Part shown: positions 1-64,000 of the stretch, one piece after another
How the letters are laid out: each line of letters begins with the position of its first letter
Position numbering within the stretch: the stretch's first letter is position 1
Assembly (NCBI GenBank): GCA_034521495.1
Contig: JAXHMK010000022.1
Location: forward strand, 186,001-250,000
Length of the DNA stretch: 64,000 bases
Reading direction: 5' to 3'
Source: Balneolaceae bacterium
GTDB lineage: Bacteria; Bacteroidota; Rhodothermia; Balneolales; Balneolaceae
Translations under genes and position numbers: made by a program
Notes under the pieces: generated by a model
The model's database searches: none
Told to the model about the DNA's origin: nothing
What the model saw: only the letters and a program-made list of their open reading frames with translations

Positions 1-1
1 C

Positions 2-1060
2 TATTTACGATCCCTTCGAGATTCCACAACAGGTTCGTTTGTAAACGAAATTCTGCAGCGTTTTATATCCATTCTAATACTTGCTGTTTACTTTTTTGAG
101 TGGATCGGATTCCAGCAGTTCATAGCATTATTTATTTTCAGTTATCTTATTCAGCCATTAATTATCGGCATTCAAATTTGGCGGAAGAGAGAATTACAAC
201 TGACTCCTAATTTTTCAATCATACGAAAAAAACTGGTGAAGGGAATGGCCAGTTACAGCCTCTATTCCATGCTCGGTGGGCTCACAACGGTTTTTGTCTG
301 GAATGTTGATATTATGATGCTCGGTTCTATGGCCGGTTTGGATGATACTGCCGTATATTCTATTGCATTCTACATTGTCTCAGTGATTACGGTTCCGCAG
401 CAGTCAATTCATAAAATTGCGGCGCCTCTTATGTCCGATTTTATAAAAAAGAAGCAGTGGAAAGAGGTTGAATCCATTTACAAAAAATCTTCCCTGAATC
501 AGCTTATTCCCGGTCTTCTCATTTTTGGTTTGATATGGATACATCTCGATAAACTATATATGCTTCTTCCCGAGGTATATGCCGCCGGTGTATGGGTGGT
601 TTTTATTGTTGGAATCGGGAAACTTACAGCAATGATCAGTGGATTAAATGGAGTGATACTATCGAACTCAAAACACTATCGTGTCAGCTTTTATACCAAT
701 ATTATCCTGGTAGCCATAACAATCATCGCCAATTACCTGCTGATTCCGACATATGGAATTGAGGGAGCGGCACTTGCTTCGGCGATGGCAATCATCATCT
801 ACAACGCCGTAAAGTATTTATATGTACTGCTAATAATGGGATTGCAACCGTTAAGTTCAAAAACTTTCTGGATACTGTTATTAGGAGCATCTACCATCTA
901 TATTACACATGTTTGGGTTGATTTTTCCTTCATTTGGCTGGATATAGCTATAAAATCGATCATTTTTCCCTTCACATTTATGGCGCCAATCCTTTACTTT
1001 AAGGTTTCTCCAGATATCAATAAACTTTTAGAATCGCTTCGGTCCTATTTAGCTCGATGA
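2..1060 (+). CDS. Polysaccharide flippase (Wzx/MATE-like), C-terminal part
   Basis: The frame is open from position 2, so the start lies upstream of the window; about 352 residues are visible. They are rich in hydrophobic stretches of helix length (for example near 60-140, 280-330, 600-650, 690-750, 840-900 and 950-1010 nt) separated by short charged loops, as in the MATE/MVF-superfamily transporters that flip lipid-linked oligosaccharides across the inner membrane. The segment around nt 700-830, a helix followed by a small-residue GIEGAALASA stretch, is typical of Wzx/RfbX-like proteins. The stop overlaps the next start (ATGA at 1057-1060), so the two genes are probably cotranscribed. The substrate cannot be told without the rest of the cluster. 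Confidence 0.8.
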   Translation, partial: YLRSLRDSTTGSFVNEILQRFISILILAVYFFEWIGFQQFIALFIFSYLIQPLIIGIQIWRKRELQLTPNFSIIRKKLVKGMASYSLYSMLGGLTTVFVWNVDIMMLGSMAGLDDTAVYSIAFYIVSVITVPQQSIHKIAAPLMSDFIKKKQWKEVESIYKKSSLNQLIPGLLIFGLIWIHLDKLYMLLPEVYAAGVWVVFIVGIGKLTAMISGLNGVILSNSKHYRVSFYTNIILVAITIIANYLLIPTYGIEGAALASAMAIIIYNAVKYLYVLLIMGLQPLSSKTFWILLLGASTIYITHVWVDFSFIWLDIAIKSIIFPFTFMAPILYFKVSPDINKLLESLRSYLAR

Positions 1061-2044
1061 AAGCACTACTGATTGATAAGGATTCAGATCAGCCGGTGAT
1101 GAAGGTTGGTGAATTTCCTGATCCCCATCCGGAACCCCATGAGATTCTCGTGAAGGTTGAAGCAACTGCACTCAACCGTGCTGATCTCCTCCAGAAAGCG
1201 GGAAACTACCCTGTTCCCGAAGGCGCTTCGCCAATACTTGGATTAGAGATGGCAGGTGTTGTAGAAGAGACCGGATCAGAAGTCACAGAATTTAAACAGG
1301 GAGATCGTGTATTCGGACTGCTACCCGGCGGCGGATACGCTGAGTATTGTACGATTCATCAGGATATGGCAATGACCATTCCGGATGAGCTTTCCTTTGA
1401 AGAAGCTGCTGGAATCCCTGAAGTTTTTTTGACCGCTTTCCAGGCAATTGATTGGCTGGGAGAATGTTCAAAAGAGGAAACGATTCTGATTCACGCCGGT
1501 GCCAGCGGAGTGGGAACGGCTGGTATACAACTGGCTAAGCATTTGTTTGATGCACGCGTCATCACAACGGCCGGAACGAGTCAAAAGAACGAACTGTGTG
1601 AAAGTTTGGGCTCTGATCTCTCCATCAACTATAAAGAAGAGGATTTTTCTGATGTGATTGAATCGGAGTTTGGAGAAAATTGTGTGGACTTGATTATCGA
1701 TTTTGTGGGGTCGCCTTATTGGGAGATGAATATCAAAATTTTAGGGTTGGATGGGCGTTTAGTCTATCTGTCGATGTTAGGCGGAGCGAAAGTCGATCAG
1801 ATGAATTTGGTGCCGATTTTGAGAAAACGATTGACGATCAAAGGCTCAACCCTTCGAAACAGAAGTGATGAGTATAAGATCAAACTCACAAAAGAGTTTA
1901 AACAAAATGCGCTCGATCTATTTTAAGGACGGAACAATCAAGCCGATTATTGACTCTGTGTTTGATTGGAGCGATGTTGAGGACGCTCATTTGAGAATGA
2001 AGAATAACCTTAACGCGGGAAAAATTATTTTAACGGGAATGTAA
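1057..2044 (+). pseudogene. NAD(P)H:quinone oxidoreductase (PIG3-like), frameshifted
   Basis: Zinc-free medium-chain dehydrogenase of the quinone oxidoreductase/PIG3 type, a cytosolic NADPH-dependent enzyme. The N-terminal GroES-like domain (residues 1-120) is followed by a Rossmann fold with HAGASGVGTAGIQLAK. The frame stops at 1924-1926 after 289 codons, but the next frame continues with KDGTIKPIIDSVFDW and a family-typical C-terminus ending at 2044; together about 327 residues, the usual length. One extra T in the TTTT run at 1921-1924 explains the break. The start overlaps the flippase stop, and murI follows 4 nt after the restored stop. It may be a true pseudogene or a sequence error; an intact gene is as likely as a dead one. 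Confidence 0.85.
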
Positions 2045-2048
2045 ATTC

Positions 2049-2852
2049 ATGAATTACAGTAAGGAAGCACCGATCGGGATTTTTGATTCCGGTCTTGGTG
2101 GGTTGACAGTTGCGAAAGCGGTATCCGAGGCTCTCCCCAATGAGGATATCATTTATTACGGAGATACAGCACGGGTACCGTACGGCATCAAATCACAACA
2201 AACCATTCGAAATTATTCGGTTGAGATCAGCCGGTTTCTGCAGGCGAAAGGGGTAAAGATGATTATTATCGCATGTAACACAGCCTCAGCTGCAGCCTAC
2301 CACGGAGTTTGTGAAGCAGTTGGCGATATCCCCGTGCTGAATGTAATTGACGCCGGAACCATCTCGGCTATTCGATCCGAAAAGAAGCATATTGGAGTGA
2401 TTGGCACGCTGGGAACCGTTGGATCGGGAGCGTATGAACTTTCACTGAAAAGAGCGAATGAGGAGCTGATCGTAAAATCACAGGCTTGCCCATTGCTGGT
2501 GCCATTGGCAGAAGAGGGATGGACCGATAACTCAATCGCAAAACAGACGATTGAGATCTATCTCCAGCCATTTCGAAACAATGGAGTGGAGGCACTTATT
2601 TTGGGTTGTACCCACTATCCGCTATTCAAAGAATCGATCCTGGAATATTTTGCCGGCAAACCGATTGAGATTATCGATTCGGCAGAGGCCGTCGCCGAAA
2701 TGGCAAAGAACAAACTCTCGGAACTAAATATTTTAAATTCGTCGGAGAAAAAGGGTGAGTTGACATGCTATGTAAGTGATCGCCCTCAACGGTTCCGGGA
2801 ACTGGCAGAACGGTTTATTGGGCGGGAGATTGATATCAAGACAGCGGATTGA
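2049..2852 (+). CDS. murI: Glutamate racemase
   Basis: Interconverts L- and D-glutamate in the cytoplasm, supplying D-Glu for peptidoglycan stem peptides. The 267-residue length is normal. Family motifs are present: GIFDSGLGGL at the N-terminus, YGDTARVPYG near residues 37-46, and the two catalytic cysteines in IIIACNTAS (Cys76) and LILGCTHYP (Cys187). The ATG at 2049 lies 4 nt after the restored stop of the oxidoreductase, so it may be the last gene of a flippase-oxidoreductase-murI operon. No complex regulation is visible. Confidence 0.97.
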   Translation: MNYSKEAPIGIFDSGLGGLTVAKAVSEALPNEDIIYYGDTARVPYGIKSQQTIRNYSVEISRFLQAKGVKMIIIACNTASAAAYHGVCEAVGDIPVLNVIDAGTISAIRSEKKHIGVIGTLGTVGSGAYELSLKRANEELIVKSQACPLLVPLAEEGWTDNSIAKQTIEIYLQPFRNNGVEALILGCTHYPLFKESILEYFAGKPIEIIDSAEAVAEMAKNKLSELNILNSSEKKGELTCYVSDRPQRFRELAERFIGREIDIKTAD

Positions 2853-2874
2853 TTGAATATTCGCATAAATTATA

Positions 2875-3003
2875 ACATGATAGCGCCCCGAAGCCGGGGT
2901 GCTCTACATCACGGGCACGAGCGGGTCTACTACGCCAAAGGCTTCGTTGACCGAGGACGCTCGCGCCCATCTGATCGCACAAGTTACAAACTTGCGCGAG
3001 TAC
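2875..3003. repeat. Intergenic palindromic repeat (GCACGAGCG/CGCTCGCGC family)
   Basis: The space between murI and the converging glycosylase holds nested inverted repeats: GGGCACGAGCG near 2918 pairs with CGCTCGCGCCC near 2960, and GCACAAGTT pairs with AACTTGCGC around 2978-2996. The same GCGCGAGCG/CGCTCGTGC theme recurs at about 10668, 22011, 22096 and 53604. It may work as a bidirectional terminator between converging genes or be a mobile REP-like unit. Confidence 0.6.
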
Positions 3004-3008
3004 CAAAA

Positions 3009-3960
3009 TTAATCCTTCGCCTTTTTCTTTTTTGAACTGATGATATAGTTCACAAACAGGAACTCAATCGCGGCGGATTCATAGCCATTCCAGCTTTCGA
3101 TCATCGATTCAAATTCCTCTTGGCTTGTATTTGAGGGATCGCCCCCGTAGCTCATGATAATCCATTTTCGCAGTCCCTTTTCTTCTCCTTTCGTCATATT
3201 ACTGGGAAAAACGGCATCCGTTCGTTCACGGAAGAGCATCAGGTCCTGTCCCGTAGTGGGTCCAATACCCCTGATTTCGGAGATTTTGTCGTAGAATTCT
3301 TGCGGTTCAGCTTCTTTGTCCAGGTATTCAAGATCAACCTCTCCGGCCAGAATATCCTGTGCCAGTCCCACCAAATATTCTCCCTTTTTCAGCGTAGGTC
3401 CGAGTTTTCGTATTTGAGCGGGATTAGCCTTTGCCAATTGAAACGGACGTGGCCAGGCCGGAATATTTTTTCCTTCATGAACCAGATGCGTTCCATAAGC
3501 GTCGCGGACTTTAAACACCATCTTTTTAGCAGTGGGTTTATGCGAAAGCCTCATCTGCACAATACGGTTGATGATATCTTCCAGCAAATTGCCGCGAGCC
3601 ATCCGTTTCAACCCATAAAATTCATTTAGCTTAGGTTCCGAGCACGGGATCTTCTGAAGCCTGATCATACAATGGCCGCAGATCAATATTGGTGCCAAGA
3701 ATTCGGGCTAAAACGTGATTGGCCTGTTTAATTTCGTCTTTCGAGAGACTCTCAGTTGTTTCAACATTGAATTCAGGATTTTCAGGATCTCCGTTAAAGA
3801 ATACCGATGCGATGATATCCCTGTCATCCAATGAAAGTGGCCGGGTAAAACCCTTCTCAAAAATTTTCTCGGGGTCATGTTCGTGATCGAAATATGGATC
3901 AATATCGAGGCAGATAAACCAGTCGTGGGGCGGTATCGATGGCAATGACCAAATGGACAT
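3009..3960 (-). pseudogene. Helix-hairpin-helix DNA glycosylase family protein, frameshifted
   Basis: The N-terminal part (3960 to about 3645, beginning MSIWSLPSIPPHDWF) and the C-terminal part (about 3660 to 3009) lie in different frames but join at one point (DPVLG followed by EPKLNEFYG). The combined ~315-residue protein resembles the AlkA/OGG HhH-GPD base-excision glycosylases: an N-terminal alpha/beta region, a helical middle, and the hairpin EIRGIGPTTGQDLMLF. The position where these enzymes carry the catalytic Asp (usually VFPxxD) reads AVFPSNMTKGE, so the acid may be missing. Either a 1-2 nt sequence error or decay explains the frame break near 3640-3660. Substrate unknown. Confidence 0.65.
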
Positions 3961-4068
3961 AAAGAAACGATTAACAAAGTAAGATTAAAGTTTTGTTTCT
4001 ATAGATTTTGTAATACATCTTTGATGCGAAAATTAGTGATGATTTGAACCTTGATAAATATATCTAAT

Positions 4069-5535
4069 ATGAATGAATATCTAAGATCTATTATTAACGC
4101 TTTTCAGGATTTAATTTTCATTTTTGATGAGGATGGTACCATAATCGAGTATTTGCCACCAAACCAAAGAAGTGAATTGATTGCGCCACGCGAAGCCTAT
4201 GTAAATAAAAAATATCAGGATGTACTCCCATCAAGTATCATTAAAGAACTGAGTCTTGCATTTGAGAAAATCCGGAATGGAGTACCAAGTGTTGAATTTG
4301 AATACTCAATTGTTAACAAAGACGAAATATATTGGTATTCGGCAGTTATCTCGAGTATGATTGAGGGTAATAATTCCCGCTTCCTCTGTGTGGTTCGAAA
4401 CATTACAAAAAGAGTACGATCTGAAAAAGCGTGTAAAGAGAGTGAAAAAAAATATCGACAGATTTTGGAGAACGCTCTTGATATTTTCTATCAACTTGAT
4501 AAAGAGGGAATTATACGTGAGATAAGTCCCGCTGTAGAACGCTATTTAGGTTATAAACCGGAAGATGTGATTGGCAAGCCCGCAGTGATTTTTCATCAAA
4601 ATGAGGAGGTATGGTTTCAAGGTTTGGAAATGTTGAAAAAAGAAGGCGAAGTCATTGATTTTGAAGTTCAGCTTCAAACCAAATCGGATAATTTGATTTA
4701 TGGCTCAATAAATGCTCATACAATGTATGATGATGCTGGCAACATTAAGGGCATACAAGGTTTTATCAGGGAAATTACCAAGCGGAAAAAAGCTGAGGAA
4801 GAGTTGATGAAATCTAACGAGGAACTTCAAAAACTCAACAGGCAAAAAGACAAACTCTTTTCAGTGATTGCACATGATCTGAAGAATACTGTAACAGGAC
4901 CTTTGGGCTTGTATGAACTTATTTTCAATGATTACGAATCGCTTTCAAAAGAAGAGTTACTCGAATACTTGCAAATGCTCCGCAAAAGTACAATCAATCA
5001 GTCCGATCTTTTGAATGATCTTCTGATGTGGTCCAGGAATCAGTTTAAGGATAATAAAGTAAATCCGGAAAAAGTGCACCTTGCAGAAATTGCAAATACC
5101 GTTTTAGAGCATATGGAAACCTCAGCAACCGATAAAAACATAAATATTGAAAACCACATTGGGGATGATATTTTTATTTATGTAGATCCAGATATGTTAA
5201 AAACAATTCTGAGAAATCTTGTAAATAATGCAATTAAATTTTCACATACCGGTGGATCTGTCCAGATTAATGCCCAAGAAAAGGAAGACAAGGTGAGCGT
5301 TTCGGTATCAGATAACGGAGTTGGAATGAGTGACGAGGCCGTTGAAAAAATCTTCAACAAAGACGTTCATTATACAACTCCCGGAACAAAGGGCGAAAAA
5401 GGATCAGGACTTGGCTTGGATCTCTGTGTAGATTTTGTTGAGAAACATAATGGATCAATTCATGCAAATAGCCAACCGGGTGAAGGGACGACTATTACAT
5501 TTACTTTACCACAAAAACAATTTGATAAACAGTAA
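4069..5535 (+). CDS. PAS-domain sensor histidine kinase
   Basis: Two PAS domains (about residues 5-120 and 130-250) precede a HisKA dimerisation domain with the phospho-acceptor motif FSVIAHDLKN and a HATPase_c domain with N-box NLVNNAIKFSH, G1 box DNGVGMS and G2 box GSGLGLDL. No membrane segment is seen, so this is a cytoplasmic sensor that autophosphorylates in response to a PAS-bound signal. No response regulator is adjacent, hence an orphan kinase. I chose ATG 4069; an in-frame TTG at 4051 would add six residues. There is no clear Shine-Dalgarno site for either. Confidence 0.9.
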   Translation: MNEYLRSIINAFQDLIFIFDEDGTIIEYLPPNQRSELIAPREAYVNKKYQDVLPSSIIKELSLAFEKIRNGVPSVEFEYSIVNKDEIYWYSAVISSMIEGNNSRFLCVVRNITKRVRSEKACKESEKKYRQILENALDIFYQLDKEGIIREISPAVERYLGYKPEDVIGKPAVIFHQNEEVWFQGLEMLKKEGEVIDFEVQLQTKSDNLIYGSINAHTMYDDAGNIKGIQGFIREITKRKKAEEELMKSNEELQKLNRQKDKLFSVIAHDLKNTVTGPLGLYELIFNDYESLSKEELLEYLQMLRKSTINQSDLLNDLLMWSRNQFKDNKVNPEKVHLAEIANTVLEHMETSATDKNINIENHIGDDIFIYVDPDMLKTILRNLVNNAIKFSHTGGSVQINAQEKEDKVSVSVSDNGVGMSDEAVEKIFNKDVHYTTPGTKGEKGSGLGLDLCVDFVEKHNGSIHANSQPGEGTTITFTLPQKQFDKQ

Positions 5536-5661
5536 ATTTACCGAATATCCGTACCCCTTTTTTCAAGAGTGCCTGTTGTAAAACCCATAATAAATTCAAT
5601 ATTTGCAAACGAAATATAATTGTATTACATTATGTAACACACATGAATAAATACAAAAGCT

Positions 5662-5910
5662 ATGCGTTCCGTTCGATTATCAGAAGATATTGAAAAGGAG
5701 TTAAAGTCTCTCTCAGATCAAAAGAAAGTATCCCGCTCCAATATTATCAAAGAGGCGTTGGTAGAGTATATCTCAAAAGAGAAAGAATACAACCGGCCTT
5801 TTGAAACCGGTAAAGAGTACTTCGGCAAGCGGGGAAGTGGGGAGAAAGACAGGTCTGTCACCTATAAATCAAGAATAAAAGAGAAAATCCGTGAAAAACA
5901 GCCTGATTGA
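5662..5910 (+). CDS. vapB: Ribbon-helix-helix antitoxin (VapB-type)
   Basis: An 82-residue protein with an N-terminal MetJ/Arc/CopG fold: the beta strand MRSVRLSEDIEKEL, then a helix-turn-helix pair with SRSNIIKEALVEYI. The charged, flexible C-terminus would wrap the toxin. It overlaps the downstream PIN-domain gene by 20 nt in another frame, the normal arrangement of a VapBC toxin-antitoxin pair, and would be expected to repress its own promoter. The leader (5590-5650) has the palindrome-like stretch TGTATTACATTATGTAACAC, a plausible operator. Subfamily assignment is by context. Confidence 0.85.
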   Translation: MRSVRLSEDIEKELKSLSDQKKVSRSNIIKEALVEYISKEKEYNRPFETGKEYFGKRGSGEKDRSVTYKSRIKEKIREKQPD

Positions 5911-6301
5911 CGCTGGTCCCGTGATTGCCCTGTTTGATAACAGCGATCAATATCACTTAAAAGTGTTGAATTTTCTGAGAGAGTACGAGGGTCGACTCAT
6001 CTCTACATGGCCGGTACTTACCGAAGTCTGTTATATGTTGGATTTTAGTACCAAAACCCAACTCGATTTTTTGGATTGGGTTCGAGACGGCGGCATTGAA
6101 ATTCATAATTTAGAGCAATGGCAGATTGGCGGAATTCGGGAGAAGATGGATACCTATGCCGATCTCCCGGCCGACTTTGCTGACACCAGCCTGATGGAAG
6201 TCGCAGAATCAAGAGATATTGAAAACATCATTACGATTGACAGAGATTTTAGTATCTATCGCTTATCGGGAAATAAAACATTTACGAATCTTCTGAGATA
6301 A
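5891..6301 (+). CDS. vapC: PIN-domain toxin (VapC-type ribonuclease)
   Basis: A 136-residue PIN-domain protein starting at GTG 5891, inside the antitoxin's 3' end. The metal-binding acids of a PIN nuclease are visible: Asp7 (LIDAGPVIALFD), Glu45 (VLTEVCYML), Asp95/Asp98 (ADFADTSLMEVAE) and Asp116/Asp119 (IITIDRDF). Such toxins cut tRNA or rRNA loops when freed from VapB. The translational overlap keeps toxin level tied to antitoxin. It lies next to the nucleotidyltransferase pair at 6347-7544, so 5.6-7.5 kb is a small toxin-antitoxin island. Confidence 0.9.
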   Translation: MKNSLIDAGPVIALFDNSDQYHLKVLNFLREYEGRLISTWPVLTEVCYMLDFSTKTQLDFLDWVRDGGIEIHNLEQWQIGGIREKMDTYADLPADFADTSLMEVAESRDIENIITIDRDFSIYRLSGNKTFTNLLR

Positions 6302-6346
6302 AATTACTGAGTCATTAAGATATACGCGTGAAATGTAATTTTTAAA

Positions 6347-7390
6347 TCAATCGAGTTTGTCGAGATCTTGCTGATCAGAGTTTCTGCCGGTAGCTTTCTT
6401 ATTTTTTTGGAATTCCGCCTTTCCTATAAAATAAACCATTTGATCGCCATAGGGTCCCTCTACTTTATGATTCCACGCTTCCTGGAACGTAACACCTGAA
6501 ATTGAAGTCAAGAAATCAACGCGGTAGGGACAGAAGTTACCCTGAAATTTTTACTTATTAATCCATAAACTAAATAATATCAACAAATTGTAGAGTCTTA
6601 TAAGTGGAAACTGGGAAAATGAAAACGAATGTACCTTGATACAACATAAACATACCTACAGCATTTCTTCCCTATTACTTTTGTACCGGCAAAAGTAATC
6701 AAAACCTCTCGGCTGTGAAGAATCTGTGGCGGCTGATTGTTCAGCGCGGCACCCTTCGAATGGTCCATCTCGGTTGTAAGTAGAATCAAGTGTATCACCG
6801 GTACCGAAGGCTGCCACAGCGCTTCACAATCCAGCCTGTTCCCACAGATTCTTCAAGGCCGAATATATTGACTACCTATCATCGATCAATCAAGGGTTGC
6901 GGGAATAGTGGGAAAGCCTTTGGAAACGGTAAAAAAAGAAGTGAAAGCAAATCACAGTTTAAAACTATAAACCGTGAAAATCTCTATTCTCGATGCGTTC
7001 TTCGTCCCTTTTTTCGCATTAAAAAAGGGACTACCACAAAACGTGATATATTTCGGATGAACAATGACAAGCAGAGCACTTGGGATTAGGTTCTGTAAGG
7101 TGGAGTAAAAATGGGGTAACTCATCGGTAGGGAGGGTTACCAATTTGGATTACTTGATCCGGTTCCAGAAAATCATTTACAGATAACTGTAGAGAAGAAA
7201 AACCAAACTCATCAAGCGTTTGAACAATCTTCTGAGCATTTTGAGGATCTCTTTTTATGAATAAATCTAAATCCTTTGTAAATCTTGGTTCAACATGTAT
7301 TGCAAATGCATAACCTCCGACTACCAGATAGGAGACTTCATTTTTGTTTAACAGTTCGAATAATTCTTCGAAGTCTTTGTTTATCTTCAT
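6347..7390 (-). pseudogene. Nucleotidyltransferase-like gene split by an inserted element
   Basis: The N-terminal part (7390 down to 7125) encodes a minimal nucleotidyltransferase with the motif VVGGYAFAIH and the acidic pair DLDLFI. The C-terminal part (6521 down to 6347) encodes GVTFQEAWNHKVEG... and an FIGKAEFQKNKKATGR tail as found in this family. Removing 6522-7124 restores one frame of 146 residues across the junction (NPPYR then VDFLTS), which proves the split. Toxin of a two-gene AbiE/MNT-like pair with the small gene at 7338-7544, which it overlaps by 53 nt. The insertion truncates it to 89 residues before a stop, so it is probably inactive. Confidence 0.88.
6522..7132. mobile_element. 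MITE-like non-autonomous element, 595 bp, with 8-bp target duplication
   Basis: The 8-bp sequence CGGTAGGG at 6522-6529 and again at 7125-7132 flanks 6530-7124. The ends are imperfect inverted repeats: the left starts ACAGAAGTTACCCTGAAAT and the right end, read inward on the other strand, starts ATGAGTTACCCCATTTTTAC, both reaching ATTTTTAC. No transposase is encoded. Inside there is a palindrome around TTACTTTTG/CAAAAGTAA (about 6676-6700), a long imperfect stem joining GAAGAATCTGTGG (near 6716) with CCCACAGATTCTTC (near 6840), and the hairpin GTCCCTTTTTT/AAAAAAGGGAC near 7006-7034. An 8-bp duplication fits several IS families (ISL3, ISAs1, IS256); which one moved it cannot be told. Confidence 0.82.
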
Positions 7391-7544
7391 GATGATTTGG
7401 ATAAAGTCCTAATTTAATGGCATCCTGCCGTAAAGATTCAAGAATTTCAATTTTGTGTTCAAATGATTGATTATCCCAGTACTGTTTATCGTCAATCTCT
7501 TGTTGATTATCATTTAGATGATATTTTTTTAGAACCTTATCCAT
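7338..7544 (-). CDS. Small partner (putative antitoxin) of the nucleotidyltransferase
   Basis: A 68-residue protein with the stretch YWDNQSFEHKIEILESLRQ, a pattern I know from short proteins encoded just before minimal nucleotidyltransferases (usually of the form FW...PxERLxxxExLR). It overlaps the nucleotidyltransferase by 53 nt, so the two are translationally coupled. Role as antitoxin or adaptor is inferred from this arrangement only. It stays intact although its partner is interrupted. Confidence 0.7.
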   Translation of the reverse strand: MDKVLKKYHLNDNQQEIDDKQYWDNQSFEHKIEILESLRQDAIKLGLYPNHHEDKQRLRRIIRTVKQK

Positions 7545-7682
7545 GAAGAGCTAATTTGTTTATTGAATTTGGATATTACAATATACGTTTTTTGCTGATT
7601 ATCTGATAAATTCGTCAAATATCGGTTTTAGTTTATAAAGCTTGAAAAAATTAGAATCTATTTCTAAACATTATTTTTAAAG

Positions 7683-10620
7683 ATGAAAAAAACTCTTCAA
7701 ATAGTACTGTTTATCTTCTTTTTTTCATCTGACCTTTTTGCCCAAGGCTTTAACATTTTCAACAGCCGAAATCACCCTCACCTGGATTGGCAGGTTGTTG
7801 AAACGGAGCACTTTAAAATCATCTATCCCGATCGAATATCGGGGATTGAAACACTTGCCGGAACGATTGCAGAAGAATCCTACGATGCACTTTCCAAAAA
7901 TATGGGCGTAACCTTTACAGAGAAGGTTCGCCTTTATCTTTCGGATGAAGACGAAATTGAAAACGGATTTGCTAATCCTATCGGCCGGGGATACTCCATG
8001 ATGTGGGTGAATGTGAATGGATTCAGAGCGGGTAGAAACGGAAGTGTAAAATGGTTGAGGCATGTGATTTCTCACGAGCTCGGCCATATTTTTCATTATA
8101 AAGCAGTATGGTCCGGTATGGGAATGCTGCAATACATCATTGCAACCCCTATCGAGCGGCATTGGACGGAAGGCCTGGCACAGTATGAAACAGAAGAGTG
8201 GAATTCGCAGCGGGGCGACCGCTGGCTGCGGAAAGGCGATTTTCGACAGCCGCCCGAATTTTCGGGATGGAAATTCAATTGAAAATGGCGCGTTGATGTA
8301 TGCCGTTGGAAATTCGCAACTGCGCTACTTCACGGAAAAATATGGCGACAGCACCTTGGTTGATATGCTCTCCTGGCGGGATAAAAAACTGGGACTACTT
8401 GAATATCACGATTTTGAAGAGTCGTTTGATGAATATGTAGACGGTGGTTACGATGCGTTTTACGAGGATTGGCGTAAACACATGAATATCTATTACAACA
8501 CGCTCGCCTCAGGTATGGAAAGAATCGATTCGTTGGACACAGATTCGTTTGAATTACCGGGCCAGTTCTATCTGGATATGAGTGTTAGTCCTGATGATAG
8601 CCTGATCGCAGTTCAATCCCTTCAATCACTGGCCAGGCCGGTCCGATCGCTTTATATCGTAAAGAACGATTCAACAAAAGAGAGTCGGAAAGTAGCTGAG
8701 GGAAATATAAACTACGATATGAGATGGAGTCGTGATGGCAGCTCACTTTATTATTCTCGCCTCTCAAGGGGAGAGTATTCATCTTTGTATAATGATGTGT
8801 ATCGGTTAAATATCGAAAGCGGTGAGGAAGAGCGGATCACCAAAAGCCGAAAAGCAGCCTTTCCCGCTCCGGGGCGGACCGGGGAGGAGATTGCCTACAT
8901 TGTAAATGAGGAGGGCACCGGGAATCTATTTGTCAGAGACCTGACGACGGGCAAGGAGGCACGAATCACAAATTACCAGGCCGATATTCAACTCAGTTGG
9001 CCAACCTGGTTAGCAGACAAAAACCGCTGGCTTCTCTATAAGTTTGATGAGGATCTGAATCGTCAATTTATTTTGTTGAATCCTGAAAATGGAGAGGAAA
9101 CCGTTCTTTTGGATGATGGAAAGGGCGATAATCACCGACCGATTGTAAGCCCAGACCATCAACAGTTTGCCTACAGTTCATTGGAAGATGAGGTGCCGAA
9201 TGTTTTTGTGTATGATTTTGAATCCGATTCATCCCGGCGCGTTACGAACCTCTTTACGGGCGGAGACCTGTACGGCTGGATTTCAGAAACCGATTCAGTG
9301 GATCACGAGCGCATCTTGATTGAGGCGAGCGAAACCAAGCGTCGCGATCATGCCTACTGGATTGATGTGAATCGAGAACCGGCATCGCAACCGGTTGAAG
9401 TTCCCGAAGCCTATTCAAGCTGGCGGTTAAAAACTCCCCCTAATGTCATTCCGTTTGATATAGAGGAAGATCCGTCTGTGGTAGTAAATCAGTATGAGTA
9501 CCGGCCGTTTCGTAACATCACGCATGCAGCGACAATTGCCCTTCCATATTATGCCGGGCCGGATCACTGGGGAATTGGCGGAACCACGAATTGGCTCGAA
9601 CCGATTGGAAAGCATCTGTTTACGGCTTTTGGATCGCTTTCATTTCCTAATACTCAGGAAAATTCGTACGGTGCCATCAATTACCAGAACAACCAGCTTT
9701 ACCCGAGTCTTACATTTTCGGCGTATAATCTTCCTGCAAATTCGCGCTTTTACGGCAGCCGCTATCTTGTAGAAAAACTAATTGGAGGAGAGGTCTCCGC
9801 AACTTGGCCGATCGATTATTTCAGTAAGTCGTATCAATCTTCATCTTTTACTGCTCGATTTCGTCATGTTCTTGTCAATCCGATCGATCGAGAGAAATTC
9901 GAAAACGGACCTCTGCTTCCAACGCCTGTAAAAGGACGCCAAACTGATCTGAAAATTGAATGGTCACTTCAAAAACAGAAACCGTGGAGAAATAATACCA
10001 TTCATCCATTGGATGGATATGGAATAAAAATGAGCCTGCTTGGGGCTGACAAAATATTGGGCTCGGATGTTCGCTATCTCGAAGCGGATCTCAATACGTA
10101 CGCAACGCTGCCTTCCATCGGAACTCAACGACTTTATCTCCAGGCACGATATCAACAGCAATGGGGAACCCCGTTTCCGCAAAATGATATTGGGTTGAGC
10201 CGGTACGACAACATCACCATTTCGCTGCCAGACCAGGTATTCGTTCAGTTTTTTAACGATTCGGAACGGGTTCGCGGTTATCGCAAATATGTGGCAGGAA
10301 ATCGAGTGCTGTTTGGGAGTGCTGAATACCGAATGCCGTTTATTCCATCCCTTCAAACCGAAATACTTGGGTTGATTCGGTTGGGAGCCACATCACTGAC
10401 TCTGTTCACAGATGGCGCCATTGTTGGCGATACCATTCAAGAAGATGGATCAACCAAGACCATTGATCGATGGGGAGCTGGTGCAGAGATTAAAAATGAG
10501 TTGCAAATTTTCGGGTTGAGCTTTGCACATTCTGTCGGTGTTGCACAACCGGTACATAATCTGTTTGAGGATGATTTTGTTGATCTATATTACCGGGTAA
10601 AAGCAGTGGTTCCGTTTTAG
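7683..10620 (+). pseudogene. Exported HEXXH peptidase / beta-propeller / beta-barrel protein, frameshifted
   Basis: A signal peptide (residues 1-20, ending LFAQ) is followed by a gluzincin-like peptidase domain with HVISHELGHIFHY (His131-Glu132-His135) and the downstream WTEGLAQYE glutamate (Glu163). Then come PD40/WD40-like repeats (motifs such as DMRWSRDGSSLYYSR, PIVSPDHQQFAYSS) and a C-terminal region of alternating aromatic strands with RGYRKYVAGNRVLFGSAEYR, like Omp85/surface-antigen barrels. The first frame stops at 8282; the rest runs in another frame from about 8235 to 10620. One extra base in CGGAAAGGCG near 8233-8240 explains it (WLRK then AIFDSRPNF). Restored length is about 980 residues. 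An outer-membrane protease-like role is inferred; sequence error and decay are both possible. Confidence 0.75.
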
Positions 10621-10659
10621 TCAGGTATGAGTACTGAGATATGAGATCCATAGAGCGAT

Positions 10660-10760
10660 TTTCTCGTTGTGAGATAGCGCGAGCGTCTCGCTCGTGCTCT
10701 GAAAATAGTCAAAAGCGAGATGACTTCGCCTCATGCATCTGAGATCAGATAGTACCAATC
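10660..10760. repeat. Intergenic palindromic repeat (GCGCGAGCG family)
   Basis: Between the converging genes ending at 10620 and 10809 lies GCGCGAGCGTCTCGCTCGTGC (about 10677-10697), itself palindromic, followed by AGCGAGATGACTTCGCC. It is the same family as at 22011 and 22096. No gene is seen here. Confidence 0.6.
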
Positions 10761-10808
10761 GCCAGCCGAGAATCAATCTCATATCTCACATCTCAAATCT
10801 CAACTCTG

Positions 10809-11192
10809 TCATTCATCAAGCTTATCCAACTTGTATTCAGAAAGTGCTACCCGGGCAGAACTGATTGATTGTTCTGCCTGATCCCTATGCTTTCGTTTTA
10901 TTTTCAATTCACAACGCCCTTGTTCAGATTCGGGTAGCTGTTCAAACGTTCGCATGGAACTTCCCTCGATTTTAACCGATGCCCCCCAAAGTCCTTTTTT
11001 GTAAGTAAGTGATTCAATTTCATCAAATGGAATATCGATCTCTTTCAAATCCGATTTGATAAATCCACCAAAGGCATCTTTGATCTCAAATTCAAGAACA
11101 AGTTTATTCTTTTTGATATGAATCAACCCCTGAGCTTCAGCAAAGCCGTGATTGACATTAGAGATATGAAATGGGATCGGCTTTTTCTGCAA
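10809..11192 (-). CDS. Hypothetical protein, 127 aa
   Basis: I do not recognise a named family. The protein is a run of alternating strands (GLIHIKKNKLVLEFEIKD, EIDIPFDEIESLTYKKG, ASVKIEGSS) ending in a charged helix (HRDQAEQSISSARVALSEYKL). That layout resembles a small PH-like domain. No signal peptide or membrane segment is seen. It faces away from the lamin-tail gene and converges on the peptidase gene. Confidence 0.65.
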   Translation of the reverse strand: MQKKPIPFHISNVNHGFAEAQGLIHIKKNKLVLEFEIKDAFGGFIKSDLKEIDIPFDEIESLTYKKGLWGASVKIEGSSMRTFEQLPESEQGRCELKIKRKHRDQAEQSISSARVALSEYKLDKLDE

Positions 11193-11517
11193 AATTTTAG
11201 AAACTGAAGTTAATATTGAGAGACAAAATAATTTTTTTTAAAGAAAAGTGAGAAAATTTTGTAAGGTTTTCCGCATTTATGGTTCATACTACTGAGAACA
11301 CGAACACAAAGAGAAAATTGAGAAGTGATTGAGCACACTTCTCAAGTCCTTCCGGGAGTTGTGGTGGATAACCGCAACTCCTGATTTTTTCGTTGAGTCA
11401 TTTCTTCATTTATAGTATGTTAATGTCAGATTTAACGATGTGTACCTGACTTTTTTGGGGGCTAAAACTGATTGATTTTTCTTTGATTTGGGTGTAGGCC
11501 CGGATTGATCAGTTTTT
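11193..11517. other. Intergenic stretch with three hairpins; possible small RNA or leader
   Basis: No ORF is credible. Hairpin one: TTGAGAAGTG (11318-11327) pairs perfectly with CACTTCTCAA (11336-11345). Hairpin two: GGAGTTGTGG (11355-11364) pairs with CCGCAACTCC (11372-11381) with one G-U pair and is followed by TGATTTTTTC, so it has intrinsic-terminator form. Hairpin three: AAAACTGAT (11464-11472) pairs with ATCAGTTTT (11508-11516) and ends in a T-run that touches the proposed TTG start at 11518. This may be a short transcript, an attenuator for the lamin-tail gene, or the end of an unknown RNA. Confidence 0.45.
11355..11390 (+). terminator. Intrinsic terminator-like hairpin
   Basis: Ten-pair stem GGAGTTGTGG / CCGCAACTCC with a short loop and the tail TGATTTTTTC. 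No gene ends just before it on this strand, so it would end an unannotated RNA or act as an attenuator. Confidence 0.5.
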
Positions 11518-11724
11518 TTGCAAAACGCGTATAGAATCTTTTCATCAGTAACAACTTACAGATCTGTTTTGAATCGAGGCGCTACTTTTCGAAGAATATT
11601 ACTTTTCATTTCGGTCATGCTGCTTGTTGGAGCAAACGCTGCCGCTCAGCAAACTGTATTAGAGGATGATTTTGAAGACGAAGACCTTACCCAAAATCCG
11701 GCATGGACCGGGGATGTTGGATGA
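11518..11724 (+). pseudogene. N-terminal fragment of the lamin-tail surface protein
   Basis: Encodes a basic N-terminus and a signal peptide (RRILLFISVMLLVGANAAAQ) followed by QTVLEDDFEDEDLTQNPAW, the usual start of a concanavalin-like domain in Bacteroidota surface proteins. The frame stops at 11722-11724. It belongs to the same gene as 12405-19010; the stretch in between is broken by several frame shifts. The TTG at 11518 is the only early start in frame that gives a full signal peptide, but the hairpin touching it makes the start uncertain. Confidence 0.7.
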
Positions 11725-12404
11725 TTTTACTTACAGATGAAGATAATGGGAATAATCTTCTAAGATTGAATTTGTCAGACGAAGGTACTACTCCATCTAC
11801 GTACACAAATCAGACCACCATCATAGCGGCGCTTGGGAATTGTTTGTTGATCTGAAGTATCCAACCATCAGGATCTTTCAACCGTGTTTACGTGAAATTT
11901 TCTTGATCGCAGATCAGACGGACTGAATATTCTGATGACGAGATGTAAATGGTTACGCGATAAGATATGGAGAAGGTGGATCAGACGACCGTTTCAGACT
12001 TCTGAGATATACAAACGGAAGTGATGTTACAGAAATTTTGGCAGGAACATCAGACATATCATTGGATGGACCAGGATATCAGGTCAGAGTAACCAGAGAG
12101 CGACATCTGGTGACTGGGAATCTGTATTAGTCTTCAGTGATATGGCTAGTAGTTCAACACAGTTTGGCTGATTCGTAAACGGCAATTGATAACACTCATA
12201 CAGACCTCAAGTTATTCTGGAATTTTATCTGCGAATACACTTCCGCTCGATGCCGATAAATTTTTCTTTGATGATATATGCTATCAGAAAGTTCAGAAGC
12301 CTTTTGCAGTGTAGCGTCTGCACACAGTAGCATCCGCAACCGAAATAGATGTCACCTTCAACTACCAAATCGATGATGGAACTATTGAGACGGGTGATTT
12401 TTCA
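11725..12404 (+). other. Frame-scrambled 5' coding region of the lamin-tail protein
   Basis: Meaningful peptide pieces occur in order but in changing frames: TDEDNGNNLLRLNLSDEG, then AWELFVDLKYP, then NGYAIRYGEGGSDDRFRLL through DISLDGPGYQVRVTRE, then ATSGDWESVLVFSDM, then SSYSGILSANTLPLDADKFFFDDI, then ASATEIDVTFNYQIDDG. At least eight single-base frame changes fall in about 600 nt, the last just after TAG 12312-12314. The pieces resemble a secreted lectin-like N-terminal domain. Such density beside 6.6 kb of clean frame suggests local sequence error more than decay. Confidence 0.7.
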
Positions 12405-15400
12405 GTGGATGGCGGGCTTGGAAATCCCACATCAGTTAGTCTGGAAGACGATTTTACGGTTCGGCTTTCGTACGGATCTGTTCTGCCGGATGGCAGCTAT
12501 ACCGTAACGGTCAACAATGTAGATAACATTTACGGCGGCACGATTCCTGCCAATTCAGGAGCGAATTTTTCAGTCTCCAATCCATTTGATGTCGCTTCTG
12601 TTGATGTGGAAACAGCCAGTCGCATCTCTGTTGAGTTTACAGAACCACCGGATGAAACGTCATGGAGTTTAACTGATTTTGAGTTAACTGAAGACGGAAC
12701 TACCACGGGCGGTATCAACCCAACCTCTATCGACTACGATGATACCTCCGAACCCAACACCATCTACCTGAATTTGAGTTCTTCGTTAGCTATTGGTGAT
12801 TATGATCTTTCCATTCAGAATGTAACGAGCGCCAATGAATGGCCCATCGCTGGTCCTACGGAATTCGATTTCACAGTCTCGAATCCATTTTTCGTCACAG
12901 ATTTTGAATATCTAAGCCGCTCCGAGTTCGACATCACATTCTCGCAGGATGTAGATAATGCAACTCTTGATGAGGAGGATTTCGAAATCACAGATTTTGG
13001 TTCACCCAATAGTGTAAATCGTGAGGAGCCAAATCGTGTACGAATAATATACAGCGCGCCGATTGATGTAGGTGATCAGGAACTCATCATAAATAATGTA
13101 TCAAGCACTTCGGGCTGGGAAATTGAAACCAATACATCCGTAGAATTTACACTGTTTGATGAGTTTGAAAGCGGAGATCTGGTTATCAGCGAGTTTTATT
13201 ATCGTGTTCCCATCAGTTGGAGAACTTCTACATACGACCGCCCGCAGTATGTAGAGATCTATAACCGCGCGGATAAACTGCTGAATCTGCGGAATTTTAC
13301 CATCAACGATGAGAATATCAGTATTGATAAAGATCTGCCGATTGAATCCGGCGAATACCTTGTCATAACGCGAGGGGTTCCGGTTTTTGAGGATCAGTTT
13401 GGCGAGCGAAATTTTATAGAGGCTGATGAATTTCCAGAACTTGTTTTAACAACCTCGGATGATATTATTCTTGAAACGAATGAAGACGAAGAGGTAGAAT
13501 CCTTGACTTATGATGCCGGTGAATGGGGTGGGAATGAGATTTCGCTGGAGCGTTTTTCGTTTGATGTACCCGCTTCTTTTCGGGATAACTGGGCCGAATC
13601 GGAAGATGTTCTGACCGGCTCGCCGGGTCTGCCGAATACCATCACAGAACCCACCAATCCTCCCGAAGCGGTTGAAGCTTCGTTTCCCGCACCGCAAACG
13701 TTGCAAATCACATTTTCCAGAACACTTGCAGAAGATGCGGTTGACAACCTCGCCAACTTTACCCTGAACAATGGAGAAGTGATCAACAATGCAGAATTTA
13801 CCTCAGATCCCCGAACGCTCGAATTTGATCTGGATGACACGATGGAAGATCAGTTCGAATACACATTCAGCTATCAAAACGTAGAGGATATTTTTGGGAA
13901 TGAAGTCTCAGGCACACAGGAGTTTAATTTTACGTTTGAAAATCCATTTCGAATTCTGTCCGCTGAAGTGGAAAATGACACAAATGTTCTTGTTCAATTT
14001 ACACTTCCACTTCAGGTTTCAACTGTTCAGCGTACTGATTTTGAATTAGGTGACGGAACCGTTCCGACAAGTCGTGATTTTGTTAATTCAGAAACTGTTA
14101 GGCTCACCTTTAGCGATTCGTTCTCAACCGGCAGTTACGAAATTGTAGTCAACAACTTGGAGAGTTTAACGGAGGGCTGGCAGATAGAGAATAATTCCAC
14201 GGCCGAGTTTTTCCGGTTTGATGAGTACCAGGACGGCGACATTTTGATAACCGAATTTATGTACAATCCACCGAATGAATATCCTCAATATGTGGAGCTG
14301 TACAATCGGTCGAGCCGGTTTCTAACAATCAAAGATTTTGAACTTCTTCGGGCGGAAGGTTCAACAAGTTTAGGCGGAGCAATTACTGAATTCGACCAAC
14401 CTATTGAGCCGGGCGAATATCTCGTAATCACGGAAGATTCAGAACTTTTGGAGGATCAGTTTGGCTCGGGGCCTTGGTTTGAAATGACCGAATTTCCGGG
14501 ATTTACACAAACTGTATCAGACCAAATTCGTTTGCTTGATCCCGATGGAGATCCGGTAGAAACAATCGAATACGATCCGTCAACCTGGGGTGGTTCTGAC
14601 ATTGCTCTCGAACGGCGCAGTAATAGTGCTCCGGCAAATAATCCGAACAACTGGGGCGAATCGCTGGATGAGGATCTGGGCACTCCCGGCGAGGATAACA
14701 CAGTCAGTCCGGATGATGGGCCGGCTCTTGTATCCGCGGCGTTTGTGGATGCAGAAACGGTTTTGGTCACTTTTACCGGATCGCTGGACACGGATGCAAT
14801 TTCAACAGGAAATTTTGACATCAACAGAAGTCCCTCCATCAATGGAGTGACATTCATCAACTCAACACAGGCAGAACTTTCTTTGGATGAGGAGATGAAT
14901 TCAGGGCAATCCTACACAATTACGGTCACCAATATTCCCGACATTTTTGGCAACGAACTGGATGAAGATCAGGCCTCTTTCACCTACTATTTTGTGGAGA
15001 CTGCCGGTCCGGGAGATATTGTTATTAATGAGTTTATGTACGATGAACCGGATGGTTATACGGAGTATGTGGAACTTTATAATGTGAGTGATAAGGTATT
15101 CAATCTTTCCGGTTGGCAACAGGCGAATGATACCGGAACACGCCGGGTGCTGACCGAAGAGCAGGTCTATTTCCCGCCCGGATCATATATGGTAATTTTG
15201 CCAAATGAAGAACTGCTCAGCATTTTTCCTGATATCGATTTTCTCAATGCAGGGAGCAGCTTGCCGGCACTGAAGAACAGTGGGGATGAGATTGTAATTA
15301 CCAATGCCGAGAATGTAACGCTTGATTCACTCCGATATAGCTCAGAATGGGGCGGAGATGAAGTGGCGCTCGAACGTATTGATACCGATGCAATCAGCTC

Positions 15401-18400
15401 CGATATTAACAACTGGGACGAATCTCTGGCGGTACTTAAAGGGACTCCGGGTGAAGAGAACTCTGTAGATGTCGATACGGATGGCCCGCAGCTTCTGAGT
15501 GCCGATTTTATCAACCAGGAAAGTATCAGGGTCAGCTTTTCCGGCGCACTTAACCGATCAGAAATTTCAAGAGGAAACTTTGACCTCAGCGGCGGTATTT
15601 CCATTGATGAAGTCACATTTACCAGCAGTACGGAAGCCGTTCTGTTTTTGGATGAATCCCTGAATTCAGGTCAGACCTACACCGTTTCGGTCAATGATAT
15701 TCCCGATATATTTGGCAATGAACTGGAACAAGCATCCGTCTCTTTCACCTACTATCTGATTGAAACAGCTGAACCGGGCGATGTCGTGATCAACGAAATT
15801 ATGTACGACGAGCCGGAAAATTACACCGAGTATATCGAGTTGTATAATGTGAGTGATAAAGCAATTGATCTGGCAGGCTGGCAGCAGGCGAATGATACAG
15901 CGACGAGAAATACGCTCACAGAAGAGCAAAAAATACTGCCGCCAAATTCCTACATCGCCATTCTGCCGAATTTCAATCTCCTGAATATCTTTCCTGATAT
16001 CCCTCACCTCAATGCCGGTACGGGACTCTCAACCCTGAAAAATGGTGGGGATAATGTGGTGGTTGCTAATGCTGACGGTGTGATTATTGACTCTTTACGA
16101 TACAGTCCGGAGTGGGGCGGCGATGACGTTTCGCTGGAGCGGCGGCGGGCCAATCGATCCTCACTCTATTCAGAAAACTGGGCTGATTCACCAAGCGATC
16201 AATTTGGAACACCTGGAATGCCGAATGAAGTAGAGAGCGATTTCAATTTTACAGCGACAGATGTTCGGGCGTTATCACCAACATTGGTTCGGGTTGAATT
16301 TAATGCAAATGTAAGAGACAGCGATGTTGACCCCGCATTTTTTGCAGTAGACGGCACCAATCCAAATTCAGTTTCTGAGGAAACGAATCGAATTCTACTC
16401 CTTGAGTTTTCTGATCCGCTGGAAAGTGGTCAGCAAACGTTGGAGATTGATGATGATTTGAGATCGGCGAGTGGATTTTCAGTCGGTGAGACATTGGAAA
16501 TTCAGTTTACGGTTTTCGATGCATTCAGTGGTGGAGATATTGTCATCAACGAATTTATGTATCGCCCACCATCCGGCTATGTGCGGTATGTGGAACTGGT
16601 GAACACTTCAAACAAACTGCTAAATCTTAGAAACTGGCGGTTACAGCGCAGGGATGTTTCCGGGGATTCGGAGCGGATTATATCTGAGGATGATTTGGCA
16701 CTGGAACCCGGTGAACTGGTTGTATTGTCTGAAGATTCGGAGGCTCTGGAAGAGATTTTTGGTGAACGAAATTTCTTTGAACTTTCCAGTTTCCCGAGTC
16801 TCACAGTGACCGTGGCCGATCAAATTCGTCTTTTTACAAACGAAGATGCCCTTGCCGATTCACTTCAATATGAACCTTCGGAGTGGGGAGGAAATGGAGT
16901 AGCTTTGGAGAGGTTGAGCCCAAATGTTTCGTCCACCTTTCAGGAAAACTGGGCCGAATCACCCAATGAATTACTGGGAACACCGGGACTGCCGAATGAA
17001 GTAGAGCTCGATTCAAGTCCGCCTGAAATTGTGAGAGCAGTTCAGTATCAGGACCAGGGATTTGTGCTGACCTTTAATGAGCGCCTCAACAGCAACCAGG
17101 CAACAGACGATGAAAACTACAGTATCACACCAAATTTGCCAATCTCAATGATTGCACTGGATCAGAACGAAGTGATTCTCTTTGCCGGAGAGGAATTGGT
17201 GAACGACCAGATATATGAGATTACAGTCAGCGGAATAAGCGATATTTTTGGAAATGAGATTGAATCTGTAACCGTATCCATTCGATATCTCGAATTCGGA
17301 GATGTAGCACCTGGTCAGGTTGTGATTAACGAAATTATGTATGAACCGTCCGATGGATCGGGTGCAGAATTTATCGAGATATTCAATCGAACAGATGCAA
17401 ATTACGATTTGACCGGCTGGCTGTTGGGAGATTCAACAGATGAAACCGAAATACCTCGGGGCGTTTTGATTCGTGAAAATGAAACTTTGGTGTTTACCGA
17501 TTCTCAATCGTTTGCATCCGAATCCAACAAGTTCGTTTTCATTTCAAATTTTCAATCGCTCAACAACAGCGGCGATGCTGTTATATTGAAAAATACAGCT
17601 GGTATAGTGATTGACAGCCTGTTCTATCAAGCCGACTGGGGAATTGATGAACCCGGAATTTCACTGGAGAGGAAAGATCCGGCGGGCCTGTCAACCGACC
17701 CCGGAAATTGGGCATCCAACACCTCAGAGAGGGGTTCCACACCAGGCCAGGAAAACAGTGTGTTTGAAATTGATGAAATGGCCCCGGAAATCATCTTTGC
17801 CAATTTTATTCATCCCGATTCGATTGAGGTTGAGTTCAACGAATATGTGGAAATTACATCGAGTGAAGGCGATCAAATGGTGAAAGGGGGAGGGTTTAAA
17901 AAACAATCACAAACCAACGCACAATTTCTTTTGAATGGCACGCCGTCGGATCTACTTTTTTACGATGAAGATTCAGGAGACCGTGTCATCCTGGACGGAT
18001 CGGTCGTTTCCCAGGGAGAAGAAATTACTGTAAGTGTAGAAAATCTGGGTGATTACAAAGGCAACATCGCAAACCGTTTGGAACAGTCGATAGCCCAGCC
18101 CATTTCTGAGGGAGATATCATTTTTAATGAAATTATGTTTGATCCGATTTCTGATGAGCGCGACGGTTTGCCGGACCAATCCCAGTATATAGAAATTTAT
18201 AATCGTCGACCCTATGCTATTTCACTCGAAGGATTTGTTCTGCATGATGAACCGGATGAAGATGGTGATATTTCTATTATTGAGCCGATCCGAAGTAATC
18301 GTCAGTGGCTGCCGGCAAATGGCTACGCGCTGATCTATCCCGAACCGGATGATGTTCCGTTTTCGAACAGCCGGGCTGCAGAGTTCTTTGATCTGTCCGG

Positions 18401-19010
18401 TGAGATGGATCAGTTTGCCATTCAAATCGACCGAACCACTCTGAGTCTGACAAATACCGGCCGCCAGATTTACCTGGCTGACAGCACTTTGCAAATCATT
18501 GATATGGTGGATTATGTCCCCGAATGGCACAACCCGAATATCGTGGATACAAAGGGAATCGCGCTCGAACGGATCAACCCAAATTTTGAAACCAACGATG
18601 AAGCTAACTGGGGATCCAATTCTACGCCGCTTGGTGGTTCTCCCGGATCAGAAAACTCCATCTACCAGGGTTCAGAACAGACGATCTCCGGGAATGATAT
18701 CGCCTTCAGCCCGAATCCATTCTCTCCCGATGATGATGGATTTGAAGACAACCTGCTGATCAACTACTCTTTTGATGAACCCGACTATCTAATTAAAGTG
18801 CGAATTTATGATCGCTACGGCCGTCTGGTTCGGAAACTGGCCGAGGCCAAACGAGCCGGGTTTGAAGGATCCCTGGTCTGGGATGGCAAAACCGATGACG
18901 GACTTCGAAATCGGGTGGGAATCTACATTGTTCTGCTTGAAGCTTACAATAGTGCCAATGGAAAAAATCTCTCCTTTAAAGAAACGGTGGTGATTGCCCG
19001 GAAGTTTTAA
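12405..19010 (+). CDS. Giant lamin-tail-domain surface protein (seven LTD repeats)
   Basis: The open part is 2201 residues from GTG 12405 (the frame is open from 12315); the true start is upstream at about 11518. It alternates SbsA/Big_5-type Ig domains (motifs like VNNVDNIYGG, ITVTNIPDIFGNEL) with lamin-tail domains, each starting like INEFMYDEP...YVELYN and ending near GTPGEENSV. I count seven, near residues 259, 613, 872, 1127, 1379, 1639 and 1904. The last ~100 residues (FSPNPFSPDDDGFEDN ... VRIYDRYGRLVR ... WDGK) form a FlgD/CHU_C-like C-terminal domain typical of exported proteins in this phylum. Probably a secreted adhesive or structural protein. The third and fourth units are the most alike, a sign of recent duplication. 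Confidence 0.85.
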   Translation: MDGGLGNPTSVSLEDDFTVRLSYGSVLPDGSYTVTVNNVDNIYGGTIPANSGANFSVSNPFDVASVDVETASRISVEFTEPPDETSWSLTDFELTEDGTTTGGINPTSIDYDDTSEPNTIYLNLSSSLAIGDYDLSIQNVTSANEWPIAGPTEFDFTVSNPFFVTDFEYLSRSEFDITFSQDVDNATLDEEDFEITDFGSPNSVNREEPNRVRIIYSAPIDVGDQELIINNVSSTSGWEIETNTSVEFTLFDEFESGDLVISEFYYRVPISWRTSTYDRPQYVEIYNRADKLLNLRNFTINDENISIDKDLPIESGEYLVITRGVPVFEDQFGERNFIEADEFPELVLTTSDDIILETNEDEEVESLTYDAGEWGGNEISLERFSFDVPASFRDNWAESEDVLTGSPGLPNTITEPTNPPEAVEASFPAPQTLQITFSRTLAEDAVDNLANFTLNNGEVINNAEFTSDPRTLEFDLDDTMEDQFEYTFSYQNVEDIFGNEVSGTQEFNFTFENPFRILSAEVENDTNVLVQFTLPLQVSTVQRTDFELGDGTVPTSRDFVNSETVRLTFSDSFSTGSYEIVVNNLESLTEGWQIENNSTAEFFRFDEYQDGDILITEFMYNPPNEYPQYVELYNRSSRFLTIKDFELLRAEGSTSLGGAITEFDQPIEPGEYLVITEDSELLEDQFGSGPWFEMTEFPGFTQTVSDQIRLLDPDGDPVETIEYDPSTWGGSDIALERRSNSAPANNPNNWGESLDEDLGTPGEDNTVSPDDGPALVSAAFVDAETVLVTFTGSLDTDAISTGNFDINRSPSINGVTFINSTQAELSLDEEMNSGQSYTITVTNIPDIFGNELDEDQASFTYYFVETAGPGDIVINEFMYDEPDGYTEYVELYNVSDKVFNLSGWQQANDTGTRRVLTEEQVYFPPGSYMVILPNEELLSIFPDIDFLNAGSSLPALKNSGDEIVITNAENVTLDSLRYSSEWGGDEVALERIDTDAISSDINNWDESLAVLKGTPGEENSVDVDTDGPQLLSADFINQESIRVSFSGALNRSEISRGNFDLSGGISIDEVTFTSSTEAVLFLDESLNSGQTYTVSVNDIPDIFGNELEQASVSFTYYLIETAEPGDVVINEIMYDEPENYTEYIELYNVSDKAIDLAGWQQANDTATRNTLTEEQKILPPNSYIAILPNFNLLNIFPDIPHLNAGTGLSTLKNGGDNVVVANADGVIIDSLRYSPEWGGDDVSLERRRANRSSLYSENWADSPSDQFGTPGMPNEVESDFNFTATDVRALSPTLVRVEFNANVRDSDVDPAFFAVDGTNPNSVSEETNRILLLEFSDPLESGQQTLEIDDDLRSASGFSVGETLEIQFTVFDAFSGGDIVINEFMYRPPSGYVRYVELVNTSNKLLNLRNWRLQRRDVSGDSERIISEDDLALEPGELVVLSEDSEALEEIFGERNFFELSSFPSLTVTVADQIRLFTNEDALADSLQYEPSEWGGNGVALERLSPNVSSTFQENWAESPNELLGTPGLPNEVELDSSPPEIVRAVQYQDQGFVLTFNERLNSNQATDDENYSITPNLPISMIALDQNEVILFAGEELVNDQIYEITVSGISDIFGNEIESVTVSIRYLEFGDVAPGQVVINEIMYEPSDGSGAEFIEIFNRTDANYDLTGWLLGDSTDETEIPRGVLIRENETLVFTDSQSFASESNKFVFISNFQSLNNSGDAVILKNTAGIVIDSLFYQADWGIDEPGISLERKDPAGLSTDPGNWASNTSERGSTPGQENSVFEIDEMAPEIIFANFIHPDSIEVEFNEYVEITSSEGDQMVKGGGFKKQSQTNAQFLLNGTPSDLLFYDEDSGDRVILDGSVVSQGEEITVSVENLGDYKGNIANRLEQSIAQPISEGDIIFNEIMFDPISDERDGLPDQSQYIEIYNRRPYAISLEGFVLHDEPDEDGDISIIEPIRSNRQWLPANGYALIYPEPDDVPFSNSRAAEFFDLSGEMDQFAIQIDRTTLSLTNTGRQIYLADSTLQIIDMVDYVPEWHNPNIVDTKGIALERINPNFETNDEANWGSNSTPLGGSPGSENSIYQGSEQTISGNDIAFSPNPFSPDDDGFEDNLLINYSFDEPDYLIKVRIYDRYGRLVRKLAEAKRAGFEGSLVWDGKTDDGLRNRVGIYIVLLEAYNSANGKNLSFKETVVIARKF

Positions 19011-19172
19011 ACTATATAGAAATCTGTAAAGTTTAGCTCTCCTTTATACGTTCTACTTGTTTAATTTGTAGATAACAGATTGTAGTTTTTTGAATCGGTT
19101 TTGAATGCATGGTTCCAGGTTAAGAAGTAAAAAATCATTGTTCCTGCATTCTGAATAATTGAAGCAATATTT

Positions 19173-20396
19173 ATGGATTATATTGACTCTTACACCAAAC
19201 TGCGAAAAGTTTTCTCTGCCGTTGATTCTGAAACCACATATGGAAATCTTTCAATTCACAAGATCGGCTTTCGGTCGGGGTTTTATAATCTTTTGCCAGG
19301 CAATACCAAATACCGCTGTGAACGGCACAATTTGGAATTTGATTCTCTTTCCAACTACTATAACGATGTTGGTACAATTCAAGATGATGTACACCAGGAG
19401 GATTTTTTAGTAGAGGAAAACCGAAATTTTAACTATTTCATCCTCAAGCCGCGAAAATCCGAGAACATTCAAAAAGTAACTTTTCTTTTTCACGGATTTA
19501 ACGAAAAAAATTGGGATAAATATTTTACATGGGGAGAAGCTATTTGTGAAAAAACACAAAGTGCAGTCGTTTTTTTCCCCATTGCCTTTCACATGCAGCG
19601 CGCTCCGGAATATTGGAGCAATCCCCGTAAGATGTACCAGTTGTGTGAGAAGCGGAAAAAGAAATTTCCAAATATCATAAAATCTACATTGTTCAATGTG
19701 GCTATCAGTATGCGCCTGCAATCGATGCCGCAGCGATTTATTTGGTCGGGTTTGCAAACCTATTATGACGTTATTCAGTTTGTAGAGGAATGTAAAAAAG
19801 GAGAAAATCCCGTCATCGATAAAAATGCAACGTTCGATATTTTTGCTTTTTCCATCGGCGGATTGTTAGCAGAGATACTCAAACTTTCCAATTATCACAA
19901 TTATTTCAGCGATTCTAAAGTATGTCTGTTCTGCAGCGGAACGGTTTTTAACCGCCTCTCTCCGGTGTCTAAATTTATATTAGACAGTGAAGCCAGTGTG
20001 GCTCTGTACTCATACCTTATAGAACACTTCGATAGTTTTCTGAAAAATGATGATCATCTTCGCCACTATATTGAGGAAGATCATTTTGAAGGGGAAATTT
20101 TCCACTCAATGCTGGAATATCAGAAAATGCGAGAATTTCGGGAAGAACAGTTTAAAAAAGTAGAAAACCAGATTTATGCGATACCCCTGAAACAAGACAC
20201 TGTTATCCCTTCCTTTGAGGTGGTCAATACGTTGCAGGGAGCTTTCAGAAATATTAATATTCCTGTGGATGAGATGGATTTCAATTATGAATATATTCAC
20301 GAGAATCCATTCCCGCTTAACCATAACGAACCCCGAAAAATAAATAATGCCTTTAACCGGGTTTTCGATAAAGTAGGTACTTTTTTTGAAAGCTGA
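19173..20396 (+). CDS. DUF6051 family protein (alpha/beta hydrolase-like)
   Basis: A 407-residue protein matching what I know of DUF6051 from Bacteroidota. The motif TFLFHGFNEKNWDKY, an oxyanion-type HG turn, precedes VVFFPIAFHMQRAPEYW, and a nucleophile-elbow-like DIFAFSIGG stands near residue 220. A C-terminal His in KQDTVIPSFEV and later regions could complete a triad. No signal peptide. Substrate unknown. The ATG at 19173 follows the lamin-tail stop by about 160 nt, and the gamma-glutamyltransferase starts 27 nt downstream, so those two may form an operon. Confidence 0.65.
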   Translation: MDYIDSYTKLRKVFSAVDSETTYGNLSIHKIGFRSGFYNLLPGNTKYRCERHNLEFDSLSNYYNDVGTIQDDVHQEDFLVEENRNFNYFILKPRKSENIQKVTFLFHGFNEKNWDKYFTWGEAICEKTQSAVVFFPIAFHMQRAPEYWSNPRKMYQLCEKRKKKFPNIIKSTLFNVAISMRLQSMPQRFIWSGLQTYYDVIQFVEECKKGENPVIDKNATFDIFAFSIGGLLAEILKLSNYHNYFSDSKVCLFCSGTVFNRLSPVSKFILDSEASVALYSYLIEHFDSFLKNDDHLRHYIEEDHFEGEIFHSMLEYQKMREFREEQFKKVENQIYAIPLKQDTVIPSFEVVNTLQGAFRNINIPVDEMDFNYEYIHENPFPLNHNEPRKINNAFNRVFDKVGTFFES

Positions 20397-20423
20397 GTTT
20401 TTCAATTCTGAACAAAACAGTTA

Positions 20424-21959
20424 ATGAATCATTATAAAGGAGCGGTATCGGCAGGTCACCAAACTACAGCGGAAACGGCTGCCCGAATTCTAAAAGCGGG
20501 CGGAAATGCATTTGATGCTGTTGTAGCTGCACACCTGACCGCTTGTGTTGTGGAGCCAGTTCTGACATCCTTCGCCGGAGGTGGATTTTTATTAGCCGAA
20601 ACCGGAGATGGTAAACAAACACTTTACGATTTTTTCGTCCAGACTCCATATAAAATCAAAAAGAGAAATGAACTGTCCTTTTTTCCAATATCCGCCGATT
20701 TTGGATATGCAAAACAAGAATTTCATATTGGGCCTGGATCTGTTGCCACTCCGGGAACCGTAAAAGGACTGTTTGAAATTCATCGTGATCTCTGTTCCAT
20801 GCCATTTCCCGTTCTTGCTGACTCTGCAATAAAATTGGCAAGAGATGGTGTGAAGATGAACTCCTTCCAAGCCGGTGCCATCCAGATTACGGAGCCGATT
20901 TATGCATCAAATCAGGAAGCTTCAGAGATTTTTAGCAGCCGAAAAGAAGATGGAATGTTTATTTCTGAAGGGGAATGGCTCACGCAGCCTCAACTTGCGA
21001 ATTTTATACAAGAATTGGCAAGTGACGGGGAATCCTTTTTTTACGAGGGAGAAATAGCTGATAAAATTTGCAGGATTTGTGAAGAGGAGGGAGGGCATCT
21101 CACCCATGAGGATCTGGAAAATTACAAGGTTGAGAAGAGAAAACCACTTCATTTGGAGTATAAGGGTAATTCTCTGAGTATAAATCCGCCTCCGAGTTCC
21201 GGCGGTCTGTTAATTGCATTAGCACTGAATCTGATGGAATCTCCGGGGCGTGATTTTTCCGATAAGTCCTTTTCAGAACTACTTGTAGAAGCTCAGGATA
21301 TGGCTCACAGGTCACGAATTGAGAATGTAATAGAAAACCGAAATCCTAAAGGGATACTTCATGAACCTTTTGTTGAGATGTACAAAAAGCAGGTGCAAAA
21401 TCGGAGAAAGGCATCGAGGGGTACCACACAGATTAGCGTGGCGGATGCCAAGGGAAATATGGCAAGCCTAACAACCAGCAATGGATCGGGCAGCGGGGTG
21501 ATGATTCCCGGCACCGGTGTGATGATGAATAACATGCTGGGCGAAGAAGATCTCAATCCGGAAGGATTCTACAACTGGCCCACAAATCAGAGAATCAGCT
21601 CGATGATGGCACCGGCAATTCTTCGATTCAAAGATGGGAAAAAAGTGGTTCTCGGTTCCGGCGGATCAAACCGAATTCGTACGGCGATCTTACAGGTTCT
21701 GCTGAATTTGATTGATCATGGAATGGACTTGGAAGAGGCGATTCAGTCTCCCAGAATCCACTATGAAAATGATTTTCTGAATATTGAAAAAGGGTTTTCT
21801 GAGGAGATTATAGATCTATTGACTCAGAAGTATAAAGATCATAAAACCTGGGAGCCGGGTAACCTGTTTTTCGGAGGAGTTCATGCCGTTTTGGAAAAGA
21901 AGGGTGAGTTTTCGGGATTTGGCGATCCGCGGCGGGGTGGTGTTTCGATGACATTGTAA
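20424..21959 (+). CDS. ggt: Gamma-glutamyltransferase family protein
   Basis: An N-terminal-nucleophile hydrolase that transfers or hydrolyses gamma-glutamyl groups from glutathione-like compounds. The family's opening (GHQTTAETAARILKAGGNAFDA) and AGGGFLL are present, and autoprocessing should occur before Thr334 in RGTTQISVAD, leaving Thr334 as nucleophile; the GSGSG-type glycine stretch and the MNNMLGEEDLNP lid region follow. At 511 residues it is shorter than E. coli Ggt, and no signal peptide is seen, so it may be cytoplasmic. Nearby EgtB and GCS2-like genes make a gamma-glutamyl substrate sensible. It follows the DUF6051 gene by 27 nt. Confidence 0.9.
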   Translation: MNHYKGAVSAGHQTTAETAARILKAGGNAFDAVVAAHLTACVVEPVLTSFAGGGFLLAETGDGKQTLYDFFVQTPYKIKKRNELSFFPISADFGYAKQEFHIGPGSVATPGTVKGLFEIHRDLCSMPFPVLADSAIKLARDGVKMNSFQAGAIQITEPIYASNQEASEIFSSRKEDGMFISEGEWLTQPQLANFIQELASDGESFFYEGEIADKICRICEEEGGHLTHEDLENYKVEKRKPLHLEYKGNSLSINPPPSSGGLLIALALNLMESPGRDFSDKSFSELLVEAQDMAHRSRIENVIENRNPKGILHEPFVEMYKKQVQNRRKASRGTTQISVADAKGNMASLTTSNGSGSGVMIPGTGVMMNNMLGEEDLNPEGFYNWPTNQRISSMMAPAILRFKDGKKVVLGSGGSNRIRTAILQVLLNLIDHGMDLEEAIQSPRIHYENDFLNIEKGFSEEIIDLLTQKYKDHKTWEPGNLFFGGVHAVLEKKGEFSGFGDPRRGGVSMTL

Positions 21960-22008
21960 ATCGGCTCGCCGAACCGATAAGATGAATGGGAGAGTTTAAA
22001 TGGCAAAT

Positions 22009-22158
22009 GGTGCGAGCATCTCGGTCGTGTTCTTCATATGTAGCACAAGCAAGATGCTTGCGCTATCACATGTCTGGTGTTGAGGTTTTGAGGATGGCGC
22101 GAGCGTCCCGCTCGTGACCTTCGTAGACGTAGCACAAGCGAGACGCTTGCGCTATTTC
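22009..22158. repeat. Two tandem copies of the GCGCGAGCG/GCACAAGC palindromic repeat
   Basis: Copy one (about 22010-22067) and copy two (about 22096-22158) each consist of a (G)CGCGAGCGTCCCGCTCGTG-like palindrome followed by a second palindrome GCACAAGCGAGACGCTTGCGC, with a ~12-nt connector (TTCATATGTA / TTCGTAGACGTA). They sit between the converging ggt and SirB1-like genes. The copies differ at several bases but keep pairing, as in REP-type elements. A further hairpin, CCGGCT/AGCCGG, lies at about 22174-22190. Confidence 0.7.
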
Positions 22159-22199
22159 ATATCGAAATACTTTCCCGGCTCAGCAAGCCGGACTACCAT

Positions 22200-23057
22200 T
22201 TATCCATCCAACTCTGCCATATTCAGCAATTTTCTCAGGTCGTCTACTCGTCTCTCATCTTGCAATTTAGCATAGCTGTGTATCAAATTTCGAATACACC
22301 GAACCAGAATTTCCGATTCATCCGCTTTTTGGAGATGTTCGGGTTTCGGTTCAATTCCGTTCTTTTTCAGGAAATAGCAGCACTGATTGTATGTAACAAT
22401 CGTTCCGCCGTCAAAAGGATCGATCAGAATTTCCTGGTTGTGAGTTTGGTACATCAGCATAAAATGGATCGGCATGTTTACACCATAGAATGGAAGGTCC
22501 AGCCGACGTGCGATAAACATCACTATGCAACTCAACATAATGGGCAAGCCCTTTCTTCGATCAATCACACGATCCAGATAGGCATTATCCGGATGATGAT
22601 AATCGCTTGAATCCCCCCGGAATCTCAAATCCTGAAAAATATATTGCAGCATAATCTTCATTTTTTCATTGATAGAGGGCGTATAGGCAATATCACTTCC
22701 AATTTGAGCAGCAAGATCGTCCAGTTTTTTTCTGTACTCCCGGACCCGAAGAGTTGGATTTCCAAATTTACAAAGTATTAAAAGGGCGTTCTCAAGTTGA
22801 TTGCGGTCATATATACCCTGCTCAATAATTTCAGCAAACTCTTCAATAACCGTACCAGCAGTAATATTGTAGATGATATTGTTGATCGTTTCTTTTTCGG
22901 AGTCTTTAACCGACTCAGATCGAAATTGATCTAACATGGGCACGGCATGCTCACCTAACTCTTTGAATCGTTCCTTTACGCCATACTGCACTTCCGGATC
23001 GGGATCGTCCAAAAGATAGATTAACGACTCTATTTCTCGTTTGTTTGATTTCTTCAT
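22200..23057 (-). CDS. SirB1-family transglutaminase-like protein
   Basis: The N-terminal ~100 residues look like short HEAT-type repeats (LIYLLDDPDPEVQYGVKERF, AVPMLDQF). The rest matches the SirB1/Transglut_core2 domain: HHPDNAYLDRVIDRRKGLP, a helix LSCIVMFIARRLDLPFYGVN, then MPIHFMLMY and ILIDPFDGGTI. The classic Cys-His-Asp triad is not obviously kept in this family and its role is not established. Length 285 is normal. Single gene, converging with ggt. Confidence 0.85.
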   Translation of the reverse strand: MKKSNKREIESLIYLLDDPDPEVQYGVKERFKELGEHAVPMLDQFRSESVKDSEKETINNIIYNITAGTVIEEFAEIIEQGIYDRNQLENALLILCKFGNPTLRVREYRKKLDDLAAQIGSDIAYTPSINEKMKIMLQYIFQDLRFRGDSSDYHHPDNAYLDRVIDRRKGLPIMLSCIVMFIARRLDLPFYGVNMPIHFMLMYQTHNQEILIDPFDGGTIVTYNQCCYFLKKNGIEPKPEHLQKADESEILVRCIRNLIHSYAKLQDERRVDDLRKLLNMAELDG

Positions 23058-23618
23058 CTGTAGATTTTTTCCATTTTTTGCATAACAGAATAAGTGTTCA
23101 ATTTATTCCGCAATATTCATTTTTATAAATGGAGTTTAAAAAACTGGTCTTCCAATGAAAATATTGTATCAAATTACAAGGGTACAGCTACTCAATGAAG
23201 ATAACAACTTACAATTGTTATTCATTTAGGTTTGATGGGTAAAATCTTGGATGGTGCCATTGTAGTGGCTGTGTTCAATCAGAAGGTCCGGTGTGCGCCT
23301 GCGAGTTATTTTTCGGTTTTAATACAACACGTTGAATCAACCAGGCGTACCCTGCGAAACGCATTTAGTTGCGATCACTTGTTAGGGTTACCAACCAGAT
23401 GCTCGCAAAGCATGGCAAACAGGAAATTTTCAGAGAGGATTGGTTTTTGAAAAAAACTGTCTTTAGATGCATCCATGTGAGGTTATGTGTACATCTTGAA
23501 ACGGTTTGGACAGTACTGTTGTAAGATATTGAAACGGAGATGCATCAGTTTAAAGAAATGATATTTTCTTTACATTCATTATATAAGTGTGTGATATTAA
23601 ACAAGAAAAAAAGATGAA
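23058..23618. other. Gene-free stretch between SirB1-like gene and egtB
   Basis: No convincing gene. It holds the short palindrome GATAACAA/TTGTTATT near 23200-23223 and a GC-richer patch (about 23270-23400) with CTTGTTAGGG and GCGCCTGCGAG, possibly a remnant of something inserted. The last ~60 nt before 23619 are A/T-rich and should carry the egtB promoter. Confidence 0.4.
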
Positions 23619-24926
23619 ATGAGTACAGAAAGAGCTCTGAAAACACCAAAGATTGATGATCTCAACGCTGCAAAAAACCGAATTAAAAAGAGGTATGATG
23701 AGGTACGCTCCCAAACTGAAAAATTAACGGAGCCGCTCGAAACGGAAGATTTTGTAATTCAGGCGATGGAAAATGCCAGTCCCACAAAATGGCATTTGGC
23801 ACATACAAGCTGGTTTTTTGAAACATTTATACTGAAAAAAGCGGATGAGGATTTTGATTCTCTCCATCCTCAGTACGGATATATTTTCAACTCTTATTAC
23901 GTTCAAACCGGTGATCCGCATTGCAGGGATAAGAGGGGGAACCTGTCTCGCCCGACTGTTAAAAAAGTGTTCGAATACAGGGACTATATCAATAAAAATA
24001 TGCACCAGTTTATTGATAGTCTCGATGAAGAGCAGCTCGGGGAGTGGCTGCCGGTTATAGAAGTGGGTATTCATCATGAACAGCAACACCAGGAACTGAT
24101 GCTGACCGATATGAAGTACATGTTTGGTCAGAATCCGCTCTATCCTATCTATAAAGAAACGAAACGTCCCAAACGATCCTCCATACCGGGAATGAATTGG
24201 ATAAAATTTGACGAAGGTGTTTATGAAATTGGCCATAAAGGCGATGGTTTTGGTTTTGATAATGAATTTCCATCGCATAAAACCTATATCAACAAATTTG
24301 AGATGGCAGACCGTCTTGTAACCAATGGCGAATATGCGGCATTTATTGAAGATGGCGGGTATACAGATCCCAAATATTGGCTGGATGAAGGATTTGCTAC
24401 CGTTGAAAATGAGGAGTGGAACTGGCCACTCTACTGGGTAAAAAGAGATGATGAATGGTATCATTTTACTCTGAGCGGATTGGAGAAATTAGATCCTAAC
24501 GAACCGGTTTGCCACATAAGCTATTTTGAAGCCGATGCGTATGCACGCTGGGCTGGATCTCGTTTGCCAACTGAGCAGGAGTGGGAAGTAGCAGCGAAAG
24601 AACTGCCCGTTGAAGGGAATTTTGTTGAACAGGAATATTATCATCCGGCCTCTTCAGAAAAACAATCAAAAAGTCTGAAACAGATGTTCGGGGATGTTTG
24701 GCAGTGGACCCGCAGCTCTTATTCGCCTTATCCGGGGTTTAAACCTTTCCCGGGTAAATTGGGTGAATACAATGGGAAATTTATGGTCAATCAGTATGTG
24801 TTGAGAGGTGGGTCGTGCGCTACTCCAAAATCCCATTTCAGGAAAACATACCGGAATTTTTTCCATACAGATGCCCGATGGCAGTTTACAGGAATTCGGC
24901 TTGCGAAAGATAGAGATGTGAAGTAG
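23619..24926 (+). CDS. egtB: EgtB-type sulfoxide synthase (ergothioneine biosynthesis)
   Basis: A 435-residue non-heme iron enzyme of the EgtB family, which joins hercynine with gamma-glutamylcysteine or cysteine by oxidative C-S bond formation. The N-terminal DinB-like domain carries the iron ligands in KWHLAHTSWFFE (His62) and IHHEQQHQELM (His153, His157). The C-terminal FGE-sulfatase-like domain (from about residue 190) shows NGEYAAFIEDGGY, AYARWAGSRLPTEQEWEVA and VLRGGSCATPKSHFR. EgtD, the histidine methyltransferase, is not in the window, so the product could be ergothioneine or a relative. It is separated by 176 nt from the GCS2-like genes in the same direction. Confidence 0.88.
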   Translation: MSTERALKTPKIDDLNAAKNRIKKRYDEVRSQTEKLTEPLETEDFVIQAMENASPTKWHLAHTSWFFETFILKKADEDFDSLHPQYGYIFNSYYVQTGDPHCRDKRGNLSRPTVKKVFEYRDYINKNMHQFIDSLDEEQLGEWLPVIEVGIHHEQQHQELMLTDMKYMFGQNPLYPIYKETKRPKRSSIPGMNWIKFDEGVYEIGHKGDGFGFDNEFPSHKTYINKFEMADRLVTNGEYAAFIEDGGYTDPKYWLDEGFATVENEEWNWPLYWVKRDDEWYHFTLSGLEKLDPNEPVCHISYFEADAYARWAGSRLPTEQEWEVAAKELPVEGNFVEQEYYHPASSEKQSKSLKQMFGDVWQWTRSSYSPYPGFKPFPGKLGEYNGKFMVNQYVLRGGSCATPKSHFRKTYRNFFHTDARWQFTGIRLAKDRDVK

Positions 24927-25102
24927 ATAAACAACGATTTATCCGGTTCAGACCCTCTCCCCAAAGAACTGTTTGCAATACCATCTTGTAAAAAAATCAT
25001 TTTAGATTGAGATTTCCGTGTTTGTTCCGTTTCAATTAATTTGGTATTAATAGGGCGGTTCCCGTTTCGGGTCTGAATTCAAATTATCTGAACCAAAAAT
25101 CT
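24927..25102. promoter_or_regulatory. Leader of the GCS2-CBS operon with a widely spaced inverted repeat
   Basis: TTCAGACCC at 24947-24955 is repeated inverted as GGGTCTGAA at 25069-25077, 113 nt apart, just before the first GCS2-CBS gene. It could form a long-range RNA stem or mark paired protein sites. No strong terminator is seen after egtB, so read-through into the next genes is possible. Confidence 0.35.
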
Positions 25103-27055
25103 ATGGGTGTTGAAACAGTAAAACTGGCAGAAAACAGAGAACAAACCCAGGAGTTTATCAAGTATCTCTTGAATGACATCCGTGCAATGGAAAGGATGTT
25201 GAATAATGACCTGTTTGAAAAAGACACCGTTCGCATTGGCGCTGAACAGGAACTTTGCCTGGTTGACAGGTACGCTAAACCTGCTCCTATTTCCATAGAA
25301 CTTCTCGAAGCTCTCGATGACGATAAATTTACAACGGAGTTTGCAAAATTTAACCTGGAGACAAATTTAGATCCGTTGAAATTTGAGGGAGCGTGTCTCT
25401 CAAAAATGGAACAAAACATTGTTCGCCAGTTGGATAAAGTCCGGGAAACAATCCGGGAATTTGACGGCGATATTGTGCTGACCGGCGTCTTGCCAACTAT
25501 CCGGAAATCTGACCTGGACATAGAAAACCTTACACCACTCCCACGCTATAAAGCGTTGTGTGCAGCTATCAATAAACTTCGGGGTGATGAGTACGATTTG
25601 CGAATCCAGGGAATGGATGAGTTATTGATGCGCTTTGATACTCCTCTTTTGGAAGCTTGTAATACCGGATTCCAGGTGCATATGCAGGTATCGCCCGAAG
25701 AGTTTGTACACAAATATAACTTGGCACAAGCTATTACCGGGCCTGTATTGGCCAGCGCAGTGAACTCTCCTCTTCTTTTTGGAAAACGACTTTGGTCGGA
25801 AACAAGAGTAGCTCTTTTTCATCAATCCGTGGATACCCGGAAAGTGGGAGGTCATTTGAGGGAAAGCAGTCCGCGTGTGACATTTGGGAATGAATGGCTG
25901 AAAGACAGTATCCTGGAGATCTATAAGGAAGATATTGCGCGCTACCGGGTAATGCTCAGCTCAAATATTACCGAAGATGTCGATGAAATCCTGGATAAAG
26001 GAGAGATCCCAAAATTGATGGCGTTGCAGGTTCACAACGGAACGGTGTATCGGTGGAATCGGCCCTGTTATGGAATCAGCAATGGCGTCCCTCATCTTCG
26101 AATTGAGAATCGGATCTTCCCCTCCGGTCCAACTGTAATTGATGAAATTGCAAATGCTTCATTCTGGCTGGGCTTGCTGAATGGATTGGATGAAGCCTAC
26201 GATGACATCACAGAAAAACTGGATTTTGATGATGCACGCATGAACTTTTTTGCGGCCTCAAAACTGGGCCTTGATACAAAGTTTAAATGGGTGGACGACA
26301 AGCGGTATTCAGCCGTGGAATTAATCACAAAAGAGTTACTGCCGCTGGCCAAAAAAGGGTTGGAAAATGCGGGTGTGGATGACGGGGACATTACGAGTTA
26401 TCTCGATATTATTGAGGAGAGAACAGATGTGGCTCAAACCGGCAGCTACTGGATGGTAAAATCATACAACTCCCTGATGAAAGATATAAGCCGGGAACAG
26501 GCATTAACGGCTGTGACCAATGCGATGATCAAAAATCAAAAGAAGGGAGAACCGGTGCACAAGTGGGGCTTGGCCAAGCTGGATGATATGGAGATGTGGC
26601 AGCCGTCGAGTTTACTGGTGGAGGAGTTCATGACAACCGATCTTTTTACTGTTCAAAAAGATGATATTATTGAACTGGTGGCAAACCTGTTTGAGTGGAG
26701 GCGGATCCGGTATATACCCGTTGAGGATGACAGCAAACACCTGGTTGGGTTGATTACCATGAGAATGGTGTTCAGAGAGTTTAGTAATATCATTCATAAT
26801 AAAGGATCGTCCAGTAAGTCGGTGGAAGAGATTATGATTAAAAATCCTATTACCATACATCCGGAAGCATCTATTTTGGAAGCGATTGATATTATGGACA
26901 GTCAGAAAATTGGGTGCCTTCCGGTTGTAAAGAATAATCGGTTGGTAGGAATTATTACCGAGCAAAATTATATGACGATAACTTCACGGCTGTTGAGACG
27001 TTTACACAGTGATGATGATAAAAGTAAATCTGAATCTGGGAAATCAGACGGATAA
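25103..27055 (+). CDS. GCS2-family carboxylate-amine ligase fused to a CBS pair (copy 1)
   Basis: Residues ~40-460 match the glutamate-cysteine ligase family 2 fold: IGAEQELCLVDRY (Glu48, Glu50 as metal/substrate ligands), NLETNLDPL, LEACNTGFQVHMQV, VNSPLLFGKRLWSETR, and VPHLRIENRIFPSGPT. Residues ~505-635 are two CBS motifs (EFMTTDLFTVQKDDI ... VGLITMR; IMIKNPITIHPEASI ... LVGIITEQ), which in other proteins bind adenine nucleotides. The enzyme should form an amide bond to a gamma- or alpha-carboxylate using ATP, with CBS control of activity. The substrate is unknown; gamma-glutamylcysteine is possible given EgtB nearby. It is followed after 18 nt by a paralogue. Confidence 0.82.
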   Translation: MGVETVKLAENREQTQEFIKYLLNDIRAMERMLNNDLFEKDTVRIGAEQELCLVDRYAKPAPISIELLEALDDDKFTTEFAKFNLETNLDPLKFEGACLSKMEQNIVRQLDKVRETIREFDGDIVLTGVLPTIRKSDLDIENLTPLPRYKALCAAINKLRGDEYDLRIQGMDELLMRFDTPLLEACNTGFQVHMQVSPEEFVHKYNLAQAITGPVLASAVNSPLLFGKRLWSETRVALFHQSVDTRKVGGHLRESSPRVTFGNEWLKDSILEIYKEDIARYRVMLSSNITEDVDEILDKGEIPKLMALQVHNGTVYRWNRPCYGISNGVPHLRIENRIFPSGPTVIDEIANASFWLGLLNGLDEAYDDITEKLDFDDARMNFFAASKLGLDTKFKWVDDKRYSAVELITKELLPLAKKGLENAGVDDGDITSYLDIIEERTDVAQTGSYWMVKSYNSLMKDISREQALTAVTNAMIKNQKKGEPVHKWGLAKLDDMEMWQPSSLLVEEFMTTDLFTVQKDDIIELVANLFEWRRIRYIPVEDDSKHLVGLITMRMVFREFSNIIHNKGSSSKSVEEIMIKNPITIHPEASILEAIDIMDSQKIGCLPVVKNNRLVGIITEQNYMTITSRLLRRLHSDDDKSKSESGKSDG

Positions 27056-27073
27056 TATTGAGTTAGAATAGCT

Positions 27074-28975
27074 ATGGGAACGCAGAAGTTATCAATTGCA
27101 AAGGATCCGGAATCGCGAAAACAGTTTTTGAAGCATCTGTTGCATGATGTGGAAGCGATTGACAAGATGCTGCAAAGCAAACAGATTGAATCTGGTATTA
27201 CAAGGATAGGGGCGGAGCAGGAATTTTGCCTGGTTGATAAGTATTTCAAGCCATCCATGAACGCACTTACAATTTTGGAGAAGGTTAATGATGATCATGT
27301 AACACCCGAGCTGGCCAAGTACAACCTGGAGATTAACCTCGATCCCATTGAACTGAGCGGGGACTGTTTTACACAGTTTAAATTGCAGCTAAGCCAGATC
27401 TTAAACAAAGCAGAAAAGGCTGCAAACAGCCTGAATGAAACGATTATACTCAGCGGCATACTGCCATCAATCGATTTTAGAGCCGTTCAGATGGAGTATA
27501 TGACACCCAAACAGCGATACGAAGCGCTGGCAAATATTATTTATGAACTCAGGGGAGGAGAGTTTGAACTGAATATTACAGGTGTAGATGAACTGATACT
27601 TACGCACAACAATATTCTGTTTGAAGCTTGTAATACCAGCTTTCAGTGTCATTATCAAATAGAGCCGGATGATTTTACCGATATGTATAATTGGGCTCAG
27701 ATGCTTTCGGGGCCGGTACTTTCGGTGGCTTGTAATTCACCGCTTCTGTTTGGAAAGCAGTTGTGGGCAGAAACACGAATTCCGTTGTTCCAGCAGAGTA
27801 TTGATACGCGGGGGAAAGGGTATCACCTGAGGGAACGCGAGCAGCGGGTTACATTTGGAAACCGGTGGATTAAAGGCGTTTCGGATGTTTATAAAAATGA
27901 TATTGCCCGGCACACACTGCTGTTTCTTACAGATATTGAGAAAGACTCTTTGGAAACACTTGAAAAAGGTGATATTCCAAAATTAGAAGCATTGCAACTT
28001 CATAACGGCACCATCTATAAATGGAATCGCCCATGTTACGGGATGTTAGACGGAGTTCCCCATCTGCGAATTGAAAATCGATATCTGCCGTCTGGCCCAA
28101 CTATTAAAGATGAAATTGCAAATTTTGCATTTTGGGTGGGATTAATGAGCAACCTGCCTGAGAAATACCGCAATATCTGGGAACGTATAAATTTTGACGA
28201 GGTGAAAGAAAATTTTTACAAAGCAGCTATGTGGGGAATCCAAAGCGGTATGGTTTGGGATGGTAAGCTGATGTCGGCCCGAAGACTCATACTGGAGGTT
28301 CTTATTCCGATGGCTCGCGAAGGCCTCCAAAAAAAGGGAGTGGATGAAGAAGATATCAACAAGAATCTTAATATTATACGTGCCCGTGCAGAAAATCACG
28401 CAACTGGTTCCCGCTGGACTGTAGACAGTTATCGAAAGTTACGGGAGCATTTAGATCGGGGTGAATCGGCAGTGGCTCTTACAGCAATTATGCACAAACG
28501 GCGTGCTACAGATCAACCTGTTCACGAGTGGAAACTGGGGGACTACAGTGAGGTAGAGGGGTTCGAAATTCAGTACGACATGGTGAGTAACATCATGACG
28601 ACGGATCTTGTGACTGTTACCGAAAACGATATTGCAGAACTGGTACTGAAAGTGATGGAATGGAGGAATATACGGCATCTGCCTGTAGAAGATAGTCGCG
28701 GAAAATTGCAAGGAATCATTACAAAAAATCGGTTGGTTCGTTATCTTGATGATCCTGAAAAAGACGGCCTTGCAACGGCTGCTGATGTGATGGATAAAGA
28801 CCCGATTACAATCAGCCCGAATGATGATATTAAATATGCCATGCTATTAATGATTGATAAAGAGGTGAGCTGTCTGCCTGTTGTTGAAAAAGATGCACTT
28901 GTTGGCATTATTACAGATAAGGATACGCAGGATATCTGGAATAAGATGAAGAAACGTACGGATGCAAAAGACTAA
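27074..28975 (+). CDS. GCS2-family carboxylate-amine ligase fused to a CBS pair (copy 2)
   Basis: A 633-residue paralogue of the preceding gene with the same architecture: IGAEQEFCLVDKY near residue 40, NLEINLDPI, FEACNTSFQCHYQI, CNSPLLFGKQLWAETR, VPHLRIENRYLPSGPT, and a CBS pair from about residue 500 (NIMTTDLVTVTENDI ... LQGIITKNR; VMDKDPITISPNDDI ... LVGIITDKD). The copies diverge clearly along their length, so this is an old duplication, perhaps giving a heteromeric enzyme or two substrates. Its 3' end overlaps the aspartoacylase-like gene by 14 nt, which implies translational coupling. Confidence 0.82.
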   Translation: MGTQKLSIAKDPESRKQFLKHLLHDVEAIDKMLQSKQIESGITRIGAEQEFCLVDKYFKPSMNALTILEKVNDDHVTPELAKYNLEINLDPIELSGDCFTQFKLQLSQILNKAEKAANSLNETIILSGILPSIDFRAVQMEYMTPKQRYEALANIIYELRGGEFELNITGVDELILTHNNILFEACNTSFQCHYQIEPDDFTDMYNWAQMLSGPVLSVACNSPLLFGKQLWAETRIPLFQQSIDTRGKGYHLREREQRVTFGNRWIKGVSDVYKNDIARHTLLFLTDIEKDSLETLEKGDIPKLEALQLHNGTIYKWNRPCYGMLDGVPHLRIENRYLPSGPTIKDEIANFAFWVGLMSNLPEKYRNIWERINFDEVKENFYKAAMWGIQSGMVWDGKLMSARRLILEVLIPMAREGLQKKGVDEEDINKNLNIIRARAENHATGSRWTVDSYRKLREHLDRGESAVALTAIMHKRRATDQPVHEWKLGDYSEVEGFEIQYDMVSNIMTTDLVTVTENDIAELVLKVMEWRNIRHLPVEDSRGKLQGIITKNRLVRYLDDPEKDGLATAADVMDKDPITISPNDDIKYAMLLMIDKEVSCLPVVEKDALVGIITDKDTQDIWNKMKKRTDAKD

Positions 28976-30119
28976 AATCGAGACAAAAGAAGAAAAAAAG
29001 ATAAATCGTATACGATGGTCGAAAACCGGAAATCAAGAGGGAGCTGTCATTGTATTTTTTGTTGGAATTCACGGCAATGAACCCGCGGGAATTGATGCAG
29101 TTGATCGAGTAGCTGAAAAATTTACAGCTGGAAGTAATGAAATCCAGGGATCTGTATATGCAATTACAGGGAATATAGAGGCTGTAAAGCTGGGAGTTCG
29201 TTTTCTGGACACCGATCTGAATCGTCTGTGGGAGCGGTTTAATACCAACCAGGATTTTTCCTTTCGTAAAGCCGAAAACAGACCGGTGGAATACCGGGAG
29301 AGCCTGGAGATCAAAAAAGCTGTTGATCACATTATCGACAAACATGCAGGTACGGCAAGTGAGTTTATATTTATAGATCTCCATACCACCTCTTCGCAAA
29401 GCTGCGCATTTATTCTTTTGAATGATACTCTTGCAAACCGTAATCTTGCACGTAAATTCCCGGTTCCCCAAATACTGGGAATTGAGGAAAATATTAAGGG
29501 AACGCTTCTCAGCTACATCAACAACCTTGGTTTTAAGGCGATCGGTTTTGAGGCCGGTGCCCATGAAGCCATAATCTCTGTAAAACGTTGTGAAGCTTTT
29601 ATTTGGCTGGTTCTACATCGCCAGGGATTTTACGAATTGACGAAAGAGGAAGTGCGGCAGAAAGAGGAAATATTGAGAAACAGTAACGGAGTGCCAGACA
29701 CGTACTACGAAGTGATTCATCATAAAATTGTAGAGGATTCACGCAAGTTTGATATGATCAGTGGATTTGAGAATTTTAATTTTGTCGAAAAAAATACCCC
29801 CCTTGCATATGAGAATGACCAACTGATAAAAGCTCCTGTATCGGGACGAATTTTTATGCCCCTTTATCAAAAAGAAGGACGCGACGGATTTTTGATTGTT
29901 CGGGAAGTGCCGGAATTTTGGCTTACACTTTCGGGCTATTTGAGGCAAAGCTTTTTCCATAATTTACTTAAATATCTACCGGGTGTGAGTAAACTCAGTG
30001 ATAACAGCTTTGAAGTGGATACGAATACAGCTCGATTCCTGGTGAAGGATATTTTTCACTTGCTGGGATATCGTGTTACGCAAAAAGACGAAAATACGTT
30101 AATATGTTACCGGCGTTAA
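28962..30119 (+). CDS. Succinylglutamate desuccinylase/aspartoacylase family hydrolase
   Basis: A zinc carboxypeptidase-fold amidohydrolase. The zinc ligands appear as GIHGNEPAG (His37, Glu40) and IDLHTTS (His141), substrate binding as DTDLNRLW, and the catalytic glutamate as GFEAGAHE (Glu197). Family members remove acyl groups from N-acyl amino acids. The ~140-residue C-terminal extension contains a beta-rich part with APVSGRIFMPLYQ. Because it overlaps the GCS2-CBS gene by 14 nt, it likely acts on the same amide-linked metabolite that the ligases make, as a recycling or editing step. That link is inference. Confidence 0.85.
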   Translation: MQKTKIETKEEKKINRIRWSKTGNQEGAVIVFFVGIHGNEPAGIDAVDRVAEKFTAGSNEIQGSVYAITGNIEAVKLGVRFLDTDLNRLWERFNTNQDFSFRKAENRPVEYRESLEIKKAVDHIIDKHAGTASEFIFIDLHTTSSQSCAFILLNDTLANRNLARKFPVPQILGIEENIKGTLLSYINNLGFKAIGFEAGAHEAIISVKRCEAFIWLVLHRQGFYELTKEEVRQKEEILRNSNGVPDTYYEVIHHKIVEDSRKFDMISGFENFNFVEKNTPLAYENDQLIKAPVSGRIFMPLYQKEGRDGFLIVREVPEFWLTLSGYLRQSFFHNLLKYLPGVSKLSDNSFEVDTNTARFLVKDIFHLLGYRVTQKDENTLICYRR

Positions 30120-30127
30120 GAGAACTT

Positions 30128-30190
30128 AGTCATCGGATGAGTGTTCTGTATCGGAATATTGATAGTGCTGAGCACACTCATCCGATGACT
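30128..30190 (+). terminator. 17-bp perfect inverted repeat after the GCS2/aspartoacylase operon
   Basis: AGTCATCGGATGAGTGT (30128-30144) and its exact complement (30174-30190) enclose a 29-nt loop, 9 nt after the aspartoacylase stop. There is no following T-run, so it is either a Rho-independent-like 3' stabiliser, a processing site, or a REP-type repeat rather than a classic terminator. Confidence 0.55.
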
Positions 30191-30225
30191 GTAACGAGTT
30201 AATTTTAAACTGTTTTAAAACCTGA

Positions 30226-30951
30226 ATGTTAGATTACCGATTTGTCGACGGAACCCGACTCACTTCTGTGATTGAGGCTCTAATATTTGCCAGTCCTGAG
30301 CCAATTTCCTGGGAGAAATTGGCCGATATTATCAAAGAGAGCGAGGAAGAACTGGAGCTGGATCAAACAGTGATTCAAAAAATTGTGGATCAGCTCAATT
30401 CCCGGTTTGAAGAGAACGATCTTTCATTTCGGATTGAAGAAACCGGTGGCGGATATACATTTGTAACTCAACCAAGATATCATCCGTGGCTTAGTATATT
30501 TCAGCATGAGAATGCGTATCGGAAACTGTCTCAGCCCGCTATTGAAACACTGGCCATTGTGGCATATCGCCAGCCCATTACCAAACCGGAAGTGGATGGA
30601 ATACGAGGTGTGGATTCAGGATACATTCTTAGGCAACTATTAGAGAAAATGCTGGTAAAGGTGTCGGGCAGGGCAGACTCACCCGGAAAGCCATTACTTT
30701 ACAAAACAACCAGTTACTTTTTGAAGCATTTTGGGATAAATTCTGTAGATGAACTTCCTAAACCGCGTGAGATTGACGAAATTCTGAAAGATGACGATAT
30801 GGCTGAACATCGCCGGTTGCTGATGGAGCGGCAGATGGAACTTGAAGATGAGGAAGCCCGTGAACTGTTTGAAGATTTTGCTGAAGAGATTGATGAGACG
30901 AATGAAAATGGCGAGGATGGGGAAGAAGACTCAGAATCTGCCAAAGAATGA
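30226..30951 (+). CDS. scpB: Segregation and condensation protein B
   Basis: ScpB forms the Smc-ScpA-ScpB condensin that organises the chromosome for segregation. The tandem winged-helix domains are visible: VIEALIFASPEPISWEKLADII at the start, then RIEETGGGYTFVTQPRYHPWL and LSQPAIETLAIVAYRQPITKPEVDGIRG, VDSGYILRQLLEKMLV. The last ~50 residues are very acidic (EDEEAREL..., ENGEDGEEDSESAKE), longer than in model ScpB proteins. scpA is not in the window. The ATG at 30226 follows the hairpin at 30190. Confidence 0.93.
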   Translation: MLDYRFVDGTRLTSVIEALIFASPEPISWEKLADIIKESEEELELDQTVIQKIVDQLNSRFEENDLSFRIEETGGGYTFVTQPRYHPWLSIFQHENAYRKLSQPAIETLAIVAYRQPITKPEVDGIRGVDSGYILRQLLEKMLVKVSGRADSPGKPLLYKTTSYFLKHFGINSVDELPKPREIDEILKDDDMAEHRRLLMERQMELEDEEARELFEDFAEEIDETNENGEDGEEDSESAKE

Positions 30952-30999
30952 GTTTGCCGAATACTACCAATAACAAAAACGAAAAATAGAGATACAGAT

Positions 31000-31368
31000 A
31001 TGAAGAAAAGTATTTTAATACTTACTACAGTTATTTTTTCAATAGTAACGATTGGCAGTTTCCAGGTCATGGATGGCCTTTCGGGAGCCTGGGCGTTTAA
31101 CGTAGAACAGACAATGCCTGAATACCGTAAGGGAAAAGTTGTATTTGAAGAGGGAGAAGAGGAAGAGTACACCGGCAGAATTGAATTTGATACCGGCCGG
31201 GTAATTAGCATCAGTTCTGTAGATGTGGAAGCTGACACCGTTACATTTAGAGCCTACGTAGATGGTGGATTGGTTACAACAATTTGCACAATTGAAGGGA
31301 ATGAATTGATTGGTTCGGTGCGCACGCCGGATGGAATGTTACCCTTTGAAGCGACAAGGGAAGAATAA
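31000..31368 (+). CDS. Hypothetical exported protein, 122 aa
   Basis: An N-terminal signal sequence (MKKSILILTTVIFSIVTIG) precedes a small beta-rich domain (GRIEFDTGRVISISSVDVEADTVTF, CTIEGNELIGSVRTPDGMLPFEATRE) with LSGAWAFNVEQTMPEYRKGK at its start. The GxWxF opening and strand pattern recall small lipocalin-like or protease-context domains often found near metallohydrolases. No family name is certain. It follows scpB by 48 nt on the same strand. Confidence 0.75.
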   Translation: MKKSILILTTVIFSIVTIGSFQVMDGLSGAWAFNVEQTMPEYRKGKVVFEEGEEEEYTGRIEFDTGRVISISSVDVEADTVTFRAYVDGGLVTTICTIEGNELIGSVRTPDGMLPFEATREE

Positions 31369-31894
31369 GAAAATCAATTCGTTTACTTGTCTGACCGCTT
31401 TGATACCTGTTTAGCGTGTTTGATGGTTGAACGGGTAGTCTTGTTGATCCTGTATATTCGCGTCAGTTTGCCCGCTGCACATACCGATTTTTAACACCAG
31501 CAGCAAAGTTTCGTCCGCCTGCCGGATTTGGTCTTTAGACAAAATAGCGTGCAGACAGTAGTATGATTTTTGGCCAATTATTTCAAAAAAGTGTTCATTT
31601 GATCATTAAGCCGGAGCCACTTGGAGAAGGCAGAAACAGAAAGGCTACATAGAACCCAAGTCCCATTTTACGGGACGACAGGCAGTAGCCCTCGGTTTTT
31701 AACCGAGGGTTTATGTCAATGCTACCTACCAAAAGTCCGCCTGGCGGACGACACCTGATCCTCGCCATAACATGCTTACAAGCAGTGCCGTACTAATTTT
31801 TACCACAGTTGTATCTTTTTAATCATGCTAAACAGATACCCGCTTTGATCGGTCTGACGGGTAGCCAGACACTTCTCTTGATCGGTGTGTAAAT
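31369..31894. repeat. Gene-free stretch with repeat ends (GCTAAACA) and hairpins
   Basis: GATACCTGTTTAGCGTG at 31402-31418 and the roughly inverted CATGCTAAACAGATAC at 31824-31839 bound a ~440-bp segment; CGCTTTGAT and GTCTGAC stand outside both ends in direct order. Inside are the hairpin CCCTCGGTT/AACCGAGGG (about 31689-31709) and AAGTCCGCCTGGCGGAC (about 31733-31749). A similar pair of ends occurs at 59887-60050. No coding region is credible. It looks like a non-coding repeat element or the ruin of a small mobile element. Confidence 0.45.
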
Positions 31895-31916
31895 AGTGTG
31901 TACTTTAATACACACT
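31895..31916 (+). promoter_or_regulatory. Palindromic operator before the MerC-RHH operon
   Basis: Arms AGTGTGT and ACACACT enclose the near-symmetric core ACTTTAAT; another GTGTGTAAAT lies just upstream at about 31886, giving a repeated TGTGTA. The palindrome ends 12 nt before the ATG at 31929, so a bound protein would block expression. The ribbon-helix-helix protein encoded second in the operon is the natural candidate. Confidence 0.6.
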
Positions 31917-31928
31917 TTAAAACGCTTA

Positions 31929-32390
31929 ATGAAATTCGCTTTGTCAGAAAAAAGTTTTACAGCATCAGCTCTTTGGGATAGGCTGGGAATCGGCATCTCA
32001 GGAATGTGTGCCATTCATTGTCTTTTAGTACCGGTGCTTATAGCCGTTCTTCCTTTATGGGGGTTTACCACTGTAATGCACGAATGGCTGCACCCTATAT
32101 TTATAGTACTCATTTTACCGACCATATATTTCGCCTCAAAACGGAGTCATTTTGACAAAAAGATCACGCGTCTTTTGTCGGGCGGATTTTTACTGGTTTT
32201 GATAGGCTGGTTCCCCGGGCATTTTTTTATCGGACTCTGGTTCGAAACCACTTTAACTGTTATTGGGAGTGGATTGTTAATAGCCGGACACTGGTTTAAC
32301 TATCGCCATCATCAAACCTGCGATGTAAAAAAGCATAATCACCATCCCATCCTGGAAGAAGAAAATCATCCGCATCATGAAACGTCTTAA
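31929..32390 (+). CDS. MerC-domain membrane protein
   Basis: About 153 residues with four hydrophobic helices. The first carries the MerC metal motif GMCAIHCLLVPV (Cys27, Cys31). The C-terminal tail is rich in histidine (HHQTCDVKKHNHHP, NHPHHETS), suited to binding mercury, zinc or another soft metal in the cytoplasm. MerC-type proteins bring mercury or related metals across the inner membrane, but in this phylum many are not linked to mer operons; no merA is seen here. I chose ATG 31929 over GTG 31896 because the palindrome overlaps the longer start. The last 14 nt overlap the next gene. Confidence 0.85.
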   Translation: MKFALSEKSFTASALWDRLGIGISGMCAIHCLLVPVLIAVLPLWGFTTVMHEWLHPIFIVLILPTIYFASKRSHFDKKITRLLSGGFLLVLIGWFPGHFFIGLWFETTLTVIGSGLLIAGHWFNYRHHQTCDVKKHNHHPILEEENHPHHETS

Positions 32391-32709
32391 CTTTACACTT
32401 GATAATACTACAGTTGGCCTGCTTCAGGAACTCGCTGATAAATTTTACAGCGGCAATAAATCTCAAACCGTGCGAGCGGCATTGGAAAGCCTTGCTTCTC
32501 ACCAGGGACACGACGGCTGGGTGATTACCGGATATACACCACTTCGGATGGACCACGAGGTTAGCTGTCATACCTGTGGTAAAGAACATGATGAAGGAAA
32601 AGTACTTTTCAAACCTGTTTTTGAGCGAGGCAACAGTCCCAAGGCGATCCAGCACATTCCAAGTGAAGAGTGGGTTGAGTGTACCGCGTGCGTTGAAAAA
32701 ACTTCTTGA
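32377..32709 (+). CDS. Ribbon-helix-helix regulator with C-terminal zinc-knuckle-like cysteines
   Basis: Residues 1-42 (RLNFTLDNTTVGLLQELADKF, SQTVRAALESLA) form an RHH DNA-binding fold. The C-terminal half has two cysteine pairs, SCHTCGKEH (Cys64, Cys67) and VECTACVE (Cys102, Cys105), with His60, His65 and His71 nearby, which could make a structural or sensing metal site. It is translationally coupled to the MerC gene (14-nt overlap) and probably represses the operon through the palindrome at 31895-31916, releasing it when metal binds. That mechanism is inference; I know of no named member. Confidence 0.72.
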   Translation: MKRLNFTLDNTTVGLLQELADKFYSGNKSQTVRAALESLASHQGHDGWVITGYTPLRMDHEVSCHTCGKEHDEGKVLFKPVFERGNSPKAIQHIPSEEWVECTACVEKTS

Positions 32710-33253
32710 TAATCACCTGTACCTAATTTTTGATTAACCCTATAAGGAACCGAACTTAATAAATTCCTGCCATTTTGAACTTGATTCAGAATCTCCAATT
32801 GTTAATCAGTGTGGAGATACCGGATCGGGGTCCGGTATGACAAAAATGAGAATATTGATTTTCCTTACATCCTTTTTGACAGTCTCGATTCAGAGATTTG
32901 ACCATTGAAGAAGCCCGAATGGGGTTTCCCAAGGGATGTCTTTGGCGCAATAAATACCCAATTATTTCTCAATAATGAATATTTGATCCATTCGGGGTCT
33001 CTCGGAATTCGCCTGCTGCCACCCCGTATTTCATGCAGGACTATATACATTCAAACCTCTTATCATGGGTTTGGGGATTCAATTCAGGAACCCTATAAAA
33101 CTGTTCCTGGCGCGTTAAAAAGAACGATTCTTCTTAATTTTTAAAATGGTTAGGACAGCTGTGAGTTAGAATATTTAATATGCTCAGACGGACTTTGAAA
33201 ATTTGAAAAACGTGAGACTTGAATTCCACTCCAGTTTGGATTATCTAAAAGAA
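32710..33253. other. Gene-free stretch with a short palindromic repeat
   Basis: ATACCGGA (32817-32824) and TCCGGTAT (32831-32838) form an 8-bp hairpin with loop TCGGGG, a type of short repeat (GGAGAT...TATGACA) widespread in this phylum. The rest, to 33253, contains two partly similar CATTCGGGG/CGAATGGGG pieces (about 32919 and 32990) in opposite orientation but no gene I would defend. Confidence 0.4.
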
Positions 33254-33271
33254 ACTACATACCCATGTAGT
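33254..33271. promoter_or_regulatory. 18-bp palindrome, copy 1 (before the response regulator)
   Basis: ACTACATACCCATGTAGT: 7-bp inverted arms around a 4-bp spacer, 40 nt before the response-regulator ATG. The same palindrome occurs at 37314-37331 and 37713-37730. The spacing is right for a promoter-proximal site of a dimeric NarL/LuxR-type regulator, so autoregulation is likely. Confidence 0.75.
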
Positions 33272-33311
33272 GAATGGCTTTCAAATGATAGCCATTTTTA
33301 AATAAAAACTG

Positions 33312-33983
33312 ATGGAAGAAAACGGACAAGAACCGAAACTGATACGTGTCGTCATTGTAGAGGATAACCAATATATTCGCGAGGGATGGGAGACCATTCT
33401 GGATAGCGATTCTCAAATCGTGGTAAAGAATACATTTCGCGATTGTGAGTCGGCTCTTGAATCCGATGATATTGCCTGGTGTGATATCATTCTTTTAGAC
33501 ATTCAGCTTCCGGGAATTTTGGGTACAGAAGGCGTCGAGAAGTTTTTAGAGATCAATCCTAAACTCTCCATCATTATGATTTCGGTGATGGAAGATTCCC
33601 AGCATATCTTTAAAGCTCTGCAGAACGGGGCTATTGGGTATCTCATCAAAAAAGTGGGACCGGATGAACTGATCCAGGCGGTAAAAGATGCGTATGAAGG
33701 AGGTTCTCCCATGTCTCCGATTATTGCCCGAAAAGTGATCGCTTCTATGCAGACTCAACCCAAGAAAAAGAAGAAACTGGATCTTACCGACCGGGAGCAG
33801 CAGGTCTTGCGATTGTTGGCAGAAGGTAATTCCTATTCAGCTATTGCCGATAAAATCTATCTGTCTGTGGATGGTGTAGGCTATCATATCCGAAATATTT
33901 ACCGGAAACTACAGGTAAACAGCAAAGCGGAAGCGGTGGCAATGGGGCTTGCAAATGGCCTAATAACGATGGCCAGGGAATAA
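33312..33983 (+). CDS. NarL/FixJ-type response regulator
   Basis: The receiver domain (residues 10-130) has the acidic pocket VIVEDNQ, phospho-acceptor Asp63 in IILLDIQLPG, and the Lys in YLIKKVGPDEL. The LuxR-type HTH (about 160-215) reads LTDREQQVLRLLAEGNSYSAIADKIYLSVDGVGYHI. A KKKKK linker joins them. The regulator should be phosphorylated by the propeller kinase encoded downstream (34377) and bind the 18-bp palindromes at 33254, 37314 and 37713. The hairpin at 34006-34029 follows its stop. Confidence 0.93.
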   Translation: MEENGQEPKLIRVVIVEDNQYIREGWETILDSDSQIVVKNTFRDCESALESDDIAWCDIILLDIQLPGILGTEGVEKFLEINPKLSIIMISVMEDSQHIFKALQNGAIGYLIKKVGPDELIQAVKDAYEGGSPMSPIIARKVIASMQTQPKKKKKLDLTDREQQVLRLLAEGNSYSAIADKIYLSVDGVGYHIRNIYRKLQVNSKAEAVAMGLANGLITMARE

Positions 33984-34005
33984 TTGTAAACTAACTGCAA
34001 TTATT

Positions 34006-34029
34006 ATTTTTTAGAAGTACTAAAAAAAT
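34006..34029. terminator. A/T-rich hairpin after the response regulator
   Basis: ATTTTTTAG (34006-34014) pairs with CTAAAAAAAT around loop AAGTA. Being A-run on one side and T-run on the other, it could terminate weakly in either direction or reduce read-through into the kinase gene. Confidence 0.4.
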
Positions 34030-34085
34030 GGTACTCTCTAACGGGATTTCTATTCAACACAACATGGTAAACTAAAAAAGAACAG

Positions 34086-34361
34086 GTGTACATCGTGAAT
34101 CCAATCGTTAAGGCTGTAGAAAATAAAACGGATGCTGAGCTCATCATTAAAGACAAAACCAAAGCGAAGTCAGAATCTGTTTCTCCCCATTCAAGGAAAA
34201 AGCTTACAAATGAAAACCTGTTCGACTTAACTTTTATATCAGAGACAAAAAGCCCCATATATATTCGAATTAAGTCTATTCCCCGAGATAGTGATCTCGG
34301 AGACGGAAATGATCCTGTAATTGTTGAAGCAGGAGATCCGGAAGAAGTTGAAGATTTATAA
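34086..34361 (+). CDS. Hypothetical small protein between regulator and kinase
   Basis: A 91-residue frame starting at GTG 34086 (or GTG 34095). It has charged helical segments (VKAVENKTDAELIIKDKTKAK) then strands (FDLTFISETKSPIYIRIKSIP) and an acidic tail (DPVIVEAGDPEEVEDL). No family recognised and no signal peptide. Its place, 15 nt before the kinase start and on the same strand, suggests an accessory protein of the two-component pair, but the coding call itself is uncertain. Confidence 0.5.
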   Translation: MYIVNPIVKAVENKTDAELIIKDKTKAKSESVSPHSRKKLTNENLFDLTFISETKSPIYIRIKSIPRDSDLGDGNDPVIVEAGDPEEVEDL

Positions 34362-34376
34362 CCAAATGGTTTATTA

Positions 34377-37259
34377 ATGATCAGGTGGATAAGCGTTGTT
34401 CTGCTTACTCTTCTTTATCCTTTAAGTGTATGTGGACAGGGTGTGCCTCTTATCCACCATTACAGTTCAGAAGAGATCGGTACCCATCCTCAAATTTGGT
34501 CTGTAACACAGGATGATTCCGGGTTTCTCTATTTTGGAAGTCAGGGAGAAACGATACAAGAATTTGACAGTGTAGATTGGGAGAGCTTACAATATAAACC
34601 CGATACAGGGGCTATTCGGTCGCTTCAGTTGTTTAATTCAAAGATCCATTGGGGCGCTGTTGGAGATTTTGGATATCTCGAAAGCGATTCATTAAATAAG
34701 TTTAGATTAGTTTCCCTGAAAAACCAGATTGACTCTACTCGCCGTTCGTTTGCTGATGTTTGGCAGATAGTTGAGTTTGATGAGAAGCTGTATCATCGCA
34801 CATCGGATGCTATTTTGATATTGGAACAGGATACGGTAAAAGTTGTGGAGAGCGAAGAGAGACTCCGGGGAATTTTTAAAGCAGGCGATGAACTTTGGGT
34901 TCAACGAGAAGCCAGCGGATTAAACCGGATGGTGAATTACCAATGGAAACCCATTGAAGGGTCTGATCCATTTACCGATGATCGATTGATCGAAATACTC
35001 AAATACCCCGATTATAAACTGTTGATATTCAGAAATCACGGTTTTGTGAAATACCAAAATGGACGCTTTACTGATCTGTCCACCGGTGCAGATGACTATT
35101 TACAGGAACATTCTCTTTATAGGGCAACTGCTATCAATGAAACGGATATTGCACTGGCGTTTCTGAATGGGGGAGTGGTGGTGATGAGTAATGATGGTAC
35201 GATTCAACATATTCTAACCGAAGAAAATGGACTTCCCACAAATGTAATTTATGAGGTTTATAAAGACCGGGAAGGGACACTTTGGGCAACATCATCAGAC
35301 GGAGTTATAAAAATCCTGGCTAATAATCCACTTACCGCTATTCAAGAGCAAAATGGGTTTGATGGCAGTACAAAATTTATAGAGTCCTTAGAGGGTACGG
35401 TATATATTGGGTCGACCCATGGATTATTTCTTCTTGAAGATGAGAATGAAGTTCATAAACATCCCGGTATAGATGAATTGGTGTATGATGCTATTCAACT
35501 AAACGGGACTCTCTATGCTTCGTTTCCGTCCGGCTTGTTTCGAATTTTGGGTAATGAGTCTGAAAATATTCTTAAGGAGGGCAGCTACAGAAAACTGGAA
35601 ATTCCCGGTAACAGCGGAAATACTTTTTTTGGAGCTCATCGGAATTCCATCGAACAGATTACCATAAGTGAACAATCCGTTGATCGTTCGGAAGTGTTAT
35701 ACAGCGAATCAGAAATTCGCCAGTTTTATGCAGATATCGATGGAATTTGGGCCGTTACTTTTCAAAATGAAGTTCTGTTTACCTCATTAGATGGTAATCA
35801 GACAAGAAAATACATCCCTGATATTGAGGGTGAATATTCCACCATCAGAAATATCTCTTCGATAAATGATAAGATAAGCCTGGCGACAGATGGCGGGCTA
35901 TATATATTTGATAAAGAATCCGATTCATTTTTGCCAGATACCAGTTTTAATTTGTATGAATCTCCTTCCGGTAACTCAAATATTGTGACATCCCAGGTCT
36001 TTTCATTTGAGCAGTGTTCAGATGATGAAATTTGGTTTATAAGTGGCCATAAAATCAAAAGGGCGATTCGTGTAAATCATTCATGGGAAATTATTGAAAA
36101 GCCGTACAGTCTGATTGGAAATGAGGGTTCAATACAGGAGATTCATTGTAATTCTGATGGAAGTCTCTGGTTTGGCGGCTCCGAGGGGCTGTTCCATCTG
36201 TCTGATACTGATTGGAGTTACGAATCCGATTTTAACACAAACATTACCGGTGTTTTTATGCCCAACGATTCATTGATCTATGGCGGGCACGGGGAACTCC
36301 CAGATATACCAGAGTTTACATATGAAAACAATGATCTTCGTTTTACCTATGCCGCAGCCAGTTATATCGATCCGGCGCTGAATACTTATAGAATAAGGCT
36401 GCAGGGATATGATGACCAGTGGAGTGAATGGACGGAGGAAATGCAGAAAGATTATACATTTATACCGGAAGGTACCTATACATTCCAGGTTCAGGGAAAA
36501 AATGTATATGAAAAGGCCGGGAGTATCGATTCATTTACGTTTACCATTCTGCCGCCCTGGTACAGAACCATCTGGGCGTATATAGGATATTTGTTGATTG
36601 CAGGCGGAATTATTTATGGCGGCTATCGAATACGATTGAATGCCATATTAAGAGAGCAACGAATTCGCGATGGTATCGCACGGGATCTTCATGATGAATT
36701 AAGTTCAACGCTCAGTAGTATAAATTTTTTCGCGGATGCCATCAATTCCAGGAAACTTGGAGAAAAAGAGAACAATCGATTTCTGTCATTAATCACAAAA
36801 TCATCCCGCGAGGCGAAAGAAAAAGTCAGTGATATTGTATGGGTTATCCACTCCGAAAACGACGATTGGACGAACCTGTTTCTGCGTTGTAAACGGTTTG
36901 CAGCCGATATGCTGGACGCACAAAATATTAAACATGAGTTTACATATCCCGATGAATTTTCGGGCCGTCCCACCATTACTGAACGCAAAAATATCTGGCT
37001 GATTTTTCGGGAGATCCTCACCAATATCGCCCGCCATTCAGAGGCTAATCATGTAGTTGTTCAGTTTCAGATGATCTCGGGAAGACTGCATATTCGAATT
37101 GAAGATGACGGCATTGGATTCGACCCGGAAAAAATAAGAAGTGACGGTTACGGAGTGCAAAATATTAAAGAGAGAGTTGAGCAATTGAATGGAGAATATA
37201 ATCTAAAAACAAATCCCGGTAAGGGAACCCACTGGCTGATTAAAGTGCCGGTAGCCTGA
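34377..37259 (+). CDS. Two-component-propeller sensor histidine kinase
   Basis: A 960-residue sensor. A signal peptide (residues 1-21, LSVCGQG) leads a periplasmic beta-propeller of Reg_prop repeats (GFLYFGSQGE, GTLWATSSDGVIKI, GSLWFGGSEGLFHL), then a Y_Y_Y domain (about 650-720, YRIRLQGYDDQWSEWT), one transmembrane helix (AYIGYLLIAGGIIYGGY) and a cytoplasmic HisKA_3 domain with IARDLHDELSSTLSSI (His near 771) plus HATPase_c (FREILTNIARHSEANH, EDDGIGF, GYGVQNIKERVE). HisKA_3 kinases pair with NarL-type regulators, which matches the gene at 33312. In this phylum such sensors often detect sugars or envelope signals. Confidence 0.93.
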   Translation: MIRWISVVLLTLLYPLSVCGQGVPLIHHYSSEEIGTHPQIWSVTQDDSGFLYFGSQGETIQEFDSVDWESLQYKPDTGAIRSLQLFNSKIHWGAVGDFGYLESDSLNKFRLVSLKNQIDSTRRSFADVWQIVEFDEKLYHRTSDAILILEQDTVKVVESEERLRGIFKAGDELWVQREASGLNRMVNYQWKPIEGSDPFTDDRLIEILKYPDYKLLIFRNHGFVKYQNGRFTDLSTGADDYLQEHSLYRATAINETDIALAFLNGGVVVMSNDGTIQHILTEENGLPTNVIYEVYKDREGTLWATSSDGVIKILANNPLTAIQEQNGFDGSTKFIESLEGTVYIGSTHGLFLLEDENEVHKHPGIDELVYDAIQLNGTLYASFPSGLFRILGNESENILKEGSYRKLEIPGNSGNTFFGAHRNSIEQITISEQSVDRSEVLYSESEIRQFYADIDGIWAVTFQNEVLFTSLDGNQTRKYIPDIEGEYSTIRNISSINDKISLATDGGLYIFDKESDSFLPDTSFNLYESPSGNSNIVTSQVFSFEQCSDDEIWFISGHKIKRAIRVNHSWEIIEKPYSLIGNEGSIQEIHCNSDGSLWFGGSEGLFHLSDTDWSYESDFNTNITGVFMPNDSLIYGGHGELPDIPEFTYENNDLRFTYAAASYIDPALNTYRIRLQGYDDQWSEWTEEMQKDYTFIPEGTYTFQVQGKNVYEKAGSIDSFTFTILPPWYRTIWAYIGYLLIAGGIIYGGYRIRLNAILREQRIRDGIARDLHDELSSTLSSINFFADAINSRKLGEKENNRFLSLITKSSREAKEKVSDIVWVIHSENDDWTNLFLRCKRFAADMLDAQNIKHEFTYPDEFSGRPTITERKNIWLIFREILTNIARHSEANHVVVQFQMISGRLHIRIEDDGIGFDPEKIRSDGYGVQNIKERVEQLNGEYNLKTNPGKGTHWLIKVPVA

Positions 37260-37313
37260 GGCCTCTCTCCTCTGCTAATTCTATGTTCATAATTATCGCT
37301 GATACAAACAAAA

Positions 37314-37331
37314 ACTGCATAGATATGTAGT
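37314..37331. promoter_or_regulatory. 18-bp palindrome, copy 2 (before the small exported peptide)
   Basis: ACTGCATAGATATGTAGT: one mismatch in the left arm to the consensus ACTACAT-N4-ATGTAGT. It ends 84 nt before the ATG at 37416, so there is room for a promoter between site and gene. Confidence 0.7.
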
Positions 37332-37415
37332 GTTTAATGGGGGTGATGAAAGTATTTTCAATAGGAAGAGAAGAAGTTATATGCTTTTACGATATAAACC
37401 TTTCAGCCTGCAGAA

Positions 37416-37685
37416 ATGAAAAAACTTTTAAAACATCTAAATCAACACAGATTAACAAGGGTCTTTGTGCCCGTCATCCTGGGATTGGTTGTTCTATCAG
37501 CATCCTCAATTTTTTCTTCGGGAAGTAACCATTATTTACATTTTCAAAAAGATCCATCTGCTGTGATAAAAAAATCGAAGACCCTGTCTGTAACATATGC
37601 GGTTAAAAAAAATTTTGGGCAGCATGAATCTCTTACATCGGGCGGAAGTTTTAACTGGAATTCAACATCAGAAGTTATTCCATAA
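37416..37685 (+). CDS. Small exported peptide, candidate target of the regulator
   Basis: An 89-residue frame with a basic N-terminus and one hydrophobic helix (VFVPVILGLVVLSASSIFSSG, about residues 17-36), then a hydrophilic tail rich in Ser, Lys and Asn. It could be a secreted peptide or a single-pass membrane protein. No homologue known to me. It lies directly downstream of the kinase gene and of palindrome copy 2, hence a likely member of the kinase-regulator regulon, possibly a signal or feedback peptide. A competing frame (37337-37528) has no such structure. Confidence 0.55.
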   Translation: MKKLLKHLNQHRLTRVFVPVILGLVVLSASSIFSSGSNHYLHFQKDPSAVIKKSKTLSVTYAVKKNFGQHESLTSGGSFNWNSTSEVIP

Positions 37686-37712
37686 ACGAATAAATATGGT
37701 ATTGAATACAAA

Positions 37713-37730
37713 ACTACATAGTTATGTAGT
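37713..37730. promoter_or_regulatory. 18-bp palindrome, copy 3 (before a gene-free stretch)
   Basis: ACTACATAGTTATGTAGT, perfect 7-bp arms and extended symmetry (ATA.TTAT core). It stands 28 nt after the stop of the small peptide gene with no credible gene until 38082, and a strong terminator at 37964-38004 in between. Confidence 0.75.
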
Positions 37731-37749
37731 GAGATTGGAGAAGATTAAG

Positions 37750-38004
37750 GATATGCTTCAGGCAGAGAATAATTCATAACCCAACCTTTAAAGTTACATA
37801 AAGCGAGGTTGTGTAGCGGGCATGGAGGTGCCTGTAAAGTGAAGGTTGGGTTAGATTTTCTCAATGGAGTTATTACGTTGGTTTTTTTGGGTAGAAAATT
37901 GCTAATCACCCATTAAACCTCTTTAACTCTATTAGCTTATCATATATGATAACGGAGAGACAAAACGGCGGACCTGATTGAGCGCAGGTCTGCCGTTGCT
38001 TTTT
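37750..38004 (+). ncRNA. Candidate regulated small RNA
   Basis: The stretch between palindrome copy 3 and the terminator holds an 11-bp perfect stem, AACCCAACCTT (37778-37788) with AAGGTTGGGTT (37842-37852), closing a 53-nt internal region, but no ORF of quality. If transcription starts shortly after the palindrome, a ~230-280-nt RNA ending at the terminator results. It does not look like a tRNA or a riboswitch family I know. The 5' end is a guess. Confidence 0.45.
37964..38004 (+). terminator. Strong intrinsic terminator
   Basis: AACGGCGGACCTG (37964-37976) pairs with CAGGTCTGCCGTT (37985-37997) with a single G-U pair, loop ATTGAGCG, then GCTTTTT. It isolates the peptide/RNA locus from the tricorn-like gene. 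Confidence 0.85.
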
Positions 38005-38081
38005 AAAGTAATGATCTATCCTGTCTTTGTGTTAATTCGTAAATTGTCAGTCTCACAACTTTGTAATCAATCTCAAAATCT

Positions 38082-41000
38082 ATGCTTCTATTTGATAAGC
38101 GATTCTTTCGGGCCGTTTCAATGTTGCTTTTGACTTCTTTTTCTACGCTTGCAATGGCAGTTCAGAACGAACCTTATTTTACCAGTCATCCAACCTTAAC
38201 CCCGGATGCCCAAACCATAATATTTAGCTATGAAAGTGATCTGTGGAAAGTACCGGCAGATGGAGGAATAGCTACAAGACTAACAGCAATGGATGGCGTT
38301 GAAACCCGTCCGTCTGTTTCTCCGGATGGACGATGGATTGCGTTTTCATCAAACCAGTATGGAAACCAGGATCTCTATATTATGCCGATAGAAGGAGGGG
38401 ATCTGCAGCAACTTACATTCCATCAATCAACAGATGAAGTAGAAGGTTGGTCCTGGGATTCCGAAACGATCTATTTTACATCCGACCGTGAGAATCGGTT
38501 TAGTACGTGGGAAATATCAAGAGAAGGTGGAACTCCGGGCAGAATTTTTGCTCATTATCACAATACCGATCACAACCTGGCGATGCATCCAAACGGGTCG
38601 TTCTACTTTAATACCTCGTGGGAGAGTAAAAATCAGGATCACAGGAAACGATATCGCGGCGAATTTGCCCCTCAAATTGAGGTATATGATCCCGAAACGG
38701 AGCAGTACCGGGTGTTGACAGAGTTTCGCGGTAAAGATATGTGGCCAACCATTGATGAAAACGGCACAGTTTATTTTATCTCTGATGAATTAAATGGAGA
38801 GTATAATTTGTATCAGTTTAACCTGGGAGTGAAAGAACATCTGACAGAGTTTTCATCATCCATCAAATTTCCGAATGTAAGTGCGAATGGTGAGAAAGTT
38901 GTTTTTGAAAAGGATTACCAGCTTTGGATCTACCATGTTACAACGGGTGAGGCAAACAGGGTGCCGATTTCGGTGTATGGAAACAACACATTAGCCAAAG
39001 AACAGGATTTTAATGTGCAGGGAAATATCACGGCATTTGATCTATCACCTGATAAAGAGAAGTTGGCGTTTTCATCAAGAGGAGAACTGTTTATTTCTGA
39101 CGCAGAAGGTAAATTTGTGCGAAAACTGCCAACAAGTGTGGATGGCCGCGTGAAGGAAGTTCTTTGGATGAACGATAACAAAACCATCCTGTTCAATCAG
39201 ACAAAAGACGGATATCAAAATCTGTTTACTATCTCGGCTAATGGTGCATCAGGGGAAATCCAGGTTACGGATGAGATGCAAAATAATCGATCTGTTTCCC
39301 TAAACAGTGACCGGACAAAAGCTGTATATCTGAGTGGAAGAGGTGAAGTTCGAATCATGGATCTACAATCGTACGAGAGCGAAACTGTAGTTGTAGATGA
39401 AATTTGGGACCTCTTTTCTTCGCCTCCAATTTTCTCTCCCAATGATACCTTTATCGTTTACACGGCTTTCAGAAATTTCGAACAGAATCTGTATCTCTAT
39501 GATATTGAAAACGAATCGGTTATTACAATAACTGATACCTTTGTCTCAGAGACAAATCCGGTATGGTCTCCCGATGGGAAATATATCTACTTCCAGACCA
39601 ATCGAACCCAGCCAAACTATCCGTACGGTCCACAAGAAACAGATATCTATCGAATAGCCTTAGATTTGATTGAACCAGAATTTCGGTCGGAACAAGTAGA
39701 TAAACTGTTTGAGGAAACCGAAGATGAAGGGACAAATGATGAAAATGGAAACGGTGAAGAACCTGAAGAAGATAGTATTGAAATAACCATCCGGGAAGAG
39801 GGACTGCGGGACAGATGGGAGCAGGTTGGAACACAGTTCGGTACACAAACAACACCGCAAATTTTTAAAAAAGGTGAGAAGACATACCTGCTTTACAGGT
39901 CGAACCACTCCCAGGGAGACACCAGTTGGTGGAAAACGGTATTTGAACCTTTTGAAACTCCTAAAACTGAGAAAATTGATGGAACCGAGATGGAATCAAG
40001 TGGGGTTTTGAATGTGGATGATTCTTACTGGGTGCTCCTGAATGGTGATATCCACACAATGAATATTGAATCCGGCAGTGTTGAAAAGATTGAGATCACT
40101 CACACGTTTCGGCGGAATCTTCGGGATGAGTTCAACCAGATGTTTGATGAAATGTGGGCAAACCTGGAAGAGAATTTTTACAGCAGCGATTTTCATGGCG
40201 AAAACTGGGAGTCTGTTCGCAATTATTACCGGCAATTTTTGCCGCATGTGCGTACAAGAAGCAATCTGAGAGAGCTGCTGAATGATATGGTTGGAGAGCT
40301 GAACTCTTCACATCTTGGTTTTTATTCATCGGGGGATGAAGAAGATCTCTATTATGGAAGTTCATCCCTGGCGACCGGTATCTTGTTTGAGGATGATGAT
40401 CCCTATATCGTTCAACGGGTCGTCGATCAATCGCCAGCCTGGCAAACAGATGGAGAGGTTCAGCCCGGCGATCAGTTAATAAAAGTGAATGGATTGGAGG
40501 TTGATCCATCACAAAACAGGGAGTATTATTTTACAAAACCATCCATGGACGAGGAGATGATTTTGACATTTCGCCGTGGATCAGCCAATCATGAAGTAAA
40601 ACTAAAACCAAGCTCTTATACCTCTGTTCGGGATGATATATATGAGGAGTGGATTGGCCAACGTCAGCAAATTGTTGATGAACAATCTGACGAAAGAATT
40701 GCTTATATCCATATGAAAAATATGGGAGGCGGTGAACTGGAGAATTTTAAAGAAGAGATGGTTTCTGAGGGTGAACAGCGGGATGCTTTAATTCTCGATC
40801 TGCGATATAATACCGGTGGAAATGTCCATGATGATGTTCTCCGGTTTCTCTCACAACGACCTTACCTGCAATGGGGATACAGGGAAGGCGAGTTAACAAC
40901 TCAATCGAATTTTACTCCGGCCTCTAAACCGATCGTTCTGCTTGTAAATGAACAATCTCTGAGCGATGCTGAACTGACCGCCCAGGGATTTAAGGAACTC

Positions 41001-41258
41001 GGCCTGGGAACAATTATCGGTACAGAAACCTATCGGTGGATAATTTTTACCTCCGGAAAGAGACTGGTTGATGGTTCCTTCTACCGTTTACCTTCATGGG
41101 GTGTTTACACACTCGGTGGCGAAAACCTTGAAAAAACAGGAGTTGATCCGGATATCTATCTAAAAAATACATTCAAAGATCGCTTAGAGGGAGAAGATCC
41201 GCAGCTTCAATTAGCTATTGAGCACGTTATGCAGGAATTGAATGAGCAGAAACCTTAA
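38082..41258 (+). CDS. Tricorn-like S41 protease
   Basis: A 1058-residue exported protein. After the signal peptide (residues 1-26, ending TLAMA) come PD40/WD40-like propeller repeats (TLTPDAQTIIFSYESDLWKV, RPSVSPDGRWIAFSSNQYG), an acidic low-complexity insert (about residues 545-570), a tricorn core C1 helix region (FNQMFDEMWANLEENFY), a PDZ domain (about 750-830, VQPGDQLIKVNGLEVD), and the S41 domain with LDLRYNTGGNVHDD and the nucleophile region NEQSLSDAE (about residue 957). It should degrade oligopeptides in the periplasm. Single transcription unit. Confidence 0.93.
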   Translation: MLLFDKRFFRAVSMLLLTSFSTLAMAVQNEPYFTSHPTLTPDAQTIIFSYESDLWKVPADGGIATRLTAMDGVETRPSVSPDGRWIAFSSNQYGNQDLYIMPIEGGDLQQLTFHQSTDEVEGWSWDSETIYFTSDRENRFSTWEISREGGTPGRIFAHYHNTDHNLAMHPNGSFYFNTSWESKNQDHRKRYRGEFAPQIEVYDPETEQYRVLTEFRGKDMWPTIDENGTVYFISDELNGEYNLYQFNLGVKEHLTEFSSSIKFPNVSANGEKVVFEKDYQLWIYHVTTGEANRVPISVYGNNTLAKEQDFNVQGNITAFDLSPDKEKLAFSSRGELFISDAEGKFVRKLPTSVDGRVKEVLWMNDNKTILFNQTKDGYQNLFTISANGASGEIQVTDEMQNNRSVSLNSDRTKAVYLSGRGEVRIMDLQSYESETVVVDEIWDLFSSPPIFSPNDTFIVYTAFRNFEQNLYLYDIENESVITITDTFVSETNPVWSPDGKYIYFQTNRTQPNYPYGPQETDIYRIALDLIEPEFRSEQVDKLFEETEDEGTNDENGNGEEPEEDSIEITIREEGLRDRWEQVGTQFGTQTTPQIFKKGEKTYLLYRSNHSQGDTSWWKTVFEPFETPKTEKIDGTEMESSGVLNVDDSYWVLLNGDIHTMNIESGSVEKIEITHTFRRNLRDEFNQMFDEMWANLEENFYSSDFHGENWESVRNYYRQFLPHVRTRSNLRELLNDMVGELNSSHLGFYSSGDEEDLYYGSSSLATGILFEDDDPYIVQRVVDQSPAWQTDGEVQPGDQLIKVNGLEVDPSQNREYYFTKPSMDEEMILTFRRGSANHEVKLKPSSYTSVRDDIYEEWIGQRQQIVDEQSDERIAYIHMKNMGGGELENFKEEMVSEGEQRDALILDLRYNTGGNVHDDVLRFLSQRPYLQWGYREGELTTQSNFTPASKPIVLLVNEQSLSDAELTAQGFKELGLGTIIGTETYRWIIFTSGKRLVDGSFYRLPSWGVYTLGGENLEKTGVDPDIYLKNTFKDRLEGEDPQLQLAIEHVMQELNEQKP

Positions 41259-41347
41259 ATAGGTAATTTTTTATTCCTATTGTATAAAGTCGGTAAATCT
41301 TGTTTTTTTGGGAGAGTTGATTTTGAATTTTACAGATTGCAAAAAGA

Positions 41348-43126
41348 ATGACCTTTGAAATAGCTTTTGTATTTCTGCTGTTGGTTGTAGCCGTTTTTCT
41401 CTTCATTACCGACTATGTAACCTTCGATGTTACAGCTATTATCATAATGGCGTGCCTTTTAGGATCGGGTATTCTTACACCTACAGAAGGCCTCTCGGGA
41501 TTTAGTAATCCAGCTACCGTTACTGTGGCAGCAATGTTTGTATTAAGTGAGGGGATGAGGCGAACCGGTATACTAAATACCGCAGGTGATTTCTTTTCAG
41601 AGAAGATGCAGCAGAATTTTAACTACTGGTTTTTTGCACTTCTTCTTTTCATTTGTGTGATTTCTGCATTTATCAATAACACGGCGGCCGTTGCAATTTT
41701 TATTCCCGTGATTATGGGAATTGCCTCAAAAGTTGGAGTGAGTCCCTCCCGAATGCTAATGCCACTCTCTTTTGCCGGAATGATCGGTGGAACTACAACA
41801 CTGATTGGTACATCCACAAACATCCTGGTAAGCTCAATTGCTGTAGATAGGGGGATGAGTGCAATCAGTATGTTTGAGCTGACTCCAATGGGGCTCATCT
41901 TTATTGTATCAGGTTTTATTTTTCTCTTTACAGTTGGGATAAAGATGATTCCTGAGCGTAGAAAAGAGGAGGAGCTGACCAAAGAGTATGAGATGCAGCA
42001 TTATCTTACAGATATTAAAATTAATGATGATTCTTCACTCGTAGGCACATACCTGGATGAAGAAGATTTAACAAAAAACCTGGATTTGGATGTGATTCGG
42101 GTTTTTAAACAGAACGATGATTCATCAGCAAAAAGGAATCAAATCAAGATTGAGGGCGGAGATATTTTACGAATCCGCGGAAATGTAGACGAGATGAAAA
42201 AGTTGATGAAAAGTGAAGATGTTTCACTGCTTCCCTCAAGAGAATGGATGGATAAAGACCTTGAACACGGCCGCGATGCGATTGTTGAGGCCGTTATTGC
42301 ACCTGAATCATCCCTTGTAAAAACAAAACTGGGAGACTTTCCTTTCTATGAAAATATTGGGGCAGTGCCACTGGCTATTCGTCAGCGGGGAGAAGTTAAG
42401 CATGATGACTTAGCAGATATAGAGCTTTCAGGAGGAGATTCAATCTTGTTGAGTATGAGTACTGAGAGATCAGCAGAGCTTGAAGATGAACCGGCATTTG
42501 TGTTGGTTTCAAAAATCGACACCATCTTGTATCGCGAGGAAAAAACATATTGGGCACTTGGAATCCTGGCGGGTGTGGTATCAACAGCTGCTTTGGGTAT
42601 TACTTCTATTGTAATAAGTGCCGTGATTGGAGTGATCCTAATGATTTTAACGGGGTGTCTTCGAACGGACGAAGCATACGAGGCAATTAACTGGAAGGTT
42701 GTAATGCTTCTTGCCGGAGTGTTGCCGTTGGGCACAGCAATGGATAAGACCGGTGCCGCTGAATTAATGGCCACAGGTATGGTGGATACACTTGCAACAT
42801 TTGGCCCAACGATATTGATGTCCGGCTTTTTTCTGCTAACGCTTATCATCACTGCTGTTATGTCTAATAATGCATCGGCAGCTCTTCTGGCACCCATCGC
42901 AATTGAGGCTGCGTCAACCATCAATGTAAACCCGCAAGCTTTCTTGTATGCTGTTACATTTGCTGCTTCACTCAGCCTGATTACTCCATTCGGATATCAG
43001 ACAAATACCATGATTTACGGGCCGGGCCACTATACAATAAAAGATTTTTTCAAAATCGGACTCCCTCTCAATATCATTTTTTGGATTCTTGCAACAATCT
43101 TTATCCCCATGATATGGCCGTTTTAA
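41348..43126 (+). CDS. SLC13-family permease with RCK_C (TrkA-C) domains
   Basis: A 592-residue inner-membrane transporter of the divalent anion:Na+ symporter (DASS/ArsB-like) type. Two membrane halves (about 1-205 and 400-592) contain the family signatures GLSGFSNPATVTVAAMFVL, INNTAAVAIFIPVIM, GGTTTLIGTSTNILV, and MSNNASAALLAPIAIEAA. Between them lie two cytosolic RCK_C domains (about 215-390). Such arrangements are seen in sulfate, dicarboxylate or uncharacterised anion carriers. It is not clearly in an operon; the RES toxin gene converges on it with 8 nt between stops. Confidence 0.9.
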   Translation: MTFEIAFVFLLLVVAVFLFITDYVTFDVTAIIIMACLLGSGILTPTEGLSGFSNPATVTVAAMFVLSEGMRRTGILNTAGDFFSEKMQQNFNYWFFALLLFICVISAFINNTAAVAIFIPVIMGIASKVGVSPSRMLMPLSFAGMIGGTTTLIGTSTNILVSSIAVDRGMSAISMFELTPMGLIFIVSGFIFLFTVGIKMIPERRKEEELTKEYEMQHYLTDIKINDDSSLVGTYLDEEDLTKNLDLDVIRVFKQNDDSSAKRNQIKIEGGDILRIRGNVDEMKKLMKSEDVSLLPSREWMDKDLEHGRDAIVEAVIAPESSLVKTKLGDFPFYENIGAVPLAIRQRGEVKHDDLADIELSGGDSILLSMSTERSAELEDEPAFVLVSKIDTILYREEKTYWALGILAGVVSTAALGITSIVISAVIGVILMILTGCLRTDEAYEAINWKVVMLLAGVLPLGTAMDKTGAAELMATGMVDTLATFGPTILMSGFFLLTLIITAVMSNNASAALLAPIAIEAASTINVNPQAFLYAVTFAASLSLITPFGYQTNTMIYGPGHYTIKDFFKIGLPLNIIFWILATIFIPMIWPF

Positions 43127-43134
43127 GTGATATT

Positions 43135-43578
43135 TTATAATCTCTGATCAAAGCTAAATGGTGTGATATTGTGAACTTTTACCTTAGAAAATTCAGCGTG
43201 CTGCGGATTGATCAGAATATTGGTTTCCTCCCGAATAATGGAAGAAGGTACTTCCAAAAGCAGAGATTCGGAAGTTTCTATCCATTGGTCACCGATTTTC
43301 TGGCATTGATGATAGTTATCCATTTGATGCCATCCATCCGGTAAATTTTCTGGTTTGATCAGTTTTGCTGATATATGATCCGGAATATAAATTTCTGTGA
43401 TTTTAAACTGCTGATTCAAGCCTTCCCCGGATCGGTGTACCAGATTTTCCAGGCATGCGAGCGCGCGCGAGGAAGCTGTATAAATAATATCTGTTCCTTT
43501 AGAATTCCATCGTGCAGGATAGCCGGATGCCGTTAACACACCTGCCCAGCGTTTTGTAGTGATGCGAAAAACAACCAC
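43135..43578 (-). CDS. RES-domain toxin
   Basis: A 147-residue RES protein, an ADP-ribosyltransferase-fold toxin that destroys NAD+. It shows the N-terminal VVFRITTKRW (Arg5), GYPARWNSKGTDIIYTASS, ALACLENLVH (a Glu) and the C-terminal EVPSSIIREETNILINPQH with a Ser, which match the RES triad pattern. The start overlaps or abuts the antitoxin stop at 43578. The pair is a chromosomal toxin-antitoxin system; placement between a transporter and an ABC operon suggests no functional link with either. Confidence 0.9.
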   Translation of the reverse strand: MVVFRITTKRWAGVLTASGYPARWNSKGTDIIYTASSRALACLENLVHRSGEGLNQQFKITEIYIPDHISAKLIKPENLPDGWHQMDNYHQCQKIGDQWIETSESLLLEVPSSIIREETNILINPQHAEFSKVKVHNITPFSFDQRL

Positions 43579-44027
43579 TATGCCAGTGTGCCAAACTCAA
43601 TGCGAATGACCTCTTCGCGAACCAGATCAATACCGCCGGATGTTTGCATAAGTGAAAACGGCTTTTGCCCGCCAAGCCCGGGTGCAGGTTTTTGAAGCCA
43701 GCGATTGAACGATTCGAGAGAGCCAAATACCTGTTCTGCTTTTTGATACAGTGCGATTATTTTTAGCAACTGCTCACTGTTTTGTGCACTTAAATGCTTC
43801 CCCTCTTTTTCGTAACGCTGAATAGTTTTGAAGGAGACATTTAAAAGGCCGGAAAGCTCTTGATTGGAAAATTCTGTAATCTCCTGAAGATCGAAGAAGG
43901 CAGATGCAGGCAGGCCAAGTTGTGCCTTGTTTACCAAACTAAACTGGTTTTCTTCGTTAACTTCGTATTTGGTAGCAACCTCTCTGACCAAATTTTTCTC
44001 TTTGTTGTACTCTTGCTTGTTATCCAT
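43578..44027 (-). CDS. Xre/MbcA/ParS-type antitoxin
   Basis: 149 residues: an N-terminal Xre-like HTH region (FSNQELSGLLNVSFKTIQRYEKEGKHL) followed by a DUF2384 toxin-binding domain (KAEQVFGSLESFNRWLQKPAPGLGGQKPFSLMQT, GIDLVREEVIRIEFG). It neutralises the RES toxin encoded immediately after it and represses their common promoter. The palindromic operator at 44041-44077 stands 13 nt before the ATG. Confidence 0.92.
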   Translation of the reverse strand: MDNKQEYNKEKNLVREVATKYEVNEENQFSLVNKAQLGLPASAFFDLQEITEFSNQELSGLLNVSFKTIQRYEKEGKHLSAQNSEQLLKIIALYQKAEQVFGSLESFNRWLQKPAPGLGGQKPFSLMQTSGGIDLVREEVIRIEFGTLA

Positions 44028-44040
44028 AACAGTATTTTAA

Positions 44041-44077
44041 ATAGAAATATGTCTATTATTATAAGACATTTTTCTAT
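44041..44077. promoter_or_regulatory. Operator of the RES-Xre toxin-antitoxin operon
   Basis: ATAGAAATATGTCT (44041-44054) and AGACATTTTTCTAT (44064-44077) are inverted repeats matching at 13 of 14 positions with a 9-nt A/T spacer, directly before the antitoxin start. This is the expected binding site for a dimeric Xre antitoxin. Confidence 0.7.
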
Positions 44078-44098
44078 GTTTTAAAAATACCTGTTAAT

Positions 44099-44890
44099 CT
44101 AATTTTTATAAATGGTTGGATCGGGCATGTCGTTTTCAAAGAAAACAAACCGGTTACTAAATATAATGGCCAGGAAAACGGAGAGTATAGTACCGGTAAA
44201 AATTGCCAGCATTATCATGATTTGGTACTGGATGGCTGTCATAGGCGAACTTCCACTTAAAATCTGACCGGTCATCATTCCCGGGAGAGAAACAAGCCCG
44301 ATGGTTGCCATACTTGCCAATGTAGGGTTTGCTGATTTCTGAAGCGCCCGCTGAAAAAATGGATAGAGCGCCTCTGATCGTGTGGCCCCCGATGCAAGAT
44401 AAAACTGGTATCGCTCTTTATTTTCCTTCAAATTATAATAAAAATCATTGATGCCAATTACGTTACTTCGAAGACAATTGCCTAAAACCATTCCTGTAAT
44501 CGGGATGGCATACTGAGCTTCCAGAATTGTTCGAAGCTGAATCACCACTTCAAGAAAAAAGAAATCGATCATAACAATTCCGAAGAATGTAGCCCCAAAG
44601 ATGGGAATGACTAACGAAGCTTTTTGCCTTAGATCACTTCTGTCAATGGTGGCAAAATCGGCCACAATAACCATGACAAGAATCCAGGCCAGGTTCAGCC
44701 AGGGATTGTCGTACTCAAAAATATATTCCAGGTAATATCCAACAAAGAGCAGCTGGAGTGTCATCCGAATGGTGGCGATTACCATTTTTCGGTTCAGCCC
44801 TGTTTGATACCACCAGAGAATAGCAGCAGGAATCAATAGACTCAGGAAGCCAATTGCAAGCTGAAACCAACTAAGCTCAATAATTTCCAT
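44099..44890 (-). CDS. fetB: ABC transporter permease, FetB/UPF0014 family
   Basis: About 263 residues with seven hydrophobic segments. Family motifs: ILWWYQTGLNRKMVIATIRMTLQLLFVGYYL split across the first helices, PITGMVLGNC, LASGATRSEALYPFFQRAL and TIGLVSLPGMMTGQILSG. With the ATPase just upstream it forms a FetAB-type exporter, shown in E. coli to relieve iron stress. I chose ATG 44890 (10 nt after the fetA stop) over GTG 44926, as this gives the usual length. Confidence 0.88.
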   Translation of the reverse strand: MEIIELSWFQLAIGFLSLLIPAAILWWYQTGLNRKMVIATIRMTLQLLFVGYYLEYIFEYDNPWLNLAWILVMVIVADFATIDRSDLRQKASLVIPIFGATFFGIVMIDFFFLEVVIQLRTILEAQYAIPITGMVLGNCLRSNVIGINDFYYNLKENKERYQFYLASGATRSEALYPFFQRALQKSANPTLASMATIGLVSLPGMMTGQILSGSSPMTAIQYQIMIMLAIFTGTILSVFLAIIFSNRFVFFENDMPDPTIYKN

Positions 44891-44900
44891 AACAATTTGC

Positions 44901-45518
44901 TTATTGCATTTCGATGATTCGATCACACCGTTCCACCCAAAACGGATCGTGGGAAGTGGATAAAATAGTCCGGTCTGAATTTAACAACAGATCTGCAAGT
45001 TTCTCTTTGGATTCACGATCCAGCGCCGAGGTCGGCTCATCCAACAGCATCAGGGATTTGTCCATCAAAATGCAGATTAAAATTCCAACCCGCTGACGCT
45101 GACCGGTGGACAAATCAGAGAATGTTTTTTCGAGAATTGATGACTCCATTCCCAAGTCATCTAATAAGTCTTCAATCGATTTTATATCAGGTTTTTTTGT
45201 AGAACTGTTCTTGAATTCAAAGGGGTAATGAATAACTTCTTTCACGGAACCAATTCCGATATTCAAATCCTGTGGAAGCCAGGCAGTTTCTTTTCGGAAT
45301 GATTGCAAAGTCCCATCTCTTAGGATAGTACCATTGTATAGAAATTCACCTTTATCCGGAGATTCAAAACCAAGAATGAGTCGAAATAGAGTGGATTTCC
45401 CACTCCCTGATTCTCCTTTCAAGACAAGTTTTTCACCTTCTTTTAATCCAAAAGAGAAATCATTAAAAATGATCTCATCGCCATATTTAAAATGGATATT
45501 TTTGCCTTCGAGTAGCAT
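44901..45518 (-). CDS. fetA: ABC transporter ATP-binding protein, FetA-type
   Basis: A 205-residue ATPase: Walker A GESGSGKSTLFRL, Q-loop TAWLPQDLNIG, signature LSTGQRQRVGIL, Walker B KSLMLLDEPTSALD and the switch His in STSHDPFW. Its small size is normal for FetA/YbbL. The partner permease follows on the same strand. The FetAB system is thought to export iron or another metal under oxidative stress. No clear Fur box is seen in the 90 nt upstream. Confidence 0.9.
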   Translation of the reverse strand: MLLEGKNIHFKYGDEIIFNDFSFGLKEGEKLVLKGESGSGKSTLFRLILGFESPDKGEFLYNGTILRDGTLQSFRKETAWLPQDLNIGIGSVKEVIHYPFEFKNSSTKKPDIKSIEDLLDDLGMESSILEKTFSDLSTGQRQRVGILICILMDKSLMLLDEPTSALDRESKEKLADLLLNSDRTILSTSHDPFWVERCDRIIEMQ

Positions 45519-45610
45519 AAGGTAGTTTGTTTATTTGCCAATAAGGTAGAGAAGCTTTTGAGTTTGGCAAAAAAGAATATTGAGCAGTGAAGTACGGCTA
45601 ATGGAGAATG

Positions 45611-45961
45611 TTATTCACCAATCATCTTTTCAAGTTCATCACAAGAAAAACCCAGTAGTTTCATTTTCTGAAAGAACACGGGTACGTCATGTTCAATAAA
45701 CTCTCTGCGTTGCAGCTCAAGTGTTTTTTGATAGGCTCCCTCTGCGATAAAATGACCAACACCACGCTTATTTATTAAGATTTCTTCATCCTGCAGGATC
45801 TGAAAGGCCCGCATTGCTGTATTTGGATTGACCTCCATTTGCACGGCAATCTCCCGAACGGATGGAACGCGGTCATCCGTTTTCCACTTTTTTTTGAGGA
45901 TCTGTTTACAGAAATAGTCTGAGATCTGTTTATAGATCGGTTCTTTATCTGTGAAATCCAT
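45611..45961 (-). CDS. GntR-family (YtrA-type) regulator
   Basis: About 116 residues from ATG 45961: a winged HTH (DRVPSVREIAVQMEVNPNTAMRAFQILQDEEILINKRGVGHFIAE) with the short C-terminal helices of the YtrA subfamily, which control ABC transporters. It is the last gene of the three-gene operon 47572-45611 and overlaps the permease stop by one base (TGATG). It likely represses the operon through the perfect palindrome at 47598-47615. The longer frame up to 46057 overlaps the permease gene and is not credible. Confidence 0.9.
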   Translation of the reverse strand: MDFTDKEPIYKQISDYFCKQILKKKWKTDDRVPSVREIAVQMEVNPNTAMRAFQILQDEEILINKRGVGHFIAEGAYQKTLELQRREFIEHDVPVFFQKMKLLGFSCDELEKMIGE

Positions 45962-46728
45962 CAGGCCACCTGCTTGTTTTTGAGTTGCAAATAACTGAGC
46001 CAAATAAAGAACAGGGTGAATCCAATACCGAGAATATACTTGATCGGCGTAATCCATTGTTGTGCATCTAACTGTATGTTGATAGAGAGGTCTTGATTCT
46101 GAGAAAGGCCAAATATCAACATTCCAATATTCAGTATAAAAATAGTACCTAACACAAAAACGATGATAACAAGCAGTGTTTTTATGAACGTATTCTTCTT
46201 GAAATAGACAGCTCCCAACAGAAAAATGCTCTGGTAAAAGAAAAATCTGAGAACCATTGACAAAACATCTGCGGAAAATGGATTGAAGAGATTAAAAGGA
46301 GTCCAATGCCCGGTATTAACTCCCTTTATGGTTTCGATTAAAAGACTCAGAGCTACTATGGCCACCATAGATACTACAGTATAAACAACGGATCCTGCAA
46401 ACCAAGCGGCAAAAAGTTTTTCCGAGGTTGTTGAAGGAAGTGTAAGAAATTGGAAAGCTTTTGTTGGCGAGTGGACTTCATTAAATATCATGCTTGTCAG
46501 GATCAATCCGCCCAGCGTGTAAAGAGAAAGTGTAAGTCCGCGAATGGCAATGAAGCCCGGCCGATCTACACTGAACATGGTTGAAATGGTAGGAAGTACA
46601 GCAATTGCTAAAAGGAAACCCGCGATGCAGAGAAACCCGATCAGCCAGGTTCGCTGGTTCAGGGCCACGTATCTCTTTAAGACCAATTGAAACCGGGAAA
46701 TAGAAAATTGATTATTTATTGTACTCAT
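45961..46728 (-). CDS. ABC transporter membrane subunit
   Basis: 255 residues with six hydrophobic helices (for example LIGFLCIAGFLLAIAVLPTI, LYTLGGLILTSMIFNEV, VVSMVAIVALSLLI, LLVIIVFVLGTIFILNIGMLI, YILGIGFTLFFIWLSYL). The FNEVHSPTKAFQFLTLPSTTSEKLFAAW loop is typical of ABC-2-like permeases coupled with YtrA-type regulators. The substrate is unknown; such systems export antimicrobial peptides or lipids. It is 7 nt after the ATPase and one base overlaps the regulator. Confidence 0.85.
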   Translation of the reverse strand: MSTINNQFSISRFQLVLKRYVALNQRTWLIGFLCIAGFLLAIAVLPTISTMFSVDRPGFIAIRGLTLSLYTLGGLILTSMIFNEVHSPTKAFQFLTLPSTTSEKLFAAWFAGSVVYTVVSMVAIVALSLLIETIKGVNTGHWTPFNLFNPFSADVLSMVLRFFFYQSIFLLGAVYFKKNTFIKTLLVIIVFVLGTIFILNIGMLIFGLSQNQDLSINIQLDAQQWITPIKYILGIGFTLFFIWLSYLQLKNKQVA

Positions 46729-46735
46729 AATTCAA

Positions 46736-47572
46736 TCAAGATTTAAACTGGTTGTTGATCAGATCTTGCTTTTGGATAATTCCGTTGAACAGGAGTTCAA
46801 GATCAATCTGAGTTTCCTTAGAGCTTTTATTTTTTTTAACGATGGCGGCTTTTCCTCCGAAAGCATCTTCGCTGTACAACACAATCCTGTCGCTGTCATC
46901 TGATATTTTTTCGAAGTTGAGCGTCTTCGAAATATTGATTACGCTCTGGTGGAAAATGATTTTGCCATTGTTCAAAACTATAATATGATCGATAATGCTA
47001 TCGAGATCCCGAACCTGGTGGGTAGAGATCAAAAAACAGCGTTCGGACTGATCAGTGCCCGCCATTATTTTTCGAAACTGGCTTTTAGACGGAATATCGA
47101 GTCCGTTAGTCGGTTCGTCCATCAAAACCACTTTGGAATGGGTAGACAGGGCAAAGGCGATTAAAAATTTCTTTCGCTGGCCGTATGAAAGTTCGGTGAG
47201 ATTTTTCTGTCTGTTGACCTGGAATTCGTCAAGAATTTCAACTAAATAGGATCGATCAAACCGCGGATAGAAAGGAGCATGCAAATCTACATACCTATCA
47301 GCGTTCATTTTTGGCAGATCGAACTGTTCCGGTAGGATATAAATCTCACTCATTGTCTCAGGGAGACGTTTTCTGACGTTTTTTCCAAGTACGTTGCACG
47401 ATCCCTTTTTTGGAAACAACATTCCTGAAAGATGATTCAGAAGAGTAGTTTTACCGGCTCCATTCAAGCCAAAGAGCCCATATGTGTTTCCCGGCTCAAG
47501 AGTCATATTTAAACCGGTAAAAAGGGGTTGGCTTTTATTAAATGCAAATGTCAGATTTTCAACAGTAACCAT
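46736..47572 (-). CDS. ABC transporter ATP-binding protein (YtrB/BcrA-like)
   Basis: 278 residues: Walker A GLNGAGKTTLLNHL, signature LSYGQRKKFLIAF, Walker B KVVLMDEPTNGLD and a switch His in ISTHQVRD, then an ~80-residue C-terminal extension. It is the first gene of a three-gene operon with permease and GntR regulator. Its start lies 25 nt from the palindrome at 47598-47615, so expression is probably blocked when the regulator is bound. Confidence 0.92.
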   Translation of the reverse strand: MVTVENLTFAFNKSQPLFTGLNMTLEPGNTYGLFGLNGAGKTTLLNHLSGMLFPKKGSCNVLGKNVRKRLPETMSEIYILPEQFDLPKMNADRYVDLHAPFYPRFDRSYLVEILDEFQVNRQKNLTELSYGQRKKFLIAFALSTHSKVVLMDEPTNGLDIPSKSQFRKIMAGTDQSERCFLISTHQVRDLDSIIDHIIVLNNGKIIFHQSVINISKTLNFEKISDDSDRIVLYSEDAFGGKAAIVKKNKSSKETQIDLELLFNGIIQKQDLINNQFKS

Positions 47573-47597
47573 AACTTTATAAGTTTATTATCTTATA

Positions 47598-47615
47598 GTA
47601 TTAGTATACTAATAC
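47598..47615. promoter_or_regulatory. Perfect 18-bp palindromic operator of the GntR-ABC operon
   Basis: GTATTAGTATACTAATAC reads the same on both strands with no spacer. It stands 25 bp upstream of the ATPase ATG. YtrA-type GntR proteins bind such A/T-rich dyads. Confidence 0.8.
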
Positions 47616-48040
47616 ACATAAACAATAGCAATCTGCAGAAATGTTCAGTCCATTGATCTAAAATAGATAGTTCTTAGTGCCAAACCGGATTAATATTCAC
47701 GGTTAAAAATGAACTATTTCGGGCAGAGCCCACGAGGTATCAACTTATAATCCAAATTTTTTAAACAATCTATGCACTTATTGTGAAGTGTCCCCACTTT
47801 GAAGGGGGCAATGGGGGATGAACTCCTGTGTCTCAGAACCAAGGTCTGGACACTTCAAAACTCAGATAGTCATCCCCCAGCTCACTCCGCATGCTTTTCC
47901 CCTTCAAAGGGGGACTTAAATCTTTTCCGCCCCGGTGAGTCGTGGAATTAAACCACTTAAATTAAAACATTTATCTTAGTTACTGCTTTCTAAATGAATG
48001 TAGGTTCAATGAAATAGAGGCAATTCTTGTTATACTATTT
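47616..48040. repeat. Intergenic inverted repeat (CCCCTTTGAAGGGG type)
   Basis: The left arm (about 47786-47821, with CCCCACTTTGAAGGGGG and TGGGGGATGA) is inverted at 47870-47917 (TCATCCCCCAG and CCCCTTCAAAGGGGGACTT). A second pair, GAAGTGTCC near 47785 and GGACACTTC near 47848, is nested. No gene. It could form a large stem in RNA; I have met the AAGTCCCCCTTTGAAGGGG theme as a dispersed repeat in this phylum. Confidence 0.55.
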
Positions 48041-50134
48041 ATGGCTGCCGGAACAGAAAAAAAACATAAAAAACTTGAGCGTACTCTTGGTTTAAGTGAG
48101 GCATTAACCATAGGAATCGGTACAATGGTTGGAGCCGGAATTTTTGTTTTTCCGGGTTTAGCAGCCGGAGAGGCAGGAGTTGCAGCAATATTATCCTTTG
48201 TTTTAGGTGGAGCAATAGCACTTCTTGTAGCACTATCCAGTTCAGAGTTAGCAACAGCCATGCCTGAGAATGGTGGGGCTTATTACTATGTGTCACGCAT
48301 TTTTGGTGCTAATGCCGGATTTATAGTAGGTGTGGGGCAGTGGGTCGGTCTTGTATTTGCAAGTGCTTTTTACCTGACAGGATTTGCTCAATACATGATT
48401 GAAATATTGGAAGAGGTGGGATTGAATTTGGGTGACCCGATGGTACTCATTGCCTTTCTTATTGCCATAATTTTAACGCTCGTTAATGTGTTGGGTACCA
48501 AGGGGGCAGGTAAATTGCAAAATCAAGTGGTGATTTCATTAGCTGCTATTCTTGTTTTACTATTCGGGTATGGCATTTTAGATGCCACCGGTTTGATTGG
48601 AGAAGCAGCAGTGCCTGACACTTTTGCTCCCAAGGGGTATTGGCCAGTTCTAACCACAACCGCTCTTATTTTTACTTCCTATCTTGGATTTGTACAGATT
48701 GCAAATGTAGCAGGAGAGATTAAAAATCCGGTTCAAAATCTGCCTCGTGCAATGATCGGAAGCGTAATTGTAGTAATGTTACTTTATGTGGCAGCACTGT
48801 TTGTTAGTACAAGTACGTTATCAAACGAAGAACTGGGTCAACTCGGTGAAACTGCAATGGTAGGTGTTGCGCGGGAATTAATAGGAGATTTTGGGGCCCT
48901 GGCAATTTTAACGGCGGGGCTTTTGGCAACTTTATCGAGTGCAAATGCTTCTATCTTAAGTTCATCACGTGCTGTTTATGCACTGAGTAAAGACGAAATG
49001 ATACCCAAATCAATCAGCAAGGTGAACGACCGTTTTGGTACTCCGCATATAGCTCTGATGGTTGTTGGAGTTCCCATGACAGGATTAACATTGATGGGCA
49101 GAATTGAAATATTGGCTGAGGTTGCTTCATTTTTACACCTCATTATGTATGGAATGATCTGCATAACCTTAATTAGAATTAAATACAATCGTCCCTGGTG
49201 GTATCAACCGGCTTTTCAATCCATGGGAAAATGGTCTGTGCCCGTATCGGGAGCGATTTTCAGTTTTGGATTGATCGCTTTTATGGAACCGTTGTCTATT
49301 TACCTGGGTTTTGGAGTGCTGGTCCTCTCTTTGATCTGGTATCTTCTTTTTGTTCCAGAAATTGTTTTTTCACTACCAGAAACAGCTCAGAAGGCTTACC
49401 AAATTAAACATCCCAGAGTTACAGTGGCCGTTGATATAGAAAATCCTAATGCTTTACCGAAAGCACTTTTAAAGGCTTTTAAAAATTTAAAGTTACTTGT
49501 ATTAGGCTACAGGTTGGTTCCGGAGCAAACAAGTCCCGAACAATCGAGAAAGGAATTTGAAGATGAAGCACAGGAAAATCTGAACGATGTTTTGAGCGAT
49601 CTTGAGGATCTGGACATAGAGATGGAAAGCGAACTTGTGTTTACACCTAATCTTCCCAAAACCATAAAGCAATATTCAGATGAATATGACAGCCACGCGG
49701 TTTTAACAGCACATCCTATAGAATCTGTAGATCGTTTATTAGTACCGATCTATTCAAAAGGCCAGGTAAACAGGCGTATTGCTTCAGTACTTCGGGAATT
49801 ATCCAAGTCAAGTGAGCTGCCGATATCGCTTTTGTTGCTGTCGGGTCGGGGGTCAGAATCGAAGGAGAATAAAGAGATAGAACAATTGAAACAAAATATG
49901 ATCACTGAATTGACACAGGCTGGAATTGCTGAAGATTTCATACGGGCAAGTAAAGCAGAGGTGAATAATATCGCAAAGGCGGTCTCAAAAATATCCGACG
50001 AAAATGATGTTCTTATACTCGGTGAACCGGAGGATATCGACAGAAACAGTTTCTTTAGAACTATACATCAAAAAATTGAAGATGCAGCAGAATGTCCTGT
50101 TATGGTAGTTTTAAAGGAAGAAGATTCCGAGTAG
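48041..50134 (+). CDS. APC-superfamily amino-acid permease with C-terminal USP-like domain
   Basis: 697 residues. The first ~440 form a 12-helix APC transporter: the opening GLSEALTIGIGTMVGAGIFVFPG carries the unwound-helix substrate site, ENGGAYYYVSRIFG and SANASILSSSRAVYALSKD are characteristic. From residue ~470 the protein is cytoplasmic, with a USP-like part (RLLVPIYSKGQVNRRIASVLREL ... VLILGEPEDIDRNSFFRTIHQKI ... PVMVVLKE). Fusions of this type are known among APC cation/amino-acid carriers. Substrate unknown. Single gene. Confidence 0.88.
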   Translation: MAAGTEKKHKKLERTLGLSEALTIGIGTMVGAGIFVFPGLAAGEAGVAAILSFVLGGAIALLVALSSSELATAMPENGGAYYYVSRIFGANAGFIVGVGQWVGLVFASAFYLTGFAQYMIEILEEVGLNLGDPMVLIAFLIAIILTLVNVLGTKGAGKLQNQVVISLAAILVLLFGYGILDATGLIGEAAVPDTFAPKGYWPVLTTTALIFTSYLGFVQIANVAGEIKNPVQNLPRAMIGSVIVVMLLYVAALFVSTSTLSNEELGQLGETAMVGVARELIGDFGALAILTAGLLATLSSANASILSSSRAVYALSKDEMIPKSISKVNDRFGTPHIALMVVGVPMTGLTLMGRIEILAEVASFLHLIMYGMICITLIRIKYNRPWWYQPAFQSMGKWSVPVSGAIFSFGLIAFMEPLSIYLGFGVLVLSLIWYLLFVPEIVFSLPETAQKAYQIKHPRVTVAVDIENPNALPKALLKAFKNLKLLVLGYRLVPEQTSPEQSRKEFEDEAQENLNDVLSDLEDLDIEMESELVFTPNLPKTIKQYSDEYDSHAVLTAHPIESVDRLLVPIYSKGQVNRRIASVLRELSKSSELPISLLLLSGRGSESKENKEIEQLKQNMITELTQAGIAEDFIRASKAEVNNIAKAVSKISDENDVLILGEPEDIDRNSFFRTIHQKIEDAAECPVMVVLKEEDSE

Positions 50135-50165
50135 TCAGTATTTTAAAAATATCAGTGGATGGTTT

Positions 50166-50597
50166 TTATAAATCTACTTCTTTAAGTACACGGGAATTAA
50201 AAGGACAAAAACGGCCAACATTATCTACCCAGTAGTTGAGCTCATCTTCAACAAAGCCTGGCCGTCCGTCACACACCTCGGTTGATAATTCAACAAGATC
50301 CCACTCGTTCTCCACAAAATGCCAGCTCCAGCTACTGTTATACCCTGGATTTCCACGTACGATAGGGCCGTTTATGTGCAAAGTTCTCTCCTCAAATGGC
50401 AGCGATAACTCCTGTTCAGCTTTGGCAATGACTTCCTCGTTTGTAGTTTTTGCGACAATTGTATAATTGACGTCATCACTTTGGTGTGTGAATTCAAAGT
50501 AACGGGCATTATCATCGTCAGTGTTAGTACTGCAAGCCATCATGAAGGAAAGAAGAAAAACAGAAGTGAGGTAAATTGTTCTATAAAGAAACATCAA
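50166..50597 (-). CDS. Lipoprotein resembling BP74-related proteins
   Basis: A 143-residue protein with a lipobox (FMMACSTNT, Cys about 22) after a hydrophobic signal. The body has YFEFTHQSDDVNYTIVAKTTNEEVIAKAEQ, then the pattern GPIVRGNPGYNSSWSWHF, STEVCDGRPGFVEDEL and FCPFNSRVLKEV. The combination of YN..W.WHL, E.CD..P..VE and CP..S.. recalls the N-terminal domain of Dictyostelium BP74 and related bacterial proteins; this comes from memory of the pattern, not a search. Paired Cys residues (GRFCPF, EVCD) may form a disulfide. Function unknown. Confidence 0.6.
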   Translation of the reverse strand: MMFLYRTIYLTSVFLLSFMMACSTNTDDDNARYFEFTHQSDDVNYTIVAKTTNEEVIAKAEQELSLPFEERTLHINGPIVRGNPGYNSSWSWHFVENEWDLVELSTEVCDGRPGFVEDELNYWVDNVGRFCPFNSRVLKEVDL

Positions 50598-50730
50598 TTC
50601 TGATTGATTTATCCATTATCATTCTAACAGATTTTTGAACGGTCTGATAAGGATGATATTTTGCCAAAATTTAAGCTTGTATACTATTCTAATCCACCAT
50701 CAAAAAGTGGTTTTAAGAATCAGATGAATC

Positions 50731-50985
50731 TTATTTACTATTTAAGGGAAGAAGAATAATATCTTCAAAATTCAATTCACTGACTTCCAATACAGGTTCG
50801 GCGATTTCAACAATTTCATCATCGGAGTATTCATCCAGTCCTTCAAGTTCAACATAGAGGATGTCGTTCATCTCATCGACATTGTATTGCGCGTCTGTTG
50901 CTTCAAAACTCTCTTTTAATGTATGGACCAGGAACTCTACATCTTTGATCCATTCTTGAAAATCCGATTCGGTTTCTTCAGGCAT
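50731..50985 (-). CDS. Hypothetical acidic protein, 84 aa
   Basis: Strongly acidic, with helices (WIKDVEFLVHTLKESFEAT) then strands (DILYVELEGLDEYSDDEIVEIAEPVLEV, FEDIILLPLNSK). No signal or cysteine. No family recognised. It is divergent from anmK with 42 nt between starts, so they may share a regulatory region. Confidence 0.6.
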   Translation of the reverse strand: MPEETESDFQEWIKDVEFLVHTLKESFEATDAQYNVDEMNDILYVELEGLDEYSDDEIVEIAEPVLEVSELNFEDIILLPLNSK

Positions 50986-51027
50986 CTTTGGTATGATTCA
51001 GATATGATTTTAATGAAGTGATAAAAT

Positions 51028-52233
51028 ATGAATCCATCGATAAAAAAATTAGCCGATCTGGCAGAAAAAAAGTCTCGAAAAATTATTGGGTTGATGTCCG
51101 GCACCTCGCTGGATGGCCTCGATATAGCTCTTTGTGAGATTCAGGGAAGTGGAGAAAATACAACTGTCGAACTGCTGGAATTTGAGACAATTCCATATTC
51201 TAAAAAGATCAGAAAAGAGTTAAAAAAGATTACATCGGTTGAAAATGTGAAGTTAAAGGAGATCAGCTATTGGCATACACGACTGGCCCATTTGCATGCA
51301 GATATGATTTTAAAGGCTTTGGAGGAATGGAAGGTAGACCGAAATCATGTAGACTGTATCGCCAGCCATGGCCAAACGATCTATCACTATCCTGCGAGGG
51401 ATCAGAAAGGGATTGATGATAAAGTAAACAACACCCTTCAAATCGGGGATGGAGATCATATTGCATCAAAAACAGGAATTCTGACCATCAGCGATTTTCG
51501 TCAAAAACATGTGGCTCACGGCGGCGAGGGTGCCCCAATGGCCGGGCTGGTAGATCAAATATTATTCACTCATCCAACGGAAACCCGAATTTTGTTGAAC
51601 ATTGGCGGGATTGGAAATTTTACCTATTTGCCGCCCAAAAAATCATCAAAAAAATCCTTTACAACGGACACCGGTCCCGGTAATACATTGATCGATGCAC
51701 TTGCAATGCACTATTTCCAAAAACCGTATGACAAAGATGGGAAGATCGCTTTTTCCGGAAATGTGAATGAAGGATTGTTGGATGAGATGTTAAACGATTC
51801 CTGGTTTGATGAGAACAGATCCAAAACAACGGGACCGGAGTATTTTAACCTCGAATGGCTTCAAAAAAAGACGGAGAGTTTGGGAATATCCGTAAATGAA
51901 CTTCAACCGGAGGATTTGGTTCGAACGGCATCAGAACTTTCAGCAAGAACCATCACAGAAAACATAAAACAATATGTCGATGAAGATGAATCAGCTACTC
52001 TTTATGTAAGCGGGGGTGGTGCACACAATCCCTACCTGATGAAGCGGATTGATGAGCTGCTGCCGAGAGTGGAAATCAGAACTATTGATGAATTAGGAAT
52101 TACAGCAGATGCCAAGGAAGCTGTACTCTTTGCTGTTTTAGCGAATGAGATGCTGGCTGGAAATGGATATGCGATGGAAACAGATGGAAAGACAAAAAAA
52201 GTAAATTTTGGGAAGATTTCGTTTGCAGAATAA
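51028..52233 (+). CDS. anmK: Anhydro-N-acetylmuramic acid kinase
   Basis: Phosphorylates 1,6-anhydro-MurNAc to MurNAc-6-phosphate in peptidoglycan recycling. Family motifs: IGLMSGTSLDGLDIALCEI (phosphate loop), DCIASHGQTIYHYP, LNIGGIGNFTYLP, FTTDTGPGNTLIDALA with the catalytic Asp, and YVSGGGAHNPYLM. 401 residues, slightly longer than usual because of a ~20-residue N-terminal extension. Together with murI at 2049 it points to active wall turnover. The DUF2442 gene 95 nt downstream is on the same strand. Confidence 0.95.
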   Translation: MNPSIKKLADLAEKKSRKIIGLMSGTSLDGLDIALCEIQGSGENTTVELLEFETIPYSKKIRKELKKITSVENVKLKEISYWHTRLAHLHADMILKALEEWKVDRNHVDCIASHGQTIYHYPARDQKGIDDKVNNTLQIGDGDHIASKTGILTISDFRQKHVAHGGEGAPMAGLVDQILFTHPTETRILLNIGGIGNFTYLPPKKSSKKSFTTDTGPGNTLIDALAMHYFQKPYDKDGKIAFSGNVNEGLLDEMLNDSWFDENRSKTTGPEYFNLEWLQKKTESLGISVNELQPEDLVRTASELSARTITENIKQYVDEDESATLYVSGGGAHNPYLMKRIDELLPRVEIRTIDELGITADAKEAVLFAVLANEMLAGNGYAMETDGKTKKVNFGKISFAE

Positions 52234-52328
52234 CACCGCAGAAGTACAGAAGAAACCCAAAAAGTATCTCTGTGAATTTCTGTGTATCAGTAGCAAAGAA
52301 TTAAATTATTCACAATACAGTTGAAACA
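52234..52328. repeat. Short intergenic repeat (CAGAAGTACAGAAG / CTGTGAATTTCTGTG type)
   Basis: ACAGAAG near 52244 and its inverse TTCTGTGTATC near 52277 flank a spacer; a related stretch (CCACAGAAACACAG ... GTGTTTCCGTGGC) follows the DUF2442 gene at about 52549-52605. The two look like copies of one imperfect palindrome surrounding the small gene. Confidence 0.4.
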
Positions 52329-52541
52329 ATGTTAAAAGCAACCAGTATTGAGTTTACTGAAGATGCATTGAAGGTATTTCTTGAAGATGGCCGTGAAATA
52401 ACTGTACCAATTGAATGGTTTCCAAAATTGCGAGACGCTTCACCTCAAGAAAAGAATGATTGGCGGTTTATTGGTAATGGAGTTGGAATTCACTGGGAGT
52501 CATTGGATGAGGATATTTCAGTACAAGGTCTTCTTTCCTGA
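52329..52541 (+). CDS. DUF2442 domain protein
   Basis: A 70-residue single-domain protein: KATSIEFTEDALKVFLEDGREITVPIEWFPKL, then WRFIGNGVGIHWESLDEDISVQGLL. These are the DUF2442 hallmarks (DGR.I.VPL.WFP.L and G.GIHWP.LDEDISV..LL). DUF2442 proteins are often next to DUF4160 partners as toxin-antitoxin-like pairs; no partner is present here. The gene is bracketed by two copies of a short repeat, so it may be a solitary acquired cassette. Confidence 0.88.
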   Translation: MLKATSIEFTEDALKVFLEDGREITVPIEWFPKLRDASPQEKNDWRFIGNGVGIHWESLDEDISVQGLLS

Positions 52542-52610
52542 TTGATAGCCACAGAAACACAGTGCCGCACAGAAAACTATTTTAAATTTCCGTGTTTCCG
52601 TGGCAAGAAA

Positions 52611-53510
52611 TCAACTCACGGTTTGAATCACTTCTTGATAAGCATTAATCAACCGATACCGAATAGGTTGTGAATTCTGATAAATCTCCATTTGCCGTTC
52701 TACGTATTTCTTTCTCCCCGTCTCTGTTTCAATTTTGATAGGATCCAAGCCAAACTCCGTAGCATCGTACGGACTTGCCTGCATATCCACTTTTCGGGTT
52801 TCCAGTGCATTGAAAAAAGCCTCACGAATAAGCTCGCTTGAAACCCACGGATGTAGTTTAAACGCCCACTTGTAAAGATCCATATTGGTGTGAACGCAAC
52901 CGGGTTGCTCGGTATCCTGGAATGTTTCGCGGCTGAGTTGATTCTTATTCATCGGTTGGGCTTTATCCGTAAAGAACCGAAATGCATCAAAATGAGTGCA
53001 AACCAGCGGACGCGATTCCACAAACTCAGCAATCTCATCGTCCGAGAGCCGTAGCGGAATCTGTTGATGCCGAACATTCTCTGCGCGATAGACCATCGCC
53101 CACTCATGCATTCCAAAGCAGCCAAACATCGGTTTTCGTTCGGCACTTTTTTCGAGAAGCTCGAGAGTCCATTTGGCAGATCGAACTCTTTTTTGAGGAA
53201 AGAACGTAGGATCGAGTCGGGCAAGACCATTCGAACAGCTCAGTTCAGAAATTTCAGGAAGGTTAGATTTATCGCTGTATTGCAGAGTAGTTCCAATTCC
53301 GGGCGACCATCGCATCAGATGTGAGGGACGAAATGCGTAATACTCGAAAAGGAAATCGAGAACCGGGTCTTTCTCCTGGCGTGATCGTTTTTCAAGGTAG
53401 GGATCGAGTACTTCGGAAAGAGACTCCTCGTGATCATTCATTTGAGCCACCCAATCCTCTTCCTGTAATACAGAAGCATCCGGCGATATCTGTTCGAAAA
53501 CTTTTAACAT
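52611..53510 (-). CDS. Conserved protein resembling so-called 3-methyladenine DNA glycosylase-like family
   Basis: 299 residues with FLFEYYAFRPSHLMRWSPG, CFGMHEWAMVYR, RPLVCTHFDAFRFFT, EQPGCVHTNMDLYKWAFKL and MQASPYDATEFGLDPIKIET. The same set occurs in actinobacterial proteins labelled 3-methyladenine DNA glycosylase; I cannot see a helix-hairpin-helix or another glycosylase fold in it, so the label may be wrong. The conserved His, Cys and Asp (HEWAMVYR, CTHFDAFRFF) suggest an enzyme. It is divergent from the UbiA gene. Confidence 0.6.
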   Translation of the reverse strand: MLKVFEQISPDASVLQEEDWVAQMNDHEESLSEVLDPYLEKRSRQEKDPVLDFLFEYYAFRPSHLMRWSPGIGTTLQYSDKSNLPEISELSCSNGLARLDPTFFPQKRVRSAKWTLELLEKSAERKPMFGCFGMHEWAMVYRAENVRHQQIPLRLSDDEIAEFVESRPLVCTHFDAFRFFTDKAQPMNKNQLSRETFQDTEQPGCVHTNMDLYKWAFKLHPWVSSELIREAFFNALETRKVDMQASPYDATEFGLDPIKIETETGRKKYVERQMEIYQNSQPIRYRLINAYQEVIQTVS

Positions 53511-53811
53511 CTGTTAAAAATATGATTCTTATGTTTGGGATGTAAATGTGATTTTAAAGATCCGCGAAGTTTCCAAAAACTTCGCGGATCTCCATGCCAT
53601 GCATAGCGCGAGCGTGCTTGCATGGCACCGACATTCAAGTAGCTCCTGACGAGTTGAACTGAAATCCTTTTAGCGGGCGATTTTAATCTAGATCAATTAA
53701 ATTGAAGCGGAGCTTCCAGGGCTTCGGAACGAGTGATCGATTATAAGTGGATACGCGAGGTCCCTGCTTGCAACAGGGTCCCTTTCGGGGCGCCATCAGT
53801 CCAGGGAAATC
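53511..53811. repeat. Intergenic hairpins, including a perfect 15-bp stem
   Basis: AGATCCGCGAAGTTT (53558-53572) pairs perfectly with AAACTTCGCGGATCT (53577-53591) around loop CCAA; this CCGCGAAGTTT hairpin is a known kind of dispersed repeat in this phylum. Next comes a GCGCGAGCG piece (about 53608) and TTCGGAACGAGTGATCG (about 53725), related to sequence at 59876 and 60143. Just before the UbiA start, GGTCCCTG pairs with CAGGGTCC (about 53759-53783). Confidence 0.6.
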
Positions 53812-54729
53812 ATGCCAGAAAACATAGATTTTAGATCGATGTTCCAAGAAATCAAAAACTTCATCCTTCATCTCCGGCTGCATTACCAGTTTTTTATCCT
53901 TTCCGGGGGATATCTTTTGGGTGGATTGCTGGCAGATCAGATGCAGTTTTCGCAGTTTTGGCTTCAATTTCTGAATGTTCATGTACTCCTTTATGGCGGT
54001 GCAACGGCTTTTAATTCTTATTGGGATAAAGATGAAGGTCCGATCGGAGGGCTTAAACATCCACCCAAAATGACTTCCTGGATGCACCACGTTTCTTTGT
54101 TGATGATGTTTGCCGGTTGGGCGTGGGCACTCAGCGCAGGTTGGTCTTACTTTATAGTTTATGGAATCAGCTTGATACTTTTCTGGCTCTACTCAACTCC
54201 TCATGCAAGGTGGAAAGGAGATCCTATTCTGAGCCTTATCGCCATTGGAATCAGCACAGGTTTGAATTCGGTCTTTTTGGGTTTTTGGGCAGCCGGTGGA
54301 CTATTTTCTTTAGAAATTTTGTTGAGTGGAATAGGAGCATCACTCATATTGCTAAGTCTTTACCCGGTCTCACAAATTTACCAGGCTGATGAAGATTCAA
54401 AGCGGGGTGATGTAACGTTCTTTGTAAAGTTCGGCCAACATGGTGTTCAGCGATTTTTTCAATCTACATACCTTTTGGGATTGATGCTGCTGTGTGCCGG
54501 TTTTTACCGGATCTACAGTATTCCCGCTGTTGTCCTCTTCATCGTAGGTTTATGTTCGTTCATTATCATAAACGGATTTGTTTCCGGATTGGAGGGAGGT
54601 CAGGAAGAATACCAGGAGGTGATGAATATTAAATTTTTTGCATCGTTATCCTTCGTAATTTTCTTGTTGATATCGAACATCATTAGGTACGAATGGTTCG
54701 GACAAACATTTTTATCAAACTATTTTTAA
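53812..54729 (+). CDS. UbiA-family prenyltransferase
   Basis: 305 residues with eight to nine hydrophobic helices. The first aspartate-rich motif is AFNSYWDKDEGPIGG (about residues 66-80) and the second is QIYQADEDSKRGDVTFF (about 186-202), which bind the Mg-diphosphate of the prenyl donor. The acceptor is unknown: menaquinone, heme A and chlorophyll-type enzymes share these motifs. A thioredoxin-like protein follows after 25 nt and then an aminotransferase, apparently cotranscribed. Confidence 0.85.
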   Translation: MPENIDFRSMFQEIKNFILHLRLHYQFFILSGGYLLGGLLADQMQFSQFWLQFLNVHVLLYGGATAFNSYWDKDEGPIGGLKHPPKMTSWMHHVSLLMMFAGWAWALSAGWSYFIVYGISLILFWLYSTPHARWKGDPILSLIAIGISTGLNSVFLGFWAAGGLFSLEILLSGIGASLILLSLYPVSQIYQADEDSKRGDVTFFVKFGQHGVQRFFQSTYLLGLMLLCAGFYRIYSIPAVVLFIVGLCSFIIINGFVSGLEGGQEEYQEVMNIKFFASLSFVIFLLISNIIRYEWFGQTFLSNYF

Positions 54730-54754
54730 TAAGATTTAAGATTTTGGAAGTACA

Positions 54755-55384
54755 ATGACAGATGTAAAAACGGCTATTATTTCTCGAGACGTCATAGAAA
54801 ATGCATATACATACGACGAGTATCGTGAGTTAGTTGATAACTTACTTGAAAAGAATAAAACAACCGGCGAAAATCATTCCGATTCTATGCTGCACTACAC
54901 CAAGATGAATGTGCACAGAATGAATCGCCTGGACCGCCGAACGGAATTAAAAGAGGAACTCGTCGAGAAACTGGAGCAATTGGATCGTTCGTTAACGTGG
55001 TTAATTCTTACTGAAGGCTGGTGCGGAGATGCCGGTCAAATAATTCCGGTAGTCCAGAAAATGGCGGATCAAACAAAAATGATCCAAACGCGGTTTATTT
55101 TAAGGGATGAACATCTTGAAATTATGGATCAATTTTTAACCAATGGCCGGGCCCGGTCAATCCCGAAGCTGATCTGCCTGGATTCAAAAACATTGGATCT
55201 ATTGGGCGAATGGGGGCCGCGACCCGATGAAGCTCAAAAGCTTTTTGAAGACTTAAAAGATAATGACGAATACTCCTCGCGCGAAAAAGCGGAAAAACTG
55301 CACAAATGGTACGCCGATGACAAAACAGCTTCCGTTCAGGATGAATTTATTGCATTGATAGAGAAATGGGGAAACAGGGAATAA
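54755..55384 (+). CDS. Thioredoxin-fold protein (Thioredoxin_9-like)
   Basis: 209 residues. The active-site region reads LTEGWCGDAGQIIPVVQKMA, with one Cys and Gly-Asp where classic thioredoxins have CxxC, as in the Thioredoxin_9 family; single-Cys thiol chemistry or none is likely. The C-terminal part includes GRARSIPKLICLDSKTLDLLGEWGPRPDEAQKLF. No signal peptide. It lies between the UbiA and aminotransferase genes with short gaps (25 and 6 nt), suggesting one operon. Confidence 0.85.
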   Translation: MTDVKTAIISRDVIENAYTYDEYRELVDNLLEKNKTTGENHSDSMLHYTKMNVHRMNRLDRRTELKEELVEKLEQLDRSLTWLILTEGWCGDAGQIIPVVQKMADQTKMIQTRFILRDEHLEIMDQFLTNGRARSIPKLICLDSKTLDLLGEWGPRPDEAQKLFEDLKDNDEYSSREKAEKLHKWYADDKTASVQDEFIALIEKWGNRE

Positions 55385-55390
55385 AATTAG

Positions 55391-56581
55391 ATGATGTCTG
55401 AGTCGAGCCAATCGTTTTATAATCATGTTGCTCAAACCAGCGATGATCCGATGGGGCTTGAAATTGACCGGGCGGAAGGTCCGTATATCTATACAACGGA
55501 TGGCAGAAAGTTTACAGATCTGATTTCAGGAATTGCTGTGAGTAGTCTTGGACATCGCCACCCGAGTGTGATAAAAGCGATTGAGAAACAGTTGGAGAAA
55601 CATCTCCATGTGATGGTGTACGGCGAATTTATCCAGAATCCGCAGAGCAAGTTTGCTCAGCTTTTGTGCAATCAGCTTCCCAAAAAACTGGATCGTGTCT
55701 ATTTTGTTAATAGCGGAACAGAGTCCGTGGAAGGAGCTCTGAAACTGGCAAAGAAGTTTACAGGCCGGAGTAAATTTGTAGCTTTTCACAACAGCTACCA
55801 TGGGGATACTCACGGCTCGTTAAGTGTAACCGGGCGAGATGTTTATCGTGATCCGTATCAGCCACTTCTGCCAAATGTTCATTTTTCTGAATTCAATTCT
55901 GATACAGTATTTGATCTGATTGATGAGGAGACCGCGGCGGTTATCATGGAGCCGATTCAGGGCGAAGGCGGAATCATTCCTGCTGAAAAAGAATGGCTGC
56001 AAACAGTGAGGCAGAGATGCAATGAAACCGGATCACTCCTCATTTTTGATGAAATTCAAACCGGGTTTTTCAGAACAGGGAGTTTGTTTGCATTTGAGTT
56101 TTATAATGTAGTTCCAGATATCATCTGCCTGGCAAAAGCGATGGCAGGGGGCATGCCGATGGGGGCTTTTGTATCCTCATCCGAAATATTTGAGGTTTTC
56201 AAAAAAGATCCGCCGCTGAATCACGTGACGACGTTTGGCGGTCATCCGGTCAGTTGTGCTGCTGCTCATGCCAGTCTTCAAACGCTGTTGAGTGATGATT
56301 TTGGAGCAAAAGCAACCGAGATCGAAAACATCGCGAGAAACATTTTAAAAGGAGAGGGAATTGTTGAGGTTCGCGGACGCGGAGCCATGCTGGGACTTCA
56401 GTTACGAGATGCTGAACTCACCCAAAAAGTAGTTAAACACTGTTTTGAACAAGGCCTGATTCTCGGCTGGACGTTGCATTCAAATTCATTGATTCGAATC
56501 GCTCCGCCATTGATTATTGAGCGAATACTTCTTGAAGAATCTCTTCAAGTTATAAGGGAATCAGTATTAAATAATTTGTAA
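55391..56581 (+). CDS. Class III PLP-dependent aminotransferase (acetylornithine-type)
   Basis: 396 residues. The PLP site is clear: VNSGTESVEGALKLA (phosphate cup), HNSYHGDTHGSL, LLIFDEIQTGFFRTG (Asp220) and CLAKAMAGGMPMGAF with Schiff-base Lys249. It belongs to the acetylornithine/ornithine/4-aminobutyrate group; the exact substrate cannot be read from sequence. Either ATG 55391 or 55394 can start it. It closes the UbiA-thioredoxin-aminotransferase run. Confidence 0.88.
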   Translation: MMSESSQSFYNHVAQTSDDPMGLEIDRAEGPYIYTTDGRKFTDLISGIAVSSLGHRHPSVIKAIEKQLEKHLHVMVYGEFIQNPQSKFAQLLCNQLPKKLDRVYFVNSGTESVEGALKLAKKFTGRSKFVAFHNSYHGDTHGSLSVTGRDVYRDPYQPLLPNVHFSEFNSDTVFDLIDEETAAVIMEPIQGEGGIIPAEKEWLQTVRQRCNETGSLLIFDEIQTGFFRTGSLFAFEFYNVVPDIICLAKAMAGGMPMGAFVSSSEIFEVFKKDPPLNHVTTFGGHPVSCAAAHASLQTLLSDDFGAKATEIENIARNILKGEGIVEVRGRGAMLGLQLRDAELTQKVVKHCFEQGLILGWTLHSNSLIRIAPPLIIERILLEESLQVIRESVLNNL

Positions 56582-56714
56582 TGCTCTTTCAGATCCAGAA
56601 ATCTGTTTATCAAGCAATTCATTAATTCCACGTACCTGAAGAGTTACTTTTTATGAATTTTAGAATTGGAGCGGGTATATTAACTATGAATATTCGTGTT
56701 CAGGAAATGGTTTT

Positions 56715-57191
56715 ATGGATCTGTATGAAAATTTTTTTAGCGTTATTTCTGCTCTGCAAAAAGAAAAAGTAGAGTATGTTCTGATTGGTGGATTTGCAGT
56801 GGTCCTACATGGATTTCCGAGAGCAACTCAGGATATAGATCTATTTCTCAAGCCCACAGAAGAAAATATTGCCAGACTAAGAAAAGCCCTTCACCAAGTG
56901 TTTGATGATCCGGCTATTCAGGAAATTTCACTAAATGAATTAAACAAGTATCCGGTTATTCGATATGGAACTCCGGATGGATTTTCGATTGATTTAATTG
57001 TTAATATCGGTGAAATGTTTTCGTATGATGATATTCAATTTGAACTGCGCAACATAGATGATCAGCCTATGAGAATAGCCACACCTCGTTCACTTCTTGA
57101 AATGAAAAGAAATACATACAGGGAAATCGATCAGCTTGACGTAAAATTTCTCCTGAAAAAAATTGAAAGAGAGGACAATGATGGGAATTGA
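56715..57191 (+). CDS. Minimal nucleotidyltransferase (DUF6036/AbiEii-like)
   Basis: 158 residues: EYVLIGGFAVVLHGFPRATQDIDLFLKPTEEN has the GG and D-x-D (TQDIDLF) of the nucleotidyltransferase fold; GFSIDLIVNIGEMFSYDD holds the third acid and ATPRSLLEMKRNTYREIDQLDVKFL the family's C-terminal motif (xxLxxMKxxTxRxxDxxDxxFL). With the overlapping small gene downstream it makes a two-gene unit of the kind seen in AbiE/MNT toxin-antitoxin systems. It is not closely like the interrupted copy at 6347-7390. Confidence 0.85.
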   Translation: MDLYENFFSVISALQKEKVEYVLIGGFAVVLHGFPRATQDIDLFLKPTEENIARLRKALHQVFDDPAIQEISLNELNKYPVIRYGTPDGFSIDLIVNIGEMFSYDDIQFELRNIDDQPMRIATPRSLLEMKRNTYREIDQLDVKFLLKKIEREDNDGN

Positions 57192-57381
57192 TAAATTCAG
57201 TTCGTTTGAACAAGCTCGCAGGGATCAATGGGTATTTTCGCCCGGAAAGGATTACTATAAAAAAATCCACAATTTATACCGATTTGTGTTTCGGCTCCAC
57301 CCACCACAACATTCTAAGGGTCTTTTCAGATATCGCAGTATCGATGAGAAAAGAAAAGATTCTGACAAAATAAGTTATTAG
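57178..57381 (+). CDS. Small partner of the nucleotidyltransferase
   Basis: A 67-residue protein starting at ATG 57178 or 57181, overlapping the nucleotidyltransferase by 14 nt. Its features are FSSFEQARRDQWVFSPGKDYYKKIHNLYRFVF and PQHSKGLFRYRSIDE; I have met W.F.PDxxYY......FRF followed by P.GVFKFRSIEEA as a recurring partner of such nucleotidyltransferases. The function (antitoxin or substrate) is not known to me. Confidence 0.78.
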   Translation: MMGIDKFSSFEQARRDQWVFSPGKDYYKKIHNLYRFVFRLHPPQHSKGLFRYRSIDEKRKDSDKISY

Positions 57382-57453
57382 AGAAAACGAAAGACGGGTT
57401 GATTACCAGAGTTTTAGCCCATACATTTTACATGTATAAAACATGTGTATGTT

Positions 57454-58500
57454 ATGGAACCAATCAAAGGCAGAGGAAGTGCTCACAATCCTAAAAACAG
57501 ATTTTTAGATACCCATCTTGAGTATGATGTGGATGAAGAGACCGGAGAGATCGAACGTCCGGATACGCAATTTCTGACTGATCACACTTCAGAAATCATA
57601 TCAACCAACAAAAGCCCGGATATCTCATTTGATGTAAGCGTAAATCCCTACAGGGGATGCGAACACGGTTGTGTCTATTGTTACGCCCGGCCGACTCACG
57701 AATATCTTGGAATGAGCCCCGGGTTGGACTTCGAATCCAAAATTGTGGTGAAGTATGATGCGCCAAAACTCCTGCGGCAAAAACTGGCAGCGAAAAGCTG
57801 GAAGCCGCAAACATTGGTCATGAGCGGGGTTACGGATCCTTATCAGCCCATTGAAAAGAAACTTGAGGTTACAAGAGGCTGTATTGAAGTATTGGCGGAA
57901 TGTAATCATCCGTTAGTTGTTATTACCAAGAACTACCAGGTTACGCGAGATATCGATCTGCTTTCTAAATTGGCTGAAAAGAATGCGGTAAAAGTAGTTC
58001 TGTCTATTACCTCTCTTGACAAAACGCTTACCGACACGATGGAGCCTCGTACTTCCAGGCCGAATCGAAGGCTTAAAGCTGTGCGTGAATTGACAGAAGC
58101 CGGAATTCCGGTGAATGTAAATATTGCACCGCTTATTCCCGGATTAACGGATGAAGAACTTGTACCCATCATGGAAGCATCGGCAGATGCTGGTGCTGAA
58201 TCAGTTGCGGTTGTTCCGCTGAGATTGCCTTACGCTGTTAAAGATCTGTTTGTAAAGTGGCTGGAGGATCATCACCCCAATCGAAAAAAGAAGGTGTTGA
58301 ACCGTATTAAAAATATGAAGGATGGAAAGCTGAATCGTTCGGAATGGGGAGAGAGATTTAAGGTTGACGGACCTTTTGGAGATCAAATTCGACAGCTTTT
58401 GCAAATTCACACGAAACGGCTGGGGTTAAATCAGAAGAATCAACCACTGGAAACCAAACATTTTAGGAGACCTTCCACAGATCAGCTCCGTTTATTTTAA
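57454..58500 (+). CDS. PA0069-family radical SAM protein
   Basis: 348 residues from ATG 57454. The [4Fe-4S] motif is GCEHGCVYCYARPTHEY (CxxxCxxC), preceded by the family's SPDISFDVSVNPYRG, and followed by LVMSGVTDPYQPIEKKLEVTRGCIEVL and VVITKNYQVTRDIDLL. The N-terminal GRGSAHNPKNRF is also characteristic. The reaction of PA0069-type proteins is unknown; a role in DNA repair like that of spore photoproduct lyase has been suggested by similarity only. Single gene. Confidence 0.93.
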   Translation: MEPIKGRGSAHNPKNRFLDTHLEYDVDEETGEIERPDTQFLTDHTSEIISTNKSPDISFDVSVNPYRGCEHGCVYCYARPTHEYLGMSPGLDFESKIVVKYDAPKLLRQKLAAKSWKPQTLVMSGVTDPYQPIEKKLEVTRGCIEVLAECNHPLVVITKNYQVTRDIDLLSKLAEKNAVKVVLSITSLDKTLTDTMEPRTSRPNRRLKAVRELTEAGIPVNVNIAPLIPGLTDEELVPIMEASADAGAESVAVVPLRLPYAVKDLFVKWLEDHHPNRKKKVLNRIKNMKDGKLNRSEWGERFKVDGPFGDQIRQLLQIHTKRLGLNQKNQPLETKHFRRPSTDQLRLF

Positions 58501-58612
58501 GAATATGGTTGCTGCTTACAAACCATCAAAAAATTCTTATTTTTTATTAGTTTGAATGAGATGCAAACGCATATTGTTATATAATAAATGATAATTAAAC
58601 CAAACTATTGAT

Positions 58613-59191
58613 ATGGCAGTTGAATCGACAATGCTGGAACTTGGAACCAAAGCCCCGGATTTTACACTTCACGATGTAGTCTCGGGCAGAACCTACAAAC
58701 CTGCAGACTTTGAGAGAAACAGAGCTTTTTTAGTCATGTTTATTTGCAATCACTGTCCGTATGTGAAATTGATTAAAAAGCACCTTGTAGATTACGCTAC
58801 AGATTACATGCCAAAGGATGTGGGGATTGTTGCGATCAGTTCGAACGATATTGAAAATTATCCTGAAGATGCCCCGGATAAGATGAAAGAGGATGCAGAG
58901 AAGTTTGGCTATCCGTTTCCTTACTTGTTTGATGAAGATCAGGAAGCTGCACACGCCTATAAAGCGGCCTGCACTCCCGACCTGTTTCTGTTTGATGAAA
59001 AGCAGGAGCTTTACTACAGGGGCCAATTCGATGATGCCCGTCCCAAAAATGGCATAGAACCTACCGGTGAAGACTTGAGGAATGCAACGGATCGTTTGTT
59101 GGCCGGTGAACCTGCTCCTGAAAAACAGATTCCCAGTATGGGTTGCAACATTAAATGGAAGAAGGGAAATGAGCCGGCCTGGTATGGTTAA
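58613..59191 (+). CDS. Thioredoxin-family peroxiredoxin-like protein
   Basis: 192 residues, AhpC/TSA-Redoxin fold: GTKAPDFTLHDVVSGRTYKP, FICNHCPYVKLI (CxxC with His-x), VAISSNDIENYPEDAPDKM, and PDLFLFDEKQELYYRGQFDD. The CNHCP motif is typical of cytoplasmic redoxins of this group. No signal peptide. It is followed 14 nt later by trmB on the same strand, so the two are likely cotranscribed. Confidence 0.9.
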   Translation: MAVESTMLELGTKAPDFTLHDVVSGRTYKPADFERNRAFLVMFICNHCPYVKLIKKHLVDYATDYMPKDVGIVAISSNDIENYPEDAPDKMKEDAEKFGYPFPYLFDEDQEAAHAYKAACTPDLFLFDEKQELYYRGQFDDARPKNGIEPTGEDLRNATDRLLAGEPAPEKQIPSMGCNIKWKKGNEPAWYG

Positions 59192-59205
59192 CGGTTTATC
59201 ACTTT

Positions 59206-59865
59206 ATGGGGAATAAAAACAAGCTTCAGAGATTTGAGGATATTGCTCGTTTTCAAAACGTGTTTGAATATACCGATTTTGAAGACGAGCCAACTCCGAA
59301 AGGAGAATGGCATAAAAAGATTTTTGAGAATGATAATTCTATTGTTCTCGAATTAGCCTGTGGAAAGGCCGAATACACCATCTATTTTGCTGAAAATAAT
59401 CCCAATAAAAACTATATAGGGATTGATCTGAAGGGAAATCGAATCTGGAAAGGTGCCAAATACGCTCTGAATCAAGAACTGAATCATGTTCGGTTTATTC
59501 GAATGCTGATTGATCACCTTGAGGATTATTTTGAGAAGAGTGAAGTGGATGAAATCTGGATCACCTTTCCCGATCCGCATCCAAGAGGATCACGATCCAG
59601 GCAAAGACTTACCTCACCAAAATTTCTTGAGATCTACAGAAATGTTTTGAAACCCGGCGGTTTGATTCACCTGAAAACTGATTCAGATCTTCTCTTTAAT
59701 TTTACACTTGAGACTATTGAGGAGGAGGGCTGTGAAATCATCAAAAAAGTAGATGACATCTATAAGGAGGAGCCTGATAACGAGCTGCTTACTCATAAGA
59801 CATTTTATGAGAAAAAGCATCTGAAAGCCGGAAAAACTATTCACTACGTCAGTTTTACGCTGTAG
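59206..59865 (+). CDS. trmB: tRNA (guanine-N7-)-methyltransferase
   Basis: Methylates G46 of tRNA with SAM. Rossmann motif LELACGKAEYTIYFA, acidic motif YIGIDLKGNRIWKGA, catalytic/tRNA region EIWITFPDPHPRGSRSRQRLTSPKFLEIY, and KPGGLIHLKTDSDLLF. The PDPHPRG...RQRLTSP variant, in place of the PDPWxKxRHxKRR of E. coli, is the form common in this phylum. 219 residues, usual length. Confidence 0.93.
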   Translation: MGNKNKLQRFEDIARFQNVFEYTDFEDEPTPKGEWHKKIFENDNSIVLELACGKAEYTIYFAENNPNKNYIGIDLKGNRIWKGAKYALNQELNHVRFIRMLIDHLEDYFEKSEVDEIWITFPDPHPRGSRSRQRLTSPKFLEIYRNVLKPGGLIHLKTDSDLLFNFTLETIEEEGCEIIKKVDDIYKEEPDNELLTHKTFYEKKHLKAGKTIHYVSFTL

Positions 59866-60175
59866 TTGATTACTTTTACTCGTTCCGAAGCTCTGTACAT
59901 GTTTAGCGGTTTAAGTCAAACAACCTGACAGAGCACCGTACTTTTCGGTTCCTGTCAGAGTTGTGGGATAAGGTATTCCCCTCGAAAATCGATCCATGCG
60001 ACTCTGGCAGGAGCTATTGCCTGGCAGGACGCTAAACAGATACGAAGCTCTCGGAATGTCAAATAGAAGCTCCGCTTCTCGATAGTGAAAAGCCGGGAGA
60101 ATTGAGGAGCTTCAGGGTCAGCGTTCCAAAGAAGACCTTTGGAACGAGTGACTTGTATGACGAGTTAAAATTTGA
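59866..60175. repeat. Intergenic repeat element with inverted ends and hairpins
   Basis: GAAGCTCTGTACATGTTTAGCG (59887 onward) is roughly inverted at 60030-60050 (CGCTAAACAGATACGAAGCTC), giving a ~160-bp unit like that at 31402-31839. Inside, CTGACAG (about 59935) pairs with CTGTCAG (about 59961). After it, CGTTCCAAAG and CTTTGGAACG (about 60122-60146) form a perfect 10-bp hairpin, and TTTGGAACGAGTGA repeats the motif seen near 53725. No gene. It separates converging trmB and fucosidase genes. Confidence 0.5.
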
Positions 60176-61642
60176 TTAATACACTTCAATATTTGAAATC
60201 ACGGGACTGGCTTTCGAATCCTCAATGTTGATTCGAATCCGATCAGTGGTTACCGGATCAATTTCAAGAATGCGTTTGTAGCCGATGGTGGTTTGATCAG
60301 CGACTTCTTGCCATTCGCCATCTTGCCACACATCAATGGAGAAAGATTGAACACGCTGGCCAAGCTGTATATATTCCTGCACCACTATATAATTGATCTC
60401 CCTGGGTTCGTCCAATATAACTTCAAGCTCGCCGGTTGAAATACCATCATCAGTAGCCCAGTAAGTTTCGTTATCTCCATCTGTGAGATGTTCAGGGGCA
60501 TAATCTTCGTGTTCTCCCCGGTAAGAATCAGCCGTAGCTTCAGCATTTTCAGCAACATTTGTTTCGAATGTTTCATCCAGCATGCTTCTCCACTCTCTAA
60601 GAGCGGCAACATCATTTTCGTGGATCAGTCCACGTCTGTCGGGAGGAACATTCAGCAGAAGATTCGACCCGCGGCCAACGGAAGTCATATAGATATCAAA
60701 CAATTCATCAGGTGTTTTTACAAGTGAATCTTCTTCGGGATGATAAAACCAACCGGGACGAATCGATACATCCACTTCAGCTGGTATCCATTTCTGGCCA
60801 TCTTCCGATCCGGTTGCAAGCAGATCGTTAATTCCTGACTGACCTGCATAAAGCGTATCGTTGTTGATGGTATTCCAGTTGGTTTCATTCACAAATCCAT
60901 GTTCGTTTCCAACCCAGCGAATATCAGGCCCGGCATCGCTGAAAAAGAGAACTTGTGGCTCGGGTTGCAGATCTCGAACAAACTCAATGGTTGTGGGCCA
61001 ATCGTAGTAGGTTTGCCGGTCGATAGTTCGGGTTTCATTTGCACCGCCGTAATAACCATCACCGCCATTTGCGCCGTCGAACCACATTTCAAAAATAGGT
61101 CCGTAATTGGTGAAAATTTCTTCCAGTTGATTTCTGTAATAATCGATGTAAGAAGGCTCTCCATAATCAGCCCGGTTTCGATCCCACGGCGAAAGATAGA
61201 CGCCGAATTTCATTCCATGTTCTCGTGCTGCTTCTGAAACTTCTTTTACCACATCTCCTTCTCCGTCTTTATAAGGGCTGTTTGCTACATCGTGTTCTGT
61301 ATATTCGCTGGGCCAAAGGCAAAATCCGTCGTGGTGCTTTGCTGTTAAAATCACACCTTCAAAGCCAGCATTACTCAGGGTGGTCATCCATTGATCAACA
61401 TCCATTTCTGTGGGATTAAAAATGGATGGACTCTCATCGCCATATCCCCATTCTTTATTGGTAAATGTATTGGTGGTAAAGTGTACAAACGCCAGGAGTT
61501 CCATTCTGTGCCAATCGAGTTGGGCTTCGGAAGGAACGGGGTATACGGGAGCCGGAGGAGCAACCTCTCCAACATCAGAGCTGCATGAACTGACAACAAA
61601 AAGAATTACAAATAGAAATAACGGTGTAGAAAATTTTTTCAT
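60176..61642 (-). CDS. Alpha-L-fucosidase (GH29), lipoprotein
   Basis: 488 residues from ATG 61642. A lipobox (VVSSC, Cys about 19) anchors it to the envelope. The GH29 catalytic domain (about 40-350) shows KHHDGFCLWPSEYTEHDVANS, GMKFGVYLSPWDRN and EMWFDGANGGD, where the WFDG Asp is the nucleophile. The last ~120 residues (GEHEDYAPEHLTDGDNETYW ... VQEYIQLGQRVQSFSIDVW) form an F5/8-type carbohydrate-binding domain. It releases L-fucose from fucosylated glycans, useful on algal or host polysaccharides. No neighbouring polysaccharide-utilisation genes are seen. Confidence 0.93.
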   Translation of the reverse strand: MKKFSTPLFLFVILFVVSSCSSDVGEVAPPAPVYPVPSEAQLDWHRMELLAFVHFTTNTFTNKEWGYGDESPSIFNPTEMDVDQWMTTLSNAGFEGVILTAKHHDGFCLWPSEYTEHDVANSPYKDGEGDVVKEVSEAAREHGMKFGVYLSPWDRNRADYGEPSYIDYYRNQLEEIFTNYGPIFEMWFDGANGGDGYYGGANETRTIDRQTYYDWPTTIEFVRDLQPEPQVLFFSDAGPDIRWVGNEHGFVNETNWNTINNDTLYAGQSGINDLLATGSEDGQKWIPAEVDVSIRPGWFYHPEEDSLVKTPDELFDIYMTSVGRGSNLLLNVPPDRRGLIHENDVAALREWRSMLDETFETNVAENAEATADSYRGEHEDYAPEHLTDGDNETYWATDDGISTGELEVILDEPREINYIVVQEYIQLGQRVQSFSIDVWQDGEWQEVADQTTIGYKRILEIDPVTTDRIRINIEDSKASPVISNIEVY

Positions 61643-61800
61643 TAAAACTATAGATTGGGTTTTTGGGATGTTCAAACATAAAAGATTTCAGAATGATAAA
61701 GAACAAAAATATCAATTCGTTTGATCTTAATGGCAGATAAACCTGAATGAGAATAGCATGTAAATATTGACATTAAACACAATTTTGATAATTTGTTAGA

Positions 61801-61820
61801 GTTAACTTAACACTGTTAAC
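61801..61820. promoter_or_regulatory. Putative TetR operator
   Basis: GTTAAC at both ends of a 20-bp stretch (61801-61806 and 61815-61820) with a centre that is roughly symmetric; it ends 12 nt before the TetR ATG at 61833. Position and symmetry suggest autorepression of the tetR-fadE operon. Confidence 0.5.
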
Positions 61821-61832
61821 TTGATTGAAAAG

Positions 61833-62420
61833 ATGTCACTAAGAACAGAAATATTAGAAGTCAGCCGGGAACTTTTAGTTGAGGAGGGGTTCGGAAAACT
61901 GTCGATGCGGAATATCGCAAAACGTGCAAATGTAACCGCAACAAGTATCTACCTTCATTTCGACAATAAGGATGATCTTCTCCTGGCTTTGATAGAAGAG
62001 AGTATTGAGCATTTAAAGGAAAAACTACTTGAGGAGATTGAGGACTCAAAAGATTTCATCCGGCAATTGGAGGATCTGGCAAGATGTTACATTCATTTCG
62101 CTCTTGACCATCCAAAAGAGTATGAAATTATATATATGGTTCGGCCGGAGGAGATGCCGGAGTATCCAAAAGAAAAATATCAACAAATTCGGAGTGCTTA
62201 CGAATTACTGGCAGAGATTATTGAAAATGGAAAAAAAGAGCATTTGATTGATGTTGAAAATCCAATGATCAGTGCATATACCCTATGGGCTCAATTGCAT
62301 GGGGTAGTTTCTGTTATTTTAAGTAAAAGACTCGATACCCGCATACCTCAAAAGAAATTTATCGATCAGGCAATTGATCACATTATTCAGGGATTTATCA
62401 TACAAAAAACACCCGCATAA
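61833..62420 (+). CDS. TetR/AcrR-family regulator
   Basis: 195 residues from ATG 61833 (TTG 61821 is also in frame). The HTH is GFGKLSMRNIAKRANVTATSIYLHFDNKDDLLLALI. The C-terminal ligand domain (about 75-195) includes QLEDLARCYIHFALDHPKEYEIIYMV, typical of the TetR_C_33-like group. Directly followed by fadE (12 nt), it is probably a FadR-like repressor released by acyl-CoA, as in Bacillus; this is inferred from the neighbour. Confidence 0.9.
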   Translation: MSLRTEILEVSRELLVEEGFGKLSMRNIAKRANVTATSIYLHFDNKDDLLLALIEESIEHLKEKLLEEIEDSKDFIRQLEDLARCYIHFALDHPKEYEIIYMVRPEEMPEYPKEKYQQIRSAYELLAEIIENGKKEHLIDVENPMISAYTLWAQLHGVVSVILSKRLDTRIPQKKFIDQAIDHIIQGFIIQKTPA

Positions 62421-62421
62421 C

Positions 62422-62427
62422 AGGAGG
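62422..62427 (+). promoter_or_regulatory. Consensus Shine-Dalgarno site of fadE
   Basis: AGGAGG lies 5 nt before ATG 62433. It is the clearest ribosome binding site in the window, where most genes have A/T-rich leaders, so strong translation of fadE relative to tetR is likely. Confidence 0.7.
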
Positions 62428-62432
62428 ACATT

Positions 62433-64000
62433 ATGGAAGCTTTATTGGAGCAACTCACTTTTTTTGAAGGAATATCCGGATGGATCGTTGGTGGATCTGT
62501 CATTTTCGTTCTATTGCTATTTGGATATACCGGCGCCCCGCTTTGGCTGTGGGCAATTGCAGGGCTGGCAGCCTTAACGGGACTTGGCGCTCCTACTTGG
62601 TTATTGGCTGTTTTTGTTGTGCTCGCTTTGATTTTTAACATCAAACCAATTCGGAGAGCGGTTCTATCCGGACCTTTAATGAATCTGTTAGAGAAGTTGA
62701 AAATACTGCCGGTAATCTCTGAAACAGAGCAAACGGCGATTGATGCGGGAACAGTTTGGGTAGAGGGTGAACTCTTTTCAGGTAAACCTGACCTGAAGAA
62801 GTTGAGGAAGGAGGAGTATCCCAAATTAACAGAGAAGGAACGAGCGTTTATGGATGGACCGGTAGAAGAGTTGTGTTCTATGGTGTCTGACTGGGATGTA
62901 TTCCAGCGCCGCGGGTTTGATGAAAAAACCTGGGAGTATTTTAAGAAAGAAAGGTTTTTTGGATTGGTAATCCCTGATGAGTATGGTGGACATGGATTTT
63001 CGGCGAATGCCCATAGTGCAATTATTGCAAAACTGGCTTCGCGTTGTGGACCTCTGGCAACCACAGTAATGGTTCCAAACTCTCTGGGTCCTGCCGAACT
63101 GTTGATGCACTATGGAACCAAAGAACAGAAAGATCATTACCTGCCGCGACTTGCAAAGGGTGAGGAGATCCCATGCTTTGCATTGACGGAACCAAATGCC
63201 GGTTCGGATGCCGGAGCGATGCAGAGTCATGGTGAAGTTTTTAAAGGAGACGATGGCGAACTTTACATCAAGCTAAACTGGGAAAAACGGTACATCACGT
63301 TGGCAGCTATTTCAACGGTTATTGGTTTGGCGTTTAAGCTTTATGATCCAAAAAATTTGCTTGGAAAAGGCGAGGAGCTGGGAATTACAGCAGCGTTGAT
63401 TCCAAGTGATACCGACGGAGTTGTTCTTGGAAAACGTCATGATCCGCTTGGAGTACCATTTTACAACTGCCCGATTCGGGGGAAAGATGTTGTGGTACCG
63501 ATAAGTGCGATTATAGGTGAAGAAGACGGAGCCGGAAATGGCTGGCGAATGTTGATGGAATCACTTGCTGTGGGCCGCGGTATCTCACTCCCTGCACAAT
63601 CCGTAGGCGGAGCAAAAACGGCAACCCGTGCTATCGGGGCATATGCTGCAATTCGTCAGCAGTTTGGCTTAAATATTGGAAAGTTTGAGGGAATTGAAGA
63701 GCCGATGGCCCGAATCGGAGGGTACACCTATCTGCTGGATGCGGCTCGAACCTACATCTGTGGAGCGCTCGATAAAGGAGCTAAGCCGGCCGTGGTTACA
63801 GCCATCGCCAAGTACAACTTTACAGAACTGGGGCGTGAAATTGTGAATGATGCAATGGATATTGTGGGTGGTTCCGGAATCTCGCGCGGGCCCAGAAATA
63901 TTTTTGCCCATTCTTATATTGCGATGCCGATTGCCATCACGGTGGAGGGAGCCAATATTCTTACCCGAACACTGATGATATTTGGACAGGGTGCCATTCG
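62433..64000 (+). CDS. fadE: Acyl-CoA dehydrogenase, FadE-type (3' end outside the window)
   Basis: 522 codons are visible from ATG 62433 with no stop before the window end. Two hydrophobic N-terminal helices (WIVGGSVIFVLLLFGYTG, PLWLWAIAGLAALTGLG) tether it to the membrane, as in E. coli FadE. The dehydrogenase core shows EYPKLTEKERAFMDG, FGLVIPDEYGGHGFS, ATTVMVPNSLGPAELL, CFALTEPNAGSDAG and GRGISLPAQSVGGAK. It makes the first oxidation of fatty-acid beta-oxidation with FAD. The TetR gene precedes it by 12 nt. Confidence 0.95.
   Translation, partial: MEALLEQLTFFEGISGWIVGGSVIFVLLLFGYTGAPLWLWAIAGLAALTGLGAPTWLLAVFVVLALIFNIKPIRRAVLSGPLMNLLEKLKILPVISETEQTAIDAGTVWVEGELFSGKPDLKKLRKEEYPKLTEKERAFMDGPVEELCSMVSDWDVFQRRGFDEKTWEYFKKERFFGLVIPDEYGGHGFSANAHSAIIAKLASRCGPLATTVMVPNSLGPAELLMHYGTKEQKDHYLPRLAKGEEIPCFALTEPNAGSDAGAMQSHGEVFKGDDGELYIKLNWEKRYITLAAISTVIGLAFKLYDPKNLLGKGEELGITAALIPSDTDGVVLGKRHDPLGVPFYNCPIRGKDVVVPISAIIGEEDGAGNGWRMLMESLAVGRGISLPAQSVGGAKTATRAIGAYAAIRQQFGLNIGKFEGIEEPMARIGGYTYLLDAARTYICGALDKGAKPAVVTAIAKYNFTELGREIVNDAMDIVGGSGISRGPRNIFAHSYIAMPIAITVEGANILTRTLMIFGQGAI

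Follow-up and report, generated by a model that had tools for sequence, protein, structure and literature searches.

A palindrome linked to a NarL-type two-component system and a putative small RNA gene in Balneolales

Palindromes and genes of the locus

Which genes would a two-component system control when three copies of one palindrome lie at its locus? The question arises from a window of 64,000 nucleotides, the whole stretch of DNA analysed here (G000:C22:186001-250000), in a Rhodohalobacter-like genome of 4,565,328 bases (~4.57 Mb) on 22 contigs. The motif ACTRCAT-N4-ATGTAGT, which a preliminary description had placed at 33254, 37314 and 37713, was found at all three positions. Between the end of the first copy and the regulator ORF (33312) lie 40 bp; the second copy is upstream of an 89-aa ORF (37416), and the third precedes a stretch without a notable gene that is closed by a 13-pair terminator hairpin. 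The locus order is palindrome 1, regulator, small protein, propeller kinase, palindrome 2, peptide, palindrome 3, terminator-ended stretch and a tricorn-type protease gene, which starts at 38082, about 80 bp past the terminator. The palindromes and protein-coding features are as follows.

33254..33271, no strand assigned: palindrome 1, ACTACATACCCATGTAGT, putative operator for the regulator, also present in G068 and G066
33312..33983, + strand: response regulator of NarL/LuxR type, 223 aa, with Response_reg and GerE above their Pfam cut-offs
34095..34361, + strand: small protein before the kinase, probable GTG start placed by the ATG of relatives, predicted beta-sandwich
34377..37259, + strand: propeller sensor kinase, 960 aa, with Reg_prop, Y_Y_Y, HisKA_3 and HATPase_c (Pfam)
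37314..37331, no strand assigned: palindrome 2, ACTGCATAGATATGTAGT, putative operator for the peptide, also present in G068 and G066
37416..37685, + strand: peptide, 89 aa, hydrophobic N-terminal segment (judged by eye), fast evolving
37713..37730, no strand assigned: palindrome 3, ACTACATAGTTATGTAGT, putative operator of the RNA, kept in G068 and G066

A genome-wide search for the exact motif gave three matches, all at this locus, and the motif read backwards gave none. Allowing one mismatch added a single place, C16:117628. With the degenerate form ACYRCMTRNNYAKGYRGT and up to one mismatch, the exact matches were again the three of the window, accompanied by three one-mismatch palindromes; the backward control gave seven matches per strand. 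The three palindromes of the window exceed chance expectation. Many copies at random places, which the preliminary description had named as evidence against a local regulon, were not found in the genome, where exact copies occur only here.

The regulator combines a receiver domain (Response_reg, 81 bits against a cut-off of 30.2) with a LuxR-type DNA-binding domain (GerE, 55.7 against 23.5) and so belongs to the NarL/FixJ type. All four domains of a propeller histidine kinase reach their curated cut-offs in the sensor, HisKA_3 only barely (24.4 against 24). The nearest relative, G068, belongs to the same genus as the window, and both G068 and G066 have the identical locus order with three palindromes each; palindromes 2 and 3 are 399 bp apart in G000, 399 bp in G068 and 437 bp in G066. 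Rhodohalobacter sulfatireducens WB101 (NZ_JAKLWS010000004.1) also has this locus, and its regulator is 94% identical to that of the window. The kinase of the window is 73% identical to that of G066 and 67% to that of G068 (L067 and L068 compared), whereas its regulator is 93% identical in G068 and 83% in G066. These discordant values suggest that the sensor part has recombined or changes fast.

The small protein before the kinase is conserved in position and variable in sequence (L067, L069, L079, L084, L085, L094, others, and the window). Six of these proteins have in common an HH and a C-terminal P-x3-HP motif, and some have a signal peptide-like start. The structure model for the proteins of six relatives was of low confidence (mean pLDDT 61.4), and that of the window's protein was better (81.7) and beta-rich. 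No function was assigned because neither model gave a significant match in a fold search (best E 0.055 for the relatives, 0.47 for the window). For the small proteins and the peptide, Pfam gave weak matches under the cut-off, which were disregarded.

Site, regulator class and promoter geometry across relatives

We collected 40 loci around regulator relatives scoring at least 189 bits, which hold 52 clade regulators, the window's included. For 45 of the 52, the 200 bp upstream contain a site that agrees with the degenerate pattern at 14 or more of its 16 positions, and 36 of these sites reach 15. No such upstream site was found at this threshold for the other seven, namely those of L071, L072, L101 and L103 and one of two regulators each in L067, L073 and L099. 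Upstream of 20 paralogous regulators, hand-picked from a longer list of regulator matches, the degenerate site was never found (0/20). Because the degenerate pattern had been drawn from the same loci, it was then applied to a held-out set of 17 regulators belonging to other families of Balneolales. Within 170 bp upstream, a site scoring at least 14 was found for 10 of the 17 (10/1700 in shuffles); in a span of 400 bp, chosen after the 170-bp result had proved this length too short, 16 of the 17 had a site scoring at least 15 (4/3400 in shuffles). An Ignavibacteriales contig also encodes a 54% identical regulator, with ACTACATACTCTTGTAGT just upstream and TAGCAT at offset 21. Relatives thus keep the palindrome beside orthologues of the regulator, a check that the preliminary description had proposed, and on these comparisons the palindrome goes with this regulator class across Balneolales.

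The half site varies together with the regulator. Lys176 accompanies the half site ACYRCCT in 14 of 14 cases and ACYRCAT in 1 of 29, and two sites are mixed. Because the half-site groups are probably subclades, the association with residue 176 may reflect one evolutionary event. From the co-occurrence and the residue-site association, we infer that the regulator binds the inverted-repeat site.

The paralogue class has a different palindrome of the ATCACAT type, e.g., ATCACATGGTTATGTGAT, which lies behind 13 of the 20 regulators and behind none of the 52 in the clade (shuffles 0/1000). The loci concerned are L122 (G000:C14:1-6600) and 12 further ones among L122-L141. Each of the 13 palindromes precedes a reading frame that contains CYTQ, as a small lipoprotein would, and these genomes thus seem to have a second operator system of local scope. 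A regulator variant in L135 (G039:C4) is flanked by ACTACG-type palindromes, ACTACGGGGGTACGTAG upstream and ACTACGAACTCTCGTAG downstream, which would fit a drift in operator specificity.

The distance from the palindrome to the promoter was analysed in 105 distinct sites outside ORFs. Behind the palindrome, T occurs at +21 in 84 and A at +22 in 85 sites, followed by T at +25 in 71 and at +26 in 91. A TAnnTTTG-like box (5/6 matches) occurs 19 times at offset 21, compared with 1.4 expected per offset, and in the held-out set TAnnTT lies exactly 21 nt behind the site in 14 of 16 cases. If the T at offset 21 is taken as -12, the palindrome centre therefore falls near -42, which is the position of class II activators. 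In the window, the candidate boxes are as follows.

33293..33298, + strand: putative -10 box CATTTT, 21 nt after palindrome 1, transcription start probably near 33305
37353..37358, + strand: putative -10 box TATTTT behind palindrome 2, start probably near 37365
37752..37757, + strand: putative -10 box TATGCT behind palindrome 3, start probably near 37764

The first of these boxes, CATTTT, is imperfect, which counts against the promoter model. Between palindrome 1 and the regulator, at 33273-33303, AATGGCT...AGCCATT forms a short inverted repeat, most of which G068 retains and which overlaps the putative -10 box.

The geometry also bears on whether the regulator activates or represses. The site overlaps the -35 region, and a repressor placed there could also block polymerase, giving negative autoregulation. 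However, the fixed 21-nt distance to the -10 box, seen in the 105 sites and in the held-out set, is needed by an activator that contacts polymerase and not by a repressor, and we consider repression quite unlikely. Operator and promoter geometry together point to activation.

Putative small RNA, peptide and further candidate targets

Behind palindrome 3, the window contains the following features.

37764..38003, + strand: putative small RNA, ~240 nt, approximate ends, three-way junction at ~37775-37860
37964..37997, + strand: intrinsic terminator hairpin, 13 pairs, loop CCTGATTGAGC

The loop CCTGATTGAGC is identical in the window, G068 and G066, and the stem varies. The segment 37751-38006 folds with -91.9 kcal/mol (z -6.68), and none of 200 shuffles folded as well. 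For the three-way junction (37762-37868), z was -5.93, and its counterparts in G068 (-7.11) and G066 (-3.56) have the identical topology. In the junction alignment of the three species, 89% of cells pair, compared with 34-50% when the sequences are slid, and 6 of 34 pairs change on both sides, a number reached by 11 of 500 shuffles. Covariation is limited with only three sequences: 17 of 500 shuffles reached the covariation score, and 298 of 500 reached the number of pair types, which is not above shuffles. RNAalifold on a longer alignment gave 82 pairs (7 within the palindrome), 17 of them changed on both sides, with a covariation term near zero.

By DNA similarity among 92 genomes, the RNA has real coverage only in the window and G068; the G066 counterpart was recognised by position. 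G022 gave a match of 20 bases, which we attributed to chance. In a search for ORFs on the sense strand (ATG start, at least 25 aa), none starts inside the RNA in G068, a 27-aa ORF covers the terminator in G066, and a 60-aa ORF extends 16 nt into the RNA in the window; no such ORF is common to the three. Rfam gave no match at the gathering score in the window or in nine related loci, and three weak matches below that score were taken as chance. The stretch behind palindrome 3 appears to be a non-coding, strongly structured putative RNA that is presumably expressed.

Similar stretches were sought in other genera. A site was called gene-proximal when a gene of at least 80 aa starts no more than 135 bp behind it, and terminators were sought within 300 nt. 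Of the 35 gene-less sites, 24 are followed by a strong terminator, as are 3 of the 71 gene-proximal sites; for random intergenic positions of the same loci the count is 54 of 400. The first count is the yield of a strict rule, because this rule misses some visible hairpins, i.e., the window's own terminator and those seen in L075, L080 and L090. L069 was left out of the RNA segments since it looked like a regulator leader. The stretches differ in sequence between genera, and the RNAs of other genera lack one common sequence. Among 30 distinct stretches, 15 contain GAGA[GA] and 10 others CTAACC; GAGA[GA] also occurs in 0 to 56% of shuffles of the same stretches and, being only modestly above them, is therefore a lead. 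In other families, a site is found some 4 kb upstream of the regulator at nine loci, of which six have a terminator within 300 nt and seven have AAGAGAG behind the site (counted by eye).

These stretches also bear on whether palindrome 3 instead drives a 5' leader or attenuator of the tricorn-type protease gene. The short distance from the terminator to that gene, and its presence downstream of the RNA in all three Rhodohalobacter loci, fit a leader. In other genera, however, the gene behind the terminator-closed stretches varies and is unrelated (e.g., AtuA family), and in L083, L085, L086 and L091 it is head-on to the stretch, where a leader role is impossible. The varying next gene and its opposite direction in four loci argue for stand-alone RNAs, by analogy only as far as the window is concerned, since the RNAs of these genera are dissimilar to its own. 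We regard a leader as improbable, to the same degree as repression, and keep to a stand-alone RNA.

The peptide was found by sequence in 2 of the 92 genomes, the window and G068, where it is 28% identical; that of G066 was recognised by position. Between G000 and G068, its dN is 0.60 and its dS 1.65; the dN values of the regulator, the small protein and the kinase are 0.05, 0.23 and 0.24, and several dS values of these gene pairs are near saturation. The peptide evolves fast and still looks coding, and its last residues seem best conserved. Fast evolution would fit a predicted exported signal or self-recognition peptide.

Further sites were inspected in 20 regions hand-picked from a longer list. 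A site scoring at least 15 is present in 17 of them, in two cases at the two-component system (L155, L160). For 10 of the 15 remaining sites (L142-L148, L150-L152), at least three of the four box letters stand at offset 21 and an ORF longer than 200 aa follows within 210 nt in the same direction; all four letters are present only in L146 and L152. No fitting box and ORF were found in five regions (L149, L153, L154, L156, L161). A Pfam scan of six such products named PEGA, Por_Secre_tail and FG-GAP and left three without a name. Near the two-component system, sites in five loci lie 70-77 nt before ORFs of 1589-1912 aa that form one cluster, and the one member scanned is a right-handed beta-helix protein. 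In relatives, the site thus also stands before large secreted proteins, some of them far from the two-component system. These wider target sets make the local regulon of the window look like a reduced form. In G060 (C200), the site L160:306 faces a 59-aa predicted exported PID-CTERM peptide (L160:2-178) on the strand opposite the regulator.

Proposed circuit and relation to known systems

By these comparisons, the palindrome marks the regulator gene, a small predicted exported peptide gene and a structured, terminator-closed putative RNA stretch. We think it likely that the neighbouring NarL-type regulator has its operator in this palindrome and controls, most probably as a class II activator, its own gene, the peptide and a stand-alone RNA of ~240 nt. 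Judging from the protein families, the kinase would phosphorylate the regulator on a signal, and the phosphorylated dimer would bind both 7-bp half sites, whose centre lies near -42, and recruit RNA polymerase to the TAnnTT box 21 nt downstream. The regulator would then activate its own gene and, downstream of it, those of the small protein and the propeller kinase, as well as the gene of the fast-evolving, predicted exported peptide and the structured small RNA. In the genome of the window, the regulon would be confined to one 4.7-kb locus with the RNA and the peptide as outputs; in relatives, the same site would mark genes of the two-component system, terminator-closed RNA genes and large secreted proteins. 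The preliminary description had proposed such a circuit of regulator, peptide and RNA, and had added that the peptide could feed back on the propeller sensor. The three-part circuit is well supported by comparison, in the site, the geometry, the terminators and the RNA fold; in relatives, the regulon often extends beyond a closed local circuit.

That the palindromes belong to another regulator or a repeat element and adjoin the two-component system by coincidence is very improbable, as nothing was found in its favour and against it stand the lack of exact copies elsewhere in the genome, the absence of the palindrome upstream of the 20 paralogues (13 being followed by a different one), the site variants that track the regulator subclass, and the difference from the published Balneolaeota LexA motif, a direct repeat (PMC7739468).

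Building on the activator reading, we put forward one extension, which we consider doubtful. Across Balneolales and at least one Ignavibacteriales contig, the propeller-kinase two-component system would act via CsrA-independent small RNAs from its own locus, whose repeated GAGA or CTAACC motifs would bind either a protein or surface-protein mRNAs. A self-recognition loop onto the propeller sensor would be closed by the exported peptide or by the small pre-kinase protein.

Among known systems, the propeller-type (Reg_prop/Y_Y_Y) sensors of Bacteroidota, for which the hybrid sensors of polysaccharide loci are the comparator, have the same sensor architecture; they differ from the present locus, which has a separate NarL-type regulator, a local palindromic regulon and a putative RNA. 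LuxO-Qrr and CiaRH-csRNA are further cases of two-component regulators driving small RNAs, with other regulator types, lineages and operators. No NCBIfam equivalog reached its own cut-off for the regulator among the best 25 of 96. The Balneolaeota LexA regulon resembles the present case in being read from promoter motifs in the same phylum, and it was studied with gel shifts on Rhodohalobacter halophilus promoters (PMC7739468). Its motif, the direct repeat TTACACATATTTTWTACATA, and its protein, LexA, are unrelated to the motif and regulator here, and membership in that regulon was rejected by comparing the two motifs (published consensus from PMC7739468).

In a literature search covering titles and the beginnings of abstracts, with subscription papers mostly outside, we found no report of such a circuit in Balneolota or Bacteroidetes. 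If correct, it would be a switch from a two-component system to a small RNA in a phylum for which the LexA regulon was the only one found in print (PMC7739468). Because the operator is readable from sequence at a fixed distance from the -10 box, its targets and the RNA genes can be catalogued across many genomes.

The closest likeness is to Gac/Rsm, in which a palindromic upstream activating sequence precedes small RNA genes (PMC2375449). Here, too, a NarL-type regulator is combined with a palindrome before putative stand-alone small RNA genes, a likeness in kind and not in sequence. In contrast to Gac/Rsm (BarA-UvrY/Csr), the palindrome sequence is another, the kinase has no receiver or HPt domain among its Pfam matches, the RNA gene adjoins the two-component system, and the operator also stands before the regulator gene. 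Membership in Gac/Rsm was rejected, as CsrA (PF02599) was found in none of the 92 genomes (the model was found in 3 of 14 control genomes) and the regulator scored 106.7 bits in the GacA/UvrY equivalog test, far below the cut-off of 280. Because CsrA is absent from all 92, CsrA titration, the Gac/Rsm mode of action, is unlikely. The general kind, a two-component system with its own RNA through a palindrome, is already known from Gac/Rsm, but the operator, the RNAs, the gene layout and the lineage appear new. With a Gac/Rsm-like layout that lacks CsrA, the mode of action of the RNA becomes a testable question.
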